Shown here one piece after another: positions 1 to 64,000 of a DNA stretch of 64,000 nt. The stretch lies in contig NZ_JAGDFX010000008.1 in NCBI RefSeq assembly GCF_017498065.1, positions 1 to 64,000 on the forward strand, in the 5' to 3' direction. Numbering within the stretch: position 1 is the stretch's first letter; each line of letters begins with the position of its first letter. This stretch comes from Oceanisphaera pacifica. Lineage in GTDB: Bacteria > Pseudomonadota > Gammaproteobacteria > Enterobacterales > Aeromonadaceae. The translations under genes were made by a program, and so were the position numbers. The notes under the pieces were generated by a model. It did no database searches, was not told the DNA's origin, and saw nothing but the letters and a program-made list of their open reading frames with translations.

Positions 1-352
<352 letters not shown>

Positions 353-412
353 ACAACACCCAAGAAGTGTGAGACCTTGCGGTCAAGAACAAACACAAAT
401 TATTTAAATCAT

Positions 413-448
413 ACAAGCGCAATTTATTCTTAAGAATAAGGCACTTGT
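413..448. repeat. Hairpin in the 23S-5S spacer
   Basis: A perfect 16-bp palindrome (TTATTCTTAAGAATAA, 424-439) sits inside a longer imperfect stem in which ACAAGCGC (413-420) faces GCACTTGT (441-448). It lies between 23S and 5S and would fold in the rRNA precursor, so it may be a processing signal. That role is inferred from position only. Confidence 0.5.
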
Positions 449-468
449 AGGGTCGAATTTATTCGACC
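447..468 (+). repeat. Palindromic repeat flanking 5S, copy 1
   Basis: The string GTAGGGTCGAATTTATTCGACC contains an 8-bp inverted repeat (GGTCGAAT/ATTCGACC) around TT. An identical copy lies at 627-648, so the two copies bracket the 5S gene. Each can form its own hairpin. Because the arms are self-complementary, the two copies can also pair with each other and place 5S in a loop. Confidence 0.75.
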
Positions 469-500
469 GATTTTGATTCAGCTTTCTAGATTCCAATTTA

Positions 501-619
501 TGCCTGGCGGCCATAGCGCTGTGGAACCACCTGACTCCATGCCGAACTCAGTAGTGAAACGCAGCCGCGCCGATGATAGTGTGGCAGCTGCCATGTGAAA
601 GTAGGTCACTGCCAGGCGC
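501..619 (+). rRNA. rrf: 5S ribosomal RNA
   Basis: It begins TGCCTGGCGGCCATAGCGC and ends with the complementary ...GCCAGGCGCC. It contains the conserved CCATGCCGAACTCAG loop, as in E. coli 5S (about 120 nt). The 5' and 3' ends pair as helix I. The exact 3' end may vary by 1-2 nt. Confidence 0.97.
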
Positions 620-626
620 CCAATTA

Positions 627-648
627 GTAGGGTCGAATTTATTCGACC
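627..648 (+). repeat. Palindromic repeat flanking 5S, copy 2
   Basis: This is an identical copy of the 22-nt palindromic string at 447-468, placed directly after 5S and before the rrn terminator. Confidence 0.75.
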
Positions 649-651
649 AAG

Positions 652-682
652 AAAGCCCTTCACCGATGTGAAGGGCTTTTTT
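652..682 (+). terminator. Intrinsic terminator of the rRNA operon
   Basis: AAAGCCCTTCACC pairs with GGTGAAGGGCTTT-type sequence: AAGCCCTTCA faces TGAAGGGCTT with a short loop, followed by a T-run. It ends the rrn operon directly after the second palindromic repeat. Confidence 0.9.
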
Positions 683-696
683 ACGTCTGGAGGTAT

Positions 697-723
697 GTGA
701 GGGGTGAGGCGTAAAGGGTGAGG
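697..723 (+). repeat. Dispersed intergenic repeat, GTGAGG family
   Basis: The string here matches 23 of 24 bases to the reverse complement of 9751-9774. A looser copy is at 53343-53366. All three are intergenic. The rest of the 683-956 gap shows no credible gene. Confidence 0.6.
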
Positions 724-956
724 TGGACAAGCCAAAGCCAACCTTCACGCACCCTGCGAATACCGGCCTACATATTGCACGAATGTAGAGGCCGCTTCAG
801 CTGGCCGGTGGCGCGGAGCGCCACACAAGCCATCACATCACACAGATCCCACAAAGACACACCGAAAATATACCCCAGTTCACATCGATGCCGCCTGTAG
901 ATCTTTGTTTTGCTGCGCAAAACCGGCCGACTACTCTTTACCTAAAATACGGGCCT

Positions 957-3623
957 CTACGTTCGTGCTGCGCCTTCCAATTGCAGCTTTAACTCAGCTT
1001 CACCATCTTCTAGGTTTACCTTTACTTTAAAGCCGAGCTTACGAGCGAGCCCTATCATGCCGCGGTTAGTCGGCATAGTGACACCGCTAAGGGTTTTAAG
1101 TCCCTTAATCGCCGCATAGCGGATTATTTTCTCCATTAATAAACGGCCTAATCCAGCCCCCTTAAGTGCCGAACGCACTAAGATGGCAAATTCAGCATCT
1201 TCGTTATCTGGATCCGATATGGCCCTAACAACAGCTAAAATCTTGCCATCGTCAGATACAGCAACAAACGCCATTTCACGGTCATAGTCTACTTGTGTCA
1301 AATGAGCTAACTCTTCATGGCCGATGACGACATCGGCAAAGAAGCGTTGATAACGATCTTCATCGGATACGTGATTAATAAAGTCCTTATGAGCGGGTTC
1401 ATCTTCTGGTAACACGGGGCGCAGTAAAATAGTACGCCCATCTTTAAGAGTAGTCGTTTCTTCCCATTCGCTTGGATAGGGGCGTATCGCCAAACGCGCT
1501 TGCCCGTCACCACTAAAAGGCTGTAACTTGATATTCACATCGAGCGCGACTAGCTCTTTACCGGTTGCTAAAAGTGGATGAATATCGAGCTCGGTAATTT
1601 CAGGATGATTAATAATAAGGTGTGACACTTTGGTCAATACACGACACACGGCTTCCATATCCAGTGATTGATGGGAGCGGTTCGCTCTTAACTTACCGCT
1701 TTTAAGGGCATGGATGACCAAGTATCTGGCTAGTGCCATATTTAGTGGTAATAAAGAGACGGCAGCTTGCTCTTCGCCATCCCAATCAATGCCGCCATCG
1801 CCTAGCAGTATAATAGGGCCAAAGACGGGATCGGAACGCACGGCTATATGCAGCTCTTGTGAACCGGCGCGGCTGGCCATGGGTTGGACCATTAAGCCCG
1901 TAATACGCGCCCCAGGGTATGACTCTCCCACCCTGTCAAAAATAGCATCGGCTGATTGAGCAACTTCAGAGGCAGAGCGCAAGTTAAGGACAACCCCTGA
2001 CACTTCAGACTTATGCACTATATCGGGAGAACGCAGTTTAATGGCGACCGGGTAGCCAATTTGCTCCGCTATGTGTGCGGCCTCTGTACTATCGCTGGCA
2101 ATCCAAGTGGGCAGTGTTTGTATGCCGTAGGCGGCCATAAGGTGACTGACTTCGTGAGTATCTAGTTGGTAAATATCTTGAGAAAAGGCCTCTTGAATGA
2201 GGCCGTTAGCCGTTTTTTGATCGCTTGGCATATCAGAGATAGAGACCGGGGTTTCCATTAATAGCTTTTGGTTGCGCTTATATTCTACAAGGTGCATAAA
2301 AGCATTAGCGGCACTTTCAGGAGTGCGATAAGTGGGAATGCCGGCTTCGGTAAAACAACGTCTAGCCTCAAACGCACTGGTTTCACCTGACCAGTTGGTC
2401 AAAATATTAACGCGGCGCGCACGGGGATGATGTTTAAGTAATTGAATAATATCATTTGCTACCTTAATGCTGGAAACTGACGCAGAAGGCGCGTGCATAA
2501 TTAAAATAGCGTCGCAGTCATTACTGTCGAGCAGTATTTTTAGCGTATCGGTATAACGTTTGATGGGGGCATCACCCACAATATCAATGGGGTTGGTGTG
2601 AGACCAAGAGGGCGGTAATAACTGGTTGAGCTGGTGATGGGTTTGTTCACTTAGCTCAGCCAATTTACCACCTCGGGATAACAAAGTATCTGTGGCCATG
2701 ATGGCAGGGCCGCCGCCATTAGTGAGAATAACTAAGCGTTCACCTCGTAGACTTTGTGCATGATTAAGCGTCTCTACCGCAGCAAATAAATCGTGAGTGT
2801 CTCTAACTCTCAGCATACCTGCACGTCTAATGGCGGCATCGTAAGCTGCATCCATTCCTAGGTTCCCCCCTGAATGCAAGTGACCTAATTGCGCTCCAAG
2901 TTGGGTTTTGCCGCTTTTTACGACTAATACGGCTTTATTACGAGATGCAGTGCGTGCTGCCGTCATAAAGGTACGTGCTTCTTGCACTGAGTCCATATAA
3001 AGCAAGATGGCACGGGTATGACGATCTCTGGCTAAATAATCTAATAGCTGTGCAAAGTCGATGTCGCAGGCATCTCCCAAAGACACAAAGTGTGAGAAGC
3101 CAATATCATTGTGACGGGCCCAATCAAGAATTGTAGAGCACACAGCGGCAGATTGTGAAACAAAGGCAATACGACCCGGTTTGGCAGGAAAAGGCGCAAA
3201 ACTAATGTTTAAGTCTAAATGGGGCAAAATGATCCCCATACTATTAGGGCCAAGCAGGCGCATTTTATGACTGCGGGCACTGTGCTTCATTTGTGTTAAC
3301 TGCTCGAGAGTGGTGCCAGCCGCTAATATAATCGCGGCTTTACAGCCTTTATGGCCTAGTTGCTCTATTATGTCGGGGTTTTTATTACTGGGGGTGCAAA
3401 TAATAGCCAAGTCGGGAGTGCGCGGTAGGCTGGCAATGTCGGGGTAAGCCATCACGCCTGCTATGGCTTCGTGTTTAGGGTTAACCGGCATAATAGGGCC
3501 TTTGAAGTTGCCTGCCAGCAGGTTTTTCATCACCAGTTTTCCCGCGCCATTTTCTCGGTGCGAAGCACCAATCACAGCAATGCTGGTAGGTTTAAATAGG
3601 GCGTCGAGTCCTTGCTGTGGCAT
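957..3623 (-). CDS. patZ: PatZ/Pka-type acyl-CoA synthetase-like protein lysine acetyltransferase
   Basis: The 888-residue length matches the E. coli PatZ (YfiQ/Pka) family. The order is a CoA-binding Rossmann domain (about 1-130, beginning with the LFKPTSIAVIGAS motif), a succinyl-CoA-synthetase-like middle, an ATP-grasp region (about 480-700), and a C-terminal GNAT acetyltransferase domain (about 725-885, with GLGRLLMEKII). In the family it acetylates lysines on proteins such as acetyl-CoA synthetase using acetyl-CoA, and the NDP-forming synthetase part senses metabolites rather than catalysing. It is monocistronic here, divergent from the LysE-type gene. The start was taken at the ATG giving MPQQGLDALFKP, which aligns with family N-termini. 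Targets are not visible from sequence. Confidence 0.9.
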   Translation of the reverse strand: MPQQGLDALFKPTSIAVIGASHRENGAGKLVMKNLLAGNFKGPIMPVNPKHEAIAGVMAYPDIASLPRTPDLAIICTPSNKNPDIIEQLGHKGCKAAIILAAGTTLEQLTQMKHSARSHKMRLLGPNSMGIILPHLDLNISFAPFPAKPGRIAFVSQSAAVCSTILDWARHNDIGFSHFVSLGDACDIDFAQLLDYLARDRHTRAILLYMDSVQEARTFMTAARTASRNKAVLVVKSGKTQLGAQLGHLHSGGNLGMDAAYDAAIRRAGMLRVRDTHDLFAAVETLNHAQSLRGERLVILTNGGGPAIMATDTLLSRGGKLAELSEQTHHQLNQLLPPSWSHTNPIDIVGDAPIKRYTDTLKILLDSNDCDAILIMHAPSASVSSIKVANDIIQLLKHHPRARRVNILTNWSGETSAFEARRCFTEAGIPTYRTPESAANAFMHLVEYKRNQKLLMETPVSISDMPSDQKTANGLIQEAFSQDIYQLDTHEVSHLMAAYGIQTLPTWIASDSTEAAHIAEQIGYPVAIKLRSPDIVHKSEVSGVVLNLRSASEVAQSADAIFDRVGESYPGARITGLMVQPMASRAGSQELHIAVRSDPVFGPIILLGDGGIDWDGEEQAAVSLLPLNMALARYLVIHALKSGKLRANRSHQSLDMEAVCRVLTKVSHLIINHPEITELDIHPLLATGKELVALDVNIKLQPFSGDGQARLAIRPYPSEWEETTTLKDGRTILLRPVLPEDEPAHKDFINHVSDEDRYQRFFADVVIGHEELAHLTQVDYDREMAFVAVSDDGKILAVVRAISDPDNEDAEFAILVRSALKGAGLGRLLMEKIIRYAAIKGLKTLSGVTMPTNRGMIGLARKLGFKVKVNLEDGEAELKLQLEGAART

Positions 3624-3797
3624 GCTGGCTCCTTATTATATGGTCGAGTATCCAAGCTAGGTGTTAGGCACTATGGGCTATTATGGCCCTACGAATCACT
3701 ATTTTTGATAAAGTATTAATGCTTACCGTTTGTAGCATATTATTTAAGGCTTGGCCTGTGTTTGATGTAAGAGACGTGAGCTTGATAGAGGTATTAA

Positions 3798-4409
3798 ATG
3801 GACGTCTGGTTGCTTTTTATCCCTGCTTGTTTGGCGTTAAATTTAACGCCTGGCCCTGATATTTTCTTTGTGCTTTCGCAAGCATTAAGCACTCGTCGCT
3901 TTGCTGGCTTTTGGGCGGCGCTGGGTCTAGGGCTGTCTTATCTTGGGCATACGCTGTTAGCCGTAATTGGACTATCAGCGTTACTGATGCAGTCTGCGAT
4001 GGCTTTTATTGTGATCAAATATCTTGGTGCCGCTTATTTACTGTATCTCGGTTGGACTTGTTTGCACACTGCAGCAACACTTGAACTTTTGGAAGTACCA
4101 AGTCGTGATAGTCGACTGCAAATTTTTTACCGTGGCTTGATGGTTGGCTTACTAAATCCTAAAGTTGCACTGTTCTTTCTGGCTTTTCTACCCCAGTTTG
4201 TTGATCAAGAACTGGGCTCTGTACCGGTGCAGCTGTTGATATTAGGTGCAGTGTTTACACTGACCGCCACTTTATGTAATGGCGCCTATGCGCTACTTGC
4301 TCAGCGTTTAAAACGAAGATTACAGGGCTCAAAGCGTGCGTCTGTGATAATGAATCGACTGTCGGGTTTCATTATGATGGCCTTGGGAGTGAGGCTGATT
4401 GTCATGTAG
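3798..4409 (+). CDS. LysE/RhtB-family amino-acid exporter
   Basis: This 203-residue inner-membrane protein has about six hydrophobic segments. It carries the family's N-terminal signature LNLTPGPDIFFVLSQAL and the mid-protein GLLNPKVALFFLAFLPQF segment. The family exports amino acids or homoserine lactones using proton or sodium gradients. The substrate cannot be told. It is divergent from the patZ-like gene and about 120 bp upstream of cysM on the same strand. Confidence 0.85.
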   Translation: MDVWLLFIPACLALNLTPGPDIFFVLSQALSTRRFAGFWAALGLGLSYLGHTLLAVIGLSALLMQSAMAFIVIKYLGAAYLLYLGWTCLHTAATLELLEVPSRDSRLQIFYRGLMVGLLNPKVALFFLAFLPQFVDQELGSVPVQLLILGAVFTLTATLCNGAYALLAQRLKRRLQGSKRASVIMNRLSGFIMMALGVRLIVM

Positions 4410-4528
4410 GGTTTCACGATAAATAATGAATTTGTTCGTTTAGTAATAACTGATACCTAAATAAGCTTTCTAGCGTCATAGTCAGATCAGGTAACATGGT
4501 TTAAATGCATCGCTTTCAAGGACTAACA

Positions 4529-5419
4529 ATGCAATTTCCAACCTTAGAAGACTTTGTGGGCAATACCCCTTTGGTACGCCTGCAACGTTTGGCAAGCCAT
4601 ACCAAGAGTCAGGTTTTGGTTAAGCTAGAGGGAAATAACCCCGCAGGATCAGTAAAAGACCGACCGGCACTGAATATGATAAGCCAAGCCGAAACCCGTG
4701 GCGAGATTAAGCCGGGTGATACCCTGATTGAAGCAACCAGTGGCAATACCGGCATTGCATTGGCCATGGCGGCGGCCATTAAAGGCTATCACATGGTATT
4801 AATTATGCCCGATAACGCCACTGAAGAGCGCAAGGCGTCTATGTTGGCCTATGGGGCTGAGCTGATATTGGTGAGCAAGCAAGCAGGCATGGAAGGCGCG
4901 CGTGATCTGGCCGATAAAATGGCCGCCGATGGTAAAGGGGTGATTTTAGATCAATTTAATAACGCCGATAATCCAGAAGCGCATTACTTAACGACAGGCC
5001 CCGAGATTTGGCAACAAACTCAGGGTAGGCTAACCCACTTTGTATCGAGCATGGGCACCACCGGCACCATAATGGGCGTGTCTAGATATCTAAAAAAGCA
5101 AAGCGAAGATATACAAATTGTTGGATTACAGCCCTGTGAAGGTAGCAATATTCCAGGCATTCGCCGCTGGCCAGAGGCCTATTTGCCGGGCATCTTCGAG
5201 CAAAGCCGTGTTGATCAGGTGTTAGATATTAGTGAAGACGAAGCTGTGGCTACCATGCTGCGTTTAGCTCGTGAAGAAGGTTTATTTTGTGGTGTGAGCT
5301 CTGGCGGTGCGGTCGCCGGTGCGCTAAAGCTTGCCGAACAAGTGGATAACGCTATTATCGTCGCTATTATTTGCGACCGCGGTGACCGCTATTTATCGTC
5401 AGGAGTGTTTAACGGGTAA
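4529..5419 (+). CDS. cysM: Cysteine synthase B (O-acetylserine sulfhydrylase B)
   Basis: This PLP enzyme makes cysteine from O-acetylserine and sulfide, or S-sulfocysteine from thiosulfate. The 296-residue protein follows E. coli CysM almost throughout. It has the PLP lysine in NNPAGSVKDRPALNMI, the substrate loop EATSGNTGIAL, and the CysM-typical SNIPGIRRWPEAYLPGI and CDRGDRYLSSGVF near the end. The start at 4529 was chosen because AAGGA at 4518-4522 is correctly spaced before it. An upstream in-frame ATG at 4505 has no ribosome site. It lies tail-to-tail with the sulfate importer operon, so the region links sulfate uptake with cysteine synthesis, although cysM is not in the transport operon as in E. 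coli. Confidence 0.95.
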   Translation: MQFPTLEDFVGNTPLVRLQRLASHTKSQVLVKLEGNNPAGSVKDRPALNMISQAETRGEIKPGDTLIEATSGNTGIALAMAAAIKGYHMVLIMPDNATEERKASMLAYGAELILVSKQAGMEGARDLADKMAADGKGVILDQFNNADNPEAHYLTTGPEIWQQTQGRLTHFVSSMGTTGTIMGVSRYLKKQSEDIQIVGLQPCEGSNIPGIRRWPEAYLPGIFEQSRVDQVLDISEDEAVATMLRLAREEGLFCGVSSGGAVAGALKLAEQVDNAIIVAIICDRGDRYLSSGVFNG

Positions 5420-5429
5420 CAGCAGGGAA

Positions 5430-5490
5430 TAGGGATTGGGGACTGGAAAAGCGTGTCTGCCAATCCCTAGTCACGAATCCCTAATCCCCT
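5430..5490. repeat. Hairpin-forming spacer between cysM and cysA
   Basis: TAGGGATTGG (5430-5439) faces CCAATCCCTA (5460-5469). A second CCCTAATCCCC arm followed by TTTTT (5480-5494) can pair with the same left arm. It lies between convergent genes and may terminate cysM. The AGGGATTGGGGA motif looks like an intergenic repeat, but no second copy was seen in this window. Confidence 0.5.
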
Positions 5491-5500
5491 TTTTGCCCTT

Positions 5501-6592
5501 TCAAGCTGTAAGCGCTAAGTTGCTGTCGGTGATCTGTTGCTCGCCAACATACAAGCGGCCGCCTTGGCTGCCTAAATACAAAGTTTGGCCACGGGTGACG
5601 CCTGTTAAATGCTGATGAGTCAATTGCGCCGCCATTAGTGTACCTGGCCAATCTTTAGGTTCTAACTCCAGTTGTACCAAGCTGCCACGGGCATTCACAT
5701 CGGTGACCAATACCGGTAATGGATGCTGAACGTCGGGCGCTGTAGTGAGGCTTATCTCGTGGGGGCGTAAGTACCAGCTGGCGGCACCTTGCTTATGGCT
5801 GGCCACGGGAATTTGCAGTGGGTAATGACCGACCTGGAAACGACTGCCGGTAATGTCACCGTTAATTTTGTTTACTTCGCCTAAAAACTCCAACACAAAA
5901 CGGCTGGCGGGCGCTTGCCAAATGGCATCGGGCGTACCGATTTGCTCAACATGACCTTGGCTCATGACTACCACTTGATCGGACACATCTAGCGCTTCTT
6001 CTTGATCGTGGGTGACAAATACACTGGTAAAATGCAGTTCGTCATGTAAACGACGTAACCAACGGCGTAATTCTTTACGTACTTGGGCATCTAGTGCGCC
6101 AAAAGGCTCATCAAGCAATAATACCTTGGGCTCTACCGCCAGTGAGCGGGCCAAGGCGACGCGCTGGCGTTGACCGCCAGACAGTTGGGCCGGAAAACGG
6201 TTCGCCACATGAGCCAGCTGGATCATTTCTAATAAGTTATTGACTCGGCGTTTAATTTCACTTTTTTCTGGGCGTTGAGCCTTAGGCATAATGCTTAAGC
6301 CAAAGGCGATATTGTCGAACACCGTCATATGGCGAAACAACGCATAGTTTTGAAACACAAAACCAACGTTACGATCGCGGGCATGCAAGTCGGTGACGTC
6401 TTCGCCGTTAAAACGAATGCGGCCGCCGTTGGCATGCTCTAATCCGGCAATAATACGCAACAGCGTGGTTTTACCCGATCCCGATGGGCCCAATAGACCG
6501 ACCAGCTGGCCGCTTAGCAAGTCGAGGTTAATATCATGTAGCACCTGGGTTTTGCCGAAGGACTTGTGAATACCCTCAATCTGAATACTCAT
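5501..6592 (-). CDS. cysA: Sulfate/thiosulfate ABC importer, ATP-binding subunit
   Basis: This 363-residue cytoplasmic ATPase drives the CysTW channel. Visible are Walker A GPSGSGKTTLLR (about 36-47), the ABC signature LSGGQRQRVALARSL, Walker B LLLDEPFGALD, and the switch histidine in VTHDQEEALDVSD. A C-terminal TOBE-like domain follows (about 240-355). It is the last gene of sbp-cysT-cysW-cysA, starting 6 nt after the cysW stop, so the genes are surely cotranscribed. Regulation by CysB is known for the family, but no site was identified here. Confidence 0.95.
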   Translation of the reverse strand: MSIQIEGIHKSFGKTQVLHDINLDLLSGQLVGLLGPSGSGKTTLLRIIAGLEHANGGRIRFNGEDVTDLHARDRNVGFVFQNYALFRHMTVFDNIAFGLSIMPKAQRPEKSEIKRRVNNLLEMIQLAHVANRFPAQLSGGQRQRVALARSLAVEPKVLLLDEPFGALDAQVRKELRRWLRRLHDELHFTSVFVTHDQEEALDVSDQVVVMSQGHVEQIGTPDAIWQAPASRFVLEFLGEVNKINGDITGSRFQVGHYPLQIPVASHKQGAASWYLRPHEISLTTAPDVQHPLPVLVTDVNARGSLVQLELEPKDWPGTLMAAQLTHQHLTGVTRGQTLYLGSQGGRLYVGEQQITDSNLALTA

Positions 6593-6598
6593 GCTGGA

Positions 6599-7441
6599 TT
6601 ACTCCTGTTCTTCAGCGCTTTGCAGGCGCCATTCAAGATAAGATTTAAATAATAAGGTGATCACAGCCATCAGTGTTAATAAGGCGGCAGCGGTAAACGC
6701 CCCCACGGCGTTATAGTCTTGATGTAATAACTCGACGTGTAGCGACAAGGTATTGGTCTCACCCCGAATTCCGCCCGAGACTACAGACACAGCACCAAAT
6801 TCCCCTACGGCGCGGGCGTTGGTTAAAATAACGCCGTAAAGCAGTGCCCAGCGAATATTGGGCAAAGTAATGCGGCGAAATAACTGCCAGCCATTAGCAC
6901 CTAATAATACCGCGGCTTCTTCTGAATCAGTCCCTTGGCTGCTCATCAATGGCACTAATTCGCGCACCATAAAGGGGCAGGTGACAAACACCGTTACCAT
7001 TACAATGCCTGGCCATGCAAACATTAGCTGCATGTCGTAGCCGTCAAACCAGCCGCCCACAGGACCATTTACACCATACATTAGCAAATATAATAAACCG
7101 GCCACCACAGGCGAAACCGCAAAGGGTACATCCATTAAGGTGAGCAGCAACTGGCGGCCGCGAAAGTTAAAGCGGGTAACCAGCCAAGCTAACAAGGTAC
7201 CGAACACTAAGTTAATGGGTACAGTCAGTGCCGCCACCATAAGTGTAAGGCCGATGGCGTGCAGCATATCGGGATCGTTGAGGTTTTCTAATACGCCCCC
7301 CACACCAGCGGCAAAAGCACCGGCAATAATAGCCAGTAAGGGCACCACTAATAACAGTATAGTGAGCAGGGTACCGGTGCCAATTAACAGCCAGCGGCCC
7401 CAAGGGCGAGAGGTGTGGCTCAAGGTGACTGATTTTTCCAT
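6599..7441 (-). CDS. cysW: Sulfate/thiosulfate ABC importer permease
   Basis: This 280-residue inner-membrane protein has about six transmembrane segments. It carries the permease EAA loop that contacts the ATPase (EEAAVLLGANGWQLFRRITLP) and the GEFGAVSVVSGGIRG segment characteristic of CysW. Its ATG overlaps the cysT stop codon by one base, which indicates translational coupling. It pairs with CysT to form the channel. Confidence 0.93.
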   Translation of the reverse strand: MEKSVTLSHTSRPWGRWLLIGTGTLLTILLLVVPLLAIIAGAFAAGVGGVLENLNDPDMLHAIGLTLMVAALTVPINLVFGTLLAWLVTRFNFRGRQLLLTLMDVPFAVSPVVAGLLYLLMYGVNGPVGGWFDGYDMQLMFAWPGIVMVTVFVTCPFMVRELVPLMSSQGTDSEEAAVLLGANGWQLFRRITLPNIRWALLYGVILTNARAVGEFGAVSVVSGGIRGETNTLSLHVELLHQDYNAVGAFTAAALLTLMAVITLLFKSYLEWRLQSAEEQE

Positions 7442-8283
7442 TAGCTGTTACCTCGCACCCGGCGCATAAAGCGACTTTGTATGCCATTGATGGCAAAGAG
7501 CAACACGAAAGAAGCCAATAGCACGACGCTGGCAATAGCACTGGCGCCGGCATGATCAAATTCTTGGATTTTGATGAAAATCATCAAAGAGGTAATTTCA
7601 GTTTGCCAAGGCATATTGCCGGCAATAAAAATAACGGCACCAAATTCCCCCAAACTGCGGGTAAATGATAAGGCGGTACCAGTAATAAGCGCGGGCTTTA
7701 ATTCGGGTAATACCACGCGGCTAAACGCCTGCCAGGGGCTTGCGCCCAAGATGGCCGCCGCTTCTTCATACTCTGGGCCTAAGTCTTCTAATACTGGTTG
7801 TACGGTACGCACCACAAAGGGCACGCTGGTAAATACCATGGCAATCACAATGCCCACCCAAGTATAAGAAACCTTAATACCTAACTCGGCCAAGGCTTCG
7901 CCGTACCAGCCGTTAGTGGCAAACAATGAGGCCAAGGTGAGGCCAGCCACAGCGGTCGGTAAGGCGAAGGGCAAGTCCATAAGCCCATCTAACAGGGCTC
8001 GGCCAGCAAAACGATAGCGGGTTAAAATCCACGCCATCAATAGGCCGAACACCATGTTAAATAAGCTGGCCACGGCGGCAGCACTAGCAGTCACCTTATA
8101 AGTGGCCACCACTCTTGGGTCACTAATCACTTGCCAGTATTGTGACCAGCCCATTTGGCTAGTGTTCATTATCAAGCCCGTTAATGGCAGCAAGATAATT
8201 AGACTGACAAACAGCAAGCTGGTACCCAAACTTAAGGTAAAACCGGGTAATACTCGCTTAGATGATCCCAAGAGCGCCGCCAT
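7441..8283 (-). CDS. cysT: Sulfate/thiosulfate ABC importer permease
   Basis: This 280-residue permease carries the EAA loop YEEAAAILGASPWQAFSRVVLPELKPA and the SLGEFGAVIFIAGNMPWQTEI segment that marks CysT (CysU). It has about six hydrophobic helices. It lies 3 nt downstream of sbp and overlaps cysW by one base. With CysW it forms the sulfate channel of the inner membrane. Confidence 0.93.
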   Translation of the reverse strand: MAALLGSSKRVLPGFTLSLGTSLLFVSLIILLPLTGLIMNTSQMGWSQYWQVISDPRVVATYKVTASAAAVASLFNMVFGLLMAWILTRYRFAGRALLDGLMDLPFALPTAVAGLTLASLFATNGWYGEALAELGIKVSYTWVGIVIAMVFTSVPFVVRTVQPVLEDLGPEYEEAAAILGASPWQAFSRVVLPELKPALITGTALSFTRSLGEFGAVIFIAGNMPWQTEITSLMIFIKIQEFDHAGASAIASVVLLASFVLLFAINGIQSRFMRRVRGNS

Positions 8284-8286
8284 GGT

Positions 8287-9291
8287 TTAGCGTCCTTGTG
8301 CTTGAAGCTGGTCTAGCGTGCCGCCACTAACAAAGTGATCTTGCATGGCTTGTTCCCAACCACCAAACACTTCTTCTACGTTAAACAGTTCGGTTTCAGG
8401 AAACTTATCAGCGACTTCTGCGGCTACTTCTTTATCGTTTACGCGATAGTAGTTATTAGCCAAAATACGTTGTGCCACTGGAGTGTATAAAAACTCTAAA
8501 TAGGCTTTGGCTTCTTTTTCGGTGCCGTTACGCTTAACGTTTTTATCAACCCAGGTCACCGGAAACTCTGCCAATACGTCTACCGAAGGCACCACTACCT
8601 GATAGCCGTCGTCTGCGTATAAGTCGCGAATATTGTTTACTTCAGACTCAAAAGTGATCAGCACATCACCAATACCGCGGTCGATAAAGGTAGTGGTTGC
8701 GCCACGGCCGCCAGTATCAAATACCGCAACTTGCTTAATAAGCTTGCCCATGTGCTCAAGAATTTTTTCTTGGTCGCCATCAAACTGCTTATCAGCAGCG
8801 CCCCAAGCGGCTAAATACGTATAACGGCCATTACCTGAAGTTTTCGGGTTCGGGAACACCAACTGCACGTCTTCACGGGTTAAATCGTTCCAGTCTTGAA
8901 TGTTTTTTGGATTATCTTTACGCACCAAAAACGCCATTGTGGATACATAAGGTGAGCTGTCGTTAGGTAGGCGAGCTTTCCAATCTTTCGGGATCAATTT
9001 GCCTTTTTGATATAGCACATCAACATCTGTCACTTGGTTATACGTGACCACGTCGGCGCGTAAGCCTTGCAAAATCGCCTGAGCTTGGCGAGAAGAGCCG
9101 GCATGAGTTTGCTTAATCTCTAGCGTTTCACCGGTTTCTTTTTCCCAGTGTTCAACAAAAATAGGATTAATTTCAGCAAACAATTCGCGGGCAATGTCGT
9201 AGCTACTGTTCAGCAGCTCTTTAGCTTGTACTGGTACCACTGAGCTTAAGCCGGCAGTGAGTAACAGAGTGGCAATAACAGATTTGCGCAT
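8287..9291 (-). CDS. sbp: Periplasmic sulfate-binding protein
   Basis: This 334-residue exported protein delivers sulfate or thiosulfate to CysTWA. It has a Sec signal peptide ([22 protein letters not shown]). The mature start [20 protein letters not shown] and the [12 protein letters not shown] segment are typical of the Sbp/CysP family. The start at 9291 was chosen over an in-frame ATG at 9309 because TTGGAG lies 8 nt before it and the signal peptide then starts MRKS. Sbp and CysP cannot be separated with certainty. Sbp is preferred by overall resemblance. Confidence 0.9.
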
Positions 9292-9520
9292 AATGAGCTC
9301 CAAGAACATGAATAATGTTGATGAAGTAAGTCTAATAGATCTATAAGTGATTGATAAGTTGTTTTATATACCTTTTAAGTATACATAAGCAGAGGGGAGC
9401 ATAATGGATAGGGGCAGCGCCGAGCGCCGAGCACCAAGCTAAAAACAAACACGGGCCCGAAGGGCAGCTGTCAGCTTTAAGCCGTCAGCGATCAGTTAAA
9501 GGCCAACACCAGAGACTAAT

Positions 9521-9580
9521 CGGCAACGGAATCCACAGACGCCACGGAAAAATAGTGATCAGTTCTGAAAAATAAAGCTT
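9521..9580 (+). repeat. Dispersed ACGGAA repeat, copy 1
   Basis: The core GCAACGGAATCCAC...CCACGGAAAAATAG...TCTGAAA recurs at 30504-30556 and 55482-55536. An inverted version lies at 9665-9700. All copies are intergenic. Confidence 0.65.
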
Positions 9581-9664
9581 TATGGGTAAAGGCCAGACAC
9601 CAGATCTTTATCGGATAAGTTCTCACCATTAAATTTATTATCTTTGGTCGATCTTATCTCATCT

Positions 9665-9700
9665 TAATTTTTCCGTGGATTTCGTGTTCTTCCGTTGCAA
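9665..9700 (-). repeat. Dispersed ACGGAA repeat, copy 2 (inverted)
   Basis: Read on the minus strand, this stretch gives GCAACGGAAGAACAC...AAATCCACGGAAAAAT. It faces the copy at 9521-9580, so the pair could form a long-range hairpin. Confidence 0.6.
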
Positions 9701-9750
9701 AAATAGCATTAGTCTTGAGTGTGTCGGTGTTGAACTTATCTCGTCTGCTT

Positions 9751-9774
9751 CACTCTTTACGCCTCACCCCTCAC
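9751..9774 (-). repeat. Dispersed intergenic repeat, GTGAGG family (inverted copy)
   Basis: The reverse complement matches 697-720 at 23 of 24 bases. It is intergenic. Confidence 0.6.
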
Positions 9775-9784
9775 ACACCAATAA

Positions 9785-9811
9785 AAAAGGCCTGCTAATG
9801 CAGGCCTTTTG
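9785..9811 (-). terminator. Terminator of rnb
   Basis: AAAAGGCCTGC and GCAGGCCTTTT form an 11-bp stem around TAAT, with a T-run on the minus strand. It sits about 30 bp after the rnb stop codon. Confidence 0.85.
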
Positions 9812-9842
9812 GCGTTCTTACTGTTGCTACTACACTCGTGCC

Positions 9843-11807
9843 TTACTTGGGGGTGGCGGGTGAAATAGGTTGTGCAGGTTTAGCGATTAAAGAGCGGGTG
9901 TCTTCAATGGCTTCGGTGATAATCACTTGCACCGTTTGACCCAACTCATACAAGGTTTCTTTGTCTAAGTAGACGCGGCCATTGTCCCAGCTGCATTCTA
10001 AACGGTCACGATTAGCTAAAATCAGTGATGACGGCATAAAGACGCCCGCCCCGTTTTCTTGTAAACGTAACCGTACACCGCCTCGGCTTACATCGACAAT
10101 ATCTGCGTCAAACACCTTGCCCTCGGCAACCGCTGGTTGCAAGAAACGCACGTATAACCAATCGGCAATATCGCGCTCGGCACGGCGGTGCATACGGCGC
10201 TGTTCCGACAAATGCACAGCCAGCTCATCACTTGGCACAAAGGCGTCGTGCGCTTGCTCAGTTAAAATCGCCTTAATTAAGCGATGGTTAACAATGTCGC
10301 CATATTTACGAATCGGTGAGGTCCAGGTGGCGTACGCTGTTAGGCCTAAACCAAAGTGTGGCCCAGGTGTTGGGCTCATCATGGCGAAAGATTGATAACG
10401 GCGGGTGCGGCTATCTAAATAGCTGGTTTCGCGCTCATCTACCCAACGGCGTAGGGCACAAAAGCCGTCTAGAGTAGATAAGGTAGCAGGGTCAAAGGGG
10501 GCGTCGTGAGCCTGTAAAAGCTCAGTTAGGCCGTCCATTTTCTCGGGATCAAAACCAGTATGTACGTTAAAAATACCGGTGCCAATACGCTCGTTTAACC
10601 AGTTGCCACAGGCTAAGTTAGCAGCAATCATCGACTCTTCAACCATTTGGTTAGCGATACGGCGATAATCAACCAAGATGGCGGTCACGCTGCTGTCGGC
10701 ATCCAATGCAAAACGAAAGTCGGGTCTGTCTTTAAATACAATGGCGTGTTTGGCGCGCCAAGCGTTGCGCACTAATGTGAATTCATTCATTTGGCGCAGT
10801 TGTTCAGCTATGTCTTCAGTTGCTGGCTGCCAATCACCAATTTCTTCAATCCAGTCAGATACTTGGTCGTAGCTTAACCGAGCATGTGAGCGTATATTTG
10901 CCGCAAAGAACTCGGCGTTATCATCAACTTTGCCTTCAAAATCGATAAATAAGCGCGCGCATAATACAGGGCGCTCAACGCCTTCTTGCAGCGAGCAGAG
11001 TTCATCGGCCAGGGTGCGCGGTAACATAGGAATGTTGCGACCAGGCAAATAAACGGTAAAGGCACGCTCGGCGGCCACTTTATCCATGGCGCTGTTGTGA
11101 GCCACATAAGCGGTAGGATCGGCAATGGCAACTAATAGCTCCCAGCCGTTTTCTAAGCGCTTAATGCTCAGTGCGTCATCCATATCGAGGGTAGACTCAC
11201 CGTCGATAGTGAAGAAAGGCACATCGGTGAGATCGCGTCGCGGTAATTTTTCTTCTACCTGCTGCCACTCGGCTTGGTCTGCGGGAGCTTGATTGGCAAG
11301 TTTGTTACGAGCCAACACCACCCACCAAGGAGCGATAGGATCACTCGTACCCGCAATCACTTCTACCACATTGGCAAAAAAACCATTATCTTTTAGCGCA
11401 TGGCGAGTTAATTCACCTAACACCCAGTCGCCTTCTTTCAAGCTTTTTTCATCAATACCTTTGGCGGCACGAGCTTTAATGGCGTCTTTCATTAAGGGAT
11501 GATCGGGCACAATATTTAAACGGTCACGAAACCACTTAACCCGGCCAACAAAGCGCGTAACACCGGCTTCAATCAGGGTTTCTGGCTCTACCAGCTCGCG
11601 ATCGTTTTCGGTGCGCACTATGGCGGTAATGTGATCGCCATGCATGACTTTCTTCATGTGAGGCGGTGGAATAAAGTAGCTTTCTTTCTCGCTGACTTCT
11701 AAAAAGCCAAATGCTTTAGAGGTACCTTTAACAACACCTTCTTTAATAGGAAGGTCTTCACGCATTTGCTGCTTTAGCTGAGCTAATAGGGGGTTGTTTT
11801 GAAACAT
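9843..11807 (-). CDS. rnb: Exoribonuclease II
   Basis: This 3'-5' processive exoribonuclease degrades unstructured mRNA. The 654 residues align from the first residue (MFQNNPLLAQLKQQ) to the end with E. coli RNase II (644 aa). It has two N-terminal cold-shock domains (including the SYFIPPPHMKKVMHGD segment), the RNB catalytic domain (about 190-520) with the metal-binding aspartates in TIDGESTLDMDDAL, the PGPHFGLGLTAYATWTSPIRKYGD block, and a C-terminal S1 domain (about 555-645). It appears to be a single-gene unit with its own terminator. Confidence 0.96.
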   Translation of the reverse strand: MFQNNPLLAQLKQQMREDLPIKEGVVKGTSKAFGFLEVSEKESYFIPPPHMKKVMHGDHITAIVRTENDRELVEPETLIEAGVTRFVGRVKWFRDRLNIVPDHPLMKDAIKARAAKGIDEKSLKEGDWVLGELTRHALKDNGFFANVVEVIAGTSDPIAPWWVVLARNKLANQAPADQAEWQQVEEKLPRRDLTDVPFFTIDGESTLDMDDALSIKRLENGWELLVAIADPTAYVAHNSAMDKVAAERAFTVYLPGRNIPMLPRTLADELCSLQEGVERPVLCARLFIDFEGKVDDNAEFFAANIRSHARLSYDQVSDWIEEIGDWQPATEDIAEQLRQMNEFTLVRNAWRAKHAIVFKDRPDFRFALDADSSVTAILVDYRRIANQMVEESMIAANLACGNWLNERIGTGIFNVHTGFDPEKMDGLTELLQAHDAPFDPATLSTLDGFCALRRWVDERETSYLDSRTRRYQSFAMMSPTPGPHFGLGLTAYATWTSPIRKYGDIVNHRLIKAILTEQAHDAFVPSDELAVHLSEQRRMHRRAERDIADWLYVRFLQPAVAEGKVFDADIVDVSRGGVRLRLQENGAGVFMPSSLILANRDRLECSWDNGRVYLDKETLYELGQTVQVIITEAIEDTRSLIAKPAQPISPATPK

Positions 11808-11879
11808 ATATAGAAACCTGTCGAAATATGCAGCTGACTATACGGATTTACCTTCTTAAAGCCAAGAAGTCCTTAACTC

Positions 11880-12815
11880 TTAGACAGGGGTGAGTTGCGT
11901 GATATCGGGTTGCCCTAGATCATTTACTTGGGTATCTAACAAATAACGACAGCGGCCTAATGCCGCTTCAACGCCGGGGTTCCACGCTTGTGACAAACGT
12001 GCAAGCTGCTGTTGACCTAAGCGAGTTTGTAAGCTGTCGCCTATGATCACCTCTAATCCTTGGCGATGAGCGTGTGTGACTAATTGCTGACAGTCATTCA
12101 GGCCGCCTATTTGGGCGGGTCTAAGCACAACGGCGTTAAGCTCGGCAAATGGAGCAGGCAGGCGAATGCTCTTGGTATCGTTTGCATAACGCACTAAATC
12201 AAAGGCGACTGGCATTTGATATTGCTGTGCAAGGTGTTGGCCTGTAGCCATGTCTGATGCAGGGTCGAGCAGCCAATCGATGCGTTGTCGGTCAACGCGC
12301 TGCCATAAGCCTAATAACTGCTCGGCGGTTAGGTGACCACCGGCATCTAACACCAAGCGCACATAGGGTGCTAACAAACAAAGCTCTCGCACTAAGCCTG
12401 CATCGTATTGCACATCGCCCGTTAGCGTTAAGCAGGCGCGATTAGGCTGTATTCTGCGACAGCGCCATGCGCGCACTATGGGATCTCTTGGGCCCTCTAA
12501 CAAAGGCAGGGTGGAGGCGGAATCTTCATTATTAGACAAAGCGGAGCTGACCTGTGCCAAAGCGCAATCAATGCCAAATTGCACGGCTGCTGTGGTGGCG
12601 CGATGAGGCAGGCCATTGCGCAGCCGTTGGCAAGCGAGACGTAAATCTTCTTCTATCGCTAATAAGGATTCAGCAGATGCAGCAGGAGGTGGGGCAATTT
12701 CGCCCCAAAAGCCGTCGATATTGATATAAAAGCCAGTGCGCTGTACTAAGGTGGTGTTATCAATGACTCGCGTCATGGTTAGCGGCAGCTGATAGCGATA
12801 AGTCGTTATTTGCAT
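11880..12815 (-). CDS. menC: o-Succinylbenzoate synthase-like enolase-superfamily protein, catalytic lysines missing
   Basis: This 311-residue protein resembles MenC, the dehydratase of menaquinone synthesis. It has the N-terminal capping domain (about 1-95) and a barrel with metal-ligand candidates D157 (LVLDAGG), D184 (LLDP) and D206 (AFD). It departs from the family at the catalytic residues. The KxK motif expected near 128-133 reads RACLTLTG with no lysine, and the second catalytic lysine is R232 (VVLRPAQIGG). GDSLQTRLGQQQL near 259 still resembles the SS(I/L)ESSLG strand. It is divergent from menA, which supports a menaquinone link. Options are a degenerate MenC, a member with a different mechanism, or a non-catalytic paralogue. 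The family call is fair but the activity is doubtful. Confidence 0.65.
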   Translation of the reverse strand: MQITTYRYQLPLTMTRVIDNTTLVQRTGFYINIDGFWGEIAPPPAASAESLLAIEEDLRLACQRLRNGLPHRATTAAVQFGIDCALAQVSSALSNNEDSASTLPLLEGPRDPIVRAWRCRRIQPNRACLTLTGDVQYDAGLVRELCLLAPYVRLVLDAGGHLTAEQLLGLWQRVDRQRIDWLLDPASDMATGQHLAQQYQMPVAFDLVRYANDTKSIRLPAPFAELNAVVLRPAQIGGLNDCQQLVTHAHRQGLEVIIGDSLQTRLGQQQLARLSQAWNPGVEAALGRCRYLLDTQVNDLGQPDITQLTPV

Positions 12816-12962
12816 GGTGAGCCTTCTGTTATATCTTCACATAAAAATAACATGCTACTGAGGTGCTGACTAGCGATCGATATTGATATTAGTTAAAGCA
12901 TAACGAATCTGTCTTGGTTACCATAACTTATTGCATTCACTACGTTAAAAGATAAAAAATTC

Positions 12963-13841
12963 ATGTCATTACACTCTTGGTTATTAGCGATTCGGCTTAA
13001 AACACTACCTTTAACGCTGGCTGCTATTTTATTAGGCGCCGGCAGTGCGGCCAAGGCGGACAGTTTTAATGCTGTTGTTTTATTACTGGCACTCACCACA
13101 GCGTTATTACTACAAATATTATCGAATATAGCCAATGACTATGGCGACGGAGTACGAGGCACAGATTCAGGTGCGCGTACTGGCCCCACTCGAGTGTTGG
13201 CGTCTGGACAAGTGAGTGCGGTGCAATTACAGCAAGCCATGAAGGCGGTAGGCCTGTTCGCCGTGGTGTCGGGCTTATTATTATTGTGGCAGGCGTTGGG
13301 CAGCAATATTAGCGCTTGGTTAGGCTTTATCGCTCTAGGAGTATGTGCGCTATTAGCCGCACTGGGCTACACCTTAGGTCGGCGCCCTTATGGCTATTTG
13401 GGCTTGGGTGATATTGCGGTGTTTATCTTTTTTGGCCCGGTTGCGGTATTAGGTACCCATTATTTAATGCAACATCAGCTAACAGGTACGGCTGGCTGGG
13501 CGGCGCTAACGTCGGGGTTATTGTCGGTAACTGTATTGAATATTAACAACATTCGCGATCTTGAGGCAGATTTAATCGCAGGTAAACACACTTTGGCATT
13601 GCGGTTAGGTTTAGCCGGTGCCCGCATTTATCAGCTATTGCTATTAGCGGTGGTGGTATTGGCGGGCAGCCAAATTATGCAGGGAGTGGGCTTTTTAAGT
13701 TTGCTGGCACTGTGGCCATTAAGCAAAGCACTAATGCAAGTGTTAACCGTAACGGGCGGTGAGTTAAATCGCACCCTAGCGCTTACCGCCCAAGGCGCAC
13801 TGCTGTTTTGTGGATTACTGGCGTTGGGGTTAGCTTGGTAA
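12963..13841 (+). CDS. menA: 1,4-Dihydroxy-2-naphthoate polyprenyltransferase
   Basis: This 292-residue inner-membrane UbiA-family enzyme attaches the polyprenyl chain to DHNA, the step before menaquinone methylation. It has about eight or nine hydrophobic helices. The first Asp-rich motif is ILSNIANDYGDGVRGTDSG and the second is NINNIRDLEADLIAGKHTL, both close to E. coli MenA. Menaquinone is the electron donor of the fumarate reductase encoded 6 kb away, which makes functional sense. No strong ribosome site precedes the ATG. It is divergent from the MenC-like gene. Confidence 0.92.
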   Translation: MSLHSWLLAIRLKTLPLTLAAILLGAGSAAKADSFNAVVLLLALTTALLLQILSNIANDYGDGVRGTDSGARTGPTRVLASGQVSAVQLQQAMKAVGLFAVVSGLLLLWQALGSNISAWLGFIALGVCALLAALGYTLGRRPYGYLGLGDIAVFIFFGPVAVLGTHYLMQHQLTGTAGWAALTSGLLSVTVLNINNIRDLEADLIAGKHTLALRLGLAGARIYQLLLLAVVVLAGSQIMQGVGFLSLLALWPLSKALMQVLTVTGGELNRTLALTAQGALLFCGLLALGLAW

Positions 13842-13933
13842 TAATAGTAATAGAGCTATCCGCACAACGTAAGGTATTTTTTTGCATGTTCAGCTTTGCT
13901 TTTATAATTGAGATCTGATTTACTGGGATCTAT

Positions 13934-14020
13934 CTTGTCGGAGTGCTCTATAAGAGCTGAGACCACCAATGTGGGATCCGTTGAACCTGATCAGGCTAGT
14001 ACCTGCGTAAGGGAAGCAAG
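13934..14020 (+). promoter_or_regulatory. TPP riboswitch (thi box) of the thiamine operon
   Basis: The conserved aptamer elements appear in order: GCTGAGACC (13956-13964), GGATCCGTTGAACCTGATCAGG, and GCGTAAGGGAAGC ending at about 14018. P1 is CTTGT (13934-13938) with GCAAG (14016-14020). It sits 90 nt upstream of thiC. Thiamine pyrophosphate binding is known to shut such operons off. The expression platform is discussed in the findings. Confidence 0.93.
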
Positions 14021-14096
14021 TGAGAGTATAGCGTACATTCTTCTGCTGTATTCTTCATCAACACTCCTGACAAGCTTTTTCACCAACATGGATTAA

Positions 14097-17614
<3,518 letters not shown>

Positions 17615-17615
17615 T

Positions 17616-18401
17616 ATGCTAAAAGATGGCGAACTGAGTGTTGATGAGCTTAGCGATAGCGAATTTATGCGCTACAGCCGACACTTATTGCTGGACGAAG
17701 TTGGCGAAACCGGTCAGCTCAAGCTGAAGCAGGCTTCTATATTGGTGGTAGGGTTAGGGGGGCTTGGTTCCCCTGCTGTGCAATACTTGGCTGCGGCGGG
17801 GGTGGGCACCTTGTGGGTTGCGGACTTTGACCATATTGAGATGAGTAACTTACAGCGCCAGACCCTGTATGATATGGACGTATTAAAGCAAAGTAAGGCA
17901 GAAACCGCGCGTATTAAGCTACAACAGCTCAATCCCGAAGTAGAAGTGATCGCCATCCATCAACAACTCGATGAGCAGAACCTGCCGGATTTTGTATCTG
18001 AAGTCGATTTAGTATTGGACTGCACCGACAATATTTTAATTCGTCAACAGCTCAATGCGGCCTGTTATAAAGCACAAACACCGCTCATTGTGGGGGCGGC
18101 TATTCGCTTTGAAGGTCAATTGCTAGCACTCGATCCTAAGCGAGACCATGGCTGTTATCGTTGTTTGTATGGCACCGATATTGGTGAGCAGCTTAATTGT
18201 AGTAATTCTGGTGTTATTGGTCCTGTGGTGGGCACTATTGGTCTGCTACAGGCATTGGAAGCCATTAAATATTTCACTGACACGGGCGTAGTGCCTTGGG
18301 GTGAATTAAAACTGTTTGATGCTAAACATCATAGTTGGCACGGCTTGCGGGTACCTAAAGATCCTGCTTGCCCGGTATGTGGACTCAAGGGAGAGAAATG
18401 A
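17616..18401 (+). CDS. thiF: ThiS adenylyltransferase
   Basis: This 261-residue E1-like enzyme adenylates the ThiS C-terminus for thiazole sulfur transfer. The nucleotide motif VVGLGGLGSPAVQYLAAAGVG is near 45-65. Zinc ligands are CYRC and CPVC (about residues 185 and 255). The SNSGVIGPVVG segment with the preceding cysteine matches the ThiF/MoeB crossover loop. Position between thiDE and thiS favours ThiF over MoeB. It starts 1 nt after thiDE and its stop overlaps the start of thiS. Confidence 0.93.
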   Translation: MLKDGELSVDELSDSEFMRYSRHLLLDEVGETGQLKLKQASILVVGLGGLGSPAVQYLAAAGVGTLWVADFDHIEMSNLQRQTLYDMDVLKQSKAETARIKLQQLNPEVEVIAIHQQLDEQNLPDFVSEVDLVLDCTDNILIRQQLNAACYKAQTPLIVGAAIRFEGQLLALDPKRDHGCYRCLYGTDIGEQLNCSNSGVIGPVVGTIGLLQALEAIKYFTDTGVVPWGELKLFDAKHHSWHGLRVPKDPACPVCGLKGEK

Positions 18402-18601
18402 TGCAAATAACACTAAATGATAAAACCATGATGTTGACAGAAGGCATTACTCTTGCCGAGCTATTGCTACAACTTGAACAAGATAAGCCGGGTGTGGCAG
18501 TGGCACTAAACAAAGAAGTGGTTGCGCGTAGCCAATGGACTAAGCACACCTTGAATACAAACGATAATATTACCCTATTTCAAGCCATAGCAGGAGGCTA
18601 A
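18401..18601 (+). CDS. thiS: Sulfur carrier protein ThiS
   Basis: This 66-residue ubiquitin-like protein ends in the obligatory Gly-Gly (FQAIAGG), which carries the thiocarboxylate used to build the thiazole. The length equals E. coli ThiS and the N-terminus MQITLND matches. A preceding ATG at 18398 is also possible. The GGGAG at 18389-18393 is better spaced for 18401. It lies between thiF and thiG with a 1-nt gap to thiG. Confidence 0.93.
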
Positions 18602-18602
18602 C

Positions 18603-19370
18603 ATGAGTCTTACCATTGCCGATAAAACCTTTAACTCTCGTCTTTTTACTGGAACCGGTAAATTTGCTAATAGCCAACAGATGAAAGACGCCTTTTTTGC
18701 CGGTGGTTCAGAGATGGTCACTATGGCAATGAAACAGGTTGATTTAGTGAACCACAGTGATGACATCTTGCCGCCGTTATTGGAATTAGGTGTACACTTA
18801 TTGCCTAATACCGCTGGCGCATACACGGTCGAAGAGGCATTATTTGCGTCCCGTTTGGCGCGTGAGGCGTTGGGAACTAAGTGGGTGAAGTTAGAAGTAC
18901 ACCCAGATCCTAAGTATTTGTTGCCTGACCCAATAGAAACATTAAAAGCGGCAGAAATTTTAGTGAAGGAAGGTTTTATCGTACTGCCCTATTGCAGTGC
19001 GGATCCGTTACTGTGTAAACGGTTAGAAGAAGTCGGTTGTGCTGCTGTTATGCCACTGGGTGCGCCTATAGGTACCAATAAAGGTCTAGTAACGCACGAC
19101 TTTCTGCAAATTATTATCGAACAGGCCAATGTTCCTGTGATTGTAGATGCGGGTATAGGTGCACCAAGCCATGCTGCCTATGCAATGGAATTAGGCGCGG
19201 ATGCGGTATTAGTAAATTCTGGAATCGCCAGGGCAAAAGATCCTGTTGCCATGGCAAGCGCTTTTAAGCTAGCGGTCGAGTCTGGCCGCCAAGCTTATTT
19301 AGCCGGCCTGCCGAGCAAAAGCCAATATGCCCAAGCTACCAGCCCGCTTACTAACTTTTCTCAAAAATAG
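18603..19370 (+). CDS. thiG: Thiazole synthase
   Basis: This 255-residue TIM-barrel enzyme condenses deoxyxylulose phosphate, dehydroglycine and ThiS-thiocarboxylate. The catalytic lysine is K96 in [17 protein letters not shown]. The phosphate-binding [29 protein letters not shown] block is intact. It is the last gene of the operon and a strong terminator follows. No thiH follows it, so dehydroglycine must be made by a ThiH or ThiO encoded elsewhere. Confidence 0.96.
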
Positions 19371-19407
19371 TTCTAAACTGAGCGGTTGAATAGGCTGATC
19401 TAGAATA

Positions 19408-19448
19408 AAGAGCCTCTACAAATGTGTTTGTAGAGGCTCTTATCTTTT
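19408..19448 (+). terminator. Terminator of the thi operon, possibly bidirectional
   Basis: AAGAGCCTCTACAAA (19408-19422) pairs perfectly over 15 bp with TTTGTAGAGGCTCTT (19427-19441), with loop TGTG, followed by ATCTTTT. It lies between the convergent thi and frd operons and may serve both. Confidence 0.9.
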
Positions 19449-19487
19449 AAACATCCGATGGATTTGTATCATTTTGTAGAGGCGAAT

Positions 19488-19865
19488 TTATCCCCATAGC
19501 CAAATGCCAAGACAAAATAGACTCAATAAAGTGACTGCGCCATAGCAGGCGGCTTTCACTAAGCCATGTTGACGTACCTTTAAATCATGCAAGCCGTGGC
19601 GAATGCGGTGAGCTGCGTGAAATGCTGGTAGCACAATACAGGCTCCAATAAACACTAACCCCCAAAAACTAAAGAGCCCAGTATGGGCTTGCTGATAGCT
19701 GATTTCTATTAAGCCTAATGGCAAAAATAAGCCCAAATACAGCACTGTCGCGGGAATAAAGACTGCAAAGCAAATGCCACCACCACTAAATAATGCCCAC
19801 CAAATAGGTTCGTCGCTGCGCTTAATGGCTTTTGTTGCTTTGGTTTGTTGGATATCAGGTTTCAT
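19488..19865 (-). CDS. frdD: Fumarate reductase membrane subunit D
   Basis: This 125-residue integral membrane anchor has three hydrophobic helices, preceded by KRSDEPIWWALFSGGG, the FrdD signature. With FrdC it binds menaquinol and docks the FrdAB catalytic head on the cytoplasmic face. The start at 19865 follows a GGAGG site. An upstream in-frame ATG at 19922 lies within frdC and is rejected. It overlaps frdC by 4 nt. Confidence 0.92.
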   Translation of the reverse strand: MKPDIQQTKATKAIKRSDEPIWWALFSGGGICFAVFIPATVLYLGLFLPLGLIEISYQQAHTGLFSFWGLVFIGACIVLPAFHAAHRIRHGLHDLKVRQHGLVKAACYGAVTLLSLFCLGIWLWG

Positions 19866-20245
19866 TGTGCGCCTCCAAACAAGTAACCAAATAATAAAAA
19901 TATCATAAATACCCCCAGCCATTGCCCTGCAATTAATAGGGTGGGTGGCAAAGCTTTTCCTGCAATACGAATGGGCATCACCCGCGGGAAAAGCTCAAAA
20001 AAAGTCCAAGCATGAAATAAGCTAGCTAACAGGGCAAGGCCATTAATGGCCAGCACCGGCGGTAGCGCCATAAAAGCGTGCCAGTGTTGCCATTGGCTTT
20101 CACCTTGCCCCAAGCTATAGATACCTGCGCTTAAGCAGAGTAAGAAAAACATTAGGGGTAATACGGTGGCCTCGCGCAGCATATAGGCTTTAAAGGCATT
20201 ATTTTTTAGCCACCAAGTTCTAGATAATGTTGGGCGATAACTCAT
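19862..20245 (-). CDS. frdC: Fumarate reductase membrane subunit C
   Basis: This 127-residue anchor has three hydrophobic helices. The N-terminus RPTLSRTWWLKNNAFKAYMLREATVLP corresponds to FrdC, including the RExT segment, and the HAWTFFELFPRVMPIRIAGK block follows. It shares the quinol sites with FrdD. It overlaps frdB by one base and frdD by four. Confidence 0.93.
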   Translation of the reverse strand: MSYRPTLSRTWWLKNNAFKAYMLREATVLPLMFFLLCLSAGIYSLGQGESQWQHWHAFMALPPVLAINGLALLASLFHAWTFFELFPRVMPIRIAGKALPPTLLIAGQWLGVFMIFLLFGYLFGGAQ

Positions 20246-20961
20246 TATTTCCCCCTAAATAATTGGATCAACATATCTTTGGCTGATTCAACCTTGGTTT
20301 GGTTAACGGCAGCCGCTGGGTCTACTTTTTGTGGGCAAACATCTGAGCAGTAGCCCACAAAGGTACAGCTCCAGGCGCCTTGCTCGCGGTTAAGCTGTGG
20401 CATGCGCTGCGCTTTACCCTGATCGCGACTATCTAAGTTATAGCGGTGCGCCAGTGTAATAGCGGCAGGGCCTAAAAACTCAGGGTTTAAACCAAACTGC
20501 GGGCAGGCGGAATAACACAAGCCACAATTAATGCAGTCAGAAAACTGCTGATATTTTGCCATTTGTGCCGGCGTTTGTTTATGGGGCTGGGCGGAGTCTG
20601 GCTCCTCGCTAATCAGATAGGGCTTAACGGCCTCAAGGTGCGTTAAAAAAGCGTCCATATCAACGATTAAATCGCGCTCTATGGGCAAGTGCGCTAAGGG
20701 TTCCAATAACAGGCCGTTAGGGTAGTCACGCAAAAAGGCTTTGCAGCCAAGTTTAGGTTGTCCATTGGCCATTACACCACAAGAGCCACAAATGGCCATG
20801 CGGCATGACCAGCGAAAACTTAAACTAGGGTCTAACTCTTCTTTAATATAATTGAGCGCATCTAATACCGAAGTGCTGTCGTTGTAGGGCACCTTAAACT
20901 CTTGCACAAAGGGGGTGCTGGAGGTTTCTGGTAAGTAGCGAGCCACACTAATGGTCATCAT
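20245..20961 (-). CDS. frdB: Fumarate reductase iron-sulfur subunit
   Basis: This 238-residue electron-transfer subunit carries electrons from quinol to FrdA. The ferredoxin-type cysteines lie in RMAICGSCG and the later KLGC. The [4Fe-4S] and [3Fe-4S] cysteines lie in [18 protein letters not shown] and nearby. The start at 20961 overlaps the frdA stop as ATGA. It is clearly the Frd rather than the Sdh form by its frdCD neighbours and sequence. Confidence 0.95.
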
Positions 20962-22775
20962 AAGGTTGTTCCTTCTTTAGCGGCATCGCTTTTTGCGGCG
21001 TCGCCATAAGCACGAACCGCAGGGGGCAATATTGAAGTATCAACCGCTTGCCAAGCAAGGCTGGCATCGGCATTAGGCTGGTAGTACACCAAGCTGTGTT
21101 GTAGAAAATTCGTGTCGTTACGGGTATTGCAATCGGCATCTAATCGCTGATGAGCCCCTCGAGACTCTCGGCGCTCCAACGCGGCTAAGCAGGTGGCTTC
21201 GGCAATATCTAAGCCAAAGCCCACTTCAATGCATTGCAGCAGCTCAGTGTTATAAGCGCGACTTTTATCGCTCAGCTGTACATCTTGATAGCGAGCTTTA
21301 AGTGTCCGAATGGTGGCCAGAGTTTGTTCCATACCCGCTTGGTCGCGATAAATACCGCAACCTTGCTCCATGGTCATTAATAACTCGCGCTTAATGGTCA
21401 CCCAGCTTTCTTGCCCTTGATGGTCACGAAGCTGTGTTAGGCGCTCTTGCTGAGCTTGCCATTGTGGGGCGAGATCAGACCATGGGCTATGTTCTTGGTG
21501 TAGCGCATGGGCCACGGCTTGCTCGCCGGCTAAGCGGCCAAACACTAATAGCTCAGTTAATGAGTTTGAGCCCAAGCGGTTAGCGCCATGTAAGCCCACA
21601 GAGGCACATTCGCCGGCAGCATATAAGCCTTTAATATGGGTTTGGCACTGGGCATCTGTGGTGATGCCGCCCATGGTGTAATGCACGGCGGGGCGCACGG
21701 GTATCGGTTGGGTGACGGGATCGACGTTAACGTAAGATTGTGCTAGTTCACAAATAAAGGGTAACCGCTCGTGTAAATAGTCTTTGCCGAGGTGGCGTAA
21801 GTCTAAATAGACCACGTCACTGTCGCCGTAACGACCGGTGCGACCGGCTTTTTGTTCATGCCAAAAAGCTTGCGATAATTTATCTCTAGGGCCCAGCTCC
21901 ATGTATTTATTCTGAGGTTGACCCCGCGGCGTTTCTGGCCCTAAGCCGTAATCTTGCAAATAGCGATAGCCGTCTTTATTAAGCATTAAACCGCCTTCGC
22001 CACGAGAGGCTTCGGTGATTAAAATACCTGACCCTGGGAGTCCGGTGGGGTGATATTGCACAAACTCCATATCGCGTAAGGGCACGCCATGGCGATAAGC
22101 CAGCGCCATACCATCACCAGTCACAATGCCGCCATTGGTGTTAAAGCGAAATAATCTACCCGCGCCACCCGTGGCTAAAATTACCGATTTAGCGCGAATT
22201 TGATGCAGCTCACCGGTGGCAATATCTAAGGCGATAATACCGGCAATGCGATCGCCATCTACTTGTTCTTTATCGACCAAGAGATCCAGTACAAAAAACT
22301 CATCTAAACGCTGAATTTCTGAAAAGCGTAATGAGGTTTGAAATAAAGTATGCAGCATATGAAAGCCGGTTTTATCGGCGGCAAACCAAGTGCGCTCTAT
22401 TTTCATGCCACCAAAGCGGCGCACTTGAATAGAGCCGTCTTGTTGTCGGCTCCAAGGGCAGCCCCAACGCTCCATTTGCACCAGCTCTTGATGCGCATGG
22501 CGCACAAAATAATCCACCACTGGCTGCTCTGCTAACCAGTCGCCACCGGCTATGGTGTCTTCAAGATGGGCGGCAAAGCTGTCGTCATGACGGGTAACTG
22601 CAGCGGCGCCCCCTTCAGCGGCAACCGTATGAGAGCGCATAGGGTATACCTTAGATACCAAGCCAATGCTGATGTCTTGGCCTTGTTGCTGCGCAAACTC
22701 AGCGGCGGCAATCGCGGCTCTTAACCCCGCGCCGCCACCACCGACTACCAGTACATCAAAATCATGCTGCTTCAT
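20958..22775 (-). CDS. frdA: Fumarate reductase flavoprotein subunit
   Basis: This 605-residue catalytic subunit reduces fumarate to succinate in anaerobic respiration. It has the N-terminal FAD motif [17 protein letters not shown], the covalent-FAD histidine in [13 protein letters not shown] (about H49), the [17 protein letters not shown] block, and the catalytic region with [19 protein letters not shown]. The start at 22775 gives [14 protein letters not shown], as in the family. ATGs at 22787 and 22871 are in frame but extend past the family N-terminus. It is first in frdABCD. Confidence 0.95.
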
Positions 22776-22857
22776 TGTTATGCTCATCCTATGCTGTACA
22801 TATTGGCTGCCAATAACCTTATATTTTGTCAGTCTATCAAACGCACTTATTGCCGTC

Positions 22858-22871
22858 TTGATGCTAAACAA
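22858..22871. promoter_or_regulatory. Candidate FNR box upstream of frdA
   Basis: TTGATGCTAAACAA matches the FNR consensus TTGATNNNNATCAA at 9 of 10 specified positions. It lies about 85 bp before the frdA start, the usual distance for an FNR-activated promoter. Frd operons are known FNR targets. The site is a pattern match only. Confidence 0.45.
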
Positions 22872-23024
22872 GTCTGTATTAGATTATTTTCAAGTATTAG
22901 GCATGGCGCACAATATGGAGTGCATGACGCAAGCGGGCGTTTGAATGCGGTTTTAATGTGGTGATTACCGAGCGCTAAGCGTAAGCTAAAACACTGAGGC
23001 AATCGCACAGGGGGTGGAATAACA

Positions 23025-23426
23025 ATGAACAACACACACAGTAAAATAATTGGCTATATTTTATGGATTTTTGGCTTTATGGGCGCACATCGTTTTTATT
23101 ATGGTCGCCCAGTGAGTGGCACACTGTATTTTTTTACACTGGGACTGTTTTTTATCGGTTGGATTGTTGATTTATTTTTAATTCCCGCCATGGATAGAGA
23201 CGCTGATGAGCGTTACACCACAGGGCCAACCGATTATAGTCTTGCTTGGATATTGATGACTTTTTTCGGCATATTTGGCATTCATCGTTTATATATGGGC
23301 AAGTGGATTACCGCTATTATTTGGTTTTTTACCGGTGGTTTATTTTTGCTCGGTTTTCTCTATGATTTTTGCACTCTTAATACACAAATAGATGAAGTTA
23401 ACCGAAAGTCACGCCGTTATGGCTAA
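23025..23426 (+). CDS. Double TM2-domain membrane protein
   Basis: This 133-residue protein is built from two TM2 units. Each is a pair of hydrophobic helices with the GxxGxHRFYxG motif: IFGFMGAHRFYYGRP (about 14-28) and FFGIFGIHRLYMGKW (about 81-95), each followed by a second helix ending with an acidic D residue. The TM2 function is unknown. It is divergent from frdA with a GGGTGG-type site upstream. Nothing in the context assigns a role. Confidence 0.8.
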   Translation: MNNTHSKIIGYILWIFGFMGAHRFYYGRPVSGTLYFFTLGLFFIGWIVDLFLIPAMDRDADERYTTGPTDYSLAWILMTFFGIFGIHRLYMGKWITAIIWFFTGGLFLLGFLYDFCTLNTQIDEVNRKSRRYG

Positions 23427-23436
23427 AGCCCTTCGG

Positions 23437-23518
23437 GCAGCGGTAAGCCGTCAGTTTAGAGCCAACATCAAATCTAAAGCAGTCTTTAACTGACAGCTTC
23501 CGGCTTAAAGCTGGCAGT
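23437..23518. repeat. Dispersed GTCAG-type intergenic repeat
   Basis: AGCGGTAAGCCGTCAGTTTAGAGCC and the later CTTTAACTGACAGCTTCCGGCTTAAAGCTGGCAG form an imperfect inverted repeat. Related strings occur at 9467-9500, 41644-41670 and 57075-57095, all intergenic. It fills the gap between two convergent genes and may also terminate them. Confidence 0.5.
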
Positions 23519-23524
23519 TGTCTT

Positions 23525-25090
23525 TCAAAGCATTGATTCTAAAGGTAAGAAGCCAAAAATCCATGCCTGAAAGCGGCTCCAACGGTCGGCTTCGGGTTCA
23601 CTGCCATGGCTAATAATGCTGGCAGGTTGCGTGGATTCATCTAGCCAAACTAACTGCTTAGTGCTGCCCCAAAAACCATCTTTTTCTGCTGTGTCGAGCC
23701 GCCAAGCGTGGTTGGGCAGTTCAGCGAGTAATGCTTGACTGGCAAACTCGGCCAGCTCTTCGCTATAAATTAATACTCCAATCTCGGTATTTAAGTTAAT
23801 TGAGCGGGGATCTAAGTTCATCGATCCCACAAACATAGTGTCTCGATCAAAAATCATGGTTTTGGCATGTAAACTGGCTTTTGATGAGCCAGGTAGGTCT
23901 TTATCTCGCTTGCGCTTTTTAGCGGCTTTGGCACTGGGCTGCAGCTCCCATAACTCCACGCCGGCATTAATTAATGGCTGACGATAACGAGCATAACCGG
24001 CGTGCACTACGGGCACGTCATTGGCGGCGAGTGAGTTGGTTAAAGTGGTGACTTTGGCACCTGAGTCTATCCAGTTAGCAAAGCTTGCTACGCCACTGTT
24101 ACCGGGAATAAAGTAGGGCGATACGATTAAGGCTTCGCGGTCTACGTCGCTGAGTAGGGCGTTGAGTGCCGGTGCCATGTGGCCGGTATCATCATCGGTG
24201 GCATTAAGAATTTTGTCGGGAACATCATAAATAAGGTCATACTGCGCCCAATAAAGCTCAACTTGGCCCTGTTTTAATTGCTCAACTAATTGCAACGATG
24301 CCAAGCGTGCTAAATAAGCGCGGCTGTGTTCTCTGTTGCTGGCGGCCTCTAACTGAGTGCGAACAGCCGACAAAGCTGAAGGATGTGCGGCTGGTTCAAA
24401 CTGTTGTATGGGAATCGATAGCTTGTGATTCCAATACATATCGAATGCGGCCGAGACATCGGGGGCAAAATCGCCCACACCCAATACATCCAAATCAGAG
24501 AAATTAGTGTATTGGTCGGCGGCAAAGTAGGTATTACCAATATTACGACCCCCAATAATGGCGGCCTGATTATCGGCAATAAATGACTTATTGTGCATGC
24601 GTCTGTTAACCCGAGAAAAGCTGGTTAAAAAGTCTAAATAAGGCATGACGCGATTAGCAAAGGGGTTAAAGAGTCGAATCGAAATATTAGGATGCTGAAT
24701 TAAGGCGGCAAAGAGTTTTTCTTGACCATAGTGGCCAAAGTCATCCAGCAATATCCGCACTCTTATCCCGCGATCAGCGGCACGTAATAAATGATGAGTA
24801 AACAGTTTGGCGGTGGCATCATCGTGAAACAAATAATATTGCACATCTAAGGTTTGATCAGCGGCTTCCATTAGCAGCAAGCGCGTTACAAAAGCATCTA
24901 ACCCATTGCCCAGCAAATAAAAACCAGAGGGCGCATTATGCTGCTGCGCTTCTTTAGTAATGCCTTTACCCAAACGGGTGTCTTGGGTGTGGGTGGGCGC
25001 AAAGCTTAACTTAGGCTGAATAGCAGCCTGATTTGAGCACGCAGTGAGCGCCATACTTAATAGCAATAACAAAGAAAGTCGATATGTCAT
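23525..25090 (-). CDS. Phospholipase D-family lipoprotein (cardiolipin-synthase-like)
   Basis: This 521-residue protein carries the two HKD motifs of the PLD superfamily: HNKSFIAD with downstream GGRN, and HAKTMIFD with downstream GSMNLDPRS. The N-terminus is a lipoprotein signal ending in LTAC (Cys about 18), so it should be membrane-anchored on the periplasmic side. The arrangement resembles E. coli ClsC (YmdC), but ClsC-type proteins in E. coli act with YmdB and have no lipobox. A phosphatidyl transfer or phospholipid hydrolysis role is inferred. It is monocistronic. Confidence 0.8.
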   Translation of the reverse strand: MTYRLSLLLLLSMALTACSNQAAIQPKLSFAPTHTQDTRLGKGITKEAQQHNAPSGFYLLGNGLDAFVTRLLLMEAADQTLDVQYYLFHDDATAKLFTHHLLRAADRGIRVRILLDDFGHYGQEKLFAALIQHPNISIRLFNPFANRVMPYLDFLTSFSRVNRRMHNKSFIADNQAAIIGGRNIGNTYFAADQYTNFSDLDVLGVGDFAPDVSAAFDMYWNHKLSIPIQQFEPAAHPSALSAVRTQLEAASNREHSRAYLARLASLQLVEQLKQGQVELYWAQYDLIYDVPDKILNATDDDTGHMAPALNALLSDVDREALIVSPYFIPGNSGVASFANWIDSGAKVTTLTNSLAANDVPVVHAGYARYRQPLINAGVELWELQPSAKAAKKRKRDKDLPGSSKASLHAKTMIFDRDTMFVGSMNLDPRSINLNTEIGVLIYSEELAEFASQALLAELPNHAWRLDTAEKDGFWGSTKQLVWLDESTQPASIISHGSEPEADRWSRFQAWIFGFLPLESML

Positions 25091-25412
25091 TTATGCTGGT
25101 AAAAGTTATAAGAAATTAATGCACTTAGTATATCGCTTTTGCCAGATAAATACGCGTGAGCACACCCAATGTGAGTCATCATTAAATTGACTGCTAAGCT
25201 GTTGACTTAATGAGCAAGTGCTAGCATAAATGACTGAGTTAATGATTGAAATTTAATCAGTAATTCTGTTTGTAACAAGACAGAAGGTAAGTATTTGCTA
25301 CTCAAATAAGCCGCCCCATCTGGCTACTTTTAGTGCGATTTTCTTTTTTTGTTTGTAAATCAAGGGTCAAATCCTTTACAATGGCAAGGTTATTGCATTA
25401 AAGGAGATGATC
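25091..25412. other. Intergenic region between the PLD lipoprotein and tmm
   Basis: No gene was seen. It is AT-rich and holds the promoters of two divergent genes. A possible tmm promoter is TTGTAA (25353-25358), an 18-bp spacer and TACAAT (25377-25382). No further structure was recognised. Confidence 0.45.
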
Positions 25413-26795
25413 TTGAAGCAGCAGAAAATAGCGATATTAGGTGCAGGCCCAAGTGGTTTGGCGCAGTTAAGAGCGTTTGAGGCGGCTCGCCGTGCAGGAG
25501 TAGAAAACCTGCCAGAAATTGTCTGTTATGAAAAGCAAAATGATATTGGCGGCATGTGGAACTACACGTGGCGTACGGGTTTAGATAAAAATGGCGAGCC
25601 AGTTCATGGCAGCATGTATCGGTACTTATGGTCTAATGGCCCTAAAGAATGCTTAGAGTTTGCAGATTACTCGTTTGATGAGCACTTTGGGCGCGCTATT
25701 CCATCTTATCCGCCGCGTGCCGTGCTTAAAGACTATATTATGGGTCGTATTGATAAGCAGGCCATTTCTAAATACATCCGATTTGAATGCCCAGTACGGT
25801 GGGTGGCTTATGACGAAAGCAGCAAAATGTTTACTGTTACCGTCATGAACCATAAAACAGGTCTGCAAGAAACGGATGAGTTTGATTATGTGGTGGTTGC
25901 CACTGGTCACTTCTCTACGCCTAACATGCCGTATTTTAAAGGTTTAGAGCTGTTTCCGGGTCGAGTGTTACACGCGCACGACTTTAGAGACGCGCTGGAA
26001 TTTGCCGATCAAAATGTGCTCTTAGTGGGTGCAAGTTACTCGGCAGAAGACATTGGCTCACAGTGTTACAAGTATGGCGCTAAGTCGGTCACTATTTCGT
26101 ATCGTTCTAATCCAATTGGCTTTGATTGGCCAGAAGGTATGGAAGAGCGTCCACTGTTGACTCATGTTGAGGGCAATATTGGCCACTTTTCCGATGGCAG
26201 CACCAAGCAATTCGACTCTATTGTGATGTGTACGGGTTACTTGTTCCACTTCCCGTTTTTACCTGATGCATTGCGCTTACAAACCAATAACTGTTTGTAT
26301 CCTGATAGCTTGTATAAAGGTATTTTCTTCCAGCCAAACCCTAAACTGATTTATTTAGGGATGCAGGATCAGTATTACACCTTTAACATGTTTGACGCCC
26401 AAGCTTGGTATGCGCGTGATGTGATTATGGGTAAAATTGCCTTGCCTGAAGCAGAAGATCGCTTAAAGGATATGCAGCCGTGGTTAGAGCGTCATGAGCA
26501 ACTGTCTAACTGTAATGAGTCGATTGATTTTCAGGGTAGCTATATTCGTGATCTCTTAGCGCCAACGGATTACCCAGAGTTTGCGGTTGAAGAACAAGCC
26601 GAGCTGTTTAAACAGTGGTTACGTCATAAACAAGAAAATATTATGGCGTTTAGGGAAAACACCTATGCCTCAACGGTCACCGGTACCATGGCCACTCAGT
26701 TACCCACGACATGGTTAGATATTAAAGGCGACTCGCTAGAAAGCTTTATGTCGCTCGACTTTATTGAAAGCAACAGCTTAGATAAATTCGACTAA
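25413..26795 (+). CDS. tmm: Trimethylamine monooxygenase (flavin-containing)
   Basis: This 460-residue flavoprotein oxidises trimethylamine to TMAO using NADPH and O2. The FAD motif GAGPSG is at the N-terminus, the NADPH motif is GASYSAED near 210, and the FMO signature FPGRVLHAHDF lies between them. The blocks IGGMWNYTWRTGLD, MYRYLWSNGPKECLEFADYSFDEHFG and YLGMQDQYYTFNMFDAQAWYARDVIMGKI match bacterial Tmm rather than other FMOs. The start is taken as TTG at 25413. A full AAGGAG (25401-25406) lies 6 nt before it, whereas the ATG at 25407 directly abuts the ribosome site. No tdm or TMAO-transport gene is adjacent. A terminator follows and then a chemoreceptor gene. Confidence 0.9.
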   Translation: MKQQKIAILGAGPSGLAQLRAFEAARRAGVENLPEIVCYEKQNDIGGMWNYTWRTGLDKNGEPVHGSMYRYLWSNGPKECLEFADYSFDEHFGRAIPSYPPRAVLKDYIMGRIDKQAISKYIRFECPVRWVAYDESSKMFTVTVMNHKTGLQETDEFDYVVVATGHFSTPNMPYFKGLELFPGRVLHAHDFRDALEFADQNVLLVGASYSAEDIGSQCYKYGAKSVTISYRSNPIGFDWPEGMEERPLLTHVEGNIGHFSDGSTKQFDSIVMCTGYLFHFPFLPDALRLQTNNCLYPDSLYKGIFFQPNPKLIYLGMQDQYYTFNMFDAQAWYARDVIMGKIALPEAEDRLKDMQPWLERHEQLSNCNESIDFQGSYIRDLLAPTDYPEFAVEEQAELFKQWLRHKQENIMAFRENTYASTVTGTMATQLPTTWLDIKGDSLESFMSLDFIESNSLDKFD

Positions 26796-26820
26796 ACATC
26801 GTCTACAGATGATATTTAAC

Positions 26821-26847
26821 AGCCTGCCCTTAGGGGCAGGCTTTTTT
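26821..26847 (+). terminator. Terminator of tmm
   Basis: AGCCTGCCC pairs with GGGCAGGCT over 9 bp, followed by TTTTT, 25 bp after the tmm stop codon. Confidence 0.9.
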
Positions 26848-26966
26848 GTTTTTAGCGTATAAAAGTCCCCGTTTTGTGATCAAAGACGAGCGAAATCAAA
26901 GTTCTTTCTATAGGCTTCGGTCATACTGAGCCCAATCTCTATATTAAGATGTATAAAAGGAAGGTT

Positions 26967-28589
26967 ATGCTCACTTTGTCTACCATTCGCGCCAAAATGA
27001 TCACCTCGGTTTTACTGACCTTGGTGCTGATTGCCGCCACGCTGGGCTTTACCCTGCACGGAGTGCAGCAGGTGCGTAATGAATTTGTGTCTTTTCTTGA
27101 GGTTAATCAACCTCGCGTAGAGGCACTTAATCGCATGTATGGCGATGGCTTATTAGCAGGCATAGCGGCACGTAATAAGATATTTAATCCTTCTTTGGCT
27201 ATAGCTAATAAAGTGGTGGCCAACTCGGGTAATGACTTTTCTGACACCCTTACCCAGTTACAGCAGGAGGCACAATTAAGCGCTGAGCAACGCACTAGCC
27301 TTAACTTAATTACCGAGCTATGGAACACAGTAAAAGAGACGCGAGCGCAAGTTCTGAGCTTGTCTGAGCGCCGCCAGGGTGAGCAAGCGGCAAAAATTTT
27401 AGCTGAAGTAGAAAACCCAGCTTGGCGGGTGATCCGCATTGAGCTACAAAAACTGATTAGTTTAGAGCAAGAAGCCGCTACCTTGGCGCAGCAGCGTATG
27501 CAAGAGCAAGTAGATAGCACCTATTTTCGTGGTGTGCTCTTTGGTGGCATAGTGATGTTGGTGGTGCTGGTTGTTAATTTAAGCATGGCGCGCACTCTTA
27601 GGCTGCGTATTGGCCGAGCGCAAGACATGATTAATGAATTAGCTGCTGGTGACGGTGACTTAACACAACGGCTAGACTTAGGTGGGCACGACGAACTTTC
27701 TCAAATGGGCGCTAGCATTAATATTTTTGTTGATAAGGTGCATAAGCTAGTACAAGAAGTATCGGCATCCACCCGCGAAGTGGCCACCGCCGCAGATCAG
27801 TTAGAGTACATTACTGAGCAGTCGACCCACTCGGTACAGCGCCACCATGTAGAAACCGAGCAGGTGGCCACTGCCATGAATGAAATGACCGCCACAGTGC
27901 AAGAAGTCGCACAAAGTGCCTTGTCGGCATCTGATGCCGCACAAGAAGCTGATAGTGCCACACAAGAAGGCAGTCGAGTGGTAGCACACACTGAAAACAG
28001 TATTGATGAACTGGCGCGAGAAGTAGAAAAAGCCGCACAAGCCATGGGTGTGGTTGGCGAACACAGTGAGCAAATTAGTACGGTATTAGACGTGATCCGT
28101 GGTATTGCTGAGCAAACTAACTTGTTGGCACTTAATGCGGCCATAGAGGCGGCACGCGCCGGTGAACAAGGGCGTGGCTTTGCGGTGGTAGCTGATGAGG
28201 TACGTAACCTTGCGCAACGTACTCAAGGTGCCACAGAAGAAATTCACAGCATGATTGAGCAATTACAACAAGGTACACGTAACGCGATTGGCGTTATGGA
28301 ACAAGGACAAAAACAGGCTCATAACAGCGTGCAGTCGGCCACAGATGCTCGCCAAGCGCTAGAAAAAATAGCCGCTGCCGTGGCCCGCATTCGCGATATG
28401 AATACCAGCATTGCTAGTGCTGCAGAAGAGCAGTCAATGGTCGCTGAAGAAATTAACCGTAATGTGACTAATATTAATGACGTCACTTTACAGGTGAGCG
28501 ATGGTACCGAGCAAACTCGTGACTCTAGTGGCAACTTGGCAAAATTGGCGGAGTTATTACAAAGTCAGGTGGGGCACTTTAAGGTCTAA
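26967..28589 (+). CDS. Methyl-accepting chemotaxis protein
   Basis: This 540-residue transmembrane chemoreceptor has a first hydrophobic helix at about 12-32, a periplasmic four-helix sensor (about 33-185), a second helix at about 190-208, a HAMP domain (about 210-262) and a long cytoplasmic coiled coil. The hairpin tip [38 protein letters not shown] binds CheA/CheW. The start at 26967 has AAGGAAGG just before it and is preferred over the ATG at 26949. No C-terminal CheR-binding pentapeptide was seen. The ligand is unknown, and proximity to tmm does not prove a link. Confidence 0.9.
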
Positions 28590-28913
28590 CACTCGTCTTA
28601 CGCCTGACGTGATGGTGCGCCAGGCGTATTGGATGCCTAGATAAATAACGTAAATAACCTTGCCTGCGCTCGTTTTGCGCTTATGATATGCCTTCATTTT
28701 AATCTGAGATCCGGCTAATCACCGGTGCACCCTATGGATGGCTCGCGAACTTGCTTGCTACACGCTGTTAAATTATCGCTTCTTTCTCGACTCTTACTTT
28801 CGGCTATAGCCCTGGTCTCCCCAATTTTTTGTAACACCCACTATACTGAAACATTCAGTGCGGTTTCTGCTGCCTATTAACCTGCTCATCGACTAATTTT
28901 AAAAAGGTAAATC
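28590..28913. other. Intergenic region upstream of the TerC/CorC gene
   Basis: No gene was seen. An 8-bp stem TACGCCTG/CAGGCGTA (28599-28628) may end the chemoreceptor transcript, though it lacks a T-run. The rest is an unusually long 280-bp leader with a short inverted CCGG repeat. It does not contain recognisable conserved yybP-ykoY sequences. Confidence 0.4.
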
Positions 28914-30458
28914 ATGGAGTTTTTGATGGACCCGTCTATGTGGGCGGGCTTACTCACATTAATAGTATTAGAGATAGTACTGGGTATCGATAACCTAGTC
29001 TTTATTGCTATTTTAGTGAAAAAGTTGCCGCCGCATCAGCGAGATAAAGCGCGAGTTATTGGTTTATCGCTGGCGTTAGTGATGCGACTGGCGTTGCTAA
29101 GTGTGGTCTCTTGGTTGGTAACACTGACCTCGCCCATTCTCTCTTGGGGGGAGTTTGCCTTTTCTGGTCGCGATTTAATCTTAATGGCAGGGGGCGTATT
29201 TCTGTTGTACAAGGCAACCACAGAGCTGCATGAACGCTTAGAAGGTGCCACCCATGAAAGCAGCAATAGCAACGTTTATGCCGGCTTTGGCGTTGTTATT
29301 GCACAAATATTAGTGCTAGACGCTGTGTTCTCCCTAGACTCTATTATTACTGCTGTCGGCATGGTCGACAGCTTAGCGGTAATGATGACGGCGGTAATAT
29401 TGGCTATGGGGGTCATGCTTATCGCCTCTAAAGCATTAACCGACTTTGTTAATGCTCACCCCACAGTGGTGGTGCTGTGCCTAAGCTTTTTATTGATGAT
29501 CGGCTTTAGCTTAGTGGCAGAAGGCTTTGGCTATCATATTCCCAAGGGTTATTTATATGCCGCCATTGGTTTTTCTATTTTAATTGAGTTTTTAAATCAA
29601 CTGGCTAAGCGTAATAGTGCCAAGCAACTGGCACGGGTGCCATTACGAGAACGCACCACAACCGCCATCTTTCGCTTAATGGGTGGCAAAGACAAAGCTA
29701 AAGGTGAGACCGAAGCCACGCCCGTACACACCGAACAACAGGGCTTTGTGGAAGTGGAGCGTAATATGATAAGTGGAGTCTTATCTTTGGCCGAGCGCTC
29801 TACCCGCACCGTGATGACACCCCGTTCAGAGATTGCCTGGCTTGATATCTCAGATAGCCAAGCACAAGTATTAGCAGAGTTAATGGCGTCTCCTCATAGT
29901 CAGTTTTTGGTGTGTGATGGTGAGCTAGATAACTTGTTGGGTGTGGTGCGCGCGAAAGATTTGATGGCTGGTCTTAAAGAAGGCAAAACCTTGGCTGCTT
30001 TGGCCGAAGGCGGTGACTCTATTATAGTGCCGGACAGCATCAGTGTTATTCGTTTACTTAATGTGCTGCGCGAAGCGCGGGGTAACTTGGTATTGGTAAA
30101 TGATGAGTTTGGTACCATTCAAGGGTTAGTTACACCTCACGATTTATTAGAGGCCATAGTGGGGGAGTTTTTAGATGAAGACGAAGATCCTGAAGTGATT
30201 AATGAAGCTAACGGCTGGTTGGTAAAAGGCAGTACCGATATTCATTATCTTGAGCAAGTGTTATCACGCCGTGGCTTGGTTGATTCAGAAGAAGAATATG
30301 CCACTTTGGCAGGCATGTTACTGGCATGGTGCGGCCAGTTGCCCGCAGAGGGTGCAATATTTGAGCGTGAAGGCTTACAGTTTGAAGTGGTTGAACTCGA
30401 TGAGTTTCGCATCGCCCAAGTACGGATCACCCCTATTACCGCCGAGCCCCTCGAGTAG
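28914..30458 (+). CDS. TerC-family membrane protein with CBS pair and CorC/HlyC domain
   Basis: In this 514-residue protein, residues 1-240 form a TerC-type domain with seven hydrophobic helices and acidic membrane motifs ([16 protein letters not shown] and [16 protein letters not shown]). Residues of about 300-420 form a CBS pair ([37 protein letters not shown]). Residues of about 425-510 form a CorC_HlyC transporter-associated domain. It matches the YoaE/YegH architecture in E. coli. A metal-ion export role is inferred from the TerC and CorC families. AAAAAGG precedes the ATG. Confidence 0.88.
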
Positions 30459-30904
30459 CAATAGTTTGAAGTTAACAGCTGGAAAACTAACTGATCAAAA
30501 CCTTTTCGCAACGGAACCCACGGAATCCACGGAAAAATAGAGATAAAATCTGAAAGGGATTTTTAATGGTGAGGGCTTAAGAGCATAGTTCACAGCTAAA
30601 GCGTGGAGCTACAGAAACACGCTGAGCTATCTTTTGTAGTGTGCCGCTTTAGCTGGCACCGAGCATTAGCGAGAATGGGTTAAGATCAAACCCTTCTTGC
30701 TCCGCAAGACCACTTAGCAAGCGGGTGGACTACAAACTGCACAAATCTAACATTTCTTTAATATGACGCCGTGTTATGTGCGGTGAAACTACTCACACTT
30801 ACCATAAAATAGACTCTGGCAGCTTTATTTAACTAGAAACTTAATTTTGGGCTGAAATTGTGCGAGCATATATCTAGTTTCTTTAAAAGTGAGTCTTTAT
30901 TATT
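30459..30904. other. Intergenic region with repeats at the edge of the AT-rich patch
   Basis: No gene was seen. It contains an ACGGAA repeat copy (30504-30556). It also contains a GCCGCTTTAGCTGGC motif (about 30645-30659) resembling GCCGCTTCAGCTGGC at about 791-805. The last 100 bases should hold the promoter of the Sel1 gene. Confidence 0.45.
30504..30556 (+). repeat. Dispersed ACGGAA repeat, copy 3
   Basis: TTCGCAACGGAACCCACGG continues with ACGGAAAAATAG and ends TCTGAAA, the same order as at 9521-9580 and 55482-55536. Confidence 0.65.
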
Positions 30905-31441
30905 TTGAAAAATATAATGTTATCGGTGTTTTGTTTCTTGCTTTTAAGCGGATGCCAGTCGATCTCGATCCGTGAAGCGGCTTATCAAGGAGATATAGAT
31001 GCGCAGCTTAAGCTAGAGAGAATGTATCAGCGAGGTGAAGGTGTTAAGCAAGATGTTGTACAGGCTGCTATTTGGAGGCGGATGTCCACAGAGAAAAAAG
31101 CAAAACAAGGAGATTCAGATGCACAGTTTAAGTTGGGGAACATGTACATGAGTGGCCATGGAGGCGGGGAGAAAAATATGATTAAAGCTGTCAGTTGGTT
31201 TCGCCGTTCTGCGGAGCAAGGAAATGCTAATGGGCAGAAAGCTTTAGGAGATATGTACAAGCGTGGTAGAGGCATCCCGCTGAATTATAAGCTGGCTTAT
31301 GTTTGGTTGTCTGTTGCAACGGCAAATGGCCATGGCAGCTCAGCAAAACTACGCGAAGAGGTAGCTCGGCATCTTTCATTAAGTGACCTTAATGAGGGGC
31401 AGGTACTTGCAGGAGAGTATTTTGATAAATATAGCTTTTAA
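30905..31441 (+). CDS. Sel1-repeat lipoprotein 1
   Basis: This is a 178-residue protein with a TTG start. The signal MKNIMLSVFCFLLLSGC has its lipobox cysteine at 17. Three Sel1-like repeats follow (AAYQGDIDAQLKLERMYQRGEGV, KQGDSDAQFKLGNMYMSGHGG, EQGNANGQKALGDMYKRGRG), and then the AYVWLSVATANGH end typical of Sel1 proteins. Starting at the ATG at 30917 would remove the basic signal-peptide residues, so TTG is preferred. Sel1 repeats form alpha-solenoid scaffolds. The function is unknown. It is the first of a Sel1 cluster with low GC. Confidence 0.75.
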   Translation: MKNIMLSVFCFLLLSGCQSISIREAAYQGDIDAQLKLERMYQRGEGVKQDVVQAAIWRRMSTEKKAKQGDSDAQFKLGNMYMSGHGGGEKNMIKAVSWFRRSAEQGNANGQKALGDMYKRGRGIPLNYKLAYVWLSVATANGHGSSAKLREEVARHLSLSDLNEGQVLAGEYFDKYSF

Positions 31442-31482
31442 TAACCCTACAATATTTAACTTTAGTTAAAGGTGAGTTTGTT

Positions 31483-32283
31483 ATGTTTTCGATGAAGTCT
31501 GTATCGCTGATACTTTGTTTCTTTTTAATTGGATGTAGTGCTCACTCATCCTTTAATAATAATCAGGAAGGTAATGAGTTTGACTCTATTGTTGACTCTG
31601 CTGAGCGAGGGGATGTAGATGCACAGAGAAAGTTAGGGTTTCTGTACGCAAAAGGTGGTGGTGGCGTAGAGCCGAATCATAAAAAGGCCATGGTTTGGTA
31701 TAAAAAGTCTGCAGAGCAAGGTGATAGTAGAGCACAGTTTTCACTCGGGTGGATGTATAGCAAGCAGAAGGCTCTAGAGAGCTCAAAACAGGCTGCTTAT
31801 TGGTATAAAAAATCTGCCGAACAAGGTCACTCATCAGCACTAAACAATCTAGGGAGCCTGCATGAAGGTGGGAAAGGCGTGCCACAGAACTTTAATATGG
31901 CTGCTACCTATTATCGAAAGGCTGCCGAGAAAGGGAACTCTGTAGCACAAAGAAACTTAGGGAGGCTGTTTGGCGAAGGTATTGGTGTCCCCTTTGATAA
32001 TAAGCAGTCAGCAACTTGGTATCGTAAGTCAGCAGAGCAAGGAGATCTGGTTGCGCAGTACAGGCTCGGGGATATGTACAAAGATGGAGAGGGTGTGCCA
32101 AAAGATCCAATAGAAGCTTATGCTTGGTTATCTGTTGCTGCAGCTAATGGGGGTAATAGCTCCGTCGTTAGAGCACGAAATGTGGCCGGAGACTATATTC
32201 TTTCTTATTTTTCATATGATGAATTTAGTAAAGCTCAAGACCTAGCCGCTGAATATTTTAAGGGTATATTTCCTGACGGATAG
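31483..32283 (+). CDS. Sel1-repeat lipoprotein 2
   Basis: This 266-residue protein has a lipoprotein signal ending LIGC (Cys 18). About five Sel1 repeats of 36 residues follow (for example ERGDVDAQRKLGFLYAKGGGG, EQGDSRAQFSLGWMYSKQKA, EQGDLVAQYRLGDMYKDGEGV). It ends in AYAWLSVAAANGG and an acidic helix. AAGGTGAG precedes the ATG. It is 41 bp downstream of the first Sel1 gene and probably cotranscribed. Tandem paralogues suggest local duplication. The target is unknown. Confidence 0.8.
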   Translation: MFSMKSVSLILCFFLIGCSAHSSFNNNQEGNEFDSIVDSAERGDVDAQRKLGFLYAKGGGGVEPNHKKAMVWYKKSAEQGDSRAQFSLGWMYSKQKALESSKQAAYWYKKSAEQGHSSALNNLGSLHEGGKGVPQNFNMAATYYRKAAEKGNSVAQRNLGRLFGEGIGVPFDNKQSATWYRKSAEQGDLVAQYRLGDMYKDGEGVPKDPIEAYAWLSVAAANGGNSSVVRARNVAGDYILSYFSYDEFSKAQDLAAEYFKGIFPDG

Positions 32284-32447
32284 GGCGCCTTATCGGCGCT
32301 GGTATTGTTCGCGCAGATTTATCTGATGGAATATGGGAGTTATCTTGGACTACTGCCCCAAATGCTAGAGGTAAAAAAGTAGCTGCAAGCGTAGGTATGA
32401 TTTTAAGCCATGAAACCAATGGGGCTGCACACTATATAGGGTCGTAA
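32283..32447 (+). pseudogene. Possible gene remnant (open 54-codon stretch, no start)
   Basis: The frame beginning at 32283 reads GRLIGAGIVRADLSDGIWEL and continues to ...AAHYIGS with a TAA at 32445. Composition looks protein-like and no start codon or ribosome site is present. No family was recognised. It could be chance. Confidence 0.25.
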
Positions 32448-32652
32448 CTTATATAGTCAGGTAACAAGTGATTATACTCTTGCGTTACCCGACTATAATT
32501 ACTTGTTTAGTTGGTTGCTTTAGCTAAAGAAAAAGCGTTGGTATTGAGTGTGGTGCTGTCAGCCGAAGCGCTTCGACCAACACGTTGCAACATACAGAGT
32601 AGCAATTGAAATAAGGTTTTTCGTCAGCTCAATTTGAGTTAGGTTCGATGCT

Positions 32653-32884
32653 TTCAGGGTGATGTTGTATCGGTGATCAAAATAATTTAGGGACGATGTA
32701 CGCCAATGGTGAGGGTGTGCCACAGAGCTTGAAGCAGGCTTATGCTTGGTGGTCAGTCGCAGCTGCATCAGGCCATACGAAAGCTAAGAAGAATCGCGAT
32801 ATAGCAGCTAAAGAATTGACTCCAAAAAGCTTGAGTGAAGGACAGGCATTAGCTGTTGAATATTTTGAAAAGTATAGTAACTGA
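32653..32884 (+). pseudogene. Frameshifted, truncated Sel1-repeat gene
   Basis: The frame from 32675 encodes DQNNLGTMYANGEGVPQSLK and then a typical Sel1 C-terminus (AYAWWSVAAASGHTKAKKN...EGQALAVEYFEKYSN), ending at 32882-32884. Just upstream in another frame, TTTCAGGGTGATGTTGTATCG reads FQGDVVS, the expected preceding Sel1 residues. A frameshift therefore lies near 32670. No signal peptide or earlier repeats remain. The C-terminus resembles that of the intact Sel1 genes upstream, so it is probably a decayed paralogue. Confidence 0.65.
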
Positions 32885-32920
32885 CGCTGAAAGTTTAGCT
32901 CTTGACATCTAATGTATAGA

Positions 32921-32942
32921 AGCCGCCTAGAGCGGCTTTTTG
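32921..32942 (+). terminator. Terminator after the Sel1 cluster
   Basis: AGCCGC pairs with GCGGCT around CTAGA, followed by TTTTTG. The 6-bp stem is GC-rich. Confidence 0.7.
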
Positions 32943-33010
32943 TATTTTTATGGATCACCCTTATGCAGATAGGCATAACATAAACCCGAATTATGCCCGG
33001 TGCTTGATCA

Positions 33011-33382
33011 TTATTTTATGTAGGTTTTTATTATAGATTCACTTAAGTTCTCACATCCCGCAGAATCAAGTAAGCGACCAGGTGATTTACTGTGTTTTAT
33101 TTTATTTGTTGATACAGGTAGTAGGTGCTCAACTTCGTCAGCGATTCCTTTGTCCTCAAGGAAGGCCCATATTATGGCATTTAACTTATTTAGCTTAGCT
33201 TTTGCTGCGCCATTACTGGTGGCTCCAAGCACAATGCCGTTCGCAGCCATACACAGCGATGCTTTTTCAGGGTTTTGTAATGTGTTTGCAGCCTTGGGAT
33301 TTTCTTGTAAAAAGACTGTTGGAGATTTAGCATTAACAGTAAAGGAAAGAGTTATAACTATAGCCAGTAAGATCTTTTTCAT
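33011..33382 (-). CDS. Small exported protein of unknown function
   Basis: This 123-residue protein has a signal peptide (KKILLAIVITLSFTVNA). Two cysteines remain in the mature part (about 44 and 109), compatible with one disulfide. GAGGAAATAACA precedes the ATG, a good ribosome site, which supports a real gene. No family was recognised. It lies in the AT-rich patch, opposite in direction to the Sel1 genes. Confidence 0.6.
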   Translation of the reverse strand: MKKILLAIVITLSFTVNAKSPTVFLQENPKAANTLQNPEKASLCMAANGIVLGATSNGAAKAKLNKLNAIIWAFLEDKGIADEVEHLLPVSTNKIKHSKSPGRLLDSAGCENLSESIIKTYIK

Positions 33383-33553
33383 TGTTATTTCCTCGTGTCA
33401 TAAATATATTTTGGTTAAGATTTTTCGCTTGTGAAAACACAAAAAACAAACTTCGCTACGTTATTTTATGATTAAGGATGATTATGATTCGGCCCTAACC
33501 AAGGACCTATTTCATCATGCTTATCATAATCTGAAAAGCTTTAGAGCTTACAA

Positions 33554-34168
33554 TCAAAGCCTTTCGACTTTTAAATCACCAGACCCCTCATATAAAGTAG
33601 ATCTTATAAGCCTAATTATACGCTCACCATGAGCTGCCTTATTTGAATATCCAATTATGCAATACACGTACCCTCCACCTGTTGTTATAGCGTTTCGTAT
33701 AGAGTCCAGTTTCCCTACGCTGTAACTTCTTTCTATATGGTTAGCTACTTTTTAACAAGTAGGCAAAGACTGATTGTAATTCTCCGATCTTCGCTTTTGC
33801 TCTGCTCTGCGTTCTTCTTCACGAGCTACTTTTATTCTAATCTCTTTTATACAATTAGCAGTCGAATAATAATCAATGCTATCTTTATTGTCGACCGTCT
33901 GCGTTTTTTTGCAGGCAGGGAGCTCTATTAAGCAGATTCTTACATACTCCTTCAATTTAGCTTTTTTTTCTTGTTTTTTAAAGCAGCTTTTTACCATATT
34001 ATTTCTGTCATCTAGTAGTAGTGATACACCAAGCATGCCTGGACTGATTTCACTCCTACATTCTGGATATTTATTCAGCTGACTTACAGTATGATCAGTT
34101 AAAGGGATAGCGAGAGAGCAGCCTTTAGATAATAAAATAATAGGTGACAGCACGAGCAGTTTTTTAAT
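33554..34168 (-). pseudogene. Gene interrupted by an in-frame TAA; possible former lipoprotein
   Basis: An open frame runs from 34168 to a TAA at 33752-33754 and then stays open in the same frame for 65 more codons to a TGA at 33554. The part after the stop (KVANHIERSYSVGKLDSIRN, later GGGYVYCIIGYSNKAAHGER) looks protein-like. No ATG begins the frame. ATT at 34166-34168, after AGAGG, would give a lipoprotein-like MKKLLVLSPIILLSKGC, while GTG at 34153 has no ribosome site. A start lost from ATG to ATT together with a nonsense codon fits a decaying gene. The family is unknown. The upstream 133 residues alone could still be expressed. Confidence 0.5.
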
Positions 34169-34569
34169 TTAAGTTAACCTCTTATGGTTCGGTTTTTATT
34201 TTTAAATATAGGGTATGTAATGATTTATTTTTGGTTGTAGCCATGAATGACACTGTGTCTTCATTAATTAAGTAAGCTAGCAAGAATGACTTGCCCCATA
34301 AGTTATCCTTTTAGTTATTATTAAATCGTATTTTAAGCCGAAAGATCCTAGTCGCTTTAGAGGTGCTTCTGGATTAAACTGAGGTGAGTAGGTTTAAAGT
34401 CTGCGCTTTCATAGTATAGTTCCGAAGTGTAGACTCTAAATATATTAACGGTATTAGCAATTCTACACTGTAATATTACTACAGCACCCAATGGTCTCAG
34501 CGGCCGCCTAAGTTTTTATAAAGCAGCTAGCCTTGGCCTCTCACTTCAAGATTTTTCAAAAAAGCCACT
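34169..34569. other. AT-rich gene-free stretch
   Basis: About 400 bp with no credible coding frame or RNA on either strand. It marks the end of the accessory patch. No direct repeats that would define an insertion were recognised. Confidence 0.4.
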
Positions 34570-35109
34570 TTACAACACTGCTTGTATTGCGGCCTGTAAT
34601 TTAGGGTCACTGGGTTTGGTGCGGCTGCCAAATACTGCGGTTACTGCGCCGTCTTTATTGATTACAAACTTATAGAAGTTCCAGCGCGGCGCTTTACCAC
34701 TTTGCCGTGTTATTTCTTGAAAAATAGGGTGGGCGTCTTTGCCTCGCACCTTGATGGGGTGGGCCATATCAAAAGTCACACCAAAGTTAACAAAGCAGAC
34801 CTCGGCTGTTTCAGCTTCGTCTTTGGCCTCTTGCTTAAAGTCATTTGACGGAAAGCCCACCACCTTTAAACCTTGGCCTTGATACTGCTGATGCAAGGCT
34901 TCTAGCCCCTCAAACTGGCCGGTAAAGCCGCAGTGACTGGCGGTATTAACCACTAACATGGGCTTGCCTGCAAAGGGTTGCATATTAAGCGTTTCGCTAG
35001 AATGTAGCCTGGGTATTTGGTGGTCAAACAAGGCGCTAGTATCAGGTTCAGCGGCCAGCACGGGTTGGCTGAGTAATAATCCACATAAGCTGGTTAGTAA
35101 TGCTTTCAT
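34570..35109 (-). CDS. Periplasmic glutathione peroxidase-family protein
   Basis: This 179-residue thioredoxin-fold peroxidase has a signal peptide (MKALLTSLCGLLLSQPVLAA). The catalytic cysteine is C60 in NTASHCGFTGQFEGLEAL, the family Gln is in VVGFPSNDF-type context, and the catalytic Trp-Asn are in PRWNFYKF. It reduces hydroperoxides, probably with thioredoxin-like or other thiol donors since glutathione is scarce in the periplasm. It differs from cytoplasmic BtuE by being exported. It is 56 bp downstream of the ZntB-like gene on the same strand. Confidence 0.85.
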   Translation of the reverse strand: MKALLTSLCGLLLSQPVLAAEPDTSALFDHQIPRLHSSETLNMQPFAGKPMLVVNTASHCGFTGQFEGLEALHQQYQGQGLKVVGFPSNDFKQEAKDEAETAEVCFVNFGVTFDMAHPIKVRGKDAHPIFQEITRQSGKAPRWNFYKFVINKDGAVTAVFGSRTKPSDPKLQAAIQAVL

Positions 35110-35165
35110 CAGAAACTCCTTAAAAAGTTATACGCCGCGGTTGTGTCGCTAAGGCGGTGGCTTGA

Positions 35166-36131
35166 TTACCACCAGCGTTTAAGCTTTAGCCACAAGGCTA
35201 AGCTCAAGCCTAACCCGGTAAGTATGGCGCAAAAAATCCAGAACGCGAGTGGGTTATCAGCGCCGGGCATGCCGGCTAAGTTAATACCAAATAAGCCGGT
35301 TAAAAAGCTAGCGGGTAAAAATAGCAGTGCCATTATTGACATCTGATAAGCGCGCTTGTTGGTTGCTTCTGCCATTATATTATTGATTTCGTCCGCTAAT
35401 ATGGCGGTGCGAGCGACACCTGCGTCTAAATCATCAAGCCAGCGGCGTAAACGGTCGGCAATATCAAGCAGGCGGCGGCGATCCTCTTCGTTTATCCATG
35501 TTACTTTTTCACTGGCCAGCCGGGCTACTAAATCTCGCTGGGGAGAAAGATAGCGGCGGATCATAATAAGTTGTTTGCGAATGCGCCCCAGTTGGCCGGT
35601 GGCGGGTAGGGTGTTTTCTAATACCGCCTCTTCAAGAGCCAGTATATTATCGTGCAGGGTCTCAACAAACTCACCAGCTCGCTCAGTAAGAGCATCACAG
35701 ATATTAACTAACCAATCACTAGTATTGAGCGAGCCATCTTGAGTTGAAAACGGTTCAAACACGTCACTTTCTGAAAGTAATGGCCGACAGCGACTGCTTA
35801 ATATCATGTGAGAGCTGATAAAAATACGCAGCGCCACCATTTCTTCGGGTCGGTCGTGGTCGTTATGATTAATGCCGCGTAAAATCAGTAATAACTTTTC
35901 TCCTTGGCGTATTAACTTGGGGCGGCTGCTTTGGCCAAGTAGTGCCTCGCGTGCAGTATCATTTAATAGCGATGTGTGTTGCAGCCATAACGCGGCTTCT
36001 GGCTCTGTATAGTCTATATGTAGCCAACAGGCTTGCTCTGTAGGAAGTGGCGCCCCCTTAATAAGAGGCTGCATACCGCCAGCGCCGTCTAACTGCAGGC
36101 TATAAATCGTGTTTGTTGGCACCTGTTCCAT
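35166..36131 (-). CDS. zntB: ZntB/CorA-family metal ion transporter
   Basis: This 321-residue protein has a long cytoplasmic domain (about 1-255) and two C-terminal transmembrane helices. The pore motif is GxN, here GLFGINLAGMPG near 285-296, as in ZntB rather than the GMN of most CorA. ZntB imports zinc with protons in current models. Starting at 36131 gives MEQVPTNTIYSLQLDGAGG, similar to family N-termini. It is probably followed by the glutathione peroxidase gene in one transcript. Confidence 0.85.
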   Translation of the reverse strand: MEQVPTNTIYSLQLDGAGGMQPLIKGAPLPTEQACWLHIDYTEPEAALWLQHTSLLNDTAREALLGQSSRPKLIRQGEKLLLILRGINHNDHDRPEEMVALRIFISSHMILSSRCRPLLSESDVFEPFSTQDGSLNTSDWLVNICDALTERAGEFVETLHDNILALEEAVLENTLPATGQLGRIRKQLIMIRRYLSPQRDLVARLASEKVTWINEEDRRRLLDIADRLRRWLDDLDAGVARTAILADEINNIMAEATNKRAYQMSIMALLFLPASFLTGLFGINLAGMPGADNPLAFWIFCAILTGLGLSLALWLKLKRWW

Positions 36132-36239
36132 GACAAATCCTTTTATGACACCGATACGTTAGCTTACAGCAAAGAATGGCTAAGCGAAGCAGGCGACCTT
36201 GTGATACAGAAGGAGGTATCATAAGGCTATTATTTTCAA

Positions 36240-38054
36240 ATGGCAGACTCATGTATGCGACGCGGCTCTTTTCATCCCGAGGCTAAAGACAGCTCTTTTA
36301 ACTGGCAAACGTTAAAGACCTTAGGGCCCTACCTGCTGGAGTATCGTGGGCGTATTGCGCTGGCACTGCTGTGTTTGGTGGCGGCAAAAGTGGCCAGCGT
36401 AGGCTTACCCTTTATTCTTAAACATATTGTGGATGCCATGGATGTGAGCGTCAGTGATGGCAGCAGCAGTAAGTTATTGGTGCTGCCGTTAGGTTTATTA
36501 CTGGCCTATGGCATGGTGCGCTTAAGTAATGTGTTATTGGGCGAAATTCGCGATGCGCTATTTGGCCGAGTAACCGAGCGGGCGATGCGTCGTATTGGGC
36601 TGGCTGTTTTTAATCATTTGCACCGTTTAGAGCTTAATTTTCACCTCAATCGGAACACCGGTGGCTTATCGCGAGATGTTGAACGGGGCGTGTCTGGGGT
36701 GAGCTTTTTGCTGCGTTTTATGGTGTTTAATATCGTGCCCACCTTATTTGAAATTACCATGGTAATTGGCGTTTTGCTGATTAATTATTCGGTGTGGTTT
36801 GCGCTAGTGACCTTTATCGCGGTAGTGGCTTATGTAGGCTGGTCTGTTATTGCCACAGATTGGCGAACAGGCTTTGTGCGGGCAGCAAACCTTGCAGACT
36901 CACAAAGTAATACCCGTGCGGTAGACAGCTTATTAAACTTTGAAACCGTTAAATACTTCACCAATGAGCAATATGAGGCTGAACGTTACGATAAAGATTT
37001 AGCCCAGTGGGAAAAGGCGAGGCGCAGTAATCGTTTAAGTTTGTTTGCTCTTAATGGTGGGCAGGCGCTGATTATTGCCATTGCCATGACCACTATGATG
37101 ATTTTAGCGGGCAAAAATGTGGTGGCGGGCATCATGACCTTAGGGGATTTTGTGCTGATTAATGCCTTTATGATGCAGCTGTTTATGCCACTGAATTTTT
37201 TAGGGTTTGTGTACCGTGAAATGAAAGGTTCAATGGCCAATGTAGAGCGTATGTTTGCCTTATTGCGCCGTTCACCGGTGATTAATGATGATGCACAGGC
37301 GAAACAGCTGGTTATCAGCCAAGGAAAAATAGAGTTTAGTAATGTGAGCTTTGGTTATGGTGATGAGCGCCTAATTTTAGACCAAGTGAGCTTTAGCGTT
37401 CGGCCACAACAAAAAGTGGCAGTGGTGGGGGCCAGTGGTAGCGGAAAATCGACTTTAGTAAAATTGCTGTTTCGCTTTTACGATACCAATAGCGGCGACA
37501 TCTTGATTGATGGTCAGAGTATTCGCGATCTTACGCAACATTCTTTGCGTCAAGCCATTGGCATAGTGCCGCAAGATACGGTGTTATTTAACGCCTCCAT
37601 TTTTGAAAATATTCGCTATGGTCGTATTAATGCCAGCGATGAAGAAGTAGAAGAGGCAATTAAGCTGGCGCATTTGGCTGATTTTATTGAGCGTTTACCC
37701 CAGGGCGCCAATACCCAAGTAGGAGAGCGCGGCCTTAAGCTCAGTGGCGGCGAAAAACAACGAGTAGCCATTGCCCGCACCATTCTTAAGCGCCCACCGA
37801 TATTAGTGTTTGATGAAGCCACCTCGTCACTGGATAGTCGCTCCGAACAAAGTATTTTGCAGGCCATTCGCGAGGTTTCTCAAGGACAAACCAGTTTAGT
37901 GATTGCCCACCGGCTATCCACCATTATAGATGCCGACCATATTTTGGTGATGGATAAAGGGCAGATAGTCGAGCAGGGCGATCATCCCTCTTTATTAGCC
38001 CAACAAGGGCGCTATGCACAGTTGTGGCAAATACAGCAACAGCAAACACCCTAA
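36240..38054 (+). CDS. Atm1/HMT-type ABC exporter (fused permease and ATPase)
   Basis: This 604-residue half-transporter has six transmembrane helices in residues 35-320, including the ATM1-like block SVGLPFILKHIVDAMD and the ETVKYFTNEQYEAERYD segment that identifies the Atm1/ABCB7 group. The ATPase follows: Walker A GASGSGKSTLVKLL, Q-loop VPQDTVLFN, signature LSGGEKQRVAIART, Walker B ILVFDEATSSLD, H-loop IAHRLST. Bacterial members export glutathione-metal or glutathione conjugates. AAGGAGG lies unusually far (about 23 nt) before the ATG at 36240, but no in-frame start is closer. Confidence 0.9.
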   Translation: MADSCMRRGSFHPEAKDSSFNWQTLKTLGPYLLEYRGRIALALLCLVAAKVASVGLPFILKHIVDAMDVSVSDGSSSKLLVLPLGLLLAYGMVRLSNVLLGEIRDALFGRVTERAMRRIGLAVFNHLHRLELNFHLNRNTGGLSRDVERGVSGVSFLLRFMVFNIVPTLFEITMVIGVLLINYSVWFALVTFIAVVAYVGWSVIATDWRTGFVRAANLADSQSNTRAVDSLLNFETVKYFTNEQYEAERYDKDLAQWEKARRSNRLSLFALNGGQALIIAIAMTTMMILAGKNVVAGIMTLGDFVLINAFMMQLFMPLNFLGFVYREMKGSMANVERMFALLRRSPVINDDAQAKQLVISQGKIEFSNVSFGYGDERLILDQVSFSVRPQQKVAVVGASGSGKSTLVKLLFRFYDTNSGDILIDGQSIRDLTQHSLRQAIGIVPQDTVLFNASIFENIRYGRINASDEEVEEAIKLAHLADFIERLPQGANTQVGERGLKLSGGEKQRVAIARTILKRPPILVFDEATSSLDSRSEQSILQAIREVSQGQTSLVIAHRLSTIIDADHILVMDKGQIVEQGDHPSLLAQQGRYAQLWQIQQQQTP

Positions 38055-38097
38055 ATACGAGTGTGGGTGAACAAGTCAGCACAAAGGAGTAAAACTG

Positions 38098-38580
38098 GTG
38101 AAAAAAAGAGGCTTATTTGGCTTATTACTGATATTAGTGGTGCTGGGAGCAGAGCAATATAATCCTACCTTGTTGTCGTTATTTTCTAATGACACTGCCA
38201 CTACTACGCCCAGCACTGGGCTTACAGCCAAGCCGGCCACCAAGCACGCAGCAACCGGCACACAAGCTGTTTATCAAAAGCAGCATAATAAGCAGCAAAT
38301 TGCGGATCGGGGACAAGTGGTAAAGCTGTTGGCGGATGATAATAAAGGCATCCGGCACCAACGCTTTATTTTACGTTTAGCCAGTGGGCAGACCTTGTTA
38401 GTGGCGCATAATATCGACTTGGCGCCTTACCTTCGGGATCTTAAGGTGGGGGACAGTGTCGAGTTTGTGGGGGAATATATGTGGAATGACAAAGGTGGCA
38501 TTTTACACTGGACTCATCATGACCCTAAAGGCCGTCATCCTAGTGGCTGGTTAAAGCATAATGACCGACTCTACCAATAG
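38098..38580 (+). CDS. DUF3465-type exported protein
   Basis: This 160-residue protein has a GTG start preceded by AAAGGAG. An N-terminal hydrophobic helix (GLFGLLLILVVLGA) acts as signal or anchor, then a Thr/Ala-rich linker (40-65) and a beta-rich domain (about 70-160) with the motifs GIRHQRFILRLASGQTLLVAHNIDLAP and FVGEYMWNDKGGILHWTHHDP that mark DUF3465. It resembles an OB-fold. No function is established. It follows the ABC exporter by 43 bp. Confidence 0.75.
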   Translation: MKKRGLFGLLLILVVLGAEQYNPTLLSLFSNDTATTTPSTGLTAKPATKHAATGTQAVYQKQHNKQQIADRGQVVKLLADDNKGIRHQRFILRLASGQTLLVAHNIDLAPYLRDLKVGDSVEFVGEYMWNDKGGILHWTHHDPKGRHPSGWLKHNDRLYQ

Positions 38581-38623
38581 CCCTACCAATCAACATCTTG
38601 GTGATGTTCAACGAGAGAACACA

Positions 38624-39181
38624 ATGTTAGAACAAGAACACTATATTAGCGCCACCGAGCACTGGGTGAAGCGTGTGATCATGAAATATAATCTTTGCCC
38701 GTTTGCGCGCCAAGAAGTAGAGCGAGCCAGTATTCGTTATGCCGTGGTTGAAGAGCATCAGCCTAAAGCGGTGTTACAGGCTTTGCTTAACGAATGCAGC
38801 ATGTTGGATGAACAAAACGAGATTGCCACCACACTGGTGATATTACCCCGTGGTTTTGAAGGTTTTTATGCTTATCTAGACTTAGTCGATCTCGCCGATG
38901 AGGCCTTGTTTAATCAAGGTTATGAGGGAAAATATCAGCTAGCCAGTTTTCATCCGGATTATTGCTTCGACGGCGAGCCCCAAGATGATGCCGCTAATTA
39001 TACTAATCGTTCGCCTTACCCCACCTTGCATATTATTCGTGAAGACAGCATGGAGAAAGCCTTGGCCAGCTATGCTCACCCTGAATCTATACCTGAGCGT
39101 AATATAATCTTTGCCCGTCGTAAAGGCAGCGAATTTTTTGTTAAGCTGCTGGCTGAGTGTCATGAGCCACACACTAAATAA
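38624..39181 (+). CDS. DUF1415 family protein
   Basis: This 185-residue cytoplasmic protein has the DUF1415 blocks EHWVKRVIMKYNLCPFARQE and YQLASFHPDYCFDGEPQDDAANYTNRSPYPTLHIIRE. The start at 38624 places the family N-terminus correctly and has GAGAG upstream. An ATG at 38561 would add 21 residues and overlap the preceding gene. The function is unknown. It lies in the same direction as the ABC exporter, DUF3465 and lipocalin genes. Confidence 0.8.
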   Translation: MLEQEHYISATEHWVKRVIMKYNLCPFARQEVERASIRYAVVEEHQPKAVLQALLNECSMLDEQNEIATTLVILPRGFEGFYAYLDLVDLADEALFNQGYEGKYQLASFHPDYCFDGEPQDDAANYTNRSPYPTLHIIREDSMEKALASYAHPESIPERNIIFARRKGSEFFVKLLAECHEPHTK

Positions 39182-39193
39182 TAAGGATCCAGC

Positions 39194-39706
39194 ATGCGTA
39201 TTTTATTAATGAGCATGTTCATGTTATTAACTGCTTGTACTGGGTTACCCGATGCCGTCACGCCGGTTAAAAACTTTGATAGCGAGCGGTATTTGGGTAC
39301 TTGGTATGAAATAGCGCGCCTTGATCACTCATTTGAACAAGGTTTAGAGCAGGTAACTGCCGAGTATCAGCAAGGTGATAATGGCGAGATTCGGGTGATT
39401 AACCGCGGTGTTGATCAGCAAACTCAAGAACAAAAAAAAGCCGTCGGCAAGGCGTACTTTGTGAATGATGAACAAGAAGCACACTTAAAAGTCTCATTTT
39501 TTGGTCCTTTTTATTCTACTTATGCCGTATTTGAATTAGATGAAGATTATCGGCATGCCTTTGTGTCTGGTTATAATCACGATTATTTATGGTTGCTTGC
39601 CAGAGAGCCACAAGTTAGCCCAGCGTTAAAAGCACAGTTTATTGAACAAGCACAACAGCTTGGGTTTGTAACCGATCAGTTAATTTGGGTTAACCACCCA
39701 GACTAA
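39194..39706 (+). CDS. blc: Outer-membrane lipocalin (Blc-like lipoprotein)
   Basis: This 170-residue lipoprotein has the signal MRILLMSMFMLLTAC with the lipobox Cys at 15. The lipocalin signature LGTWYEIARLDHSFEQGLEQV and the later block YDYLWLLAR-type (NHDYLWLLAREP) match bacterial lipocalin Blc. The family binds lysophospholipids and fatty acids at the outer membrane. It starts 12 nt after the DUF1415 gene, so they are probably cotranscribed. Confidence 0.92.
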   Translation: MRILLMSMFMLLTACTGLPDAVTPVKNFDSERYLGTWYEIARLDHSFEQGLEQVTAEYQQGDNGEIRVINRGVDQQTQEQKKAVGKAYFVNDEQEAHLKVSFFGPFYSTYAVFELDEDYRHAFVSGYNHDYLWLLAREPQVSPALKAQFIEQAQQLGFVTDQLIWVNHPD

Positions 39707-39820
39707 GGTCGCACTTTGTTATTGTGAGTGGCTTTGCTACATTTTATGGTTTATCGTTAGGCTCTAATTGACGTAATTCTGATTTATGTGCTGTAAATAA
39801 TAAAAATGAAGGAGTAAGTG

Positions 39821-40282
39821 ATGCTGAAAAAAATCGCGCTAGTGGCTATGGGTGGTCTTTTTGCCACAACAGCAATGGCCCAGTCAGATCTATTTAAAGC
39901 GGATGACTTGGTAAAATATCGCCAGTCTATCTACCAAGTGATGAGCGCCCAAGCGACAGTGCTAGGTGCCATGGCTAAAGGTGACACTGAGTTTGATGCT
40001 GAAGCCGTACATGAGCGTGCATTAAACCTAGGCAACGTAAGCAAGTTACTGGGTGAAACCTATGTACCTGCAACCAAAGGCGTAAAAGACAGCAATCTGC
40101 TGGACTCTGCTTGGGACGACTTAGACGGCATGGGCGAAAAAGGCAAAGCCTTTGGTGGTGCCCTGCAAGAGCTAATTGCGGTATCCGGTGAAGAAGGTTT
40201 TGATAAAAAAGCCGCCGCTCCTGCTATTGTTAAAGTATTAAAAAGCTGTAAAGCCTGTCACGATGATTACCGTGCAGACTAA
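39821..40282 (+). CDS. Cytochrome c' (class II c-type cytochrome)
   Basis: This 153-residue exported protein has a signal peptide ending at ...TTAMA. A four-helix-bundle sequence follows, with the heme attachment site CKACH ten residues from the C-terminus, which is diagnostic of class II cytochromes c. Periplasmic c' proteins bind NO and are linked to nitrosative-stress resistance in other bacteria. The start at 39821 has AAGGAG 6 nt upstream. A GTG at 39818 is less well spaced. A cytochrome b561 gene follows after a terminator. Confidence 0.92.
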   Translation: MLKKIALVAMGGLFATTAMAQSDLFKADDLVKYRQSIYQVMSAQATVLGAMAKGDTEFDAEAVHERALNLGNVSKLLGETYVPATKGVKDSNLLDSAWDDLDGMGEKGKAFGGALQELIAVSGEEGFDKKAAAPAIVKVLKSCKACHDDYRAD

Positions 40283-40311
40283 AGCCTGAGTAACGCATGC
40301 TTAAGCAATGT

Positions 40312-40340
40312 AAAAGGGGAGCCAATAGCTCCCCTTTTAT
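40312..40340 (+). terminator. Terminator of the cytochrome c' gene
   Basis: AAAAGGGGAGC pairs with GCTCCCCTTTT around CAATA, with a T-rich end. Confidence 0.9.
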
Positions 40341-40451
40341 TTAATCCCTGCTTGCTAGGGGGAGTTTATTCCGCCGATGTTACTCACAGCTTATGCTGTG
40401 CTTTATACTTAAAATTGGCATTATCACAATAAAAGTGGAGGTTACTTCGCG

Positions 40452-40973
40452 ATGCAGAAATTTTCTATTCCTATGCGGTTGTTACATTGGCTAAGTGCCT
40501 TATTAGTAGTGGGATTATTTGCATTAGGCTTGTGGATGCGTAATTTAAGCTATTATGACTCTTTATATCAAGTGCTGCCGTTTTGGCATAAAAGCATCGG
40601 TTTTTTATTATTATTCTTAATACTGTTACGCTTACTCACTCGAATATTAACCCCACAGCCGACACCACTGGCATCTCATAAAAAATGGGAGCAAGTATTA
40701 GCACGCGGAACTCATTGGCTGTTATACGGACTAATGTTTGGTCTGTTTATTAGTGGCTACTTAGTGGTCACCGCCGACAATCGGCCGGGTACTTTTTTTG
40801 GCTGGTTTGATATTCCGGTATTGTTTAGCGCTATTGAGCAACAAGAAGACCTAGCAGGGCTAGTGCATGAATATTGTGCTTGGTCGCTGATTGGCCTATC
40901 GGCATTGCATGCATTAGCTGCCATAAAACACCATTTTTTGGATAAAGATAACACGCTAAAGCGAATGTTTTAA
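40452..40973 (+). CDS. Cytochrome b561 (YceJ/CybB type)
   Basis: This 173-residue inner-membrane di-heme cytochrome has four hydrophobic helices. Heme-ligand histidines lie at MRLLHWLSA, FWHKSIG, and the pair HEYCAWSLIGLSALHALAAIKHHF. It probably moves electrons between quinol and periplasmic acceptors. The YceI gene follows 32 bp downstream, the same pairing as yceJ-yceI in E. coli. The exact physiological partner is unknown. Confidence 0.88.
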   Translation: MQKFSIPMRLLHWLSALLVVGLFALGLWMRNLSYYDSLYQVLPFWHKSIGFLLLFLILLRLLTRILTPQPTPLASHKKWEQVLARGTHWLLYGLMFGLFISGYLVVTADNRPGTFFGWFDIPVLFSAIEQQEDLAGLVHEYCAWSLIGLSALHALAAIKHHFLDKDNTLKRMF

Positions 40974-41005
40974 CGCATTCAACATAGCCTATAAGGAGAG
41001 TCATA

Positions 41006-41584
41006 ATGAAAAAAACGATGATCGCAGCTTCACTACTTTTATTAACTCCTACTGCTTTTGCCAGCGCAGATACCTACACCATAGACACAGAAGGTATGCA
41101 TGCGTCAGTTAACTTTAAGGTTAATCACTTAGGTTATAGTTGGCTAACCGGTCGTTTTAACGACTTTAAAGGGCACTTTGTGTTTGATGAAGACAACACC
41201 GCGAATAACAGCGTTGAGGTGACCATTAACACCAATAGCGTAGACACCAACCATGCAGAGCGTGACCGTCATATACGCAGTGATGACTTTTTGAATGTAA
41301 AAAAATACTCACAAGCCAGCTTTAAAAGTACCAGTGTGACCCCAGACGGTGATGACGAGGGCGAGTATATCGTTAAGGGTGACTTAACCTTACATGGCGT
41401 AACTAAGCCTGTAGAGTTTGAAATTGAACAAGTGGGTGCGGGTAAAGATCCTTGGGGTGGATATCGTCGCGGTTTTGAAGGTGAGCTAGAACTAAAAGCG
41501 GCCGACTTTGGCATAAACTACGACCTAGGCCCAGCCGCCGCCACTGTATACCTTGAGTTAAATTTAGAAGGTATAAAACAATAG
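41006..41584 (+). CDS. yceI: YceI-family periplasmic lipid-binding protein
   Basis: This 192-residue exported protein has a signal peptide [19 protein letters not shown] lipocalin-like beta barrel follows with the YceI blocks [44 protein letters not shown] and [15 protein letters not shown]. Family members bind polyisoprenoids such as ubiquinone-8 precursors. Location after the b561 gene suggests a role with quinones or redox stress. A strong terminator follows. Confidence 0.93.
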
Positions 41585-41611
41585 CTCAGCGCCAAGCAGC
41601 TAGATAAAGAA

Positions 41612-41641
41612 AACACCGAGCCTGATGCTCGGTGTTTTTGT
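41612..41641 (+). terminator. Terminator of the b561-yceI operon
   Basis: AACACCGAGC pairs perfectly with GCTCGGTGTT around CTGAT, followed by TTTGTCTTT. Confidence 0.92.
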
Positions 41642-41660
41642 CTTTAACTGACAGCTGATC

Positions 41661-42231
41661 GCCTGTCACTTCATCACATCCTTTTGTTGAAGTTTGAGTA
41701 GAAGTCAGGCAGAGCGCTCGACTCGCCGCTGGGCTAGCCACCTTTGCTGGGTAACGGCTGCAAATATTCACAGGATATTTGGTCCATTACCCAGCAAAGG
41801 TACACGGCAGCAAGCTGCCCCATACGGGCTCCGCCGCGCCCTCCCTGGCGCGGAGGGTCGACGGAGCAGACACCCTCAGCCTTCCCATTAGCACCTGAGC
41901 TGCCTGAAGGTGTAGGCAAACGCTTGCTCTCGCATTGGGCCGCAGGCGCAAATTAGCTTCTTTCGGGAAATGGCTTGATTTCAACCATTCGCTCAAGGGT
42001 ATCGGTAATCGATACCAATAGACGACACCGAGGTGTGTGGCCGGATAAAGGGATCTACTCCACCGACCATCACATAACAGGGATGTTATGTGTTTGAGCG
42101 CCACATGGACGTGCTTGCAGCGTGTCGGTGGAGTAGACCCTTTGTTCGGCAGTTATGCAGCCCAAACCGACTACATCATGCACCTCATTTTTATTTATAA
42201 TGCAAGAAGAAGATGTGACTAAGTGACAGGC
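41661..42231. mobile_element. Hairpin-rich non-coding element bounded by inverted repeats (MITE-like)
   Basis: The ends are GCCTGTCACTTCATCACATC (41661-41680) and its near reverse complement at 42212-42231, matching at 18 of 20 positions. Between them is no credible gene but a chain of hairpins. These are a perfect 15-bp inverted repeat (41740-41754 with 41787-41801) enclosing CAAATAT/ATATTTG, a nested CG-rich hairpin (41828-41867), GGTATCG/CGATACC (41998-42016), and a 20-bp stem with one bulged A (42047-42067 with 42124-42143) enclosing CACATAAC/GTTATGTG. It lies between convergent genes. A MITE, a degenerate integron-type site or a structured RNA are all possible. Confidence 0.5.
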
Positions 42232-42251
42232 TGATCGCTTCCAGCTATTAG

Positions 42252-42926
42252 TTAGATGTAATAAAACAACACCCAAACCGGCAGTGCCGCAAGTGCTACG
42301 GCAATCACAAAACGTACCCAAGGAAAGCTTGCATGAGGCAACTTATCTACCACTTGCTCACCGGGTGCCTGCTTATGGCCGGTGATCATGGCCTTAACTA
42401 ACCCCTCGCCTCTTAGCTTATACGCCACAATAGCCAGCACATGCAAAGCCACCAGCAGCAAAATGCCATAATAAAACCACTTCTTATGTATAAATGTCAT
42501 CAAAGACGTAGTGTCACTTGAGGCGTACATATACAAAGGGCCATTATAAAAAATATCATCTGTGCTGTATAAACCGCTAGTGAGTTGAAACAACAAGGTC
42601 GCCAGCAACGCCAGCACCATAATGCCGCCTACTGGGTTGTGACTTAGATAAATCGGCTTATTGGACTTAGCGCTGGCCACTAAGTAGCCGAAAATGTGTT
42701 TAGGGTGATACACAAAGTGGCTAAAGCGCGCATAAGGGGTACCAATAAAGCCCCAAATAATGCGATAAGTCAGCAAGGCAAGCAGCGCTTGGGCAAACAG
42801 CATGTGCTGATCCATATCGTCACCCGCTGAGCGCCACAACAAAAAGAGTAATACGGGTAAACTCCAATGAAAAATCCGAATAGACCAGTCCCAAACTTTA
42901 ACTGGGGGGGAGAGTGAACTGCTCAT
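42252..42926 (-). CDS. Cytochrome b561-family membrane protein (thiosulfate/Ni-Fe hydrogenase b-type like)
   Basis: This 224-residue inner-membrane di-heme cytochrome has about five hydrophobic helices. The opening PPVKVWDWSIRIFHWSLPVLLF and the YARFSHFVYHPKHIFGYL and LSHNPVGGIMVLALL blocks are typical of the cytochrome_B561 / NiFe-hydrogenase b-subunit group, with histidines able to bind heme. Such proteins often pair with soluble cytochromes c, and one (c') is encoded nearby on the other strand. The start at 42926 has AGGAG 9 nt upstream. The ATG at 42947 has no ribosome site. The electron partner is unknown. Confidence 0.85.
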   Translation of the reverse strand: MSSSLSPPVKVWDWSIRIFHWSLPVLLFLLWRSAGDDMDQHMLFAQALLALLTYRIIWGFIGTPYARFSHFVYHPKHIFGYLVASAKSNKPIYLSHNPVGGIMVLALLATLLFQLTSGLYSTDDIFYNGPLYMYASSDTTSLMTFIHKKWFYYGILLLVALHVLAIVAYKLRGEGLVKAMITGHKQAPGEQVVDKLPHASFPWVRFVIAVALAALPVWVLFYYI

Positions 42927-43058
42927 AAAGGTGCGCTCCTGTGGCATGAGTAAGGAGGTATATTAACCTAAGTTAATACTTTATTTAAGACGATGCTTAT
43001 TTGCATTGCCTGCCGTGTGACGCATGTCGTTGCCATTTATATACCTGCCGCCCAAATA

Positions 43059-43086
43059 AAACACCCCAGCAAAGGCTGGGATGTTG
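43059..43086 (-). terminator. Terminator of the 43.1-43.8 kb lipoprotein gene
   Basis: On the minus strand, CCCAGCC-TTTG-CTGGGGTG forms a stem (AACA-CCCAGC class) followed by TTTTATTT. Confidence 0.75.
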
Positions 43087-43107
43087 ATATATCAAAAGCA
43101 GAGAGTG

Positions 43108-43785
43108 CTATTGAGCTGTTGGCTGCTTAATTTTCGCTAGTGCTTGCTCTAACCCTTGGCGAAATTGGCTGCGGGTAAGGGCATCAATTTCTGGCCATTT
43201 TTGTTGTGGAGCAAAGTTAACTTTGGTTTGGGTAGTCACATCTTGCCCTTGTAATGCAACCCAACGAGGGTCGTAGTTACGTGTTTGCTCGCTGTCCCAC
43301 TCTAATACTTGGCTAACAATGGCTTTCAAGCGGTCGGGGTTGCTCATCGAATAAGGTGCAATGTTAACGCCAAAGCGTTTATTTAGCTGGCTCACCGCGG
43401 CGTGGGTGGTGTTATCACCGGATTTGTTAGCATCACTACGGGCGCGTAATTGGGCAGCATAAAACCAGAATGTGGCCTGATCTTGATAGTCATTATCGAA
43501 CATAATGGCAGATATCAAATACAGCACAGGTGGCGCATATTCGTTAGGCTGTTGCAATATGTCATTGATCATCTCGCCGTTGCCGTTAGTAATCTCATCC
43601 ATGGCTTGTTGAGATTTAGTGACATCAATTTGGGCAAACTCCCCTTTAGGGGTCATATCTGGCGTTGCTGTATCTTGTGTTGTTTCAACCTTGGTGTTGG
43701 CAGTCGCTTTATTCGCTTGTTCAGAAGTGGGGGCCGTAGAGCAGGCGGCTAATAGGCCACAGAGTAAAAAAGGATAGAGTTTCAT
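43108..43785 (-). CDS. Lipoprotein of unknown function
   Basis: This 225-residue protein has the lipobox LLAAC (Cys 15). A Thr/Ala-rich linker runs to about residue 50. An all-helical domain follows with the motif APPVLYLISAIMFDNDYQDQATFWFYAAQLRARSDANKS, which resembles a TPR/Sel1-like helical arrangement. No established family was recognised. It has its own terminator. GAGGTTACCC precedes the ATG, so translation is likely. Confidence 0.65.
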   Translation of the reverse strand: MKLYPFLLCGLLAACSTAPTSEQANKATANTKVETTQDTATPDMTPKGEFAQIDVTKSQQAMDEITNGNGEMINDILQQPNEYAPPVLYLISAIMFDNDYQDQATFWFYAAQLRARSDANKSGDNTTHAAVSQLNKRFGVNIAPYSMSNPDRLKAIVSQVLEWDSEQTRNYDPRWVALQGQDVTTQTKVNFAPQQKWPEIDALTRSQFRQGLEQALAKIKQPTAQ

Positions 43786-44134
43786 AGGGTAACCTCATTA
43801 AGAATAATATATCTAGCAAAGCGAGAAATTGGCGTTAGGTCAAGGTCTGAGAGACAATTTTAAGCTTGTATCAAAAATAATGATGCCGATAAGGCAGTTA
43901 TTGACCTATTACTTTCATTAAAGCCACTAAAAATAACCGTTATAACAATAAAAGTAACATAGATAAGCGTGTATTTGATAATGCTATAATAGCAACTGGC
44001 CGTTGCTAGATGCCAAGCCACAGTGTAAAACACACTCAAGATAATAGTCATGCCTTGTCTAATATCAGTGCTCAGTAAATATTCGCCGCCTCCTTTATCA
44101 ACAATAATCCCTTAATAAAAAGATCAGTGCCATT
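43786..44134. other. Intergenic region between divergent genes
   Basis: No gene is supported. A 63-codon frame on the minus strand (43860-44051) is hydrophobic but has no ribosome site. The stretch is AT-rich and should hold the promoters of the flanking divergent genes. Confidence 0.4.
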
Positions 44135-45253
44135 ATGACATTGCCACTCACCATAAGAGTTGCCACCTTTAATATTGCTCTAGACAGACCACAAGCTGGG
44201 CAACTCGCAGCCGAATTAGCGGCCGGTCATCGTCAACCTCAGCACATTGCCCGCATTTTGCAGCATGTTAGGCCAGATATCGTGCTACTTAACGAGTTTG
44301 ACCATACAGGGGACGCGCTAGATGACAATCACTTGCAGCTATTTTGCCGAGATTATCTCGCCAAGGGTGAACAAGGTATTGATTACCCCTATCGGTATTT
44401 AGTGCCGACCAATACTGGCATTTTGGCGCCATTGTCGTTAAGTGGTAAAGAAAGCCCTCATTTACCCGGCGATGGCTTAGGCTTTGGTGCTTTTCATGGG
44501 CAATACGCCTTTGCCATACTGTCGCGTTGTCCTTTACTGCTTGAGCAAGCGCGTAGTTTTCGTCACTTTTTATGGCGAGATATGCCTAATGCACGCCTCC
44601 CCCAAACTGCGCAGGGCAATTATTATTGTAACGAAGTACTCAACATACTGCCGCTATCTTCTAAAAATCACCTCGACTTACCTGTTTTGCTACCCAACGG
44701 ACGGGTATTGCATTTATTAGCCTGTCACCCAGCGCCCCCTATCGATGAAGGGCCAGAGCGACGTAATAGCTGTCGTAATTATGATGAACTGCGACTTTGG
44801 CACGACTATGTGCGACCCAAACACGGCCATTACTTAATTGATGATAATGGCGTTCAAGGTGGCTTAAAGCCCCAAGCAGATTTTATTATTTTGGGCGATT
44901 TAAATGCCGACCCACAAGATGGCGATGGTTTTCGTGAGGGCATTCAGGGACTATTAGCCGATCCTGTACTAAACCGGCAAGTATCAATGGGCAGGTTACG
45001 GCCCGTCTCTCGGGGTGGCTTTGGCCTTAAACCCAGAAGTACTCGATTAGGTTCGCCCAAATACTGGACGCACATGCAAGGCTTACGGCTCGACTATGTG
45101 CTGCCCAGCGCAAACTTAACGGCAGTGGCCAGTGGGGTATATTGGCCCGCTCGTAATAAGGCGAACGCAGAGCTGTTTTGGAATAAGCGCGGCTGGCCCG
45201 ATCGAAAAGCCAGCTCCGATCATCGGTTAGTGTGGGTTGATTTGGCCTTTTAA
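44135..45253 (+). CDS. Endonuclease/exonuclease/phosphatase (EEP) family hydrolase
   Basis: This 372-residue protein has the EEP-fold motifs ATFNIALDR (about 9-17), VLLNEFDH (metal-binding Glu), FIILGDLNADPQDGDGF (Asp-Asn pair) and the C-terminal SSDHRLVWVDL. No signal peptide was seen. Members range from DNases to phosphodiesterases. The substrate cannot be told. It is monocistronic with its own terminator. Confidence 0.85.
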   Translation: MTLPLTIRVATFNIALDRPQAGQLAAELAAGHRQPQHIARILQHVRPDIVLLNEFDHTGDALDDNHLQLFCRDYLAKGEQGIDYPYRYLVPTNTGILAPLSLSGKESPHLPGDGLGFGAFHGQYAFAILSRCPLLLEQARSFRHFLWRDMPNARLPQTAQGNYYCNEVLNILPLSSKNHLDLPVLLPNGRVLHLLACHPAPPIDEGPERRNSCRNYDELRLWHDYVRPKHGHYLIDDNGVQGGLKPQADFIILGDLNADPQDGDGFREGIQGLLADPVLNRQVSMGRLRPVSRGGFGLKPRSTRLGSPKYWTHMQGLRLDYVLPSANLTAVASGVYWPARNKANAELFWNKRGWPDRKASSDHRLVWVDLAF

Positions 45254-45540
45254 ACGCAAGCGCTAAGCGTGAGTATGCTCACGTTTTTAGTGGGCTAAAC
45301 ATCAATAACGCGAGCAATGTCAAACATTAGTTATTAAAGGCTGGGTTTTTAAGCGATTTAACTATTTAATAATACTCGAGACCCTGTATTGCTTTCGAAG
45401 TTCAGTTATCCGAGTTGGTGACCCGGATAAAACAGCTGGTATTCTTCATAGCGGGCAAGCCTTTTGGCTTGCCCTTTTTTTTGCCTGCTTTTTAATGGCT
45501 AAAGACTTTTTGCTACGGGATACACACAATTAAGGCCCTG
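45254..45540. other. Gene-free spacer before the RAYT element
   Basis: It holds TTATCCG/CGGATAA (about 45405-45430) and the terminator at 45453-45482. No coding frame was seen. Confidence 0.4.
45453..45482 (+). terminator. Terminator of the EEP hydrolase gene
   Basis: GGGCAAGCC pairs with GGCTTGCCC around TTTT, followed by TTTTTTTT. Confidence 0.92.
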
Positions 45541-45621
45541 CAACTAATTGGCCACCCATAGAAATTGGTTGTTTTTAGCCCAACTAATTGGCCACCCATA
45601 GAAATTGGTTGTTTTTTAGCC
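45541..45621 (+). repeat. Tandem REP-like palindromic repeats (two copies)
   Basis: Two 40-41-nt direct copies (45541-45580, 45581-45621) differ by one T. Each has CAACTAATT and AATTGGTTG arms around GGCCACCCATAGA, which folds into a hairpin with one mismatch. They lie 50 bp upstream of the RAYT gene, where its cognate REP elements are expected. The GGCCACCCATA core has a reverse-complement relative, ATAGGGTGGC, at about 46861-46870 downstream of the gene. Confidence 0.75.
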
Positions 45622-45670
45622 TAAAGCCTATACTTAACATGTTCAGGGTTGAACTTTTTAGGAGGTTAGG

Positions 45671-46645
45671 ATGGCTAAACCACGGGTTGCCCAAGTGAGT
45701 TTACAAGATACGCCCTTTTACCATTGTGTGAGTCGCACGGTGAGAAGGGCATTTTTGTGTGGTGTGGATGAGGTTTCTGGTCGCACGTTTGAACACCGTC
45801 GAAAATGGTTAGAGAAGCGATTGCTGTTTTTGACGCAGGCGTTTGCCATAGATATTACAGCTTATGCAGTTATGTCTAATCATGTGCATGTGGTGCTGCG
45901 TATTGATGCAGAAACAGCAATGAATTGGCGAGATATCGATGTGGTAAATCAATGGCATAAGCTGTTTAAAGGCACACCGCTCACCCAACGATTTGCGAAC
46001 GGCGAGGTCGTTAAGGCTTATGAAATCGACACGCTTAACGAGAGAGTTGCCGAGTATCGACGTCGACTGATAGACATCAGCTGGTTTATGCGCGCTTTAA
46101 GCGAGCCAATTGCTCGCCAAGCCAATAAAGAAGACAACTGCACGGGACGCTTCTGGGAAGGGCGCTTTAAATCTCAAGCCTTACTCGACGAAGCCGCAGT
46201 GCTGGCCTGTATGACTTATGTCGATTTAAACCCTATTCGCGCCAACATGGCCACCACCCCAGAAACGTCTAAGCACACCAGCATTAAGCGACGTATCGAT
46301 GCTGCAAAGCAGGGAGCACAACCGAAGCGTTTACTGCCCTTTGTGGGTAATGACCGTAAAGAGTTGCCCAAAGGCTTACTGTTTGAGGCAAAAGACTACA
46401 TCACCCTCGTAGACGATATGGGCAGAATACTACGTGATGATAAACGAGGTGCCATTGCAGACAGTACCGCCAACATACTGAACAGGTTGAATATTCCGCT
46501 AGAAAACTGGTTAAAGATAACCGAAGAGTTTAAATATCTGTTTACCGGACCGGTTGGGTCGCTTGAAGACTTAACGCGTTACTGCAAACACTTAGGTATG
46601 CAGCGGCGCGCGCACCTTAAAAGTTGCCAACACTGGTCAAACTGA
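45671..46645 (+). CDS. REP-associated tyrosine transposase (RAYT, Y1-Tnp superfamily)
   Basis: This 324-residue protein belongs to the IS200-like Y1 transposase group. The metal-binding HxH motif is in AVMSNHVHVVLRID (about residues 76-82). The family blocks FYHCVSRTVRRAFLCG, PIARQANKEDNCTGRFWEGRFKSQALLDEAAVLACMTYVDLNPIRA follow. RAYTs are single-copy chromosomal enzymes that cut single-stranded REP/BIME DNA. AGGAGG lies 6 nt before the ATG. Upstream tandem hairpins and a downstream inverted motif suggest a complete unit. Confidence 0.9.
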   Translation: MAKPRVAQVSLQDTPFYHCVSRTVRRAFLCGVDEVSGRTFEHRRKWLEKRLLFLTQAFAIDITAYAVMSNHVHVVLRIDAETAMNWRDIDVVNQWHKLFKGTPLTQRFANGEVVKAYEIDTLNERVAEYRRRLIDISWFMRALSEPIARQANKEDNCTGRFWEGRFKSQALLDEAAVLACMTYVDLNPIRANMATTPETSKHTSIKRRIDAAKQGAQPKRLLPFVGNDRKELPKGLLFEAKDYITLVDDMGRILRDDKRGAIADSTANILNRLNIPLENWLKITEEFKYLFTGPVGSLEDLTRYCKHLGMQRRAHLKSCQHWSN

Positions 46646-47002
46646 GTACTTAGCGTCAATCAACAGAGATAAATGCATACACTCCAACAGGAGTGCACTA
46701 GTGCTGCCTGAATACCGCCTAAACGAAGCAAATTACTAGCAAATCACATCAAGTAGTAACAATCAGCTCCATTTTGGTTTTCCATCCCATTCAATTTTAC
46801 CAATCACGGCCAAAAATCTAGGTTGCTGGCCCAACATGAGTCTCAATGAAACAATTTAACATAGGGTGGCATTTTAGGTTTTTTTTAGGTTTTTTAGGTT
46901 GCAATGTTGCTCACTACTTAACGTGGCGTTAAGGTTAAAACACAAAAAAGCCAATGTTTAACATCGGCCTTTTTAATGGGCGCTTGCTGTGAGCTTGGCC
47001 TG
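46646..47002. other. Gene-free region after RAYT
   Basis: No gene was seen. It contains the inverted REP-like motif ATAGGGTGGC, a short tandem TTTTAGG array (about 46874-46902), and the terminator of the downstream minus-strand ftsZ-like gene. Confidence 0.45.
46944..46975 (-). terminator. Terminator of the ftsZ-like gene
   Basis: On the minus strand, AAGGCCGATGTT faces AACATTGGCTT with G-T pairs, followed by TTTTTGTGTTTT. Confidence 0.8.
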
Positions 47003-48085
47003 TTATTGCTGGCGTTGGCGCAAGAAAGCGGGAATATCTAGGCCTTCTGGTGTGGGCTCACTGGGGTGCTCTGCCGTTTGTGGTTGAGGCTGGGTGGGGG
47101 CTATGGTTTCTTGCTGTGGCTGAATGCCTGTGGCAATCATAGTCACCTGAATGCTGTCGGTTAAATCGGGGTTTAAACTAATACCCGATACCACGGTTGC
47201 ATATTCGCCTACACACTCGGCTACGTGATCCCCAATTTTTTGGAAGTCGTCTAAGCCAATATCCATAGACGCTACCACGTTTAATAACACGCCGCGTGCG
47301 CGTTCTAACTCTACGCGCTCTAACAGTGGGTTATTAAGTGCTTGTAAGGTTGCATCTTCTACCTTGTTGTCACCTGTGGCCAAGCCTATGCCCATTACCG
47401 CCTTACCTTGTTGGCTCATAATGGTGCGAACATCGGCAAAGTCGATGTTAATAAGGCCAGTTTGGCCAATAATGTCGGCCAAGCCTTTAACTGCATTTTG
47501 TATGACTTTACTGCTTTCGGTAAATGCTTGTAGCAATGGGGTTTTAGCGCCCAGCACTTTAAGCAGGTAGTCGTTGGGTAAGACTAATAAGGCATCAGTG
47601 TGATCCGCTAATACCTTAAGGCCATCGTCGGCGGATTTAGCACGCAATTTACCTTCAAAGGCAAAGGGTCGGGTGACGATAGCTACTGTCATTATGCCTA
47701 ATTCGCGGGCTACTTTGGCAACGATGGGGGCCGCGCCTGTACCTGTACCACCGCCCATACCGGCAGTAATAAAGCATAAATCCGCACCTTTTAATTGGGC
47801 GCGGATTTCGTCAATGCTTTCTTCAGCGGCTTGGTGACCAATCTCAGACTGCGCGCCGGCACCTAGGCCACGGGTTAATACTTTACCAAGTTGTAAGATA
47901 TCGACACGGCTTTGTTGCAGCGCCTTGGCGTCGGTATTCATAGCAACGATATTAACATGCTCGGGTAGGCTGCTATCGGCTAATAAGTTGACGGTATTGC
48001 CGCCACAACCGCCTACGCCAATAACGCTGATATTAATAGCGTCACAATCTGCTTCAGCCGGTTCAAAAAGGAGGTGGTCGTTCAT
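47003..48085 (-). CDS. Second FtsZ (divergent tubulin-like GTPase paralogue)
   Basis: This 360-residue tubulin-superfamily GTPase retains all the main FtsZ features. They are an N-terminal nucleotide motif IGVGGCGGN (22-30), NTDAKAL (50-56), the tubulin signature GGGTGTG (111-117), the catalytic T7 loop NIDFADV (213-219), a short linker (about 322-348) and the C-terminal tail [11 protein letters not shown] that in E. coli FtsZ binds FtsA and ZipA. The sequence differs strongly from E. coli FtsZ elsewhere (for example [27 protein letters not shown]). It is not in the mur-fts cluster but behind a WYL regulator gene. A primary FtsZ in the usual cluster is expected elsewhere but not seen here. 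It may modulate division by co-assembling. Confidence 0.85.
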
Positions 48086-48100
48086 CCGGTACTCCGTGGA

Positions 48101-48129
48101 AAAACAAAAGGGCTGATTGAGTCAGCCCT
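48101..48129 (-). terminator. Intercistronic terminator or attenuator before the ftsZ-like gene
   Basis: On the minus strand, AGGGCTGA and TCAGCCCT form an 8-bp stem (48122-48129 with 48109-48116), followed by TTTTGTTTT. It lies after the WYL gene and ends only about 16 bp before the ftsZ-like ATG, leaving no room for a separate promoter downstream. Expression must therefore come by read-through or from a promoter within the upstream gene. Confidence 0.8.
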
Positions 48130-48156
48130 GAAAGTTAAGGTTCAATGATAAATAGT

Positions 48157-49116
48157 TTAGCTGTTTTTTAACGACTCTGGGGCGAGAATTTCAACTTTTC
48201 CTGCCATATCGGTTAGCCAGCGACGAAACTCGGGCGTGTCTTTCACTTCGGTTTCTACCATCATGCTTTGCTTGTCGTAACGGGTCAACCTAGGGTTATG
48301 CCCAGGGATGGCCGTTTCAATAATGGCGCGATTAGGGTTAGTAATGCGGCCTACAAAGTGAATGGTATCTGACTCTTCGTGGTATCCCTTTTCGCGTAAT
48401 AATTTATTAACGCTAAATTCATGAGGTTGTTTCACCGGTAGGCTGGTTAGCTCTACCTCTTTAATGTTATCAAAGGCAATACCGTAAATTTTAGGATCCA
48501 TATCCGATACGGTGCATAACAGCATGGTGCCATCTTTACGGGCCACAATGCCTAATGGGTTAACCTGTTCGTAACGTAACCATACGGTACGACCTTTGAT
48601 CACGCGTTTAATTTCAGCACTAAATTTACGGCCGCGCCATAGTGCATCACGAATCGTGGTGGCACGGCGTATGTCTGGGCTGCCAGCAAATGGTTTTGGT
48701 AAACGCACTACGTTTTCTGTCCAGCGGCTAGCTAATTCGCTTTGGCTATCACTAATTACCTGGTTTGCTTTATCAATAATTGGATTTAGCTCTGTTAATA
48801 CACTAGCAGGCAATAGATCGGCGGCCTGATCATTCCAGGTTTTTAGTGCCATGGCTAAGCCCAGTGGCATAAAGTTAGCAAAATCGTTTAAACCATTGCG
48901 TTCAAAACACCAGCCATGGGGCTTGCTGCGATCATCAGAGGTGAGATCAAACAGGCCCATGCCAGACATTTCTTCTAAGTCTCGCTGTACGGTGCGCAAA
49001 CTTACTTGAATACCTTCTTCTTCTAGTTTTACTTGCAGCTGGCGTGCGGTCAGCTTGTATGGACGATAAGGAACACAGCGCGCCAGGGTCAATTGTCTTA
49101 ATAGCTTCTTACTCAT
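48157..49116 (-). CDS. WYL-domain transcriptional regulator
   Basis: This 319-residue protein has an N-terminal helix-turn-helix (about 1-60, KLTARQLQVKLEEEGIQVSLRTVQRDLEEMSGMGLF) typical of the HTH_11/DeoR-like group. The central WYL ligand-binding domain (about 170-230) contains VNPLGIVARKDGTMLLCTVSDMDPKIYGIAFDNIKEVEL, and a C-terminal WCX-type extension follows. WYL regulators in other bacteria (for example DriD, BrxR) respond to nucleic acids and control DNA-damage or defence genes. The ftsZ-like gene follows by 71 bp in the same direction. A palindrome at 49161-49179 may be its operator. Confidence 0.85.
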   Translation of the reverse strand: MSKKLLRQLTLARCVPYRPYKLTARQLQVKLEEEGIQVSLRTVQRDLEEMSGMGLFDLTSDDRSKPHGWCFERNGLNDFANFMPLGLAMALKTWNDQAADLLPASVLTELNPIIDKANQVISDSQSELASRWTENVVRLPKPFAGSPDIRRATTIRDALWRGRKFSAEIKRVIKGRTVWLRYEQVNPLGIVARKDGTMLLCTVSDMDPKIYGIAFDNIKEVELTSLPVKQPHEFSVNKLLREKGYHEESDTIHFVGRITNPNRAIIETAIPGHNPRLTRYDKQSMMVETEVKDTPEFRRWLTDMAGKVEILAPESLKNS

Positions 49117-49525
49117 GGTGATGCCCTCTTGCTTGGTATGATTGTATCCTAGATGAGGGGTGTGACAACTTTTGTCGCATCTTTTGCGGAGGATACTGTC
49201 GCTATTTTTCTACAGTTAGCATTAATGGGTCTATTTCTGACGCGGCACAAGGGTTGAGATATAGGGGGTTATACATTTAACTGTTTGAATTTACAGGTTT
49301 AACTTTTAATTATGAGCGCTATTTGGCTGCTGCGCTTATTTTGGTCATTGGCGAGATATGCTGCTGAAACGGAAAAATAAAATGTCGTGATGTCTGTTTT
49401 AATAAGCAATTAAGGCAATGGCAGAGCTTGACATTACGGATTTGGGATTCGAAGAGGGCTAGATAATGCGGTGTGGGTATAAAGCAGGGTAAAGGAGCGA
49501 CAGCCCTTTACCCTAAGCGAGTAGG
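49117..49525. other. Promoter region of the WYL gene and gene-free spacer
   Basis: No gene was seen. It holds the candidate WYL operator (49161-49179) and a 10-bp hairpin AGGGTAAAGG/CCTTTACCCT (49486-49495 with 49505-49514) that may end the SirB transcript. Confidence 0.5.
49161..49179. promoter_or_regulatory. Candidate operator palindrome upstream of the WYL regulator
   Basis: TGTGACAA-CTT-TTGTCGCA is an inverted repeat matching at 7 of 8 positions per arm. It begins 45 bp before the start codon, a position typical of autoregulation. The regulator assignment is inference. Confidence 0.5.
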
Positions 49526-49915
49526 TTAGAGCGCCAACCAAGATAAAGGTGACTTGCTTATGGCTACACCATAGATATACGCAAAAATAGCAATGGAGAC
49601 GAGGGTGGCGACCAGTCGTTGGTGGCGCGTCTTACCCCGCTTAATGGCAATGGTACCCACGACAATATAGAGCACCAAGCCGATGACTTTAGCCGTCAGC
49701 CAAGGGCTGTTACCAAAGGGTATTTGACTGGTGAGCACGGCCAACCAAATACCCAGGGCAAGTAGTAAGGTGTCAATAACATGAGGGGCAATTTTTAGTA
49801 GCTTGTTGTGAACGCGCGCCGGCGAGGGAATAGCTAACCAAGCACGTAATATAAATAGGGTAATACTGATGATAGCAAACATCATGTGAGCATGTTTAAT
49901 GGCCATGTAAGGCAT
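49526..49915 (-). CDS. SirB family membrane protein
   Basis: This 129-residue inner-membrane protein has four hydrophobic helices and the SirB2 blocks KHAHMMFAIISITLFILRAWLA, KIAPHVIDTLLLALGIWLAV and LTAKVIGLVLYIVVGTIAIKRGKT. The function is unknown. In E. coli the homologue is YchQ. GGAG lies 6 nt before the ATG. Confidence 0.85.
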   Translation of the reverse strand: MPYMAIKHAHMMFAIISITLFILRAWLAIPSPARVHNKLLKIAPHVIDTLLLALGIWLAVLTSQIPFGNSPWLTAKVIGLVLYIVVGTIAIKRGKTRHQRLVATLVSIAIFAYIYGVAISKSPLSWLAL

Positions 49916-50062
49916 GATAACTCCACAAAATACAATTAAGAGAACGCCATGATAACAGGAAGCCGTTTTATGGTAGTGTTGAATCTAGGATAAGGCTCAG
50001 ATTTTATGTAATTTTTGCCTGTATTTTTCAGATGTTGAAATCACTTACGAGGAAACAGCTAT

Positions 50063-50494
50063 ATGATACTGAAACACTCTCTTTATGGTTTGATGGCAAC
50101 GTTACTAGCCGCCCCTGCGTTAGCCGCGCCTATTACTGTGTATAAATCGCTTAGCTGCACCTGTTGTGAAGACTGGGTGAGTCATATGCAAGCGTCGGGC
50201 TTTGAGGTAGATGTTATTAATGGGGACAACTTAACGCCCATCAAAAAGCTGGCTGGAGTGAACGCCGAGTTGGCGTCTTGCCATACTGGTATTATTGATG
50301 GCTACGTGATTGAAGGCCACGTGCCAGCGAGTGATGTGCGCCAATTATTAAAGCAACAGCCCGAAGTGCGTGGGTTAACCATTCCGGGTATGCCACAAAG
50401 TGCACCGGGGATGGATATTCCGGGTTCTCCTTATGAAGTACTTAGTTTTGATACTCAAGGCAATACGGCGGTATTTAACCGTTACCCTGGCTGA
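50063..50494 (+). CDS. DUF411 periplasmic metal-binding protein
   Basis: This 143-residue exported protein has a signal peptide ending PALAAP. The mature part has a CxCC motif (SLSCTCCEDWVSHM), a later SCHTG with Cys-His, and methionine-rich segment GMPQSAPGMDIPG, the pattern of DUF411 (CopG-type copper) proteins. Copper binding in the periplasm is inferred from the family. GAGGAAACAGCT precedes the ATG. Confidence 0.85.
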   Translation: MILKHSLYGLMATLLAAPALAAPITVYKSLSCTCCEDWVSHMQASGFEVDVINGDNLTPIKKLAGVNAELASCHTGIIDGYVIEGHVPASDVRQLLKQQPEVRGLTIPGMPQSAPGMDIPGSPYEVLSFDTQGNTAVFNRYPG

Positions 50495-50833
50495 TTAAGG
50501 CTGAGCCTCAAACTCAATAAACCGAGTCCCCTGAAATATCAAGATCCCGGTTTGCTCGGGCGTGAGTTGTTCATATAAGAAAGCATCAACTTGAAACTCA
50601 CGCTCGTCGTGACTATTAAGCGGGCGAAAGGTTACATAATAGTTCACTCTAGGAGGCGGCATTTCGGTTTGTTGCTTATATGTTTGCCCCATAAATTCGC
50701 GCGTCTTTTTATCAACCACCAGCACTGATAGGCGAGTTGGGTCTTGTGCATTATTATGTAAATGAATGTAAAGGCGACGGCCGATCACAATAACGGCAAT
50801 GATAATAATGGCCCCAAATACCAGTTTGCCCAT
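50495..50833 (-). CDS. DUF2500 family membrane protein (YhhM-like)
   Basis: This 112-residue protein has one N-terminal transmembrane helix (LVFGAIIIIAVIVIG) and a small beta domain ending FQGTRFIEFE, matching DUF2500 (E. coli YhhM). In E. coli yhhM lies beside rsmD and yhhL. Here it is 11 kb away from those genes. The function is unknown. Its stop abuts the DUF411 gene stop tail-to-tail. Confidence 0.8.
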   Translation of the reverse strand: MGKLVFGAIIIIAVIVIGRRLYIHLHNNAQDPTRLSVLVVDKKTREFMGQTYKQQTEMPPPRVNYYVTFRPLNSHDEREFQVDAFLYEQLTPEQTGILIFQGTRFIEFEAQP

Positions 50834-50902
50834 TGAGCTTCCTTATTGGTGATGTGGTGTGTTGCACTATAAAGCATAACTAGGCGGCGTGAAGGTGACA
50901 TT

Positions 50903-52720
50903 TTGAGTGAGTTAATCATGCTCCGCATAAGTGCGGTACTAGCCATGTGGTTGTTTAGTGGCGCGGTGGCGGCCTTGACGTTGCCGCCACAGTTACAGAT
51001 AAGCGCCCACCTTAGTCAAGCAAGCGTGCCAGCCTGCCCAAAAGAAACCGCCAGTAAACTGGCGCTAACCTTCAATAATAATCAGCTGACTGGGCACCTT
51101 GCGCAGTTAAGTTTAGATTTAACCTGTTCTAATCGTCGCTCGGCGAGTTCGCAACAAGCAAGCGCGTCAAACAGCGATGCTTTATCCTTATTATTCACCC
51201 TCCCCGATATTGATTTTCAGGTTGATGAACTCACCCTGCATTTACCTAGCGGCAGCGTCAGTGGCCCTGCCGTGTTACGTCATCATCAACAAGGGGTCAC
51301 TGTGCAGTGGCAAACCGATGCGGGCGACACTCAACTTGATATTATTCCTGAAAAACAAGGCTGGCGCTGGCAAGGTAAACTGCCGGGCCAGCTGCTTACC
51401 CCATACTTAACGCAGCCGTTGCAGGTTAGTGGTGGCTGGCAGCCTAGGCAACCGTTAACGCTTAAGGTGGCAGGCACACTGCCTACGCCATTGCAGGGCA
51501 AATGGCAGTTAGCACTCAATGCCAAACAAACTGCACAGGGTTGGCAGTTGCAACCTAGCTCGCAATTGAGGGTGCCACAACTTACATGGCAAGAGTTAAC
51601 TTTATCTCAGTTAAGATTTGCGCCGTTAACCGCCGTTAGCTTAGGGCAAGCTTGGCAGGGTGAGCTAAGTTGGCAGCAAGGGCGCTGGCAACAACAAACC
51701 ATACCCGCAGCCAGTTTGCAGTTGCAAGCCAAAGATCTGATAGCAAACCAAGGCCAAATGAGTTTGAAACTGGCACCCAAGGTACGTTTAAACGGTGCTT
51801 GGCATTATGATCAAGGGCTGGCGCTAACTGTGCCTAAACAATCGTTATCTGCGGCTGATGTTTGGTCTTGGTTAGATGAGTGGTTATTGCTGCCGGTGGT
51901 GATGGATATGCCTGCGGGTCAGTGGCAAGTGGCGCTTAACGCCGCCAATGTGTTGGATAGCAAGCAACCCATTAATATAGAGGCAGCATTGAGCAAGGGG
52001 CAGCTCAGTTACAGTGACTTATTGGCTGAAGACTTGGCAGCTAAATTTAAGCTCAGTTGGAGCGAGCAAGGGTTGCGTAGTGTAGGGCCTCAAGGGCTGT
52101 CGGTGGCACAATTAAATGTAGGGATACCTATTACGAATATTCAAGGAGCCTTACGCTTGCAAGCAGATGGATTGTGGTTATCGGGGTTAACCGCACAGGT
52201 GTTTGATGGCTACCTTGCGTTGTCGCCAATGGCATTAAACGCTACCCCTCAGGGCGAGGCACACTTTAGTGATATTTCTCTTGAACCATTACTCAATTAT
52301 GCCAGTGTGGATGGGCTTACGGGGCAGGGGCGACTTAAAGGGCGACTCCCTTTTTCATTTGATCAAGGCTTAAGTGTTACCAAGGGGCGCGCCGAAAGTG
52401 AGCAAGGCTGGATAACCTATCAGGCCAGCGAACAACTGCAAGCCTCGGGGGATGCTAATATCTCGCTTGGTTTAACCTTAGGTTTATTAAGTGACTTACG
52501 TTATGACCGCTTAGGGGCGGATATTTCTATGGCGCGCAATGGTGAGGCAATCATTAATAGTCACTTATATGGCCAAGCACCCATTAACGGCAAATTACAC
52601 CCAGTTAACTTAAATTATCACCACCAAGAAAACCTGTTACAGTTATTAGCCAGCTTGCGCTTTGCTCAAGATTTAAGTGAGCAGCTGCCAGCCAAGCTAC
52701 AGCGGGAGAATAATCAATGA
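50903..52720 (+). CDS. ydbH: YdbH family AsmA-like protein
   Basis: This 605-residue protein is anchored by an N-terminal helix (AVLAMWLFSGAVAAL). It consists of repeated amphipathic beta strands (periodic Trp/Gln/Leu pattern) as in AsmA-like phospholipid-transport proteins. The identity is supported by the neighbours ynbE and ydbL, which form the same three-gene operon in E. coli. YdbH redundantly helps TamB and YhdP move phospholipids to the outer membrane. It is shorter than E. coli YdbH (879 aa). The TTG at 50903, with AAGG upstream, was taken as start. An ATG at 50918 is possible. Confidence 0.82.
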   Translation: MSELIMLRISAVLAMWLFSGAVAALTLPPQLQISAHLSQASVPACPKETASKLALTFNNNQLTGHLAQLSLDLTCSNRRSASSQQASASNSDALSLLFTLPDIDFQVDELTLHLPSGSVSGPAVLRHHQQGVTVQWQTDAGDTQLDIIPEKQGWRWQGKLPGQLLTPYLTQPLQVSGGWQPRQPLTLKVAGTLPTPLQGKWQLALNAKQTAQGWQLQPSSQLRVPQLTWQELTLSQLRFAPLTAVSLGQAWQGELSWQQGRWQQQTIPAASLQLQAKDLIANQGQMSLKLAPKVRLNGAWHYDQGLALTVPKQSLSAADVWSWLDEWLLLPVVMDMPAGQWQVALNAANVLDSKQPINIEAALSKGQLSYSDLLAEDLAAKFKLSWSEQGLRSVGPQGLSVAQLNVGIPITNIQGALRLQADGLWLSGLTAQVFDGYLALSPMALNATPQGEAHFSDISLEPLLNYASVDGLTGQGRLKGRLPFSFDQGLSVTKGRAESEQGWITYQASEQLQASGDANISLGLTLGLLSDLRYDRLGADISMARNGEAIINSHLYGQAPINGKLHPVNLNYHHQENLLQLLASLRFAQDLSEQLPAKLQRENNQ

Positions 52721-52899
52721 GCAAATACATGGCTATTATTGGCCTGTTACTACTAAGTGGCTGTACGCCTAGAGTCGAAATAATGGTGCCAGATAAGCCA
52801 ATTACTGTGAATTTAAACGTCAAAGTGGATCATGAAATTCGAGTGCGGGTCGACAACGAGCTAGAACAATTATTTGAACAAGAAAAAGACTTGTTTTAA
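52717..52899 (+). CDS. ynbE: YnbE outer-membrane lipoprotein
   Basis: This 60-residue lipoprotein has its lipobox at LLSGC (Cys 16). A short beta stretch PITVNLNVKVDHEIRVRVD follows that closely matches E. coli YnbE, which is thought to extend the YdbH bridge as beta strands in the outer membrane. It overlaps ydbH by 4 nt (ATGA) and precedes ydbL by 9 nt. Confidence 0.93.
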   Translation: MSKYMAIIGLLLLSGCTPRVEIMVPDKPITVNLNVKVDHEIRVRVDNELEQLFEQEKDLF

Positions 52900-52908
52900 G
52901 GAGAGGTT

Positions 52909-53223
52909 ATGCGGTGGTTAATGGTAGTGTTTGCAGTAGCGTTAAGCTTTTCGGCTTGGGCGCTCGACTTACAACAAGCCAAGCAACAAGGCTTGGTGGG
53001 TGAGCAGCTCAATGGCCTAGTGGGCGTGGTGCAAGCGCGAAATGATGTGAGTGCGGTGGCCAATGACATTAATCGCAAGCGTTTATCCAGTTATCAAGAT
53101 ATTGCTAAGCGTACCGGCACCAGCCTTACGGTTGTGCAAACGCGCGCTGGCCAATACAACATAGAGCGCACTAAAGCGGGTCATTATATTCAGCTGGCAG
53201 ACGGCAGCTGGCGCAAAAAATAA
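52909..53223 (+). CDS. ydbL: YdbL periplasmic protein (DUF1318)
   Basis: This 104-residue exported protein has a signal peptide ending SAWA. The mature part starts LDLQQAKQQGLVGEQLNGLVG and contains VNDINRKR-type (VANDINRKRLSSYQDIAKRTG), matching DUF1318/YdbL. In E. coli YdbL controls the YdbH-YnbE pairing. It is the last gene of the operon. The intergenic DNA after it carries a degenerate GTGAGG-family repeat. Confidence 0.93.
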   Translation: MRWLMVVFAVALSFSAWALDLQQAKQQGLVGEQLNGLVGVVQARNDVSAVANDINRKRLSSYQDIAKRTGTSLTVVQTRAGQYNIERTKAGHYIQLADGSWRKK

Positions 53224-53382
53224 TGTAACTGATTGTGATGGGTAAAGAGTGAAGGGTAAGGTGTGAAAAATAAGGCGTTAACCCCTCATCTGCAGATGCG
53301 GAGATTTGTGCTGTGACCTTTATATTATGTCGTCCTCTTTCTCCTTTACGCCTCACGCTTCCTCATTTTAAAAGGTCTTAAT

Positions 53383-55437
53383 GTGTCTATAGCCCCACCG
53401 GTTGCCAAAAAAACACCTCATACTTTTACCCTGCATAATGATACACGCCTTGATCATTATCACTGGCTGCGAGACGACGATAGAGCTAACCCAGAGGTGC
53501 TCGCCTACCTCGAACAAGAAAACCATTATGCCCAACAGATGCTAGCGCCATTAGCGGATCAGCAAGAAGCGCTGTATCAAGAGATGATTGCTCGCATTCG
53601 CCAAGACGATAGCTCTGTGCCTTATTTAAAAAATGGCTATTGGTATCAAACGCGTTTTCAGCAAGGCTTAGAGTACGCCATTATTGAGCGCTACCCTGAC
53701 AGTCGGCCCACACAGCGCCAAGTATTACTCGATGGTAATGAGCACGCAGCAGATAGCGCTTATTACGATCAAGGCCAGCTTGGGGTTAGCCCTAATCAGC
53801 AGGTGTTGGCGTTTGCCGAAGACTTTGTGTCGCGTTGTCAGTATCAAATTCGTTTTAAAGATCTGTCCACGGAACAGCTTTATGACGAAGTGCTAGAAAA
53901 TACCTCGGGTAATCTGGCTTGGGCCAACGACAGCCAAACACTATTTTATGTGCATCAAAACCCAGATACCTTGCTGCCTTATCAGGTTTATCGCCACACC
54001 CTAGGCACACCACAAAGCCAAGATGTATTGGTATATGAAGAAGCCGACGACCGCTTTTATACCAGTATTTATAAAAGCCGCTCTACAGATTACATCATTA
54101 TTGGTGCCTGGAGCACTAAAACTAGTGAAGTAAGCTTAATTTCTGCCCAGGATCCGCAGGCTCAGGTACGCAATTTTTTGCCGCGCCAACGGGGCCATGA
54201 ATATGATATTGAGCATTATCAGGGGCAGTTTTATATTCGCTCCAATAAAGATGGTGTGAATTTTGGCTTATATCAGGTCAGTGATCGGGATAATAAAACA
54301 TGCCAGTGGGAGTGCGAACAGTGGCAAACTCTCATTGCCCCTCGAGCCAGCGTATTGTTAGAAGACTTTACCTTATTTAAAGATTGGCTGGTGCTAGAAG
54401 AGCGCAGTGAGGGGTTAACACAGCTGCGTCAATTGCATCGCGAGCAGAACATCGAACATGCCATTGAATTTGATGATCCTACTTATGTGACTTGGCTTAG
54501 TATTAACGCCGAGGCCGAGACACCTTGGTTACGTTATGGCTATTCATCTTTAACTCGGCCTGTTACTCAGTATGAAGTTAACATGGACACCCAAGAGCGA
54601 CGCCTGCTTAAACAAGAATACGCAGGAGAGCAGTTTAATGCCGATCTTTATCGTAGCGAGCGCCTTTGGGTTATTGCCCAAGACGGTGCTCAGGTACCGG
54701 TGTCTGTGGTTTATCGCAAGGATATGTTTACCCGAGCCAATCCATTACTGGTTTACGCTTATGGTGCCTACGGTGCCAGTATGGATCCCGACTTTAGTGC
54801 GGCACGGTTAAGTTTGTTAGACCGTGGTTTTGTTTATGCCATTGCCCATGTGCGTGGTGGCGAAGAGTTAGGGCGAGATTGGTACGAGCAAGGTCGGTTA
54901 CTGCATAAGAAACATACCTTTAGCGACTTTATAGATGTGACCAAAGCTCTGGTACACCAAGGTTATGGTGATAAAAACCGAGTGTTTGCCGCAGGCGGCA
55001 GTGCTGGGGGCTTATTGGTGGGTGCGGTAATGAATATGGCGCCGACTTTATATAAGGGCGCCATTGCCGATGTGCCTTTTGTAGATATTGTGACGACCAT
55101 GCTAGATGAGTCTATTCCGCTGACCACGGGGGAGTTTGATGAGTGGGGTAACCCTGTCGAGGCCGAGTATTATCATTACATCAAATCGTATAGCCCTTAT
55201 GATCAAGTACAGGCGCAGGCATACCCTAATATGCTAGTCACTACAGGTCTACACGACTCGCAAGTGCAATACTGGGAACCGGTCAAGTGGGTGGCTAAGC
55301 TGCGCGAGCTGAAGACTGACGATAATATATTATTGTTATGTTGCGATATGGAAACTGGGCATGGCGGTAAATCTGGCCGCTTTGAGGCTTATCGCGATCT
55401 TGCGCGTGAATACGCTTTTCTGCTGGCGCTAGTTTAA
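53383..55437 (+). CDS. ptrB: Oligopeptidase B
   Basis: This 684-residue prolyl-oligopeptidase-family serine peptidase cuts after Arg and Lys in short peptides. It has an N-terminal beta-propeller (about 70-400) and a C-terminal alpha/beta hydrolase. The nucleophile is in GGSAGGLLVGAV, the Asp region is in THGLHDSQVQYWEP-type (TTGLHDSQVQYWEPVKW), and the His is in ETGHGGKSGRFE. The GTG start at 53383 has AAAGG 7 nt upstream and gives MSIAPPVAKKTPH, as in the family. It is probably monocistronic. Confidence 0.93.
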   Translation: MSIAPPVAKKTPHTFTLHNDTRLDHYHWLRDDDRANPEVLAYLEQENHYAQQMLAPLADQQEALYQEMIARIRQDDSSVPYLKNGYWYQTRFQQGLEYAIIERYPDSRPTQRQVLLDGNEHAADSAYYDQGQLGVSPNQQVLAFAEDFVSRCQYQIRFKDLSTEQLYDEVLENTSGNLAWANDSQTLFYVHQNPDTLLPYQVYRHTLGTPQSQDVLVYEEADDRFYTSIYKSRSTDYIIIGAWSTKTSEVSLISAQDPQAQVRNFLPRQRGHEYDIEHYQGQFYIRSNKDGVNFGLYQVSDRDNKTCQWECEQWQTLIAPRASVLLEDFTLFKDWLVLEERSEGLTQLRQLHREQNIEHAIEFDDPTYVTWLSINAEAETPWLRYGYSSLTRPVTQYEVNMDTQERRLLKQEYAGEQFNADLYRSERLWVIAQDGAQVPVSVVYRKDMFTRANPLLVYAYGAYGASMDPDFSAARLSLLDRGFVYAIAHVRGGEELGRDWYEQGRLLHKKHTFSDFIDVTKALVHQGYGDKNRVFAAGGSAGGLLVGAVMNMAPTLYKGAIADVPFVDIVTTMLDESIPLTTGEFDEWGNPVEAEYYHYIKSYSPYDQVQAQAYPNMLVTTGLHDSQVQYWEPVKWVAKLRELKTDDNILLLCCDMETGHGGKSGRFEAYRDLAREYAFLLALV

Positions 55438-55481
55438 AAACAGCGCCAAGCTAAGAAAAGACCTAAAGATTTTTTGCCACG

Positions 55482-55536
55482 CTTCTTTGTTACAAGAGCC
55501 ACGGAACCCATGGGAAAATAGCGAACAAATCTAAAC
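55482..55536 (+). repeat. Dispersed ACGGAA repeat, copy 4
   Basis: GAGCCACGGAACCCATGG is followed by GAAAATAGCGA and AAATCTAAA, the same order as copies at 9.5 and 30.5 kb. An adjacent hairpin GGGCTCTTA/TAAGAGCCC (55537-55559) lies between the convergent genes. Confidence 0.55.
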
Positions 55537-55612
55537 GGGCTCTTAAGTGGTAAGAGCCCAACTAGGGACACCTTTAGCGTATGGCGTACAACGTTAAAGG
55601 TGCCGCTTTCTG

Positions 55613-56959
55613 TTAGTTAACAGACTGGATAATGACGACCAGTACTAATACTGGGCAGACGAAGCGGACGTACCAAGGCCAAATTTTCCAAAATAAACCC
55701 TGTTCAATCTCAGGGTTGCCCGCTTTTAGTTCGGTTAATACCGAATTACGTTGCCACACCCAACCGGCATAGAGGGTAATAAACATACTCACCAGTGGCT
55801 GTGCATACTGAGTGGTGGCCGTGATCACCAAGCCAAACAGGCTGCCAAAGTTAAACACAATGATAATGCTAAACAGGGTGCACACCGCTGTTACCAGCCA
55901 AGTGGCTTTAATACGTGATAGCTTTGTTGATTCCAGTACCAAAGAGACTGGCGCTTCTAGCATTGAAATGGCCGAGGTCAGTGCCGCTACTATCATCAGC
56001 AAGAAAAAAGCAAATGCCACCGGATATTGCGCCGCACCCATGGTGTCGAATAAAGCCGGTAACACCGAAAACACTAAGGTGTCTGAGCTTAACAGGCTGC
56101 CGTCGTCGGCAAAAATGGTCACACCATTATGCTGTGCCACATACATAGCCGGCAAAATCAGCATACCCGCCATAAAGGCCACACCGGTATCAAGCAAGGT
56201 TACTTGGGCTGCTAAGGCGGGAATGTTCGCTTGGCGGTTAAGGTAAGAGCCGTACAACATCATCACTGCCGCCCCTAGCGAAAGTGAGAAGAAGCTCTGG
56301 CCCAGTGCGCCTATTAATACATCACGATTTAATACCTGAGCAAAGTCCGGCACTAAATATACTTTTACCCCTTCAGTGGCGCCGGGCTGAAATAACATAT
56401 AGCCGGTTAATAACACCAGCATTACTAGCAATAGCGGCATCAATCGGCTCGACCATTTTTCAATGCCTTGCTCAAGGCCGCGGCTCACCACATATAAACT
56501 CAGTAATGCAAACAGCAGGGTGAACACCACATTACGTGAGGTGGAAAAGTCCGTTAGCCAGCTGGCGGTGCTAGCTGACCCCACCAAGCTTGCAATGGGG
56601 TCTAACGCATAAGAGATAAACCAGCCAGAAACGATGGCATAAAAAGTAAAAATAAAGCTCACGGTTAATACCGACGCCAAGCCCACTAAGCCGGCAATGG
56701 ATTTGCCCAGTGGTTTTTTAGTGAGGGTTTTAAGAGCTAAAAAGGGATTGGCTTGACCATGGCGACCAATGGTAATTTCTGCCACCAACATCGGATAGCC
56801 CAGCAAAAAAATAAATAATAGATAAACCAGCAAAAAAGCACCGCCACCATTACTGGCAGCTTGAGTGGGAAAGCCCCAAATATTACCTACACCAATGGCT
56901 GAACCGGCGGCGGCCATCACAAACCCTAGCTTACTGCTAAATTGCGCCCTTTTTTCCAC
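55613..56959 (-). CDS. NSS-family sodium-dependent amino-acid/neurotransmitter-type symporter
   Basis: This 448-residue inner-membrane transporter has 11-12 hydrophobic helices. The N-terminal signature GSAIGVGNIWGFPTQAASNGGGAFLLVYL is that of the SLC6/NSS family (LeuT, TnaT). It imports amino acids with sodium. The substrate cannot be told. It is monocistronic, and the gap to the desaturase is about 190 bp. Confidence 0.9.
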   Translation of the reverse strand: MEKRAQFSSKLGFVMAAAGSAIGVGNIWGFPTQAASNGGGAFLLVYLLFIFLLGYPMLVAEITIGRHGQANPFLALKTLTKKPLGKSIAGLVGLASVLTVSFIFTFYAIVSGWFISYALDPIASLVGSASTASWLTDFSTSRNVVFTLLFALLSLYVVSRGLEQGIEKWSSRLMPLLLVMLVLLTGYMLFQPGATEGVKVYLVPDFAQVLNRDVLIGALGQSFFSLSLGAAVMMLYGSYLNRQANIPALAAQVTLLDTGVAFMAGMLILPAMYVAQHNGVTIFADDGSLLSSDTLVFSVLPALFDTMGAAQYPVAFAFFLLMIVAALTSAISMLEAPVSLVLESTKLSRIKATWLVTAVCTLFSIIIVFNFGSLFGLVITATTQYAQPLVSMFITLYAGWVWQRNSVLTELKAGNPEIEQGLFWKIWPWYVRFVCPVLVLVVIIQSVN

Positions 56960-57149
56960 GTATTGCTGCTCCTGCTGGCTATAAAGTTAAACAGCGAATG
57001 ACTGTTCACTTAAAATAGCGGTGACTATGATATTTTGCCGTGTTTTTGTCAAAGAGAAAGCTGGGGAATAGCGCCAAGCTAAAGTGTTAAGCCGTCTGTT
57101 ATAAGTCATGAATTTAAAAATAAACCTTCACAGCTCTTTATAGGGGCGC

Positions 57150-58277
57150 TTAAGCCAGCTCTAAGCGTGTAGTCAGCTTTAACCAGTTACGGCGCTGAAT
57201 AGTAAAGGCTGCTTTAAGCTCGTCGCAGCTTAAGCGTAAGCGTAACTCTTCATATTTACAGCGTACCGCTTTTTTCTTGATATCTAACAGATGCTTACGC
57301 ATTTGATAGTAGTTTCTTAGTTGCAGTAGTAACCGCTCATATTCACTTTGCAATAATGCTAACCATTGTTCGGTGTCGGCGGTTTGTTGGCGCTTCATGA
57401 TCTTTTGACGGGCGAGCTCAAAGCGACGCTCTAGCTGGGCTTGTTCAATGCGCTCGGGCGGACAAGTCCTTAGTCGAGAAGTGAGTTTTAACCAGCTCAT
57501 ACTACGGATCAACCACTTAGTGGGGTCGTAATGCCACCAGCGAATACCGTTACGATAATCAAACTCAAATAGATGGTGAAAATTGTGATATCCCTCACCA
57601 AAGGTGAGCACGGCTAAAATATCGTTATCTCGCGCCGAGTTTTTGCTGGTATAAGGCTGACGGCCCCAAAAATGCGCTAATGAATTAATAAAAAAGGTCA
57701 CGTGGTGCCCCAAAAACAACCGCAAGCCCCCAGCCAATAGCAGCATGCCCCACATATCGCCGTTCCATAGCCCAAGTAATAACGGCAGGCCCGCGTTCAT
57801 TAATACTGTTAATAATAAGTAGTGTTTATGCTGAAACGCCAAAATGTTATTACGTTTAAGGTCGGCAATATTGCTGTCGTCTGGGCTGCTGTAATGGCGC
57901 AACATCCACCCCATGTGTGAAAACCAAAGGCCTCTACTCGCCGAGTAAGGGTCTTTATCAGTGTGATCAACATGGCGATGATGACGACGATGATCGGCGC
58001 ACCAATGGTAGGCGGAGTTTTGCAGCGACAAAGCGCCACCCAAGGCAAATATCCATTGTAATAATGGGTGAGCAGCATAAGATTTATGTGCCCATAAACG
58101 GTGATAGCCGGCGGTAATCGATAAGCAGCTATAGCTAAATAATATCAGCATGGCGAGCCACTGCCAGCCATCAAAGCCATGGCTGAGTCCATACCAAGGC
58201 ACGAGTATCAATGCTGCTAATCCCGTAACAGAAAAAACGGCCAGATTGGTCCAAATAATAGGGGGTTTTTGCATCAT
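57150..58277 (-). CDS. Fatty-acid (acyl-lipid or acyl-CoA) desaturase
   Basis: This 375-residue membrane di-iron desaturase has the three histidine boxes HRLWAH (first), HRRHHRHVDH (second) and HNFHH (third), and two hydrophobic hairpins. It introduces a cis double bond, most likely delta-9. A basic, coiled-coil C-terminal extension of about 100 residues follows (ERIEQAQLERRFELARQKI onward). The start at 58277 gives MMQKPPIIWTN. A longer reading from 58439 would overlap the fabR start and is rejected. It is divergent from fabR and preceded by a FabR-type operator. Confidence 0.9.
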   Translation of the reverse strand: MMQKPPIIWTNLAVFSVTGLAALILVPWYGLSHGFDGWQWLAMLILFSYSCLSITAGYHRLWAHKSYAAHPLLQWIFALGGALSLQNSAYHWCADHRRHHRHVDHTDKDPYSASRGLWFSHMGWMLRHYSSPDDSNIADLKRNNILAFQHKHYLLLTVLMNAGLPLLLGLWNGDMWGMLLLAGGLRLFLGHHVTFFINSLAHFWGRQPYTSKNSARDNDILAVLTFGEGYHNFHHLFEFDYRNGIRWWHYDPTKWLIRSMSWLKLTSRLRTCPPERIEQAQLERRFELARQKIMKRQQTADTEQWLALLQSEYERLLLQLRNYYQMRKHLLDIKKKAVRCKYEELRLRLSCDELKAAFTIQRRNWLKLTTRLELA

Positions 58278-58289
58278 GATTATCCATTG

Positions 58290-58307
58290 AGCGAACAACT
58301 GTACGCT
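58290..58307. promoter_or_regulatory. FabR-type operator in the desaturase-fabR intergenic region
   Basis: AGCGAACAACTGTACGCT is an inverted repeat (AGCGAACA/TGTACGCT) close to the E. coli FabR operator form AGCG(T/A)ACA-N2-TGT(T/A)CGCT. On the minus strand it begins just downstream of a likely TTGACC (58331-58336) / AAAAAT promoter of the desaturase, so FabR binding would repress it. A half-site AGCGAACA lies near 58347. Confidence 0.75.
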
Positions 58308-58418
58308 ATTTTTGACCGTAATTGCGATAGGGTCAATCAAAAAATGAGCGAACAGAGCTGATCGTATTGCGACAAAGGGGTATGATCGGAGTTTGAATAT
58401 GCTAGATCTTGGTGTGCA

Positions 58419-59030
58419 GTGGGCATTCGCGCAGAACAAAAAGAAAAGACTCGACGCACGTTAATTGATGCGGCTTTTAGTCAGTTAAGTGCAGAGCGTA
58501 GTTTTTCCAGTTTAAGTTTGCGCGAAGTAGCGCGAGAGGCCGGGTTAGCGCCTACTTCTTTCTATCGTCATTTCAAAGACATGGAAGAGCTAGGGTTAAC
58601 ATTAGTTGATGAGGGTGGGCTCACTCTAAGACAACTTATGCGTCAAGCTCGCCAACGTATTGCCGATGGTGGTAGTGTTATTCAAATATCGATAAAAACC
58701 TTTATGGAGTTTATCGAACGAAGTCCGGATGTTTTCCGTTTATTATTACGAGAACGCTCTGGTACTTCGGCGGCGTTTCGTCAGGCGGTAGCCCGTGAAA
58801 TTCAACACTTTACGGCTGAACTGACAGATTATTTAGAAGAAAAGCAGCAGACTAGCCGAAGTTATGCTGAAATGCAGGCTCAGGCTATGGTCACTATTGT
58901 ATTTAGTGCCGGTGCAGAAGCACTAGATATGAATGAACATGAGCGAACGGCTTTGGCCGAGCGTATGACCTTGCAACTGCGGATCATTGCCAAGGGCGCA
59001 GATGCATATAATAAAGCAAAAAGGCTTTAA
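58419..59030 (+). CDS. fabR: HTH-type transcriptional repressor FabR
   Basis: This 203-residue TetR-family protein nearly duplicates E. coli FabR in the DNA-binding half ([44 protein letters not shown]) and retains [25 protein letters not shown]. FabR senses the ratio of unsaturated to saturated acyl chains and represses unsaturated fatty-acid genes. The GTG start gives [10 protein letters not shown] as in E. coli. It is followed by yijD as in E. coli. Confidence 0.95.
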
Positions 59031-59053
59031 GCCTTATATGAGGAAGGATGATC

Positions 59054-59431
59054 ATGTCAGCAAGTAAACTTATTCGTCGTAAACCGATTTTGTTGGCTCT
59101 GTTAGTCGGCCTATGTGGTAATGCCACGTTAGCGACTCTGAGCGTTAGCCAGGTGAGCTTTTCTATTTTCCCGATTATAGCGTTGGCGCTGGCCGCTCGT
59201 ATGCTATATCGCGAATACCTGAGTGCTCCTATGGAAGGGGATACTCCAGTGTGCACCTTACTTGCCTTTTTGGTAGGGGTGTTTGGTTATTCCGCTATAT
59301 TACGTACTGAGTTTCCAGAAATGGGGACGAACTTTTTGTCGGTTATGATTAGCCTAATATTAGTTATTTGGTTAGCCATAAAAATGGGTGTAGCCGCGCG
59401 CCCTGTAGCAGAAGAAGACGTTAAGTCGTAG
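59054..59431 (+). CDS. yijD: YijD family inner-membrane protein (DUF1422)
   Basis: This 125-residue protein has four hydrophobic helices. The conserved block is VGLCGNATLATLSVSQVSFSIFPIIALALA, together with the loop YREYLSAPMEGDTP. It matches E. coli YijD, which follows fabR. The start at 59054 has AGGAAGG six nt upstream. An ATG at 59048 directly abuts that site. The function is unknown. Confidence 0.9.
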   Translation: MSASKLIRRKPILLALLVGLCGNATLATLSVSQVSFSIFPIIALALAARMLYREYLSAPMEGDTPVCTLLAFLVGVFGYSAILRTEFPEMGTNFLSVMISLILVIWLAIKMGVAARPVAEEDVKS

Positions 59432-59451
59432 CCTGATACTCACTTTTACTG

Positions 59452-59482
59452 AAAAGCCCGCCTGTTAATGGCGGGCTTTTTA
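59452..59482. terminator. Bidirectional terminator between yijD and sseA
   Basis: AAAAGCCCGCC pairs with GGCGGGCTTTTT around TGTTAAT, with T-runs on both strands. Confidence 0.92.
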
Positions 59483-59502
59483 TTAGTCGATTTAGTCTGT
59501 GA

Positions 59503-60360
59503 CTACTCTGTGACTACGGGGAGTTGGGTTGAACCACCCCACTCGACCCAAGAGCCATCGTAAACGGCAATATGCTGATGTCCGATAATATCGGCTGCTA
59601 ACGCTAAAATAGCGGCGGTAACGCCAGAGCCACAGCTGCAAATTAAATGCTGTTCAGGTGAAAGTAGTTTGGTAAGTTTATCTGCTAGTTGTGCTTTAGG
59701 TAAAAAGTGCCCTTGTTGTAGTAACTCAGCAAAAGGTAAGCAGGCTGCACCGGGCATATGACCGGGTCTTACTCCTGGGCGGGGGTCTGGAGCTTGTCCG
59801 CTAAAGCGCTCGATACTTCTGGCATCTAGAATACGGCTAGTTTTTGGTTGTGACAGTGCGGCTTGCACGTGCTTAGTGTCAGCGACCCAAGTCGTTTGTA
59901 ACTTAGCCTCAAAGTGTCCCTGAGTGACAGTTTCAGCTTCACCGCTTGTAACAGGTAAGCCTTGTGCTACCCAACTAGGTAAGCCACCATCTAACACCGC
60001 CACCTGTTTATGTCCCATGGCTTTAAACATCCACCAAGCTCTAGGCGCCGCAAATATGCCGCTACCATCGTAGATCACAATGCGGCTTTGATTACTTACA
60101 CCTAACAAAGATACTTGTCGAGAAAATTGTTCGGCGGGTGGCAGCATATGTGGCAGTGGACTACTCTCATCTTTGACTTTACTGTCAAAATCAAAGAAAC
60201 GGGCACCGGGAATACGCTGCTCTTGCCATTCTTGTTTTCCTGAGCGCTGAGCGGCAGGCATATACCAGCTGGCATCCAAAATCACTAAATTGGGGTCGTG
60301 CAGGTGGGCCGCTAACCACTGATAATCGACTAAAGGGGTGGGCAAGGTTAGTTGAGTCAT
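59503..60360 (-). CDS. sseA: 3-Mercaptopyruvate sulfurtransferase
   Basis: This 285-residue double-rhodanese protein has an N-terminal inactive rhodanese (about 10-140) and a C-terminal catalytic rhodanese (about 160-285). The active-site loop CGSGVTA with its catalytic Cys is the MST type rather than thiosulfate sulfurtransferase (CRKGVT). It moves sulfur from 3-mercaptopyruvate to thiols or cyanide. The start at 60360 has GAGG upstream. The ATG at 60375 overlaps the ribosome site. Confidence 0.93.
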   Translation of the reverse strand: MTQLTLPTPLVDYQWLAAHLHDPNLVILDASWYMPAAQRSGKQEWQEQRIPGARFFDFDSKVKDESSPLPHMLPPAEQFSRQVSLLGVSNQSRIVIYDGSGIFAAPRAWWMFKAMGHKQVAVLDGGLPSWVAQGLPVTSGEAETVTQGHFEAKLQTTWVADTKHVQAALSQPKTSRILDARSIERFSGQAPDPRPGVRPGHMPGAACLPFAELLQQGHFLPKAQLADKLTKLLSPEQHLICSCGSGVTAAILALAADIIGHQHIAVYDGSWVEWGGSTQLPVVTE

Positions 60361-60683
60361 CTTGTTATTCCTCATGTATTAGTTGGTTTATCGTAAGCGG
60401 ACTAGGTTATTCAGGCTACTTTTTGTTAATAATAGTTGGCACTTTTGCTATTGGTTTCAGCGTTCTTTCGTCGCAAGTAAGCTGTTTATAGCAGCACTCT
60501 CCTTTCTGTTGATCTTAAATTGTAAGAGATCCGCCCGTTATGTTGTGCGTAATAACTTAACACTGTGGTGGATAACACGCTTTAGGTTGCAGACTTGTTG
60601 CCACATAATATTTATTTCATTTAATAAACAAAAGCTTACACTTTTTCTTTATGATGAGCCTTAATTTGATAATGCTTATCCTA
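60361..60683. other. Region upstream of the CsrB RNA
   Basis: No credible gene was seen (a 93-codon plus-strand frame at 60383-60664 lacks a ribosome site and protein-like composition). It probably contains activator sites for the sRNA. GATCTTA-AATTG-TAAGAGATC (60511-60531) and GCTTACA near 60634 resemble UvrY/GacA boxes. These are weak matches. Confidence 0.4.
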
Positions 60684-60711
60684 TTGAGAGATAAGTTAAA
60701 ACATCTATAGT
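60684..60711 (+). promoter_or_regulatory. Promoter of the CsrB-family RNA
   Basis: TTGAGA (60684-60689), a 16-bp spacer and TATAGT (60706-60711) form a sigma-70-like promoter. Transcription would start near 60718, where the GGA-rich sequence begins. Confidence 0.6.
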
Positions 60712-60717
60712 TAGTGT

Positions 60718-60994
60718 TGCAGGGAGCGAGGAAGTCCGTCAGGAAGATAGGCTTGCCAAGCAGGGTAAATAGGAACACCCGCAGGATGCGGTAAGGGACA
60801 CCTCCAGGATGGAGAGAGTACGCGACTCAGGATGAATCGCAGTCAGGATGACACAAAGGACACGCCTAAGGATAGGTAAGAGGAAAGACCTTAAGGATTA
60901 AGGTAATACGTCAAGGAGTGCAGGGAGCAACTTGGTTTAAGGAACAGAGCCGAACGACAACCCAAAAGGGGGTGACATAATGTCACCCCCTTTT
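60718..60994 (+). ncRNA. csrB: CsrB-family regulatory sRNA
   Basis: About 275 nt contain 17 GGA triplets, most in small hairpin loops of the form stem-AGGA-stem. Examples are CGCAGGATGCG, CTCCAGGATGGAG, CCTAAGGATAGG and CCTTAAGGATTAAGG. The string GGACACCTCCAGGATGGAG and GCAGGGAGCAAC are nearly identical to E. coli CsrB. Each GGA loop binds CsrA, and the RNA titrates CsrA away from mRNAs. No open frame of note lies within. A strong terminator follows (60965-60994). Confidence 0.92.
60965..60994 (+). terminator. Terminator of csrB
   Basis: AAAAGGGGGTGACA pairs with TGTCACCCCCTTTT around TAA. Confidence 0.93.
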
Positions 60995-61353
60995 CTATGG
61001 GCGCTGTTCGTCACAATGAAGCATGTTGTTGGTAGGTGCTGTTTGGCGCTAGGTGAAATTAAGCCAGTTTTTGATCTTTACCCAGCCATAGCGTAAAGCT
61101 GTTATACCAAGCTTAGAAAGTAGCTTATCTATGTATCGCCCTGTAGAAGTAGAACCCTTCATCCTCCTTGATGCTACAGAGCTGCCTAATCGTGTGGCCT
61201 ATAGTCAACTCGGTGCCTCAGATATTAAGACTTAAAGGTGATAAGAGCTTTACTGTAATTGCAATAACCCCATACCTATCTCTACTCGATCTTTAGCAAA
61301 CAATAGCGTAAACCTGTTACTTAATCTGTGTACTGCATTAAAAGGTCAAAGGT
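60995..61353. other. Gene-free spacer after csrB
   Basis: No gene or RNA was recognised in about 360 bp. The last 100 bases should hold the promoter of the DUF2007 gene. Confidence 0.4.
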
Positions 61354-61683
61354 ATGAGTGAGTGGGTAAGGGTCTATCAGGCGGCCAATAGCTTAGAAGC
61401 GCATGCTATTAAAGGCGCCTTAGAAGTCTCTGGCATTAAAGTACAGCTTAAAGGTGAAGCACTGGCGGGTGCGCTAGGTGAACTGCCTGCTAATGCCATA
61501 GAAGTGACCTTGCATGTTCGCCCTAAAGATATCACGCAGTCGCAGTTAATATTGACGCGTTATCAGCAAGAGCCGCGACCCGATTGGTACTGTTCACACT
61601 GTGGTGAACATAATGCGGGTAGCTTTGAGCTTTGCTGGCAATGTGGCCAAGATGCAAAAGTGCTTCAAAGTGAAGAGTCATAA
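61354..61683 (+). CDS. DUF2007 protein with C-terminal zinc ribbon
   Basis: In this 109-residue protein, the N-terminal half (VRVYQAANSLEAHAIKGALEVSGIKVQLKGE) matches DUF2007, a small ACT-like or putative signal-transducing fold. The C-terminus has a four-cysteine zinc ribbon (CSHCGEHNAGSFELCWQCGQ). The function is unknown. It is monocistronic and tail-to-tail with the DUF1145 gene. Confidence 0.8.
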   Translation: MSEWVRVYQAANSLEAHAIKGALEVSGIKVQLKGEALAGALGELPANAIEVTLHVRPKDITQSQLILTRYQQEPRPDWYCSHCGEHNAGSFELCWQCGQDAKVLQSEES

Positions 61684-61726
61684 CAGGCAAGTCATTAGGG
61701 GCGAGGTTCGCCCCTAAGTCAGCAGA

Positions 61727-62044
61727 TTATTTATCTTGTTGCTGCTTTCTTTGTGCGTTTTTCTGCTTGTTTTCTTCCATGATCTCTTTCAAGCGCGCGC
61801 GGTGTTTGTGCATAGCAAAGGAGCCAAACACCAATACACCCAGATAATCTTGAGTGCTGGGGTTCAGTATATTAGCCACGCGCTTCAGCATAAGTACTTG
61901 TAATAGATGCATAACCAGTACAATTGCACCCAAAATAAGCGGCATTAAGCCCACTTCTTGAAAATCTGGGCCAACCAGAGCGTAAATAACCCCAGCCCAA
62001 AATAGCAACATAATCAGTTTCATTGCTAAGTTTAGTAATTTCAT
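61727..62044 (-). CDS. yhhL: DUF1145 family membrane protein (YhhL-like)
   Basis: This 105-residue protein has two or three hydrophobic helices and a basic, Lys/Gln-rich C-terminus. It matches DUF1145 (E. coli YhhL), which also follows rsmD there. Its ATG overlaps the rsmD stop by 4 nt. The function is unknown. Confidence 0.82.
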   Translation of the reverse strand: MKLLNLAMKLIMLLFWAGVIYALVGPDFQEVGLMPLILGAIVLVMHLLQVLMLKRVANILNPSTQDYLGVLVFGSFAMHKHRARLKEIMEENKQKNAQRKQQQDK

Positions 62045-62637
62045 TGTGCATTTTCCCTTTGATAAAGTTGATAAATAACGTGGCCTGCGTGCTTATCTTT
62101 TAATAGTCGCCAATTCGTTGGCAGTGATAATGATTCAGATGATTGCTCTCGCTCGATATAAATTTTTGCATTATCATTTAGCCAGCCGTTTTCTTCTAAC
62201 CACTGGCAGACATTGGGTAGTAATTCACGGTGAAATGGCGGATCGAGAAAAACTAAGTCAAACGCGCTAGCCGGAGTCTGTAAAAAACGTTCGGCATCGT
62301 TATGAATGACTTTGCCTTGGGCTGCTGGCAAACTGGCAAAATTGTGTTGTAACTGTTGGGCGACTTTGGCGTCTTTTTCTATTAAAACGACCTCTTTCGC
62401 GCCACGGGATAAGGCTTCAAAGCCCAAGCTGCCGCTGCCGGCAAACAGGTCTAAGCATCGGCAATGGCGAATATCGAACATTAACCAGTTAAACAATGTC
62501 TCTTTTATTCGATCGCTGGTTGGCCTTAAACCTTCGCTATTGAGCACGGGTAATTTGCGCCCACGCCATTGTCCGCCAATCAAGCGAATTTGTCCGGTAC
62601 CTGCTGCGGCCTTTTTAATTGGTTTTGCTTTTGCCAT
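62041..62637 (-). CDS. rsmD: 16S rRNA (guanine(966)-N(2))-methyltransferase
   Basis: This 198-residue SAM-dependent methyltransferase modifies G966 of 16S rRNA. The SAM motif is LDLFAGSGSLGFEALSRGA (about 61-79) and the catalytic motif is DPPF (FLDPPFHRE). The N-terminal IRLIGGQWRGRKLPV and RPTSDRIKETLFNWL are typical of RsmD. It is divergent from ftsY, as in E. coli, and overlaps yhhL. Confidence 0.95.
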   Translation of the reverse strand: MAKAKPIKKAAAGTGQIRLIGGQWRGRKLPVLNSEGLRPTSDRIKETLFNWLMFDIRHCRCLDLFAGSGSLGFEALSRGAKEVVLIEKDAKVAQQLQHNFASLPAAQGKVIHNDAERFLQTPASAFDLVFLDPPFHRELLPNVCQWLEENGWLNDNAKIYIEREQSSESLSLPTNWRLLKDKHAGHVIYQLYQRENAQ

Positions 62638-62766
62638 CTCGTTTCGCCGTGTTTCAATAAAGTGCTAGTATAAGGCGGTTTGCACCCATAAGGGGTGAGT
62701 ATTCTAAAGAAGGTGCCGAGTTACGGCTAGTCCTAATCACCCTGACATTTAGTGAGTAATATCAGA

Positions 62767-64000
62767 ATGGCAAAAAAAGGTTTATTTTCTTGGCTGGGCT
62801 TTGGCAAAAACAAAGATCAGCAAGCAAGGGACGTAGAGCAAGAACAACAAGCGCAACAGCTTGCTGAAGAGGCTAAGGCGGCTGAGGAAGCGCGGTTGGC
62901 GGAAGAAGCCAAAGCGGCCGAGCAAGCTCGGTTGGCGGAAGAGGCCAAAGCGGCCGAGGAAGCACGGTTGGCGGAAGAAGCCAAAGCGGCCGAGCAAGCG
63001 CGGTTAGTGGAAGAAGCCAAAGCGGCCGAGGAAGCACGGTTGGCGGAAGAAGCGAAAGCGGCTGAAGCAGCACGGTTAGCGGAAGAAGCCAAAGCGGCTG
63101 AAGCAGCACGGTTAGCGGAAGAAGCCAAAGCGGCCGAAGAGGCACGGTTGGCAGAAGAAGCCAAGGCACCTAAAAAAGGTTTTTTTGCTCGCTTAAAAAC
63201 AGGCCTGCTTAAAACACGACAAAATATAGGATCCGGTTTTTTTGGCCTCTTTAGCGGTAAAAAAATTGATGATGATTTATTTGAAGAGCTAGAAACCCAG
63301 CTGTTAACGGCAGATTTAGGCGTAGAAACCACACTCTCAATTATTGATAACCTAACGCGTCAAGCCAACCGCCGTCAGCTAAAAGACGGCGAGGCCTTGT
63401 ATGAGCTGTTAAAAGAAGAAATGGCCGCTATCTTAAACAAGGTAGAGCAGCCCTTGGTGATTGATAATGATCATAAGCCCTATGTTATTTTAATGGTGGG
63501 GGTGAATGGCGTGGGTAAAACCACCACCATTGGTAAAATGGCGCGTCAGTTTCAAGGTGAAGGAAAATCAGTGATGCTGGCTGCAGGGGATACCTTTCGT
63601 GCCGCAGCGGTAGAGCAATTACAGATTTGGGGCGAGCGCAATGATATTCCTGTTATTGCCCAACATACCGGTGCCGATGCGGCTTCTGTTATCTATGATG
63701 CCGTATCAGCGGCTAAAGCACGAAAAGCTGATGTACTGATTGTTGATACTGCTGGGCGCCTACAAAATAAATCGCACCTAATGGATGAGCTGAAAAAAGT
63801 GGTGCGCGTTATGCAAAAAGTGGATGGCGGCGCACCACACGAAATTATGCTTACCTTAGATGCGGGTACAGGCCAAAACGCAATTAGCCAAGCCAAAATA
63901 TTTAATGATGCCGTGCCAGTCACTGGCATTACACTGAGCAAGCTCGATGGCACAGCCAAAGGAGGGGTTATCTTCTCTGTGGCTGATAAATTTGGTATTC
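62767..64000 (+). CDS. ftsY: Signal recognition particle receptor FtsY (partial, runs off the window)
   Basis: 411 codons are visible without a stop. The start gives [16 protein letters not shown], a lipid-binding amphipathic segment. An acidic A domain follows, made mainly of eight 12-residue repeats (62881-63168). The N domain (about 140-235) and the G domain follow, with [42 protein letters not shown] and [12 protein letters not shown]. It is the SRP receptor GTPase that docks ribosomes at SecYEG. It is divergent from rsmD, whose neighbourhood it shares in E. coli. The C-terminal end lies outside the window. Confidence 0.97.
62881..63168 (+). repeat. 36-bp tandem repeat array within ftsY (eight units)
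   Basis: Eight in-frame 36-nt units encode A-E-(E/Q/A)-ARLAEEAKA. The third residue alternates E,Q,E,Q,E and then A,A,E, which suggests 72-nt duplications. Codon usage is almost identical between units, so the array expanded recently. It encodes an acidic helix. Confidence 0.93.

Follow-up and report, generated by a model that had tools for sequence, protein, structure and literature searches.

A second FtsZ paired with a DriD-like WYL/WCX regulator in Oceanisphaera pacifica and other Gammaproteobacteria

Oceanisphaera pacifica carries, besides its housekeeping ftsZ, a divergent paralogue (ftsZ2) directly downstream of a gene for a WYL/WCX-type transcription regulator, and the pair is a genuine and conserved two-gene module. 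What is new here is a shared palindrome lying before the regulator, before ftsZ2 or before both, with a fixed spacing to the −10 hexamer. We consider it narrowly probable that the two genes would form a self-contained division-control module in which a DriD-type regulator induces FtsZ2.

The two genes and their products

The window analyzed is a stretch of 64,000 nt of O. pacifica (NZ_JAGDFX010000008.1, positions 1–64,000), in which the pair occupies 47003–49116. Both genes lie on the (−) strand with a gap of 71 bp, exactly where the initial annotation had placed them:

48157–49116, (−): WYL/WCX-type (DriD-like) transcription regulator, 319 aa (ORF, WCX, PADLOC and structural matches)
47003–48085, (−): ftsZ2, divergent full-length FtsZ paralogue, 360 aa (ORF and family matches; 23/23 genomes of the genus)
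47735–47755, (−): GTPase G-box GGGTGTG, FtsZ2 residues 111–117 (sequence; GGG[TS]G[TS]G in 60/60 FtsZ2s)
47429–47449, (−): T7 loop NIDFADV, FtsZ2 residues 213–219 (sequence; NxDxxD in 60/60 FtsZ2s)
47018–47041, (−): C-terminal tail LDIPAFLR, FtsZ2 residues 349–356 (sequence; LDIPAFLR in 23/23 FtsZ2s of the genus)
46943–46975, (−): terminator-like hairpin behind ftsZ2 (consensus match only)

The last hairpin probably marks the end of the two-gene unit. Beside ftsZ2, at 45671–46645, lies a Y1-transposase-like gene (Pfam score below the cut-off), which is probably a recent insertion because it was unmatched in the relatives' loci compared. The window also holds a TPP riboswitch (13929–14032) and a CsrB RNA (60697–61000).

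The initial annotation had described ftsZ2 as encoding a full-length, divergent FtsZ with its motifs and tail intact, and this description holds. The ORF coordinates were exact, and the protein scored 365.9 bits against the NCBIfam ftsZ model (cut-off 295.2) and passed the Pfam cut-offs for Tubulin and FtsZ_C. The 60 FtsZ2s of the motif counts comprise 23 from the window's genus (g1, own genome included), 27 of the 28 from a group that is probably Shewanella (g10), two from group g33, one from a member of the same family but of a different genus (G023), and seven others. Outside g1 the tail varied: among the 27 g10 copies, 20 had a tail of the IPTY type, the tail of G023 was degenerate, genome G079 had none, and one of five Pseudoalteromonas copies was unrecognizable in this part. 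The linker before the tail measured 24–32 aa in the 23 FtsZ2s of the genus vs 51–82 aa in 19 housekeeping FtsZs (FtsZ1), and 57 positions were fixed differently between these two sets. Since the T7 loop reads NIDLNDF or similar outside g1 and G023, co-polymerization with FtsZ1 would be more plausible in g1 than in g10. FtsZ2s generally carry a cysteine in their T1 loop (GGCG), but this residue is not diagnostic, as two beta-proteobacterial FtsZ1s have it too.

The expectation of another ftsZ elsewhere in the genome was borne out. The O. pacifica assembly (37 contigs, 3.1 Mb) gave two matches to the Tubulin/FtsZ family, the housekeeping gene directly behind ftsA on contig 34 and ftsZ2 on contig 36.

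For the regulator, the position given in the initial annotation stood, and its assignment as a WYL protein stood with a qualification. All 11 regulator relatives matched Pfam WCX, and Pfam WYL (PF13280) was not among the families listed for them at E values up to 1. We base the WYL label on the matching PADLOC WYL models (E 3e-14), on DriD as the best structural match, and on the NCBI names of the relatives. The WYL tripeptide itself is degenerate (GTMLLCT in the window, VALLAFT-type in g10), and none of the 11 aligned members showed a W-Y-L motif. PafB requires its WYL tyrosine to bind single-stranded DNA (ssDNA), according to the accessible part of PMC11804915. The degenerate tripeptide would thus count against a canonical ssDNA pocket in the regulator.

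DriD, to which the initial annotation had likened the regulator, came first among its PDB matches in the sequence search and in the fold search alike, and is its nearest solved relative. A profile of the 11 relatives retrieved only five PDB sequences at E values up to 0.01, and the sequence matches to DriD were weak (E 8e-5) and confined to the C-terminal part. The fold search returned 16 PDB chains at E values up to 0.001 (11 DriD, 4 PafBC and 1 BrxR, from a low-confidence model) and named the entries common to both searches (7tzv, 8tp8, 8tpk, 9cu3, 9pfq, 9pfv) as DriD. Because the AlphaFold model was poor (mean pLDDT 57.7; TM-scores to DriD 0.22–0.35), the WYL/WCX fold match to DriD is supportive only.

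Distribution and ancestry of the pair

Conservation in relatives, on which the initial annotation had staked the pairing, extends well beyond the genus. FtsZ2 was found in all 23 g1 genomes, the other copies being 79–90% identical to that of the window, and in G023 at 61% identity. The 13 other genomes of the family in that draw had one FtsZ each, as did 23 of 24 further genomes of the order, the remaining one (0.3 Mb) having none. The regulator lies directly upstream of ftsZ2 in 24/24 genomes of g1 and G023, with gaps of 63–98 bp. The flanking genes are common to the g1 loci as far as the contigs extend; no ORF flanking the pair in the window had a match in G023.

In g10, an intact FtsZ2 was present in 28 of 107 genomes and a broken copy in one (G780). 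All 28 intact carriers have the regulator directly upstream on the same strand; in one of them (G855) no stop codon separates the two, leaving a single frame of 749 aa. Across 20 g10 neighborhoods the pair occurred in about ten different contexts, which argues that it moves or persists as a unit. The regulator also directly precedes ftsZ2 in all five Pseudoalteromonas records of the plasmid collection that matched FtsZ2 (megaplasmids of 680–899 kb). Besides five genomes of g1, 36 further genomes of the order with a regulator-like match were searched for FtsZ, and in 32 of them no FtsZ match lay closer than 30 kb to the regulator; the other four were G388, G079, G142 and G254. The pair has the same gene order in G388, is separated by other genes in G079, is convergent in the two g33 genomes (G232 and G242), and is convergent and decayed in G142.

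The regulator can do without FtsZ2, since five of the 21 regulator-bearing genomes of group g4, probably Aeromonas (70–73% identity), were checked for FtsZ and had a single one. No FtsZ adjoined the regulator in three g4 loci inspected. In a class-level draw, 26 of 321 genomes (own included) had a related regulator, and no FtsZ was seen at these loci (about 1.5 kb or less on each side) except in the own genome.

Several altered copies were also observed. In G780 (L297) and G142 (L295) neither gene of the pair is intact, and the two may have been lost jointly. G254 (L387:2547-4337) has a regulator 24% identical to that of g10, followed by a 209-aa FtsZ-related ORF whose profile match (E 2e-8) covers only FtsZ2 positions 189–315, in the C-terminal part. 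An operator scoring 12/14 lies 180 bp ahead of the called start of this ORF, which may have decayed or may encode a truncated FtsZ that lacks the GTPase part and is controlled by the same switch. A short ORF in the g10 genome G231 (L388:3037-3564), with a T7-loop-like FtsZ2 match about 33 kb from a regulator-like gene, is probably an FtsZ2 remnant. Another g10 genome, G845, which lacks the FtsZ2 pair, encodes an FtsZ-like protein of 550 aa that is extended at its C terminus by ~240 residues matching no Pfam family (L296:3413-5065). In G012 (C18:29340-30301) the housekeeping FtsZ lies in two overlapping pieces in different frames, either an assembly error or a real frameshift.

The phylogeny that the initial annotation called for placed the WYL-linked FtsZs in one group apart from the housekeeping FtsZs. 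A maximum-likelihood tree with 61 rows (30 FtsZ2, 29 bacterial FtsZ1 and 2 viral) set FtsZ2 apart from all other rows by a branch that was supported at 100/99.9 and present in all 200 bootstrap trees. This tree had been thinned from one of 106 rows with long-branch warnings, L323, L310 and near-copies being left out; long branches are still flagged in it, so the branching order among FtsZ2 lineages is unsure. The window's FtsZ2 does not group with the FtsZ1 of relatives, the housekeeping orthologues behind ftsA.

A recent duplication within the genus was rejected, as FtsZ2 groups with the FtsZ2s of other families. A phage origin was likewise rejected: ten of 11 viral-contig FtsZs fell on the FtsZ1 side, and the branch of L323 was too long for placement. 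Nine viral-contig FtsZs (L311–L317, L319 and L321; 309–311 aa) formed their own group among the FtsZ1s and, judging from their length, would be too short for a linker and tail. The 24 matching records labeled as phage look mostly like bacterial contamination. SulA was undetected in 22 of the 23 genomes of the genus, with a marginal match in G021. FtsZ2 as a SulA replacement was rejected, there being no clean exchange: G023 has both, and of five g4 genomes four have neither and one has a sub-cut-off match.

Within g1, mean pN/pS was 0.175 for FtsZ2 (23 genomes), 0.079 for the regulator (23 genomes) and 0.069 for FtsZ1 (17 of the 23 genomes), values that show purifying selection on FtsZ2. At the protein level FtsZ2 thus evolves ~2.5 times faster than FtsZ1, and this rate, together with the broken or partial copies in G780, G142, G231 and G254, is what a drifting, functionless duplicate lying beside the regulator by accident would show. 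Purifying selection, motifs kept in 60/60 copies, the single FtsZ2 group, and the conserved pairing and operator make such drift highly improbable.

The patchy occurrence in g10 and the surroundings of some of the five Pseudoalteromonas copies, near genes for an HNH/DUF262 endonuclease, a reverse transcriptase, HipA or an integrase, would also suit a phage-response module. There, a BrxR/CapW-like repressor of defense genes would be released by phage-derived nucleic acid, and FtsZ2 would serve as a spare or decoy resisting phage inhibitors of division. BrxR is a WYL regulator found beside many defense systems, as stated in the available text of PMC9122601, and in our fold search BrxR and CapW chains came after DriD and PafBC. 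Set against this reading, the pair is present throughout the window's genus within common flanks, its recurrent neighbor in g10 is a uvrB-like gene (by reading) rather than a defense gene, and neither of two FtsZ2s submitted to PADLOC matched a family there. We regard a phage-response module as unlikely.

Operator, promoter and intergenic hairpin

Four elements of the window bear on the expression of the pair:

49161–49179, (−): operator TGCGACA-AAAGT-TGTCACA (core CGAC-N7-GTC) at the regulator promoter (24-genome alignment, scan score 13/14, own-genome search)
49146–49151, (−): −10 hexamer TAGGAT, exactly 9 nt after the operator (promoter scan)
49141–49168, (−): alternative sigma70-like promoter TTGTCA-16-TACAAT, overlapping TAGGAT (promoter scan)
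48109–48129, (−): intrinsic-terminator-like hairpin AGGGCTGA-CTCAA-TCAGCCCT, then TTTGTTTTT, between the regulator stop and the ftsZ2 ribosome-binding site (terminator scan)

The operator was first seen as a conserved inverted repeat in 24 aligned upstream regions. Its general form, before either gene or both, is TGCGWCA-N5-TGWCGCA (that is, CGWC-N7-GWCG), many sites having CGTC on one arm. For DriD the consensus reads ATACGAC(X)7GTCGTAT, and DriD sites overlap the −35 at a constant distance from weak −10s (PMC12340889, available part). We scored sites by their matches to TGCGACA-N5-TGTCGCA over 14 positions; in a control of 2000 random sequences, each 250 bp long and matched in base composition, the best score was 11, reached nine times. 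As the consensus was written after seeing the g1 and the first g10 sequences, the scores in these two groups are not blind.

Before the regulator, scores were 12–14 in 24/24 genomes of g1 and G023 and in 28/28 of g10, 14 in 3/3 g4 loci and 2/2 of g33, 12 in G079, only 9 in G388, and 7–8, which amounts to absence, in the five Pseudoalteromonas records. Three unlinked WYL genes (in G151 and G059, and a second one in G013) scored 7–10. Before ftsZ2, the operator scored 11–13 in 27 of 28 g10 genomes (10 in the other one), 12 in G388, G079 and both g33 genomes, and 11–12 in the five Pseudoalteromonas records; the g1 intergenic region scored only 6–8. In g33, with its convergent genes, each gene has a separate copy. 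The g10 copy before ftsZ2 lies 62–80 bp ahead of the ftsZ2 start. Relative to the regulator stop its position ranges between 31 bp upstream and 18 bp downstream, and in many species it overlaps the end of the regulator coding sequence. A fixed distance to ftsZ2 combined with sliding relative to the regulator stop is a pattern that coding constraint would not give.

A TA...T hexamer stood exactly 9 nt past the operator in 91 of 94 sites, a set that comes from related genomes and leaves out one more site with a score of 10. The next best offset reached 32, mostly through a second hexamer in g1. The three exceptions all lie before ftsZ2, in G242, G232 (CATGCT in the slot) and G079. This spacing puts the −35 slot at the operator center, as described for DriD, so that the DriD-type arrangement of a CGAC-N7-GTCG site over the −35 at a fixed distance from the −10 is found here as well, the Caulobacter spacing being given only as constant in the part of the source available. 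A promoter scan of the window found no more sites than in shuffled sequence. The shared operator with its DriD core, together with DriD being the nearest solved relative, makes it very probable that the regulator controls ftsZ2.

The 5-bp spacer of the operator bears again on the phage-response reading: BrxR sites, in the portion of PMC9122601 available, are inverted repeats with a spacer of that length. The promoter geometry, however, would fit activation better than repression. Repression of the regulator promoter is possible in g1, where that promoter also has a fair sigma70 form. This sigma70 promoter, the degenerate WYL motif and the presence of the pair in 23/23 genomes of the genus are also what one might expect if FtsZ2 were an accessory FtsZ whose WYL regulator responded to some metabolite or nucleotide with no relation to DNA damage, so as to tune division to the growth state. 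We find such metabolite sensing rather improbable, given the DriD-type operator and promoter geometry and the kinship of the regulator with DriD.

Exact operator sites were present in 17 of 43 genomes and the reversed control in 0 of 43, the set including some genomes that lack the pair as well as carriers with a one-base difference in their site; 17 of the 19 exact sites lay at the regulator's promoter. The two others are at G028:C1:3612923 and G183:C85:45417. Near the first are, by reading, a CBS-domain-like and a porin-like ORF, and a second regulator target there is possible. The own genome has just one further near-exact site, on contig 33 and with one mismatch, which is inside an ORF and not in a promoter. 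Sites with up to two mismatches exceeded the reversed control in 9 of 14 genomes, most clearly in G023 (71 vs 36), G028 (60 vs 36) and G036 (69 vs 41), and further targets are possible in genomes with such an excess; G000 had fewer than its control (35 vs 46).

Since the terminator scan of the window found two sites vs 3.0 in shuffles, the case for the intergenic hairpin rests on its conservation. The form GGGCTGA-loop-TCAGCCC with a T-run occurs 23–26 bp before the ftsZ2 start in 23/23 g1 genomes, one arm carrying a U-G wobble in this set; it is absent from G023, where a different strong hairpin occurs that is not followed by a T-run. In g1, ftsZ2 without an operator of its own would be read from the regulator promoter. 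Any transcript starting upstream must pass the hairpin, so ftsZ2 should be expressed there by read-through, and the hairpin should keep it low in normal growth.

Proposed mechanism and comparison with known systems

We propose that the DriD-type WYL/WCX regulator would bind the palindrome centered on the −35 of its target promoters and, on meeting its ligand, would switch on ftsZ2 and, in most lineages, itself. The ligand would most likely be ssDNA or another nucleic acid arising from DNA damage, as for DriD; DNA damage as the signal is a serious candidate, a shade short of probable. Induced FtsZ2 would enter or compete for the Z-ring and so alter or delay division, because the GTP-binding and polymerizing motifs are kept and the FtsA/ZipA-binding tail mostly so; we hold with moderate confidence that FtsZ2 acts in the Z-ring. 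More tentatively, the pair might be a portable, SOS-independent checkpoint, a two-gene cassette spread among Gammaproteobacteria in which a DriD-type nucleic-acid sensor changes Z-ring composition via a second FtsZ.

To our knowledge, the damage checkpoints known to act on division in bacteria do so by inhibiting the machinery, through SulA, SidA or DidA (see also PMC4211646). If the proposal is true, cells with a regulated second FtsZ would be able to alter the polymer of their ring on demand. The pair recurs behind one and the same DNA switch in several bacterial families, mostly of marine bacteria, which points to a little-known on-demand control of division. With its compact operator and two genes, the system would allow sensing, transcription and ring behavior to be tested in one reporter strain, and lineages with the operator on one gene, the other or both would be natural controls.

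We found no description of a WYL-FtsZ pair in the literature searched, which mostly excluded subscription papers and preprints, and this is no proof of novelty. The pair is not described in the available parts of PMC12340889, PMC11804915, PMC4211646, PMC9122601 and PMC7641849, and the word FtsZ is absent from PMC9122601 and PMC4012209.

Three known systems invite comparison. The BrxR/CapW phage-defense regulators are WYL proteins of the same overall fold, with the BrxR repeats spaced as above (PMC9122601, available part); their fold match is weaker than that of DriD, and the target here is an FtsZ and not a defense gene. Dual FtsZ systems, namely haloarchaeal ftsZ2 under CdrS and chloroplast FtsZ1/FtsZ2, share the two paralogues and, in haloarchaea, an ftsZ2 under a transcription factor. 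As far as the sources available describe them, they differ from the present system, which is bacterial, has a regulator of another family, and has an FtsZ2 absent from most relatives searched.

The closest likeness is to the Caulobacter DriD-DidA checkpoint, which has a WYL/WCX regulator, a CGAC-N7-GTCG site over the −35 with a weak −10 at a fixed distance, and a division factor as target (available parts of PMC4211646 and PMC12340889). According to the same parts of these sources, the target there is a small inhibitor binding FtsN, whereas here it is an FtsZ paralogue, and only here are regulator and target neighbors. DriD, as described in them, lacks autoregulation; here the operator stands on the regulator's own promoter in g1, g10 and g33 and is absent from it in the Pseudoalteromonas records and G388. 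A further difference is the degenerate WYL tripeptide of the present system, whose damage response is a candidate one.
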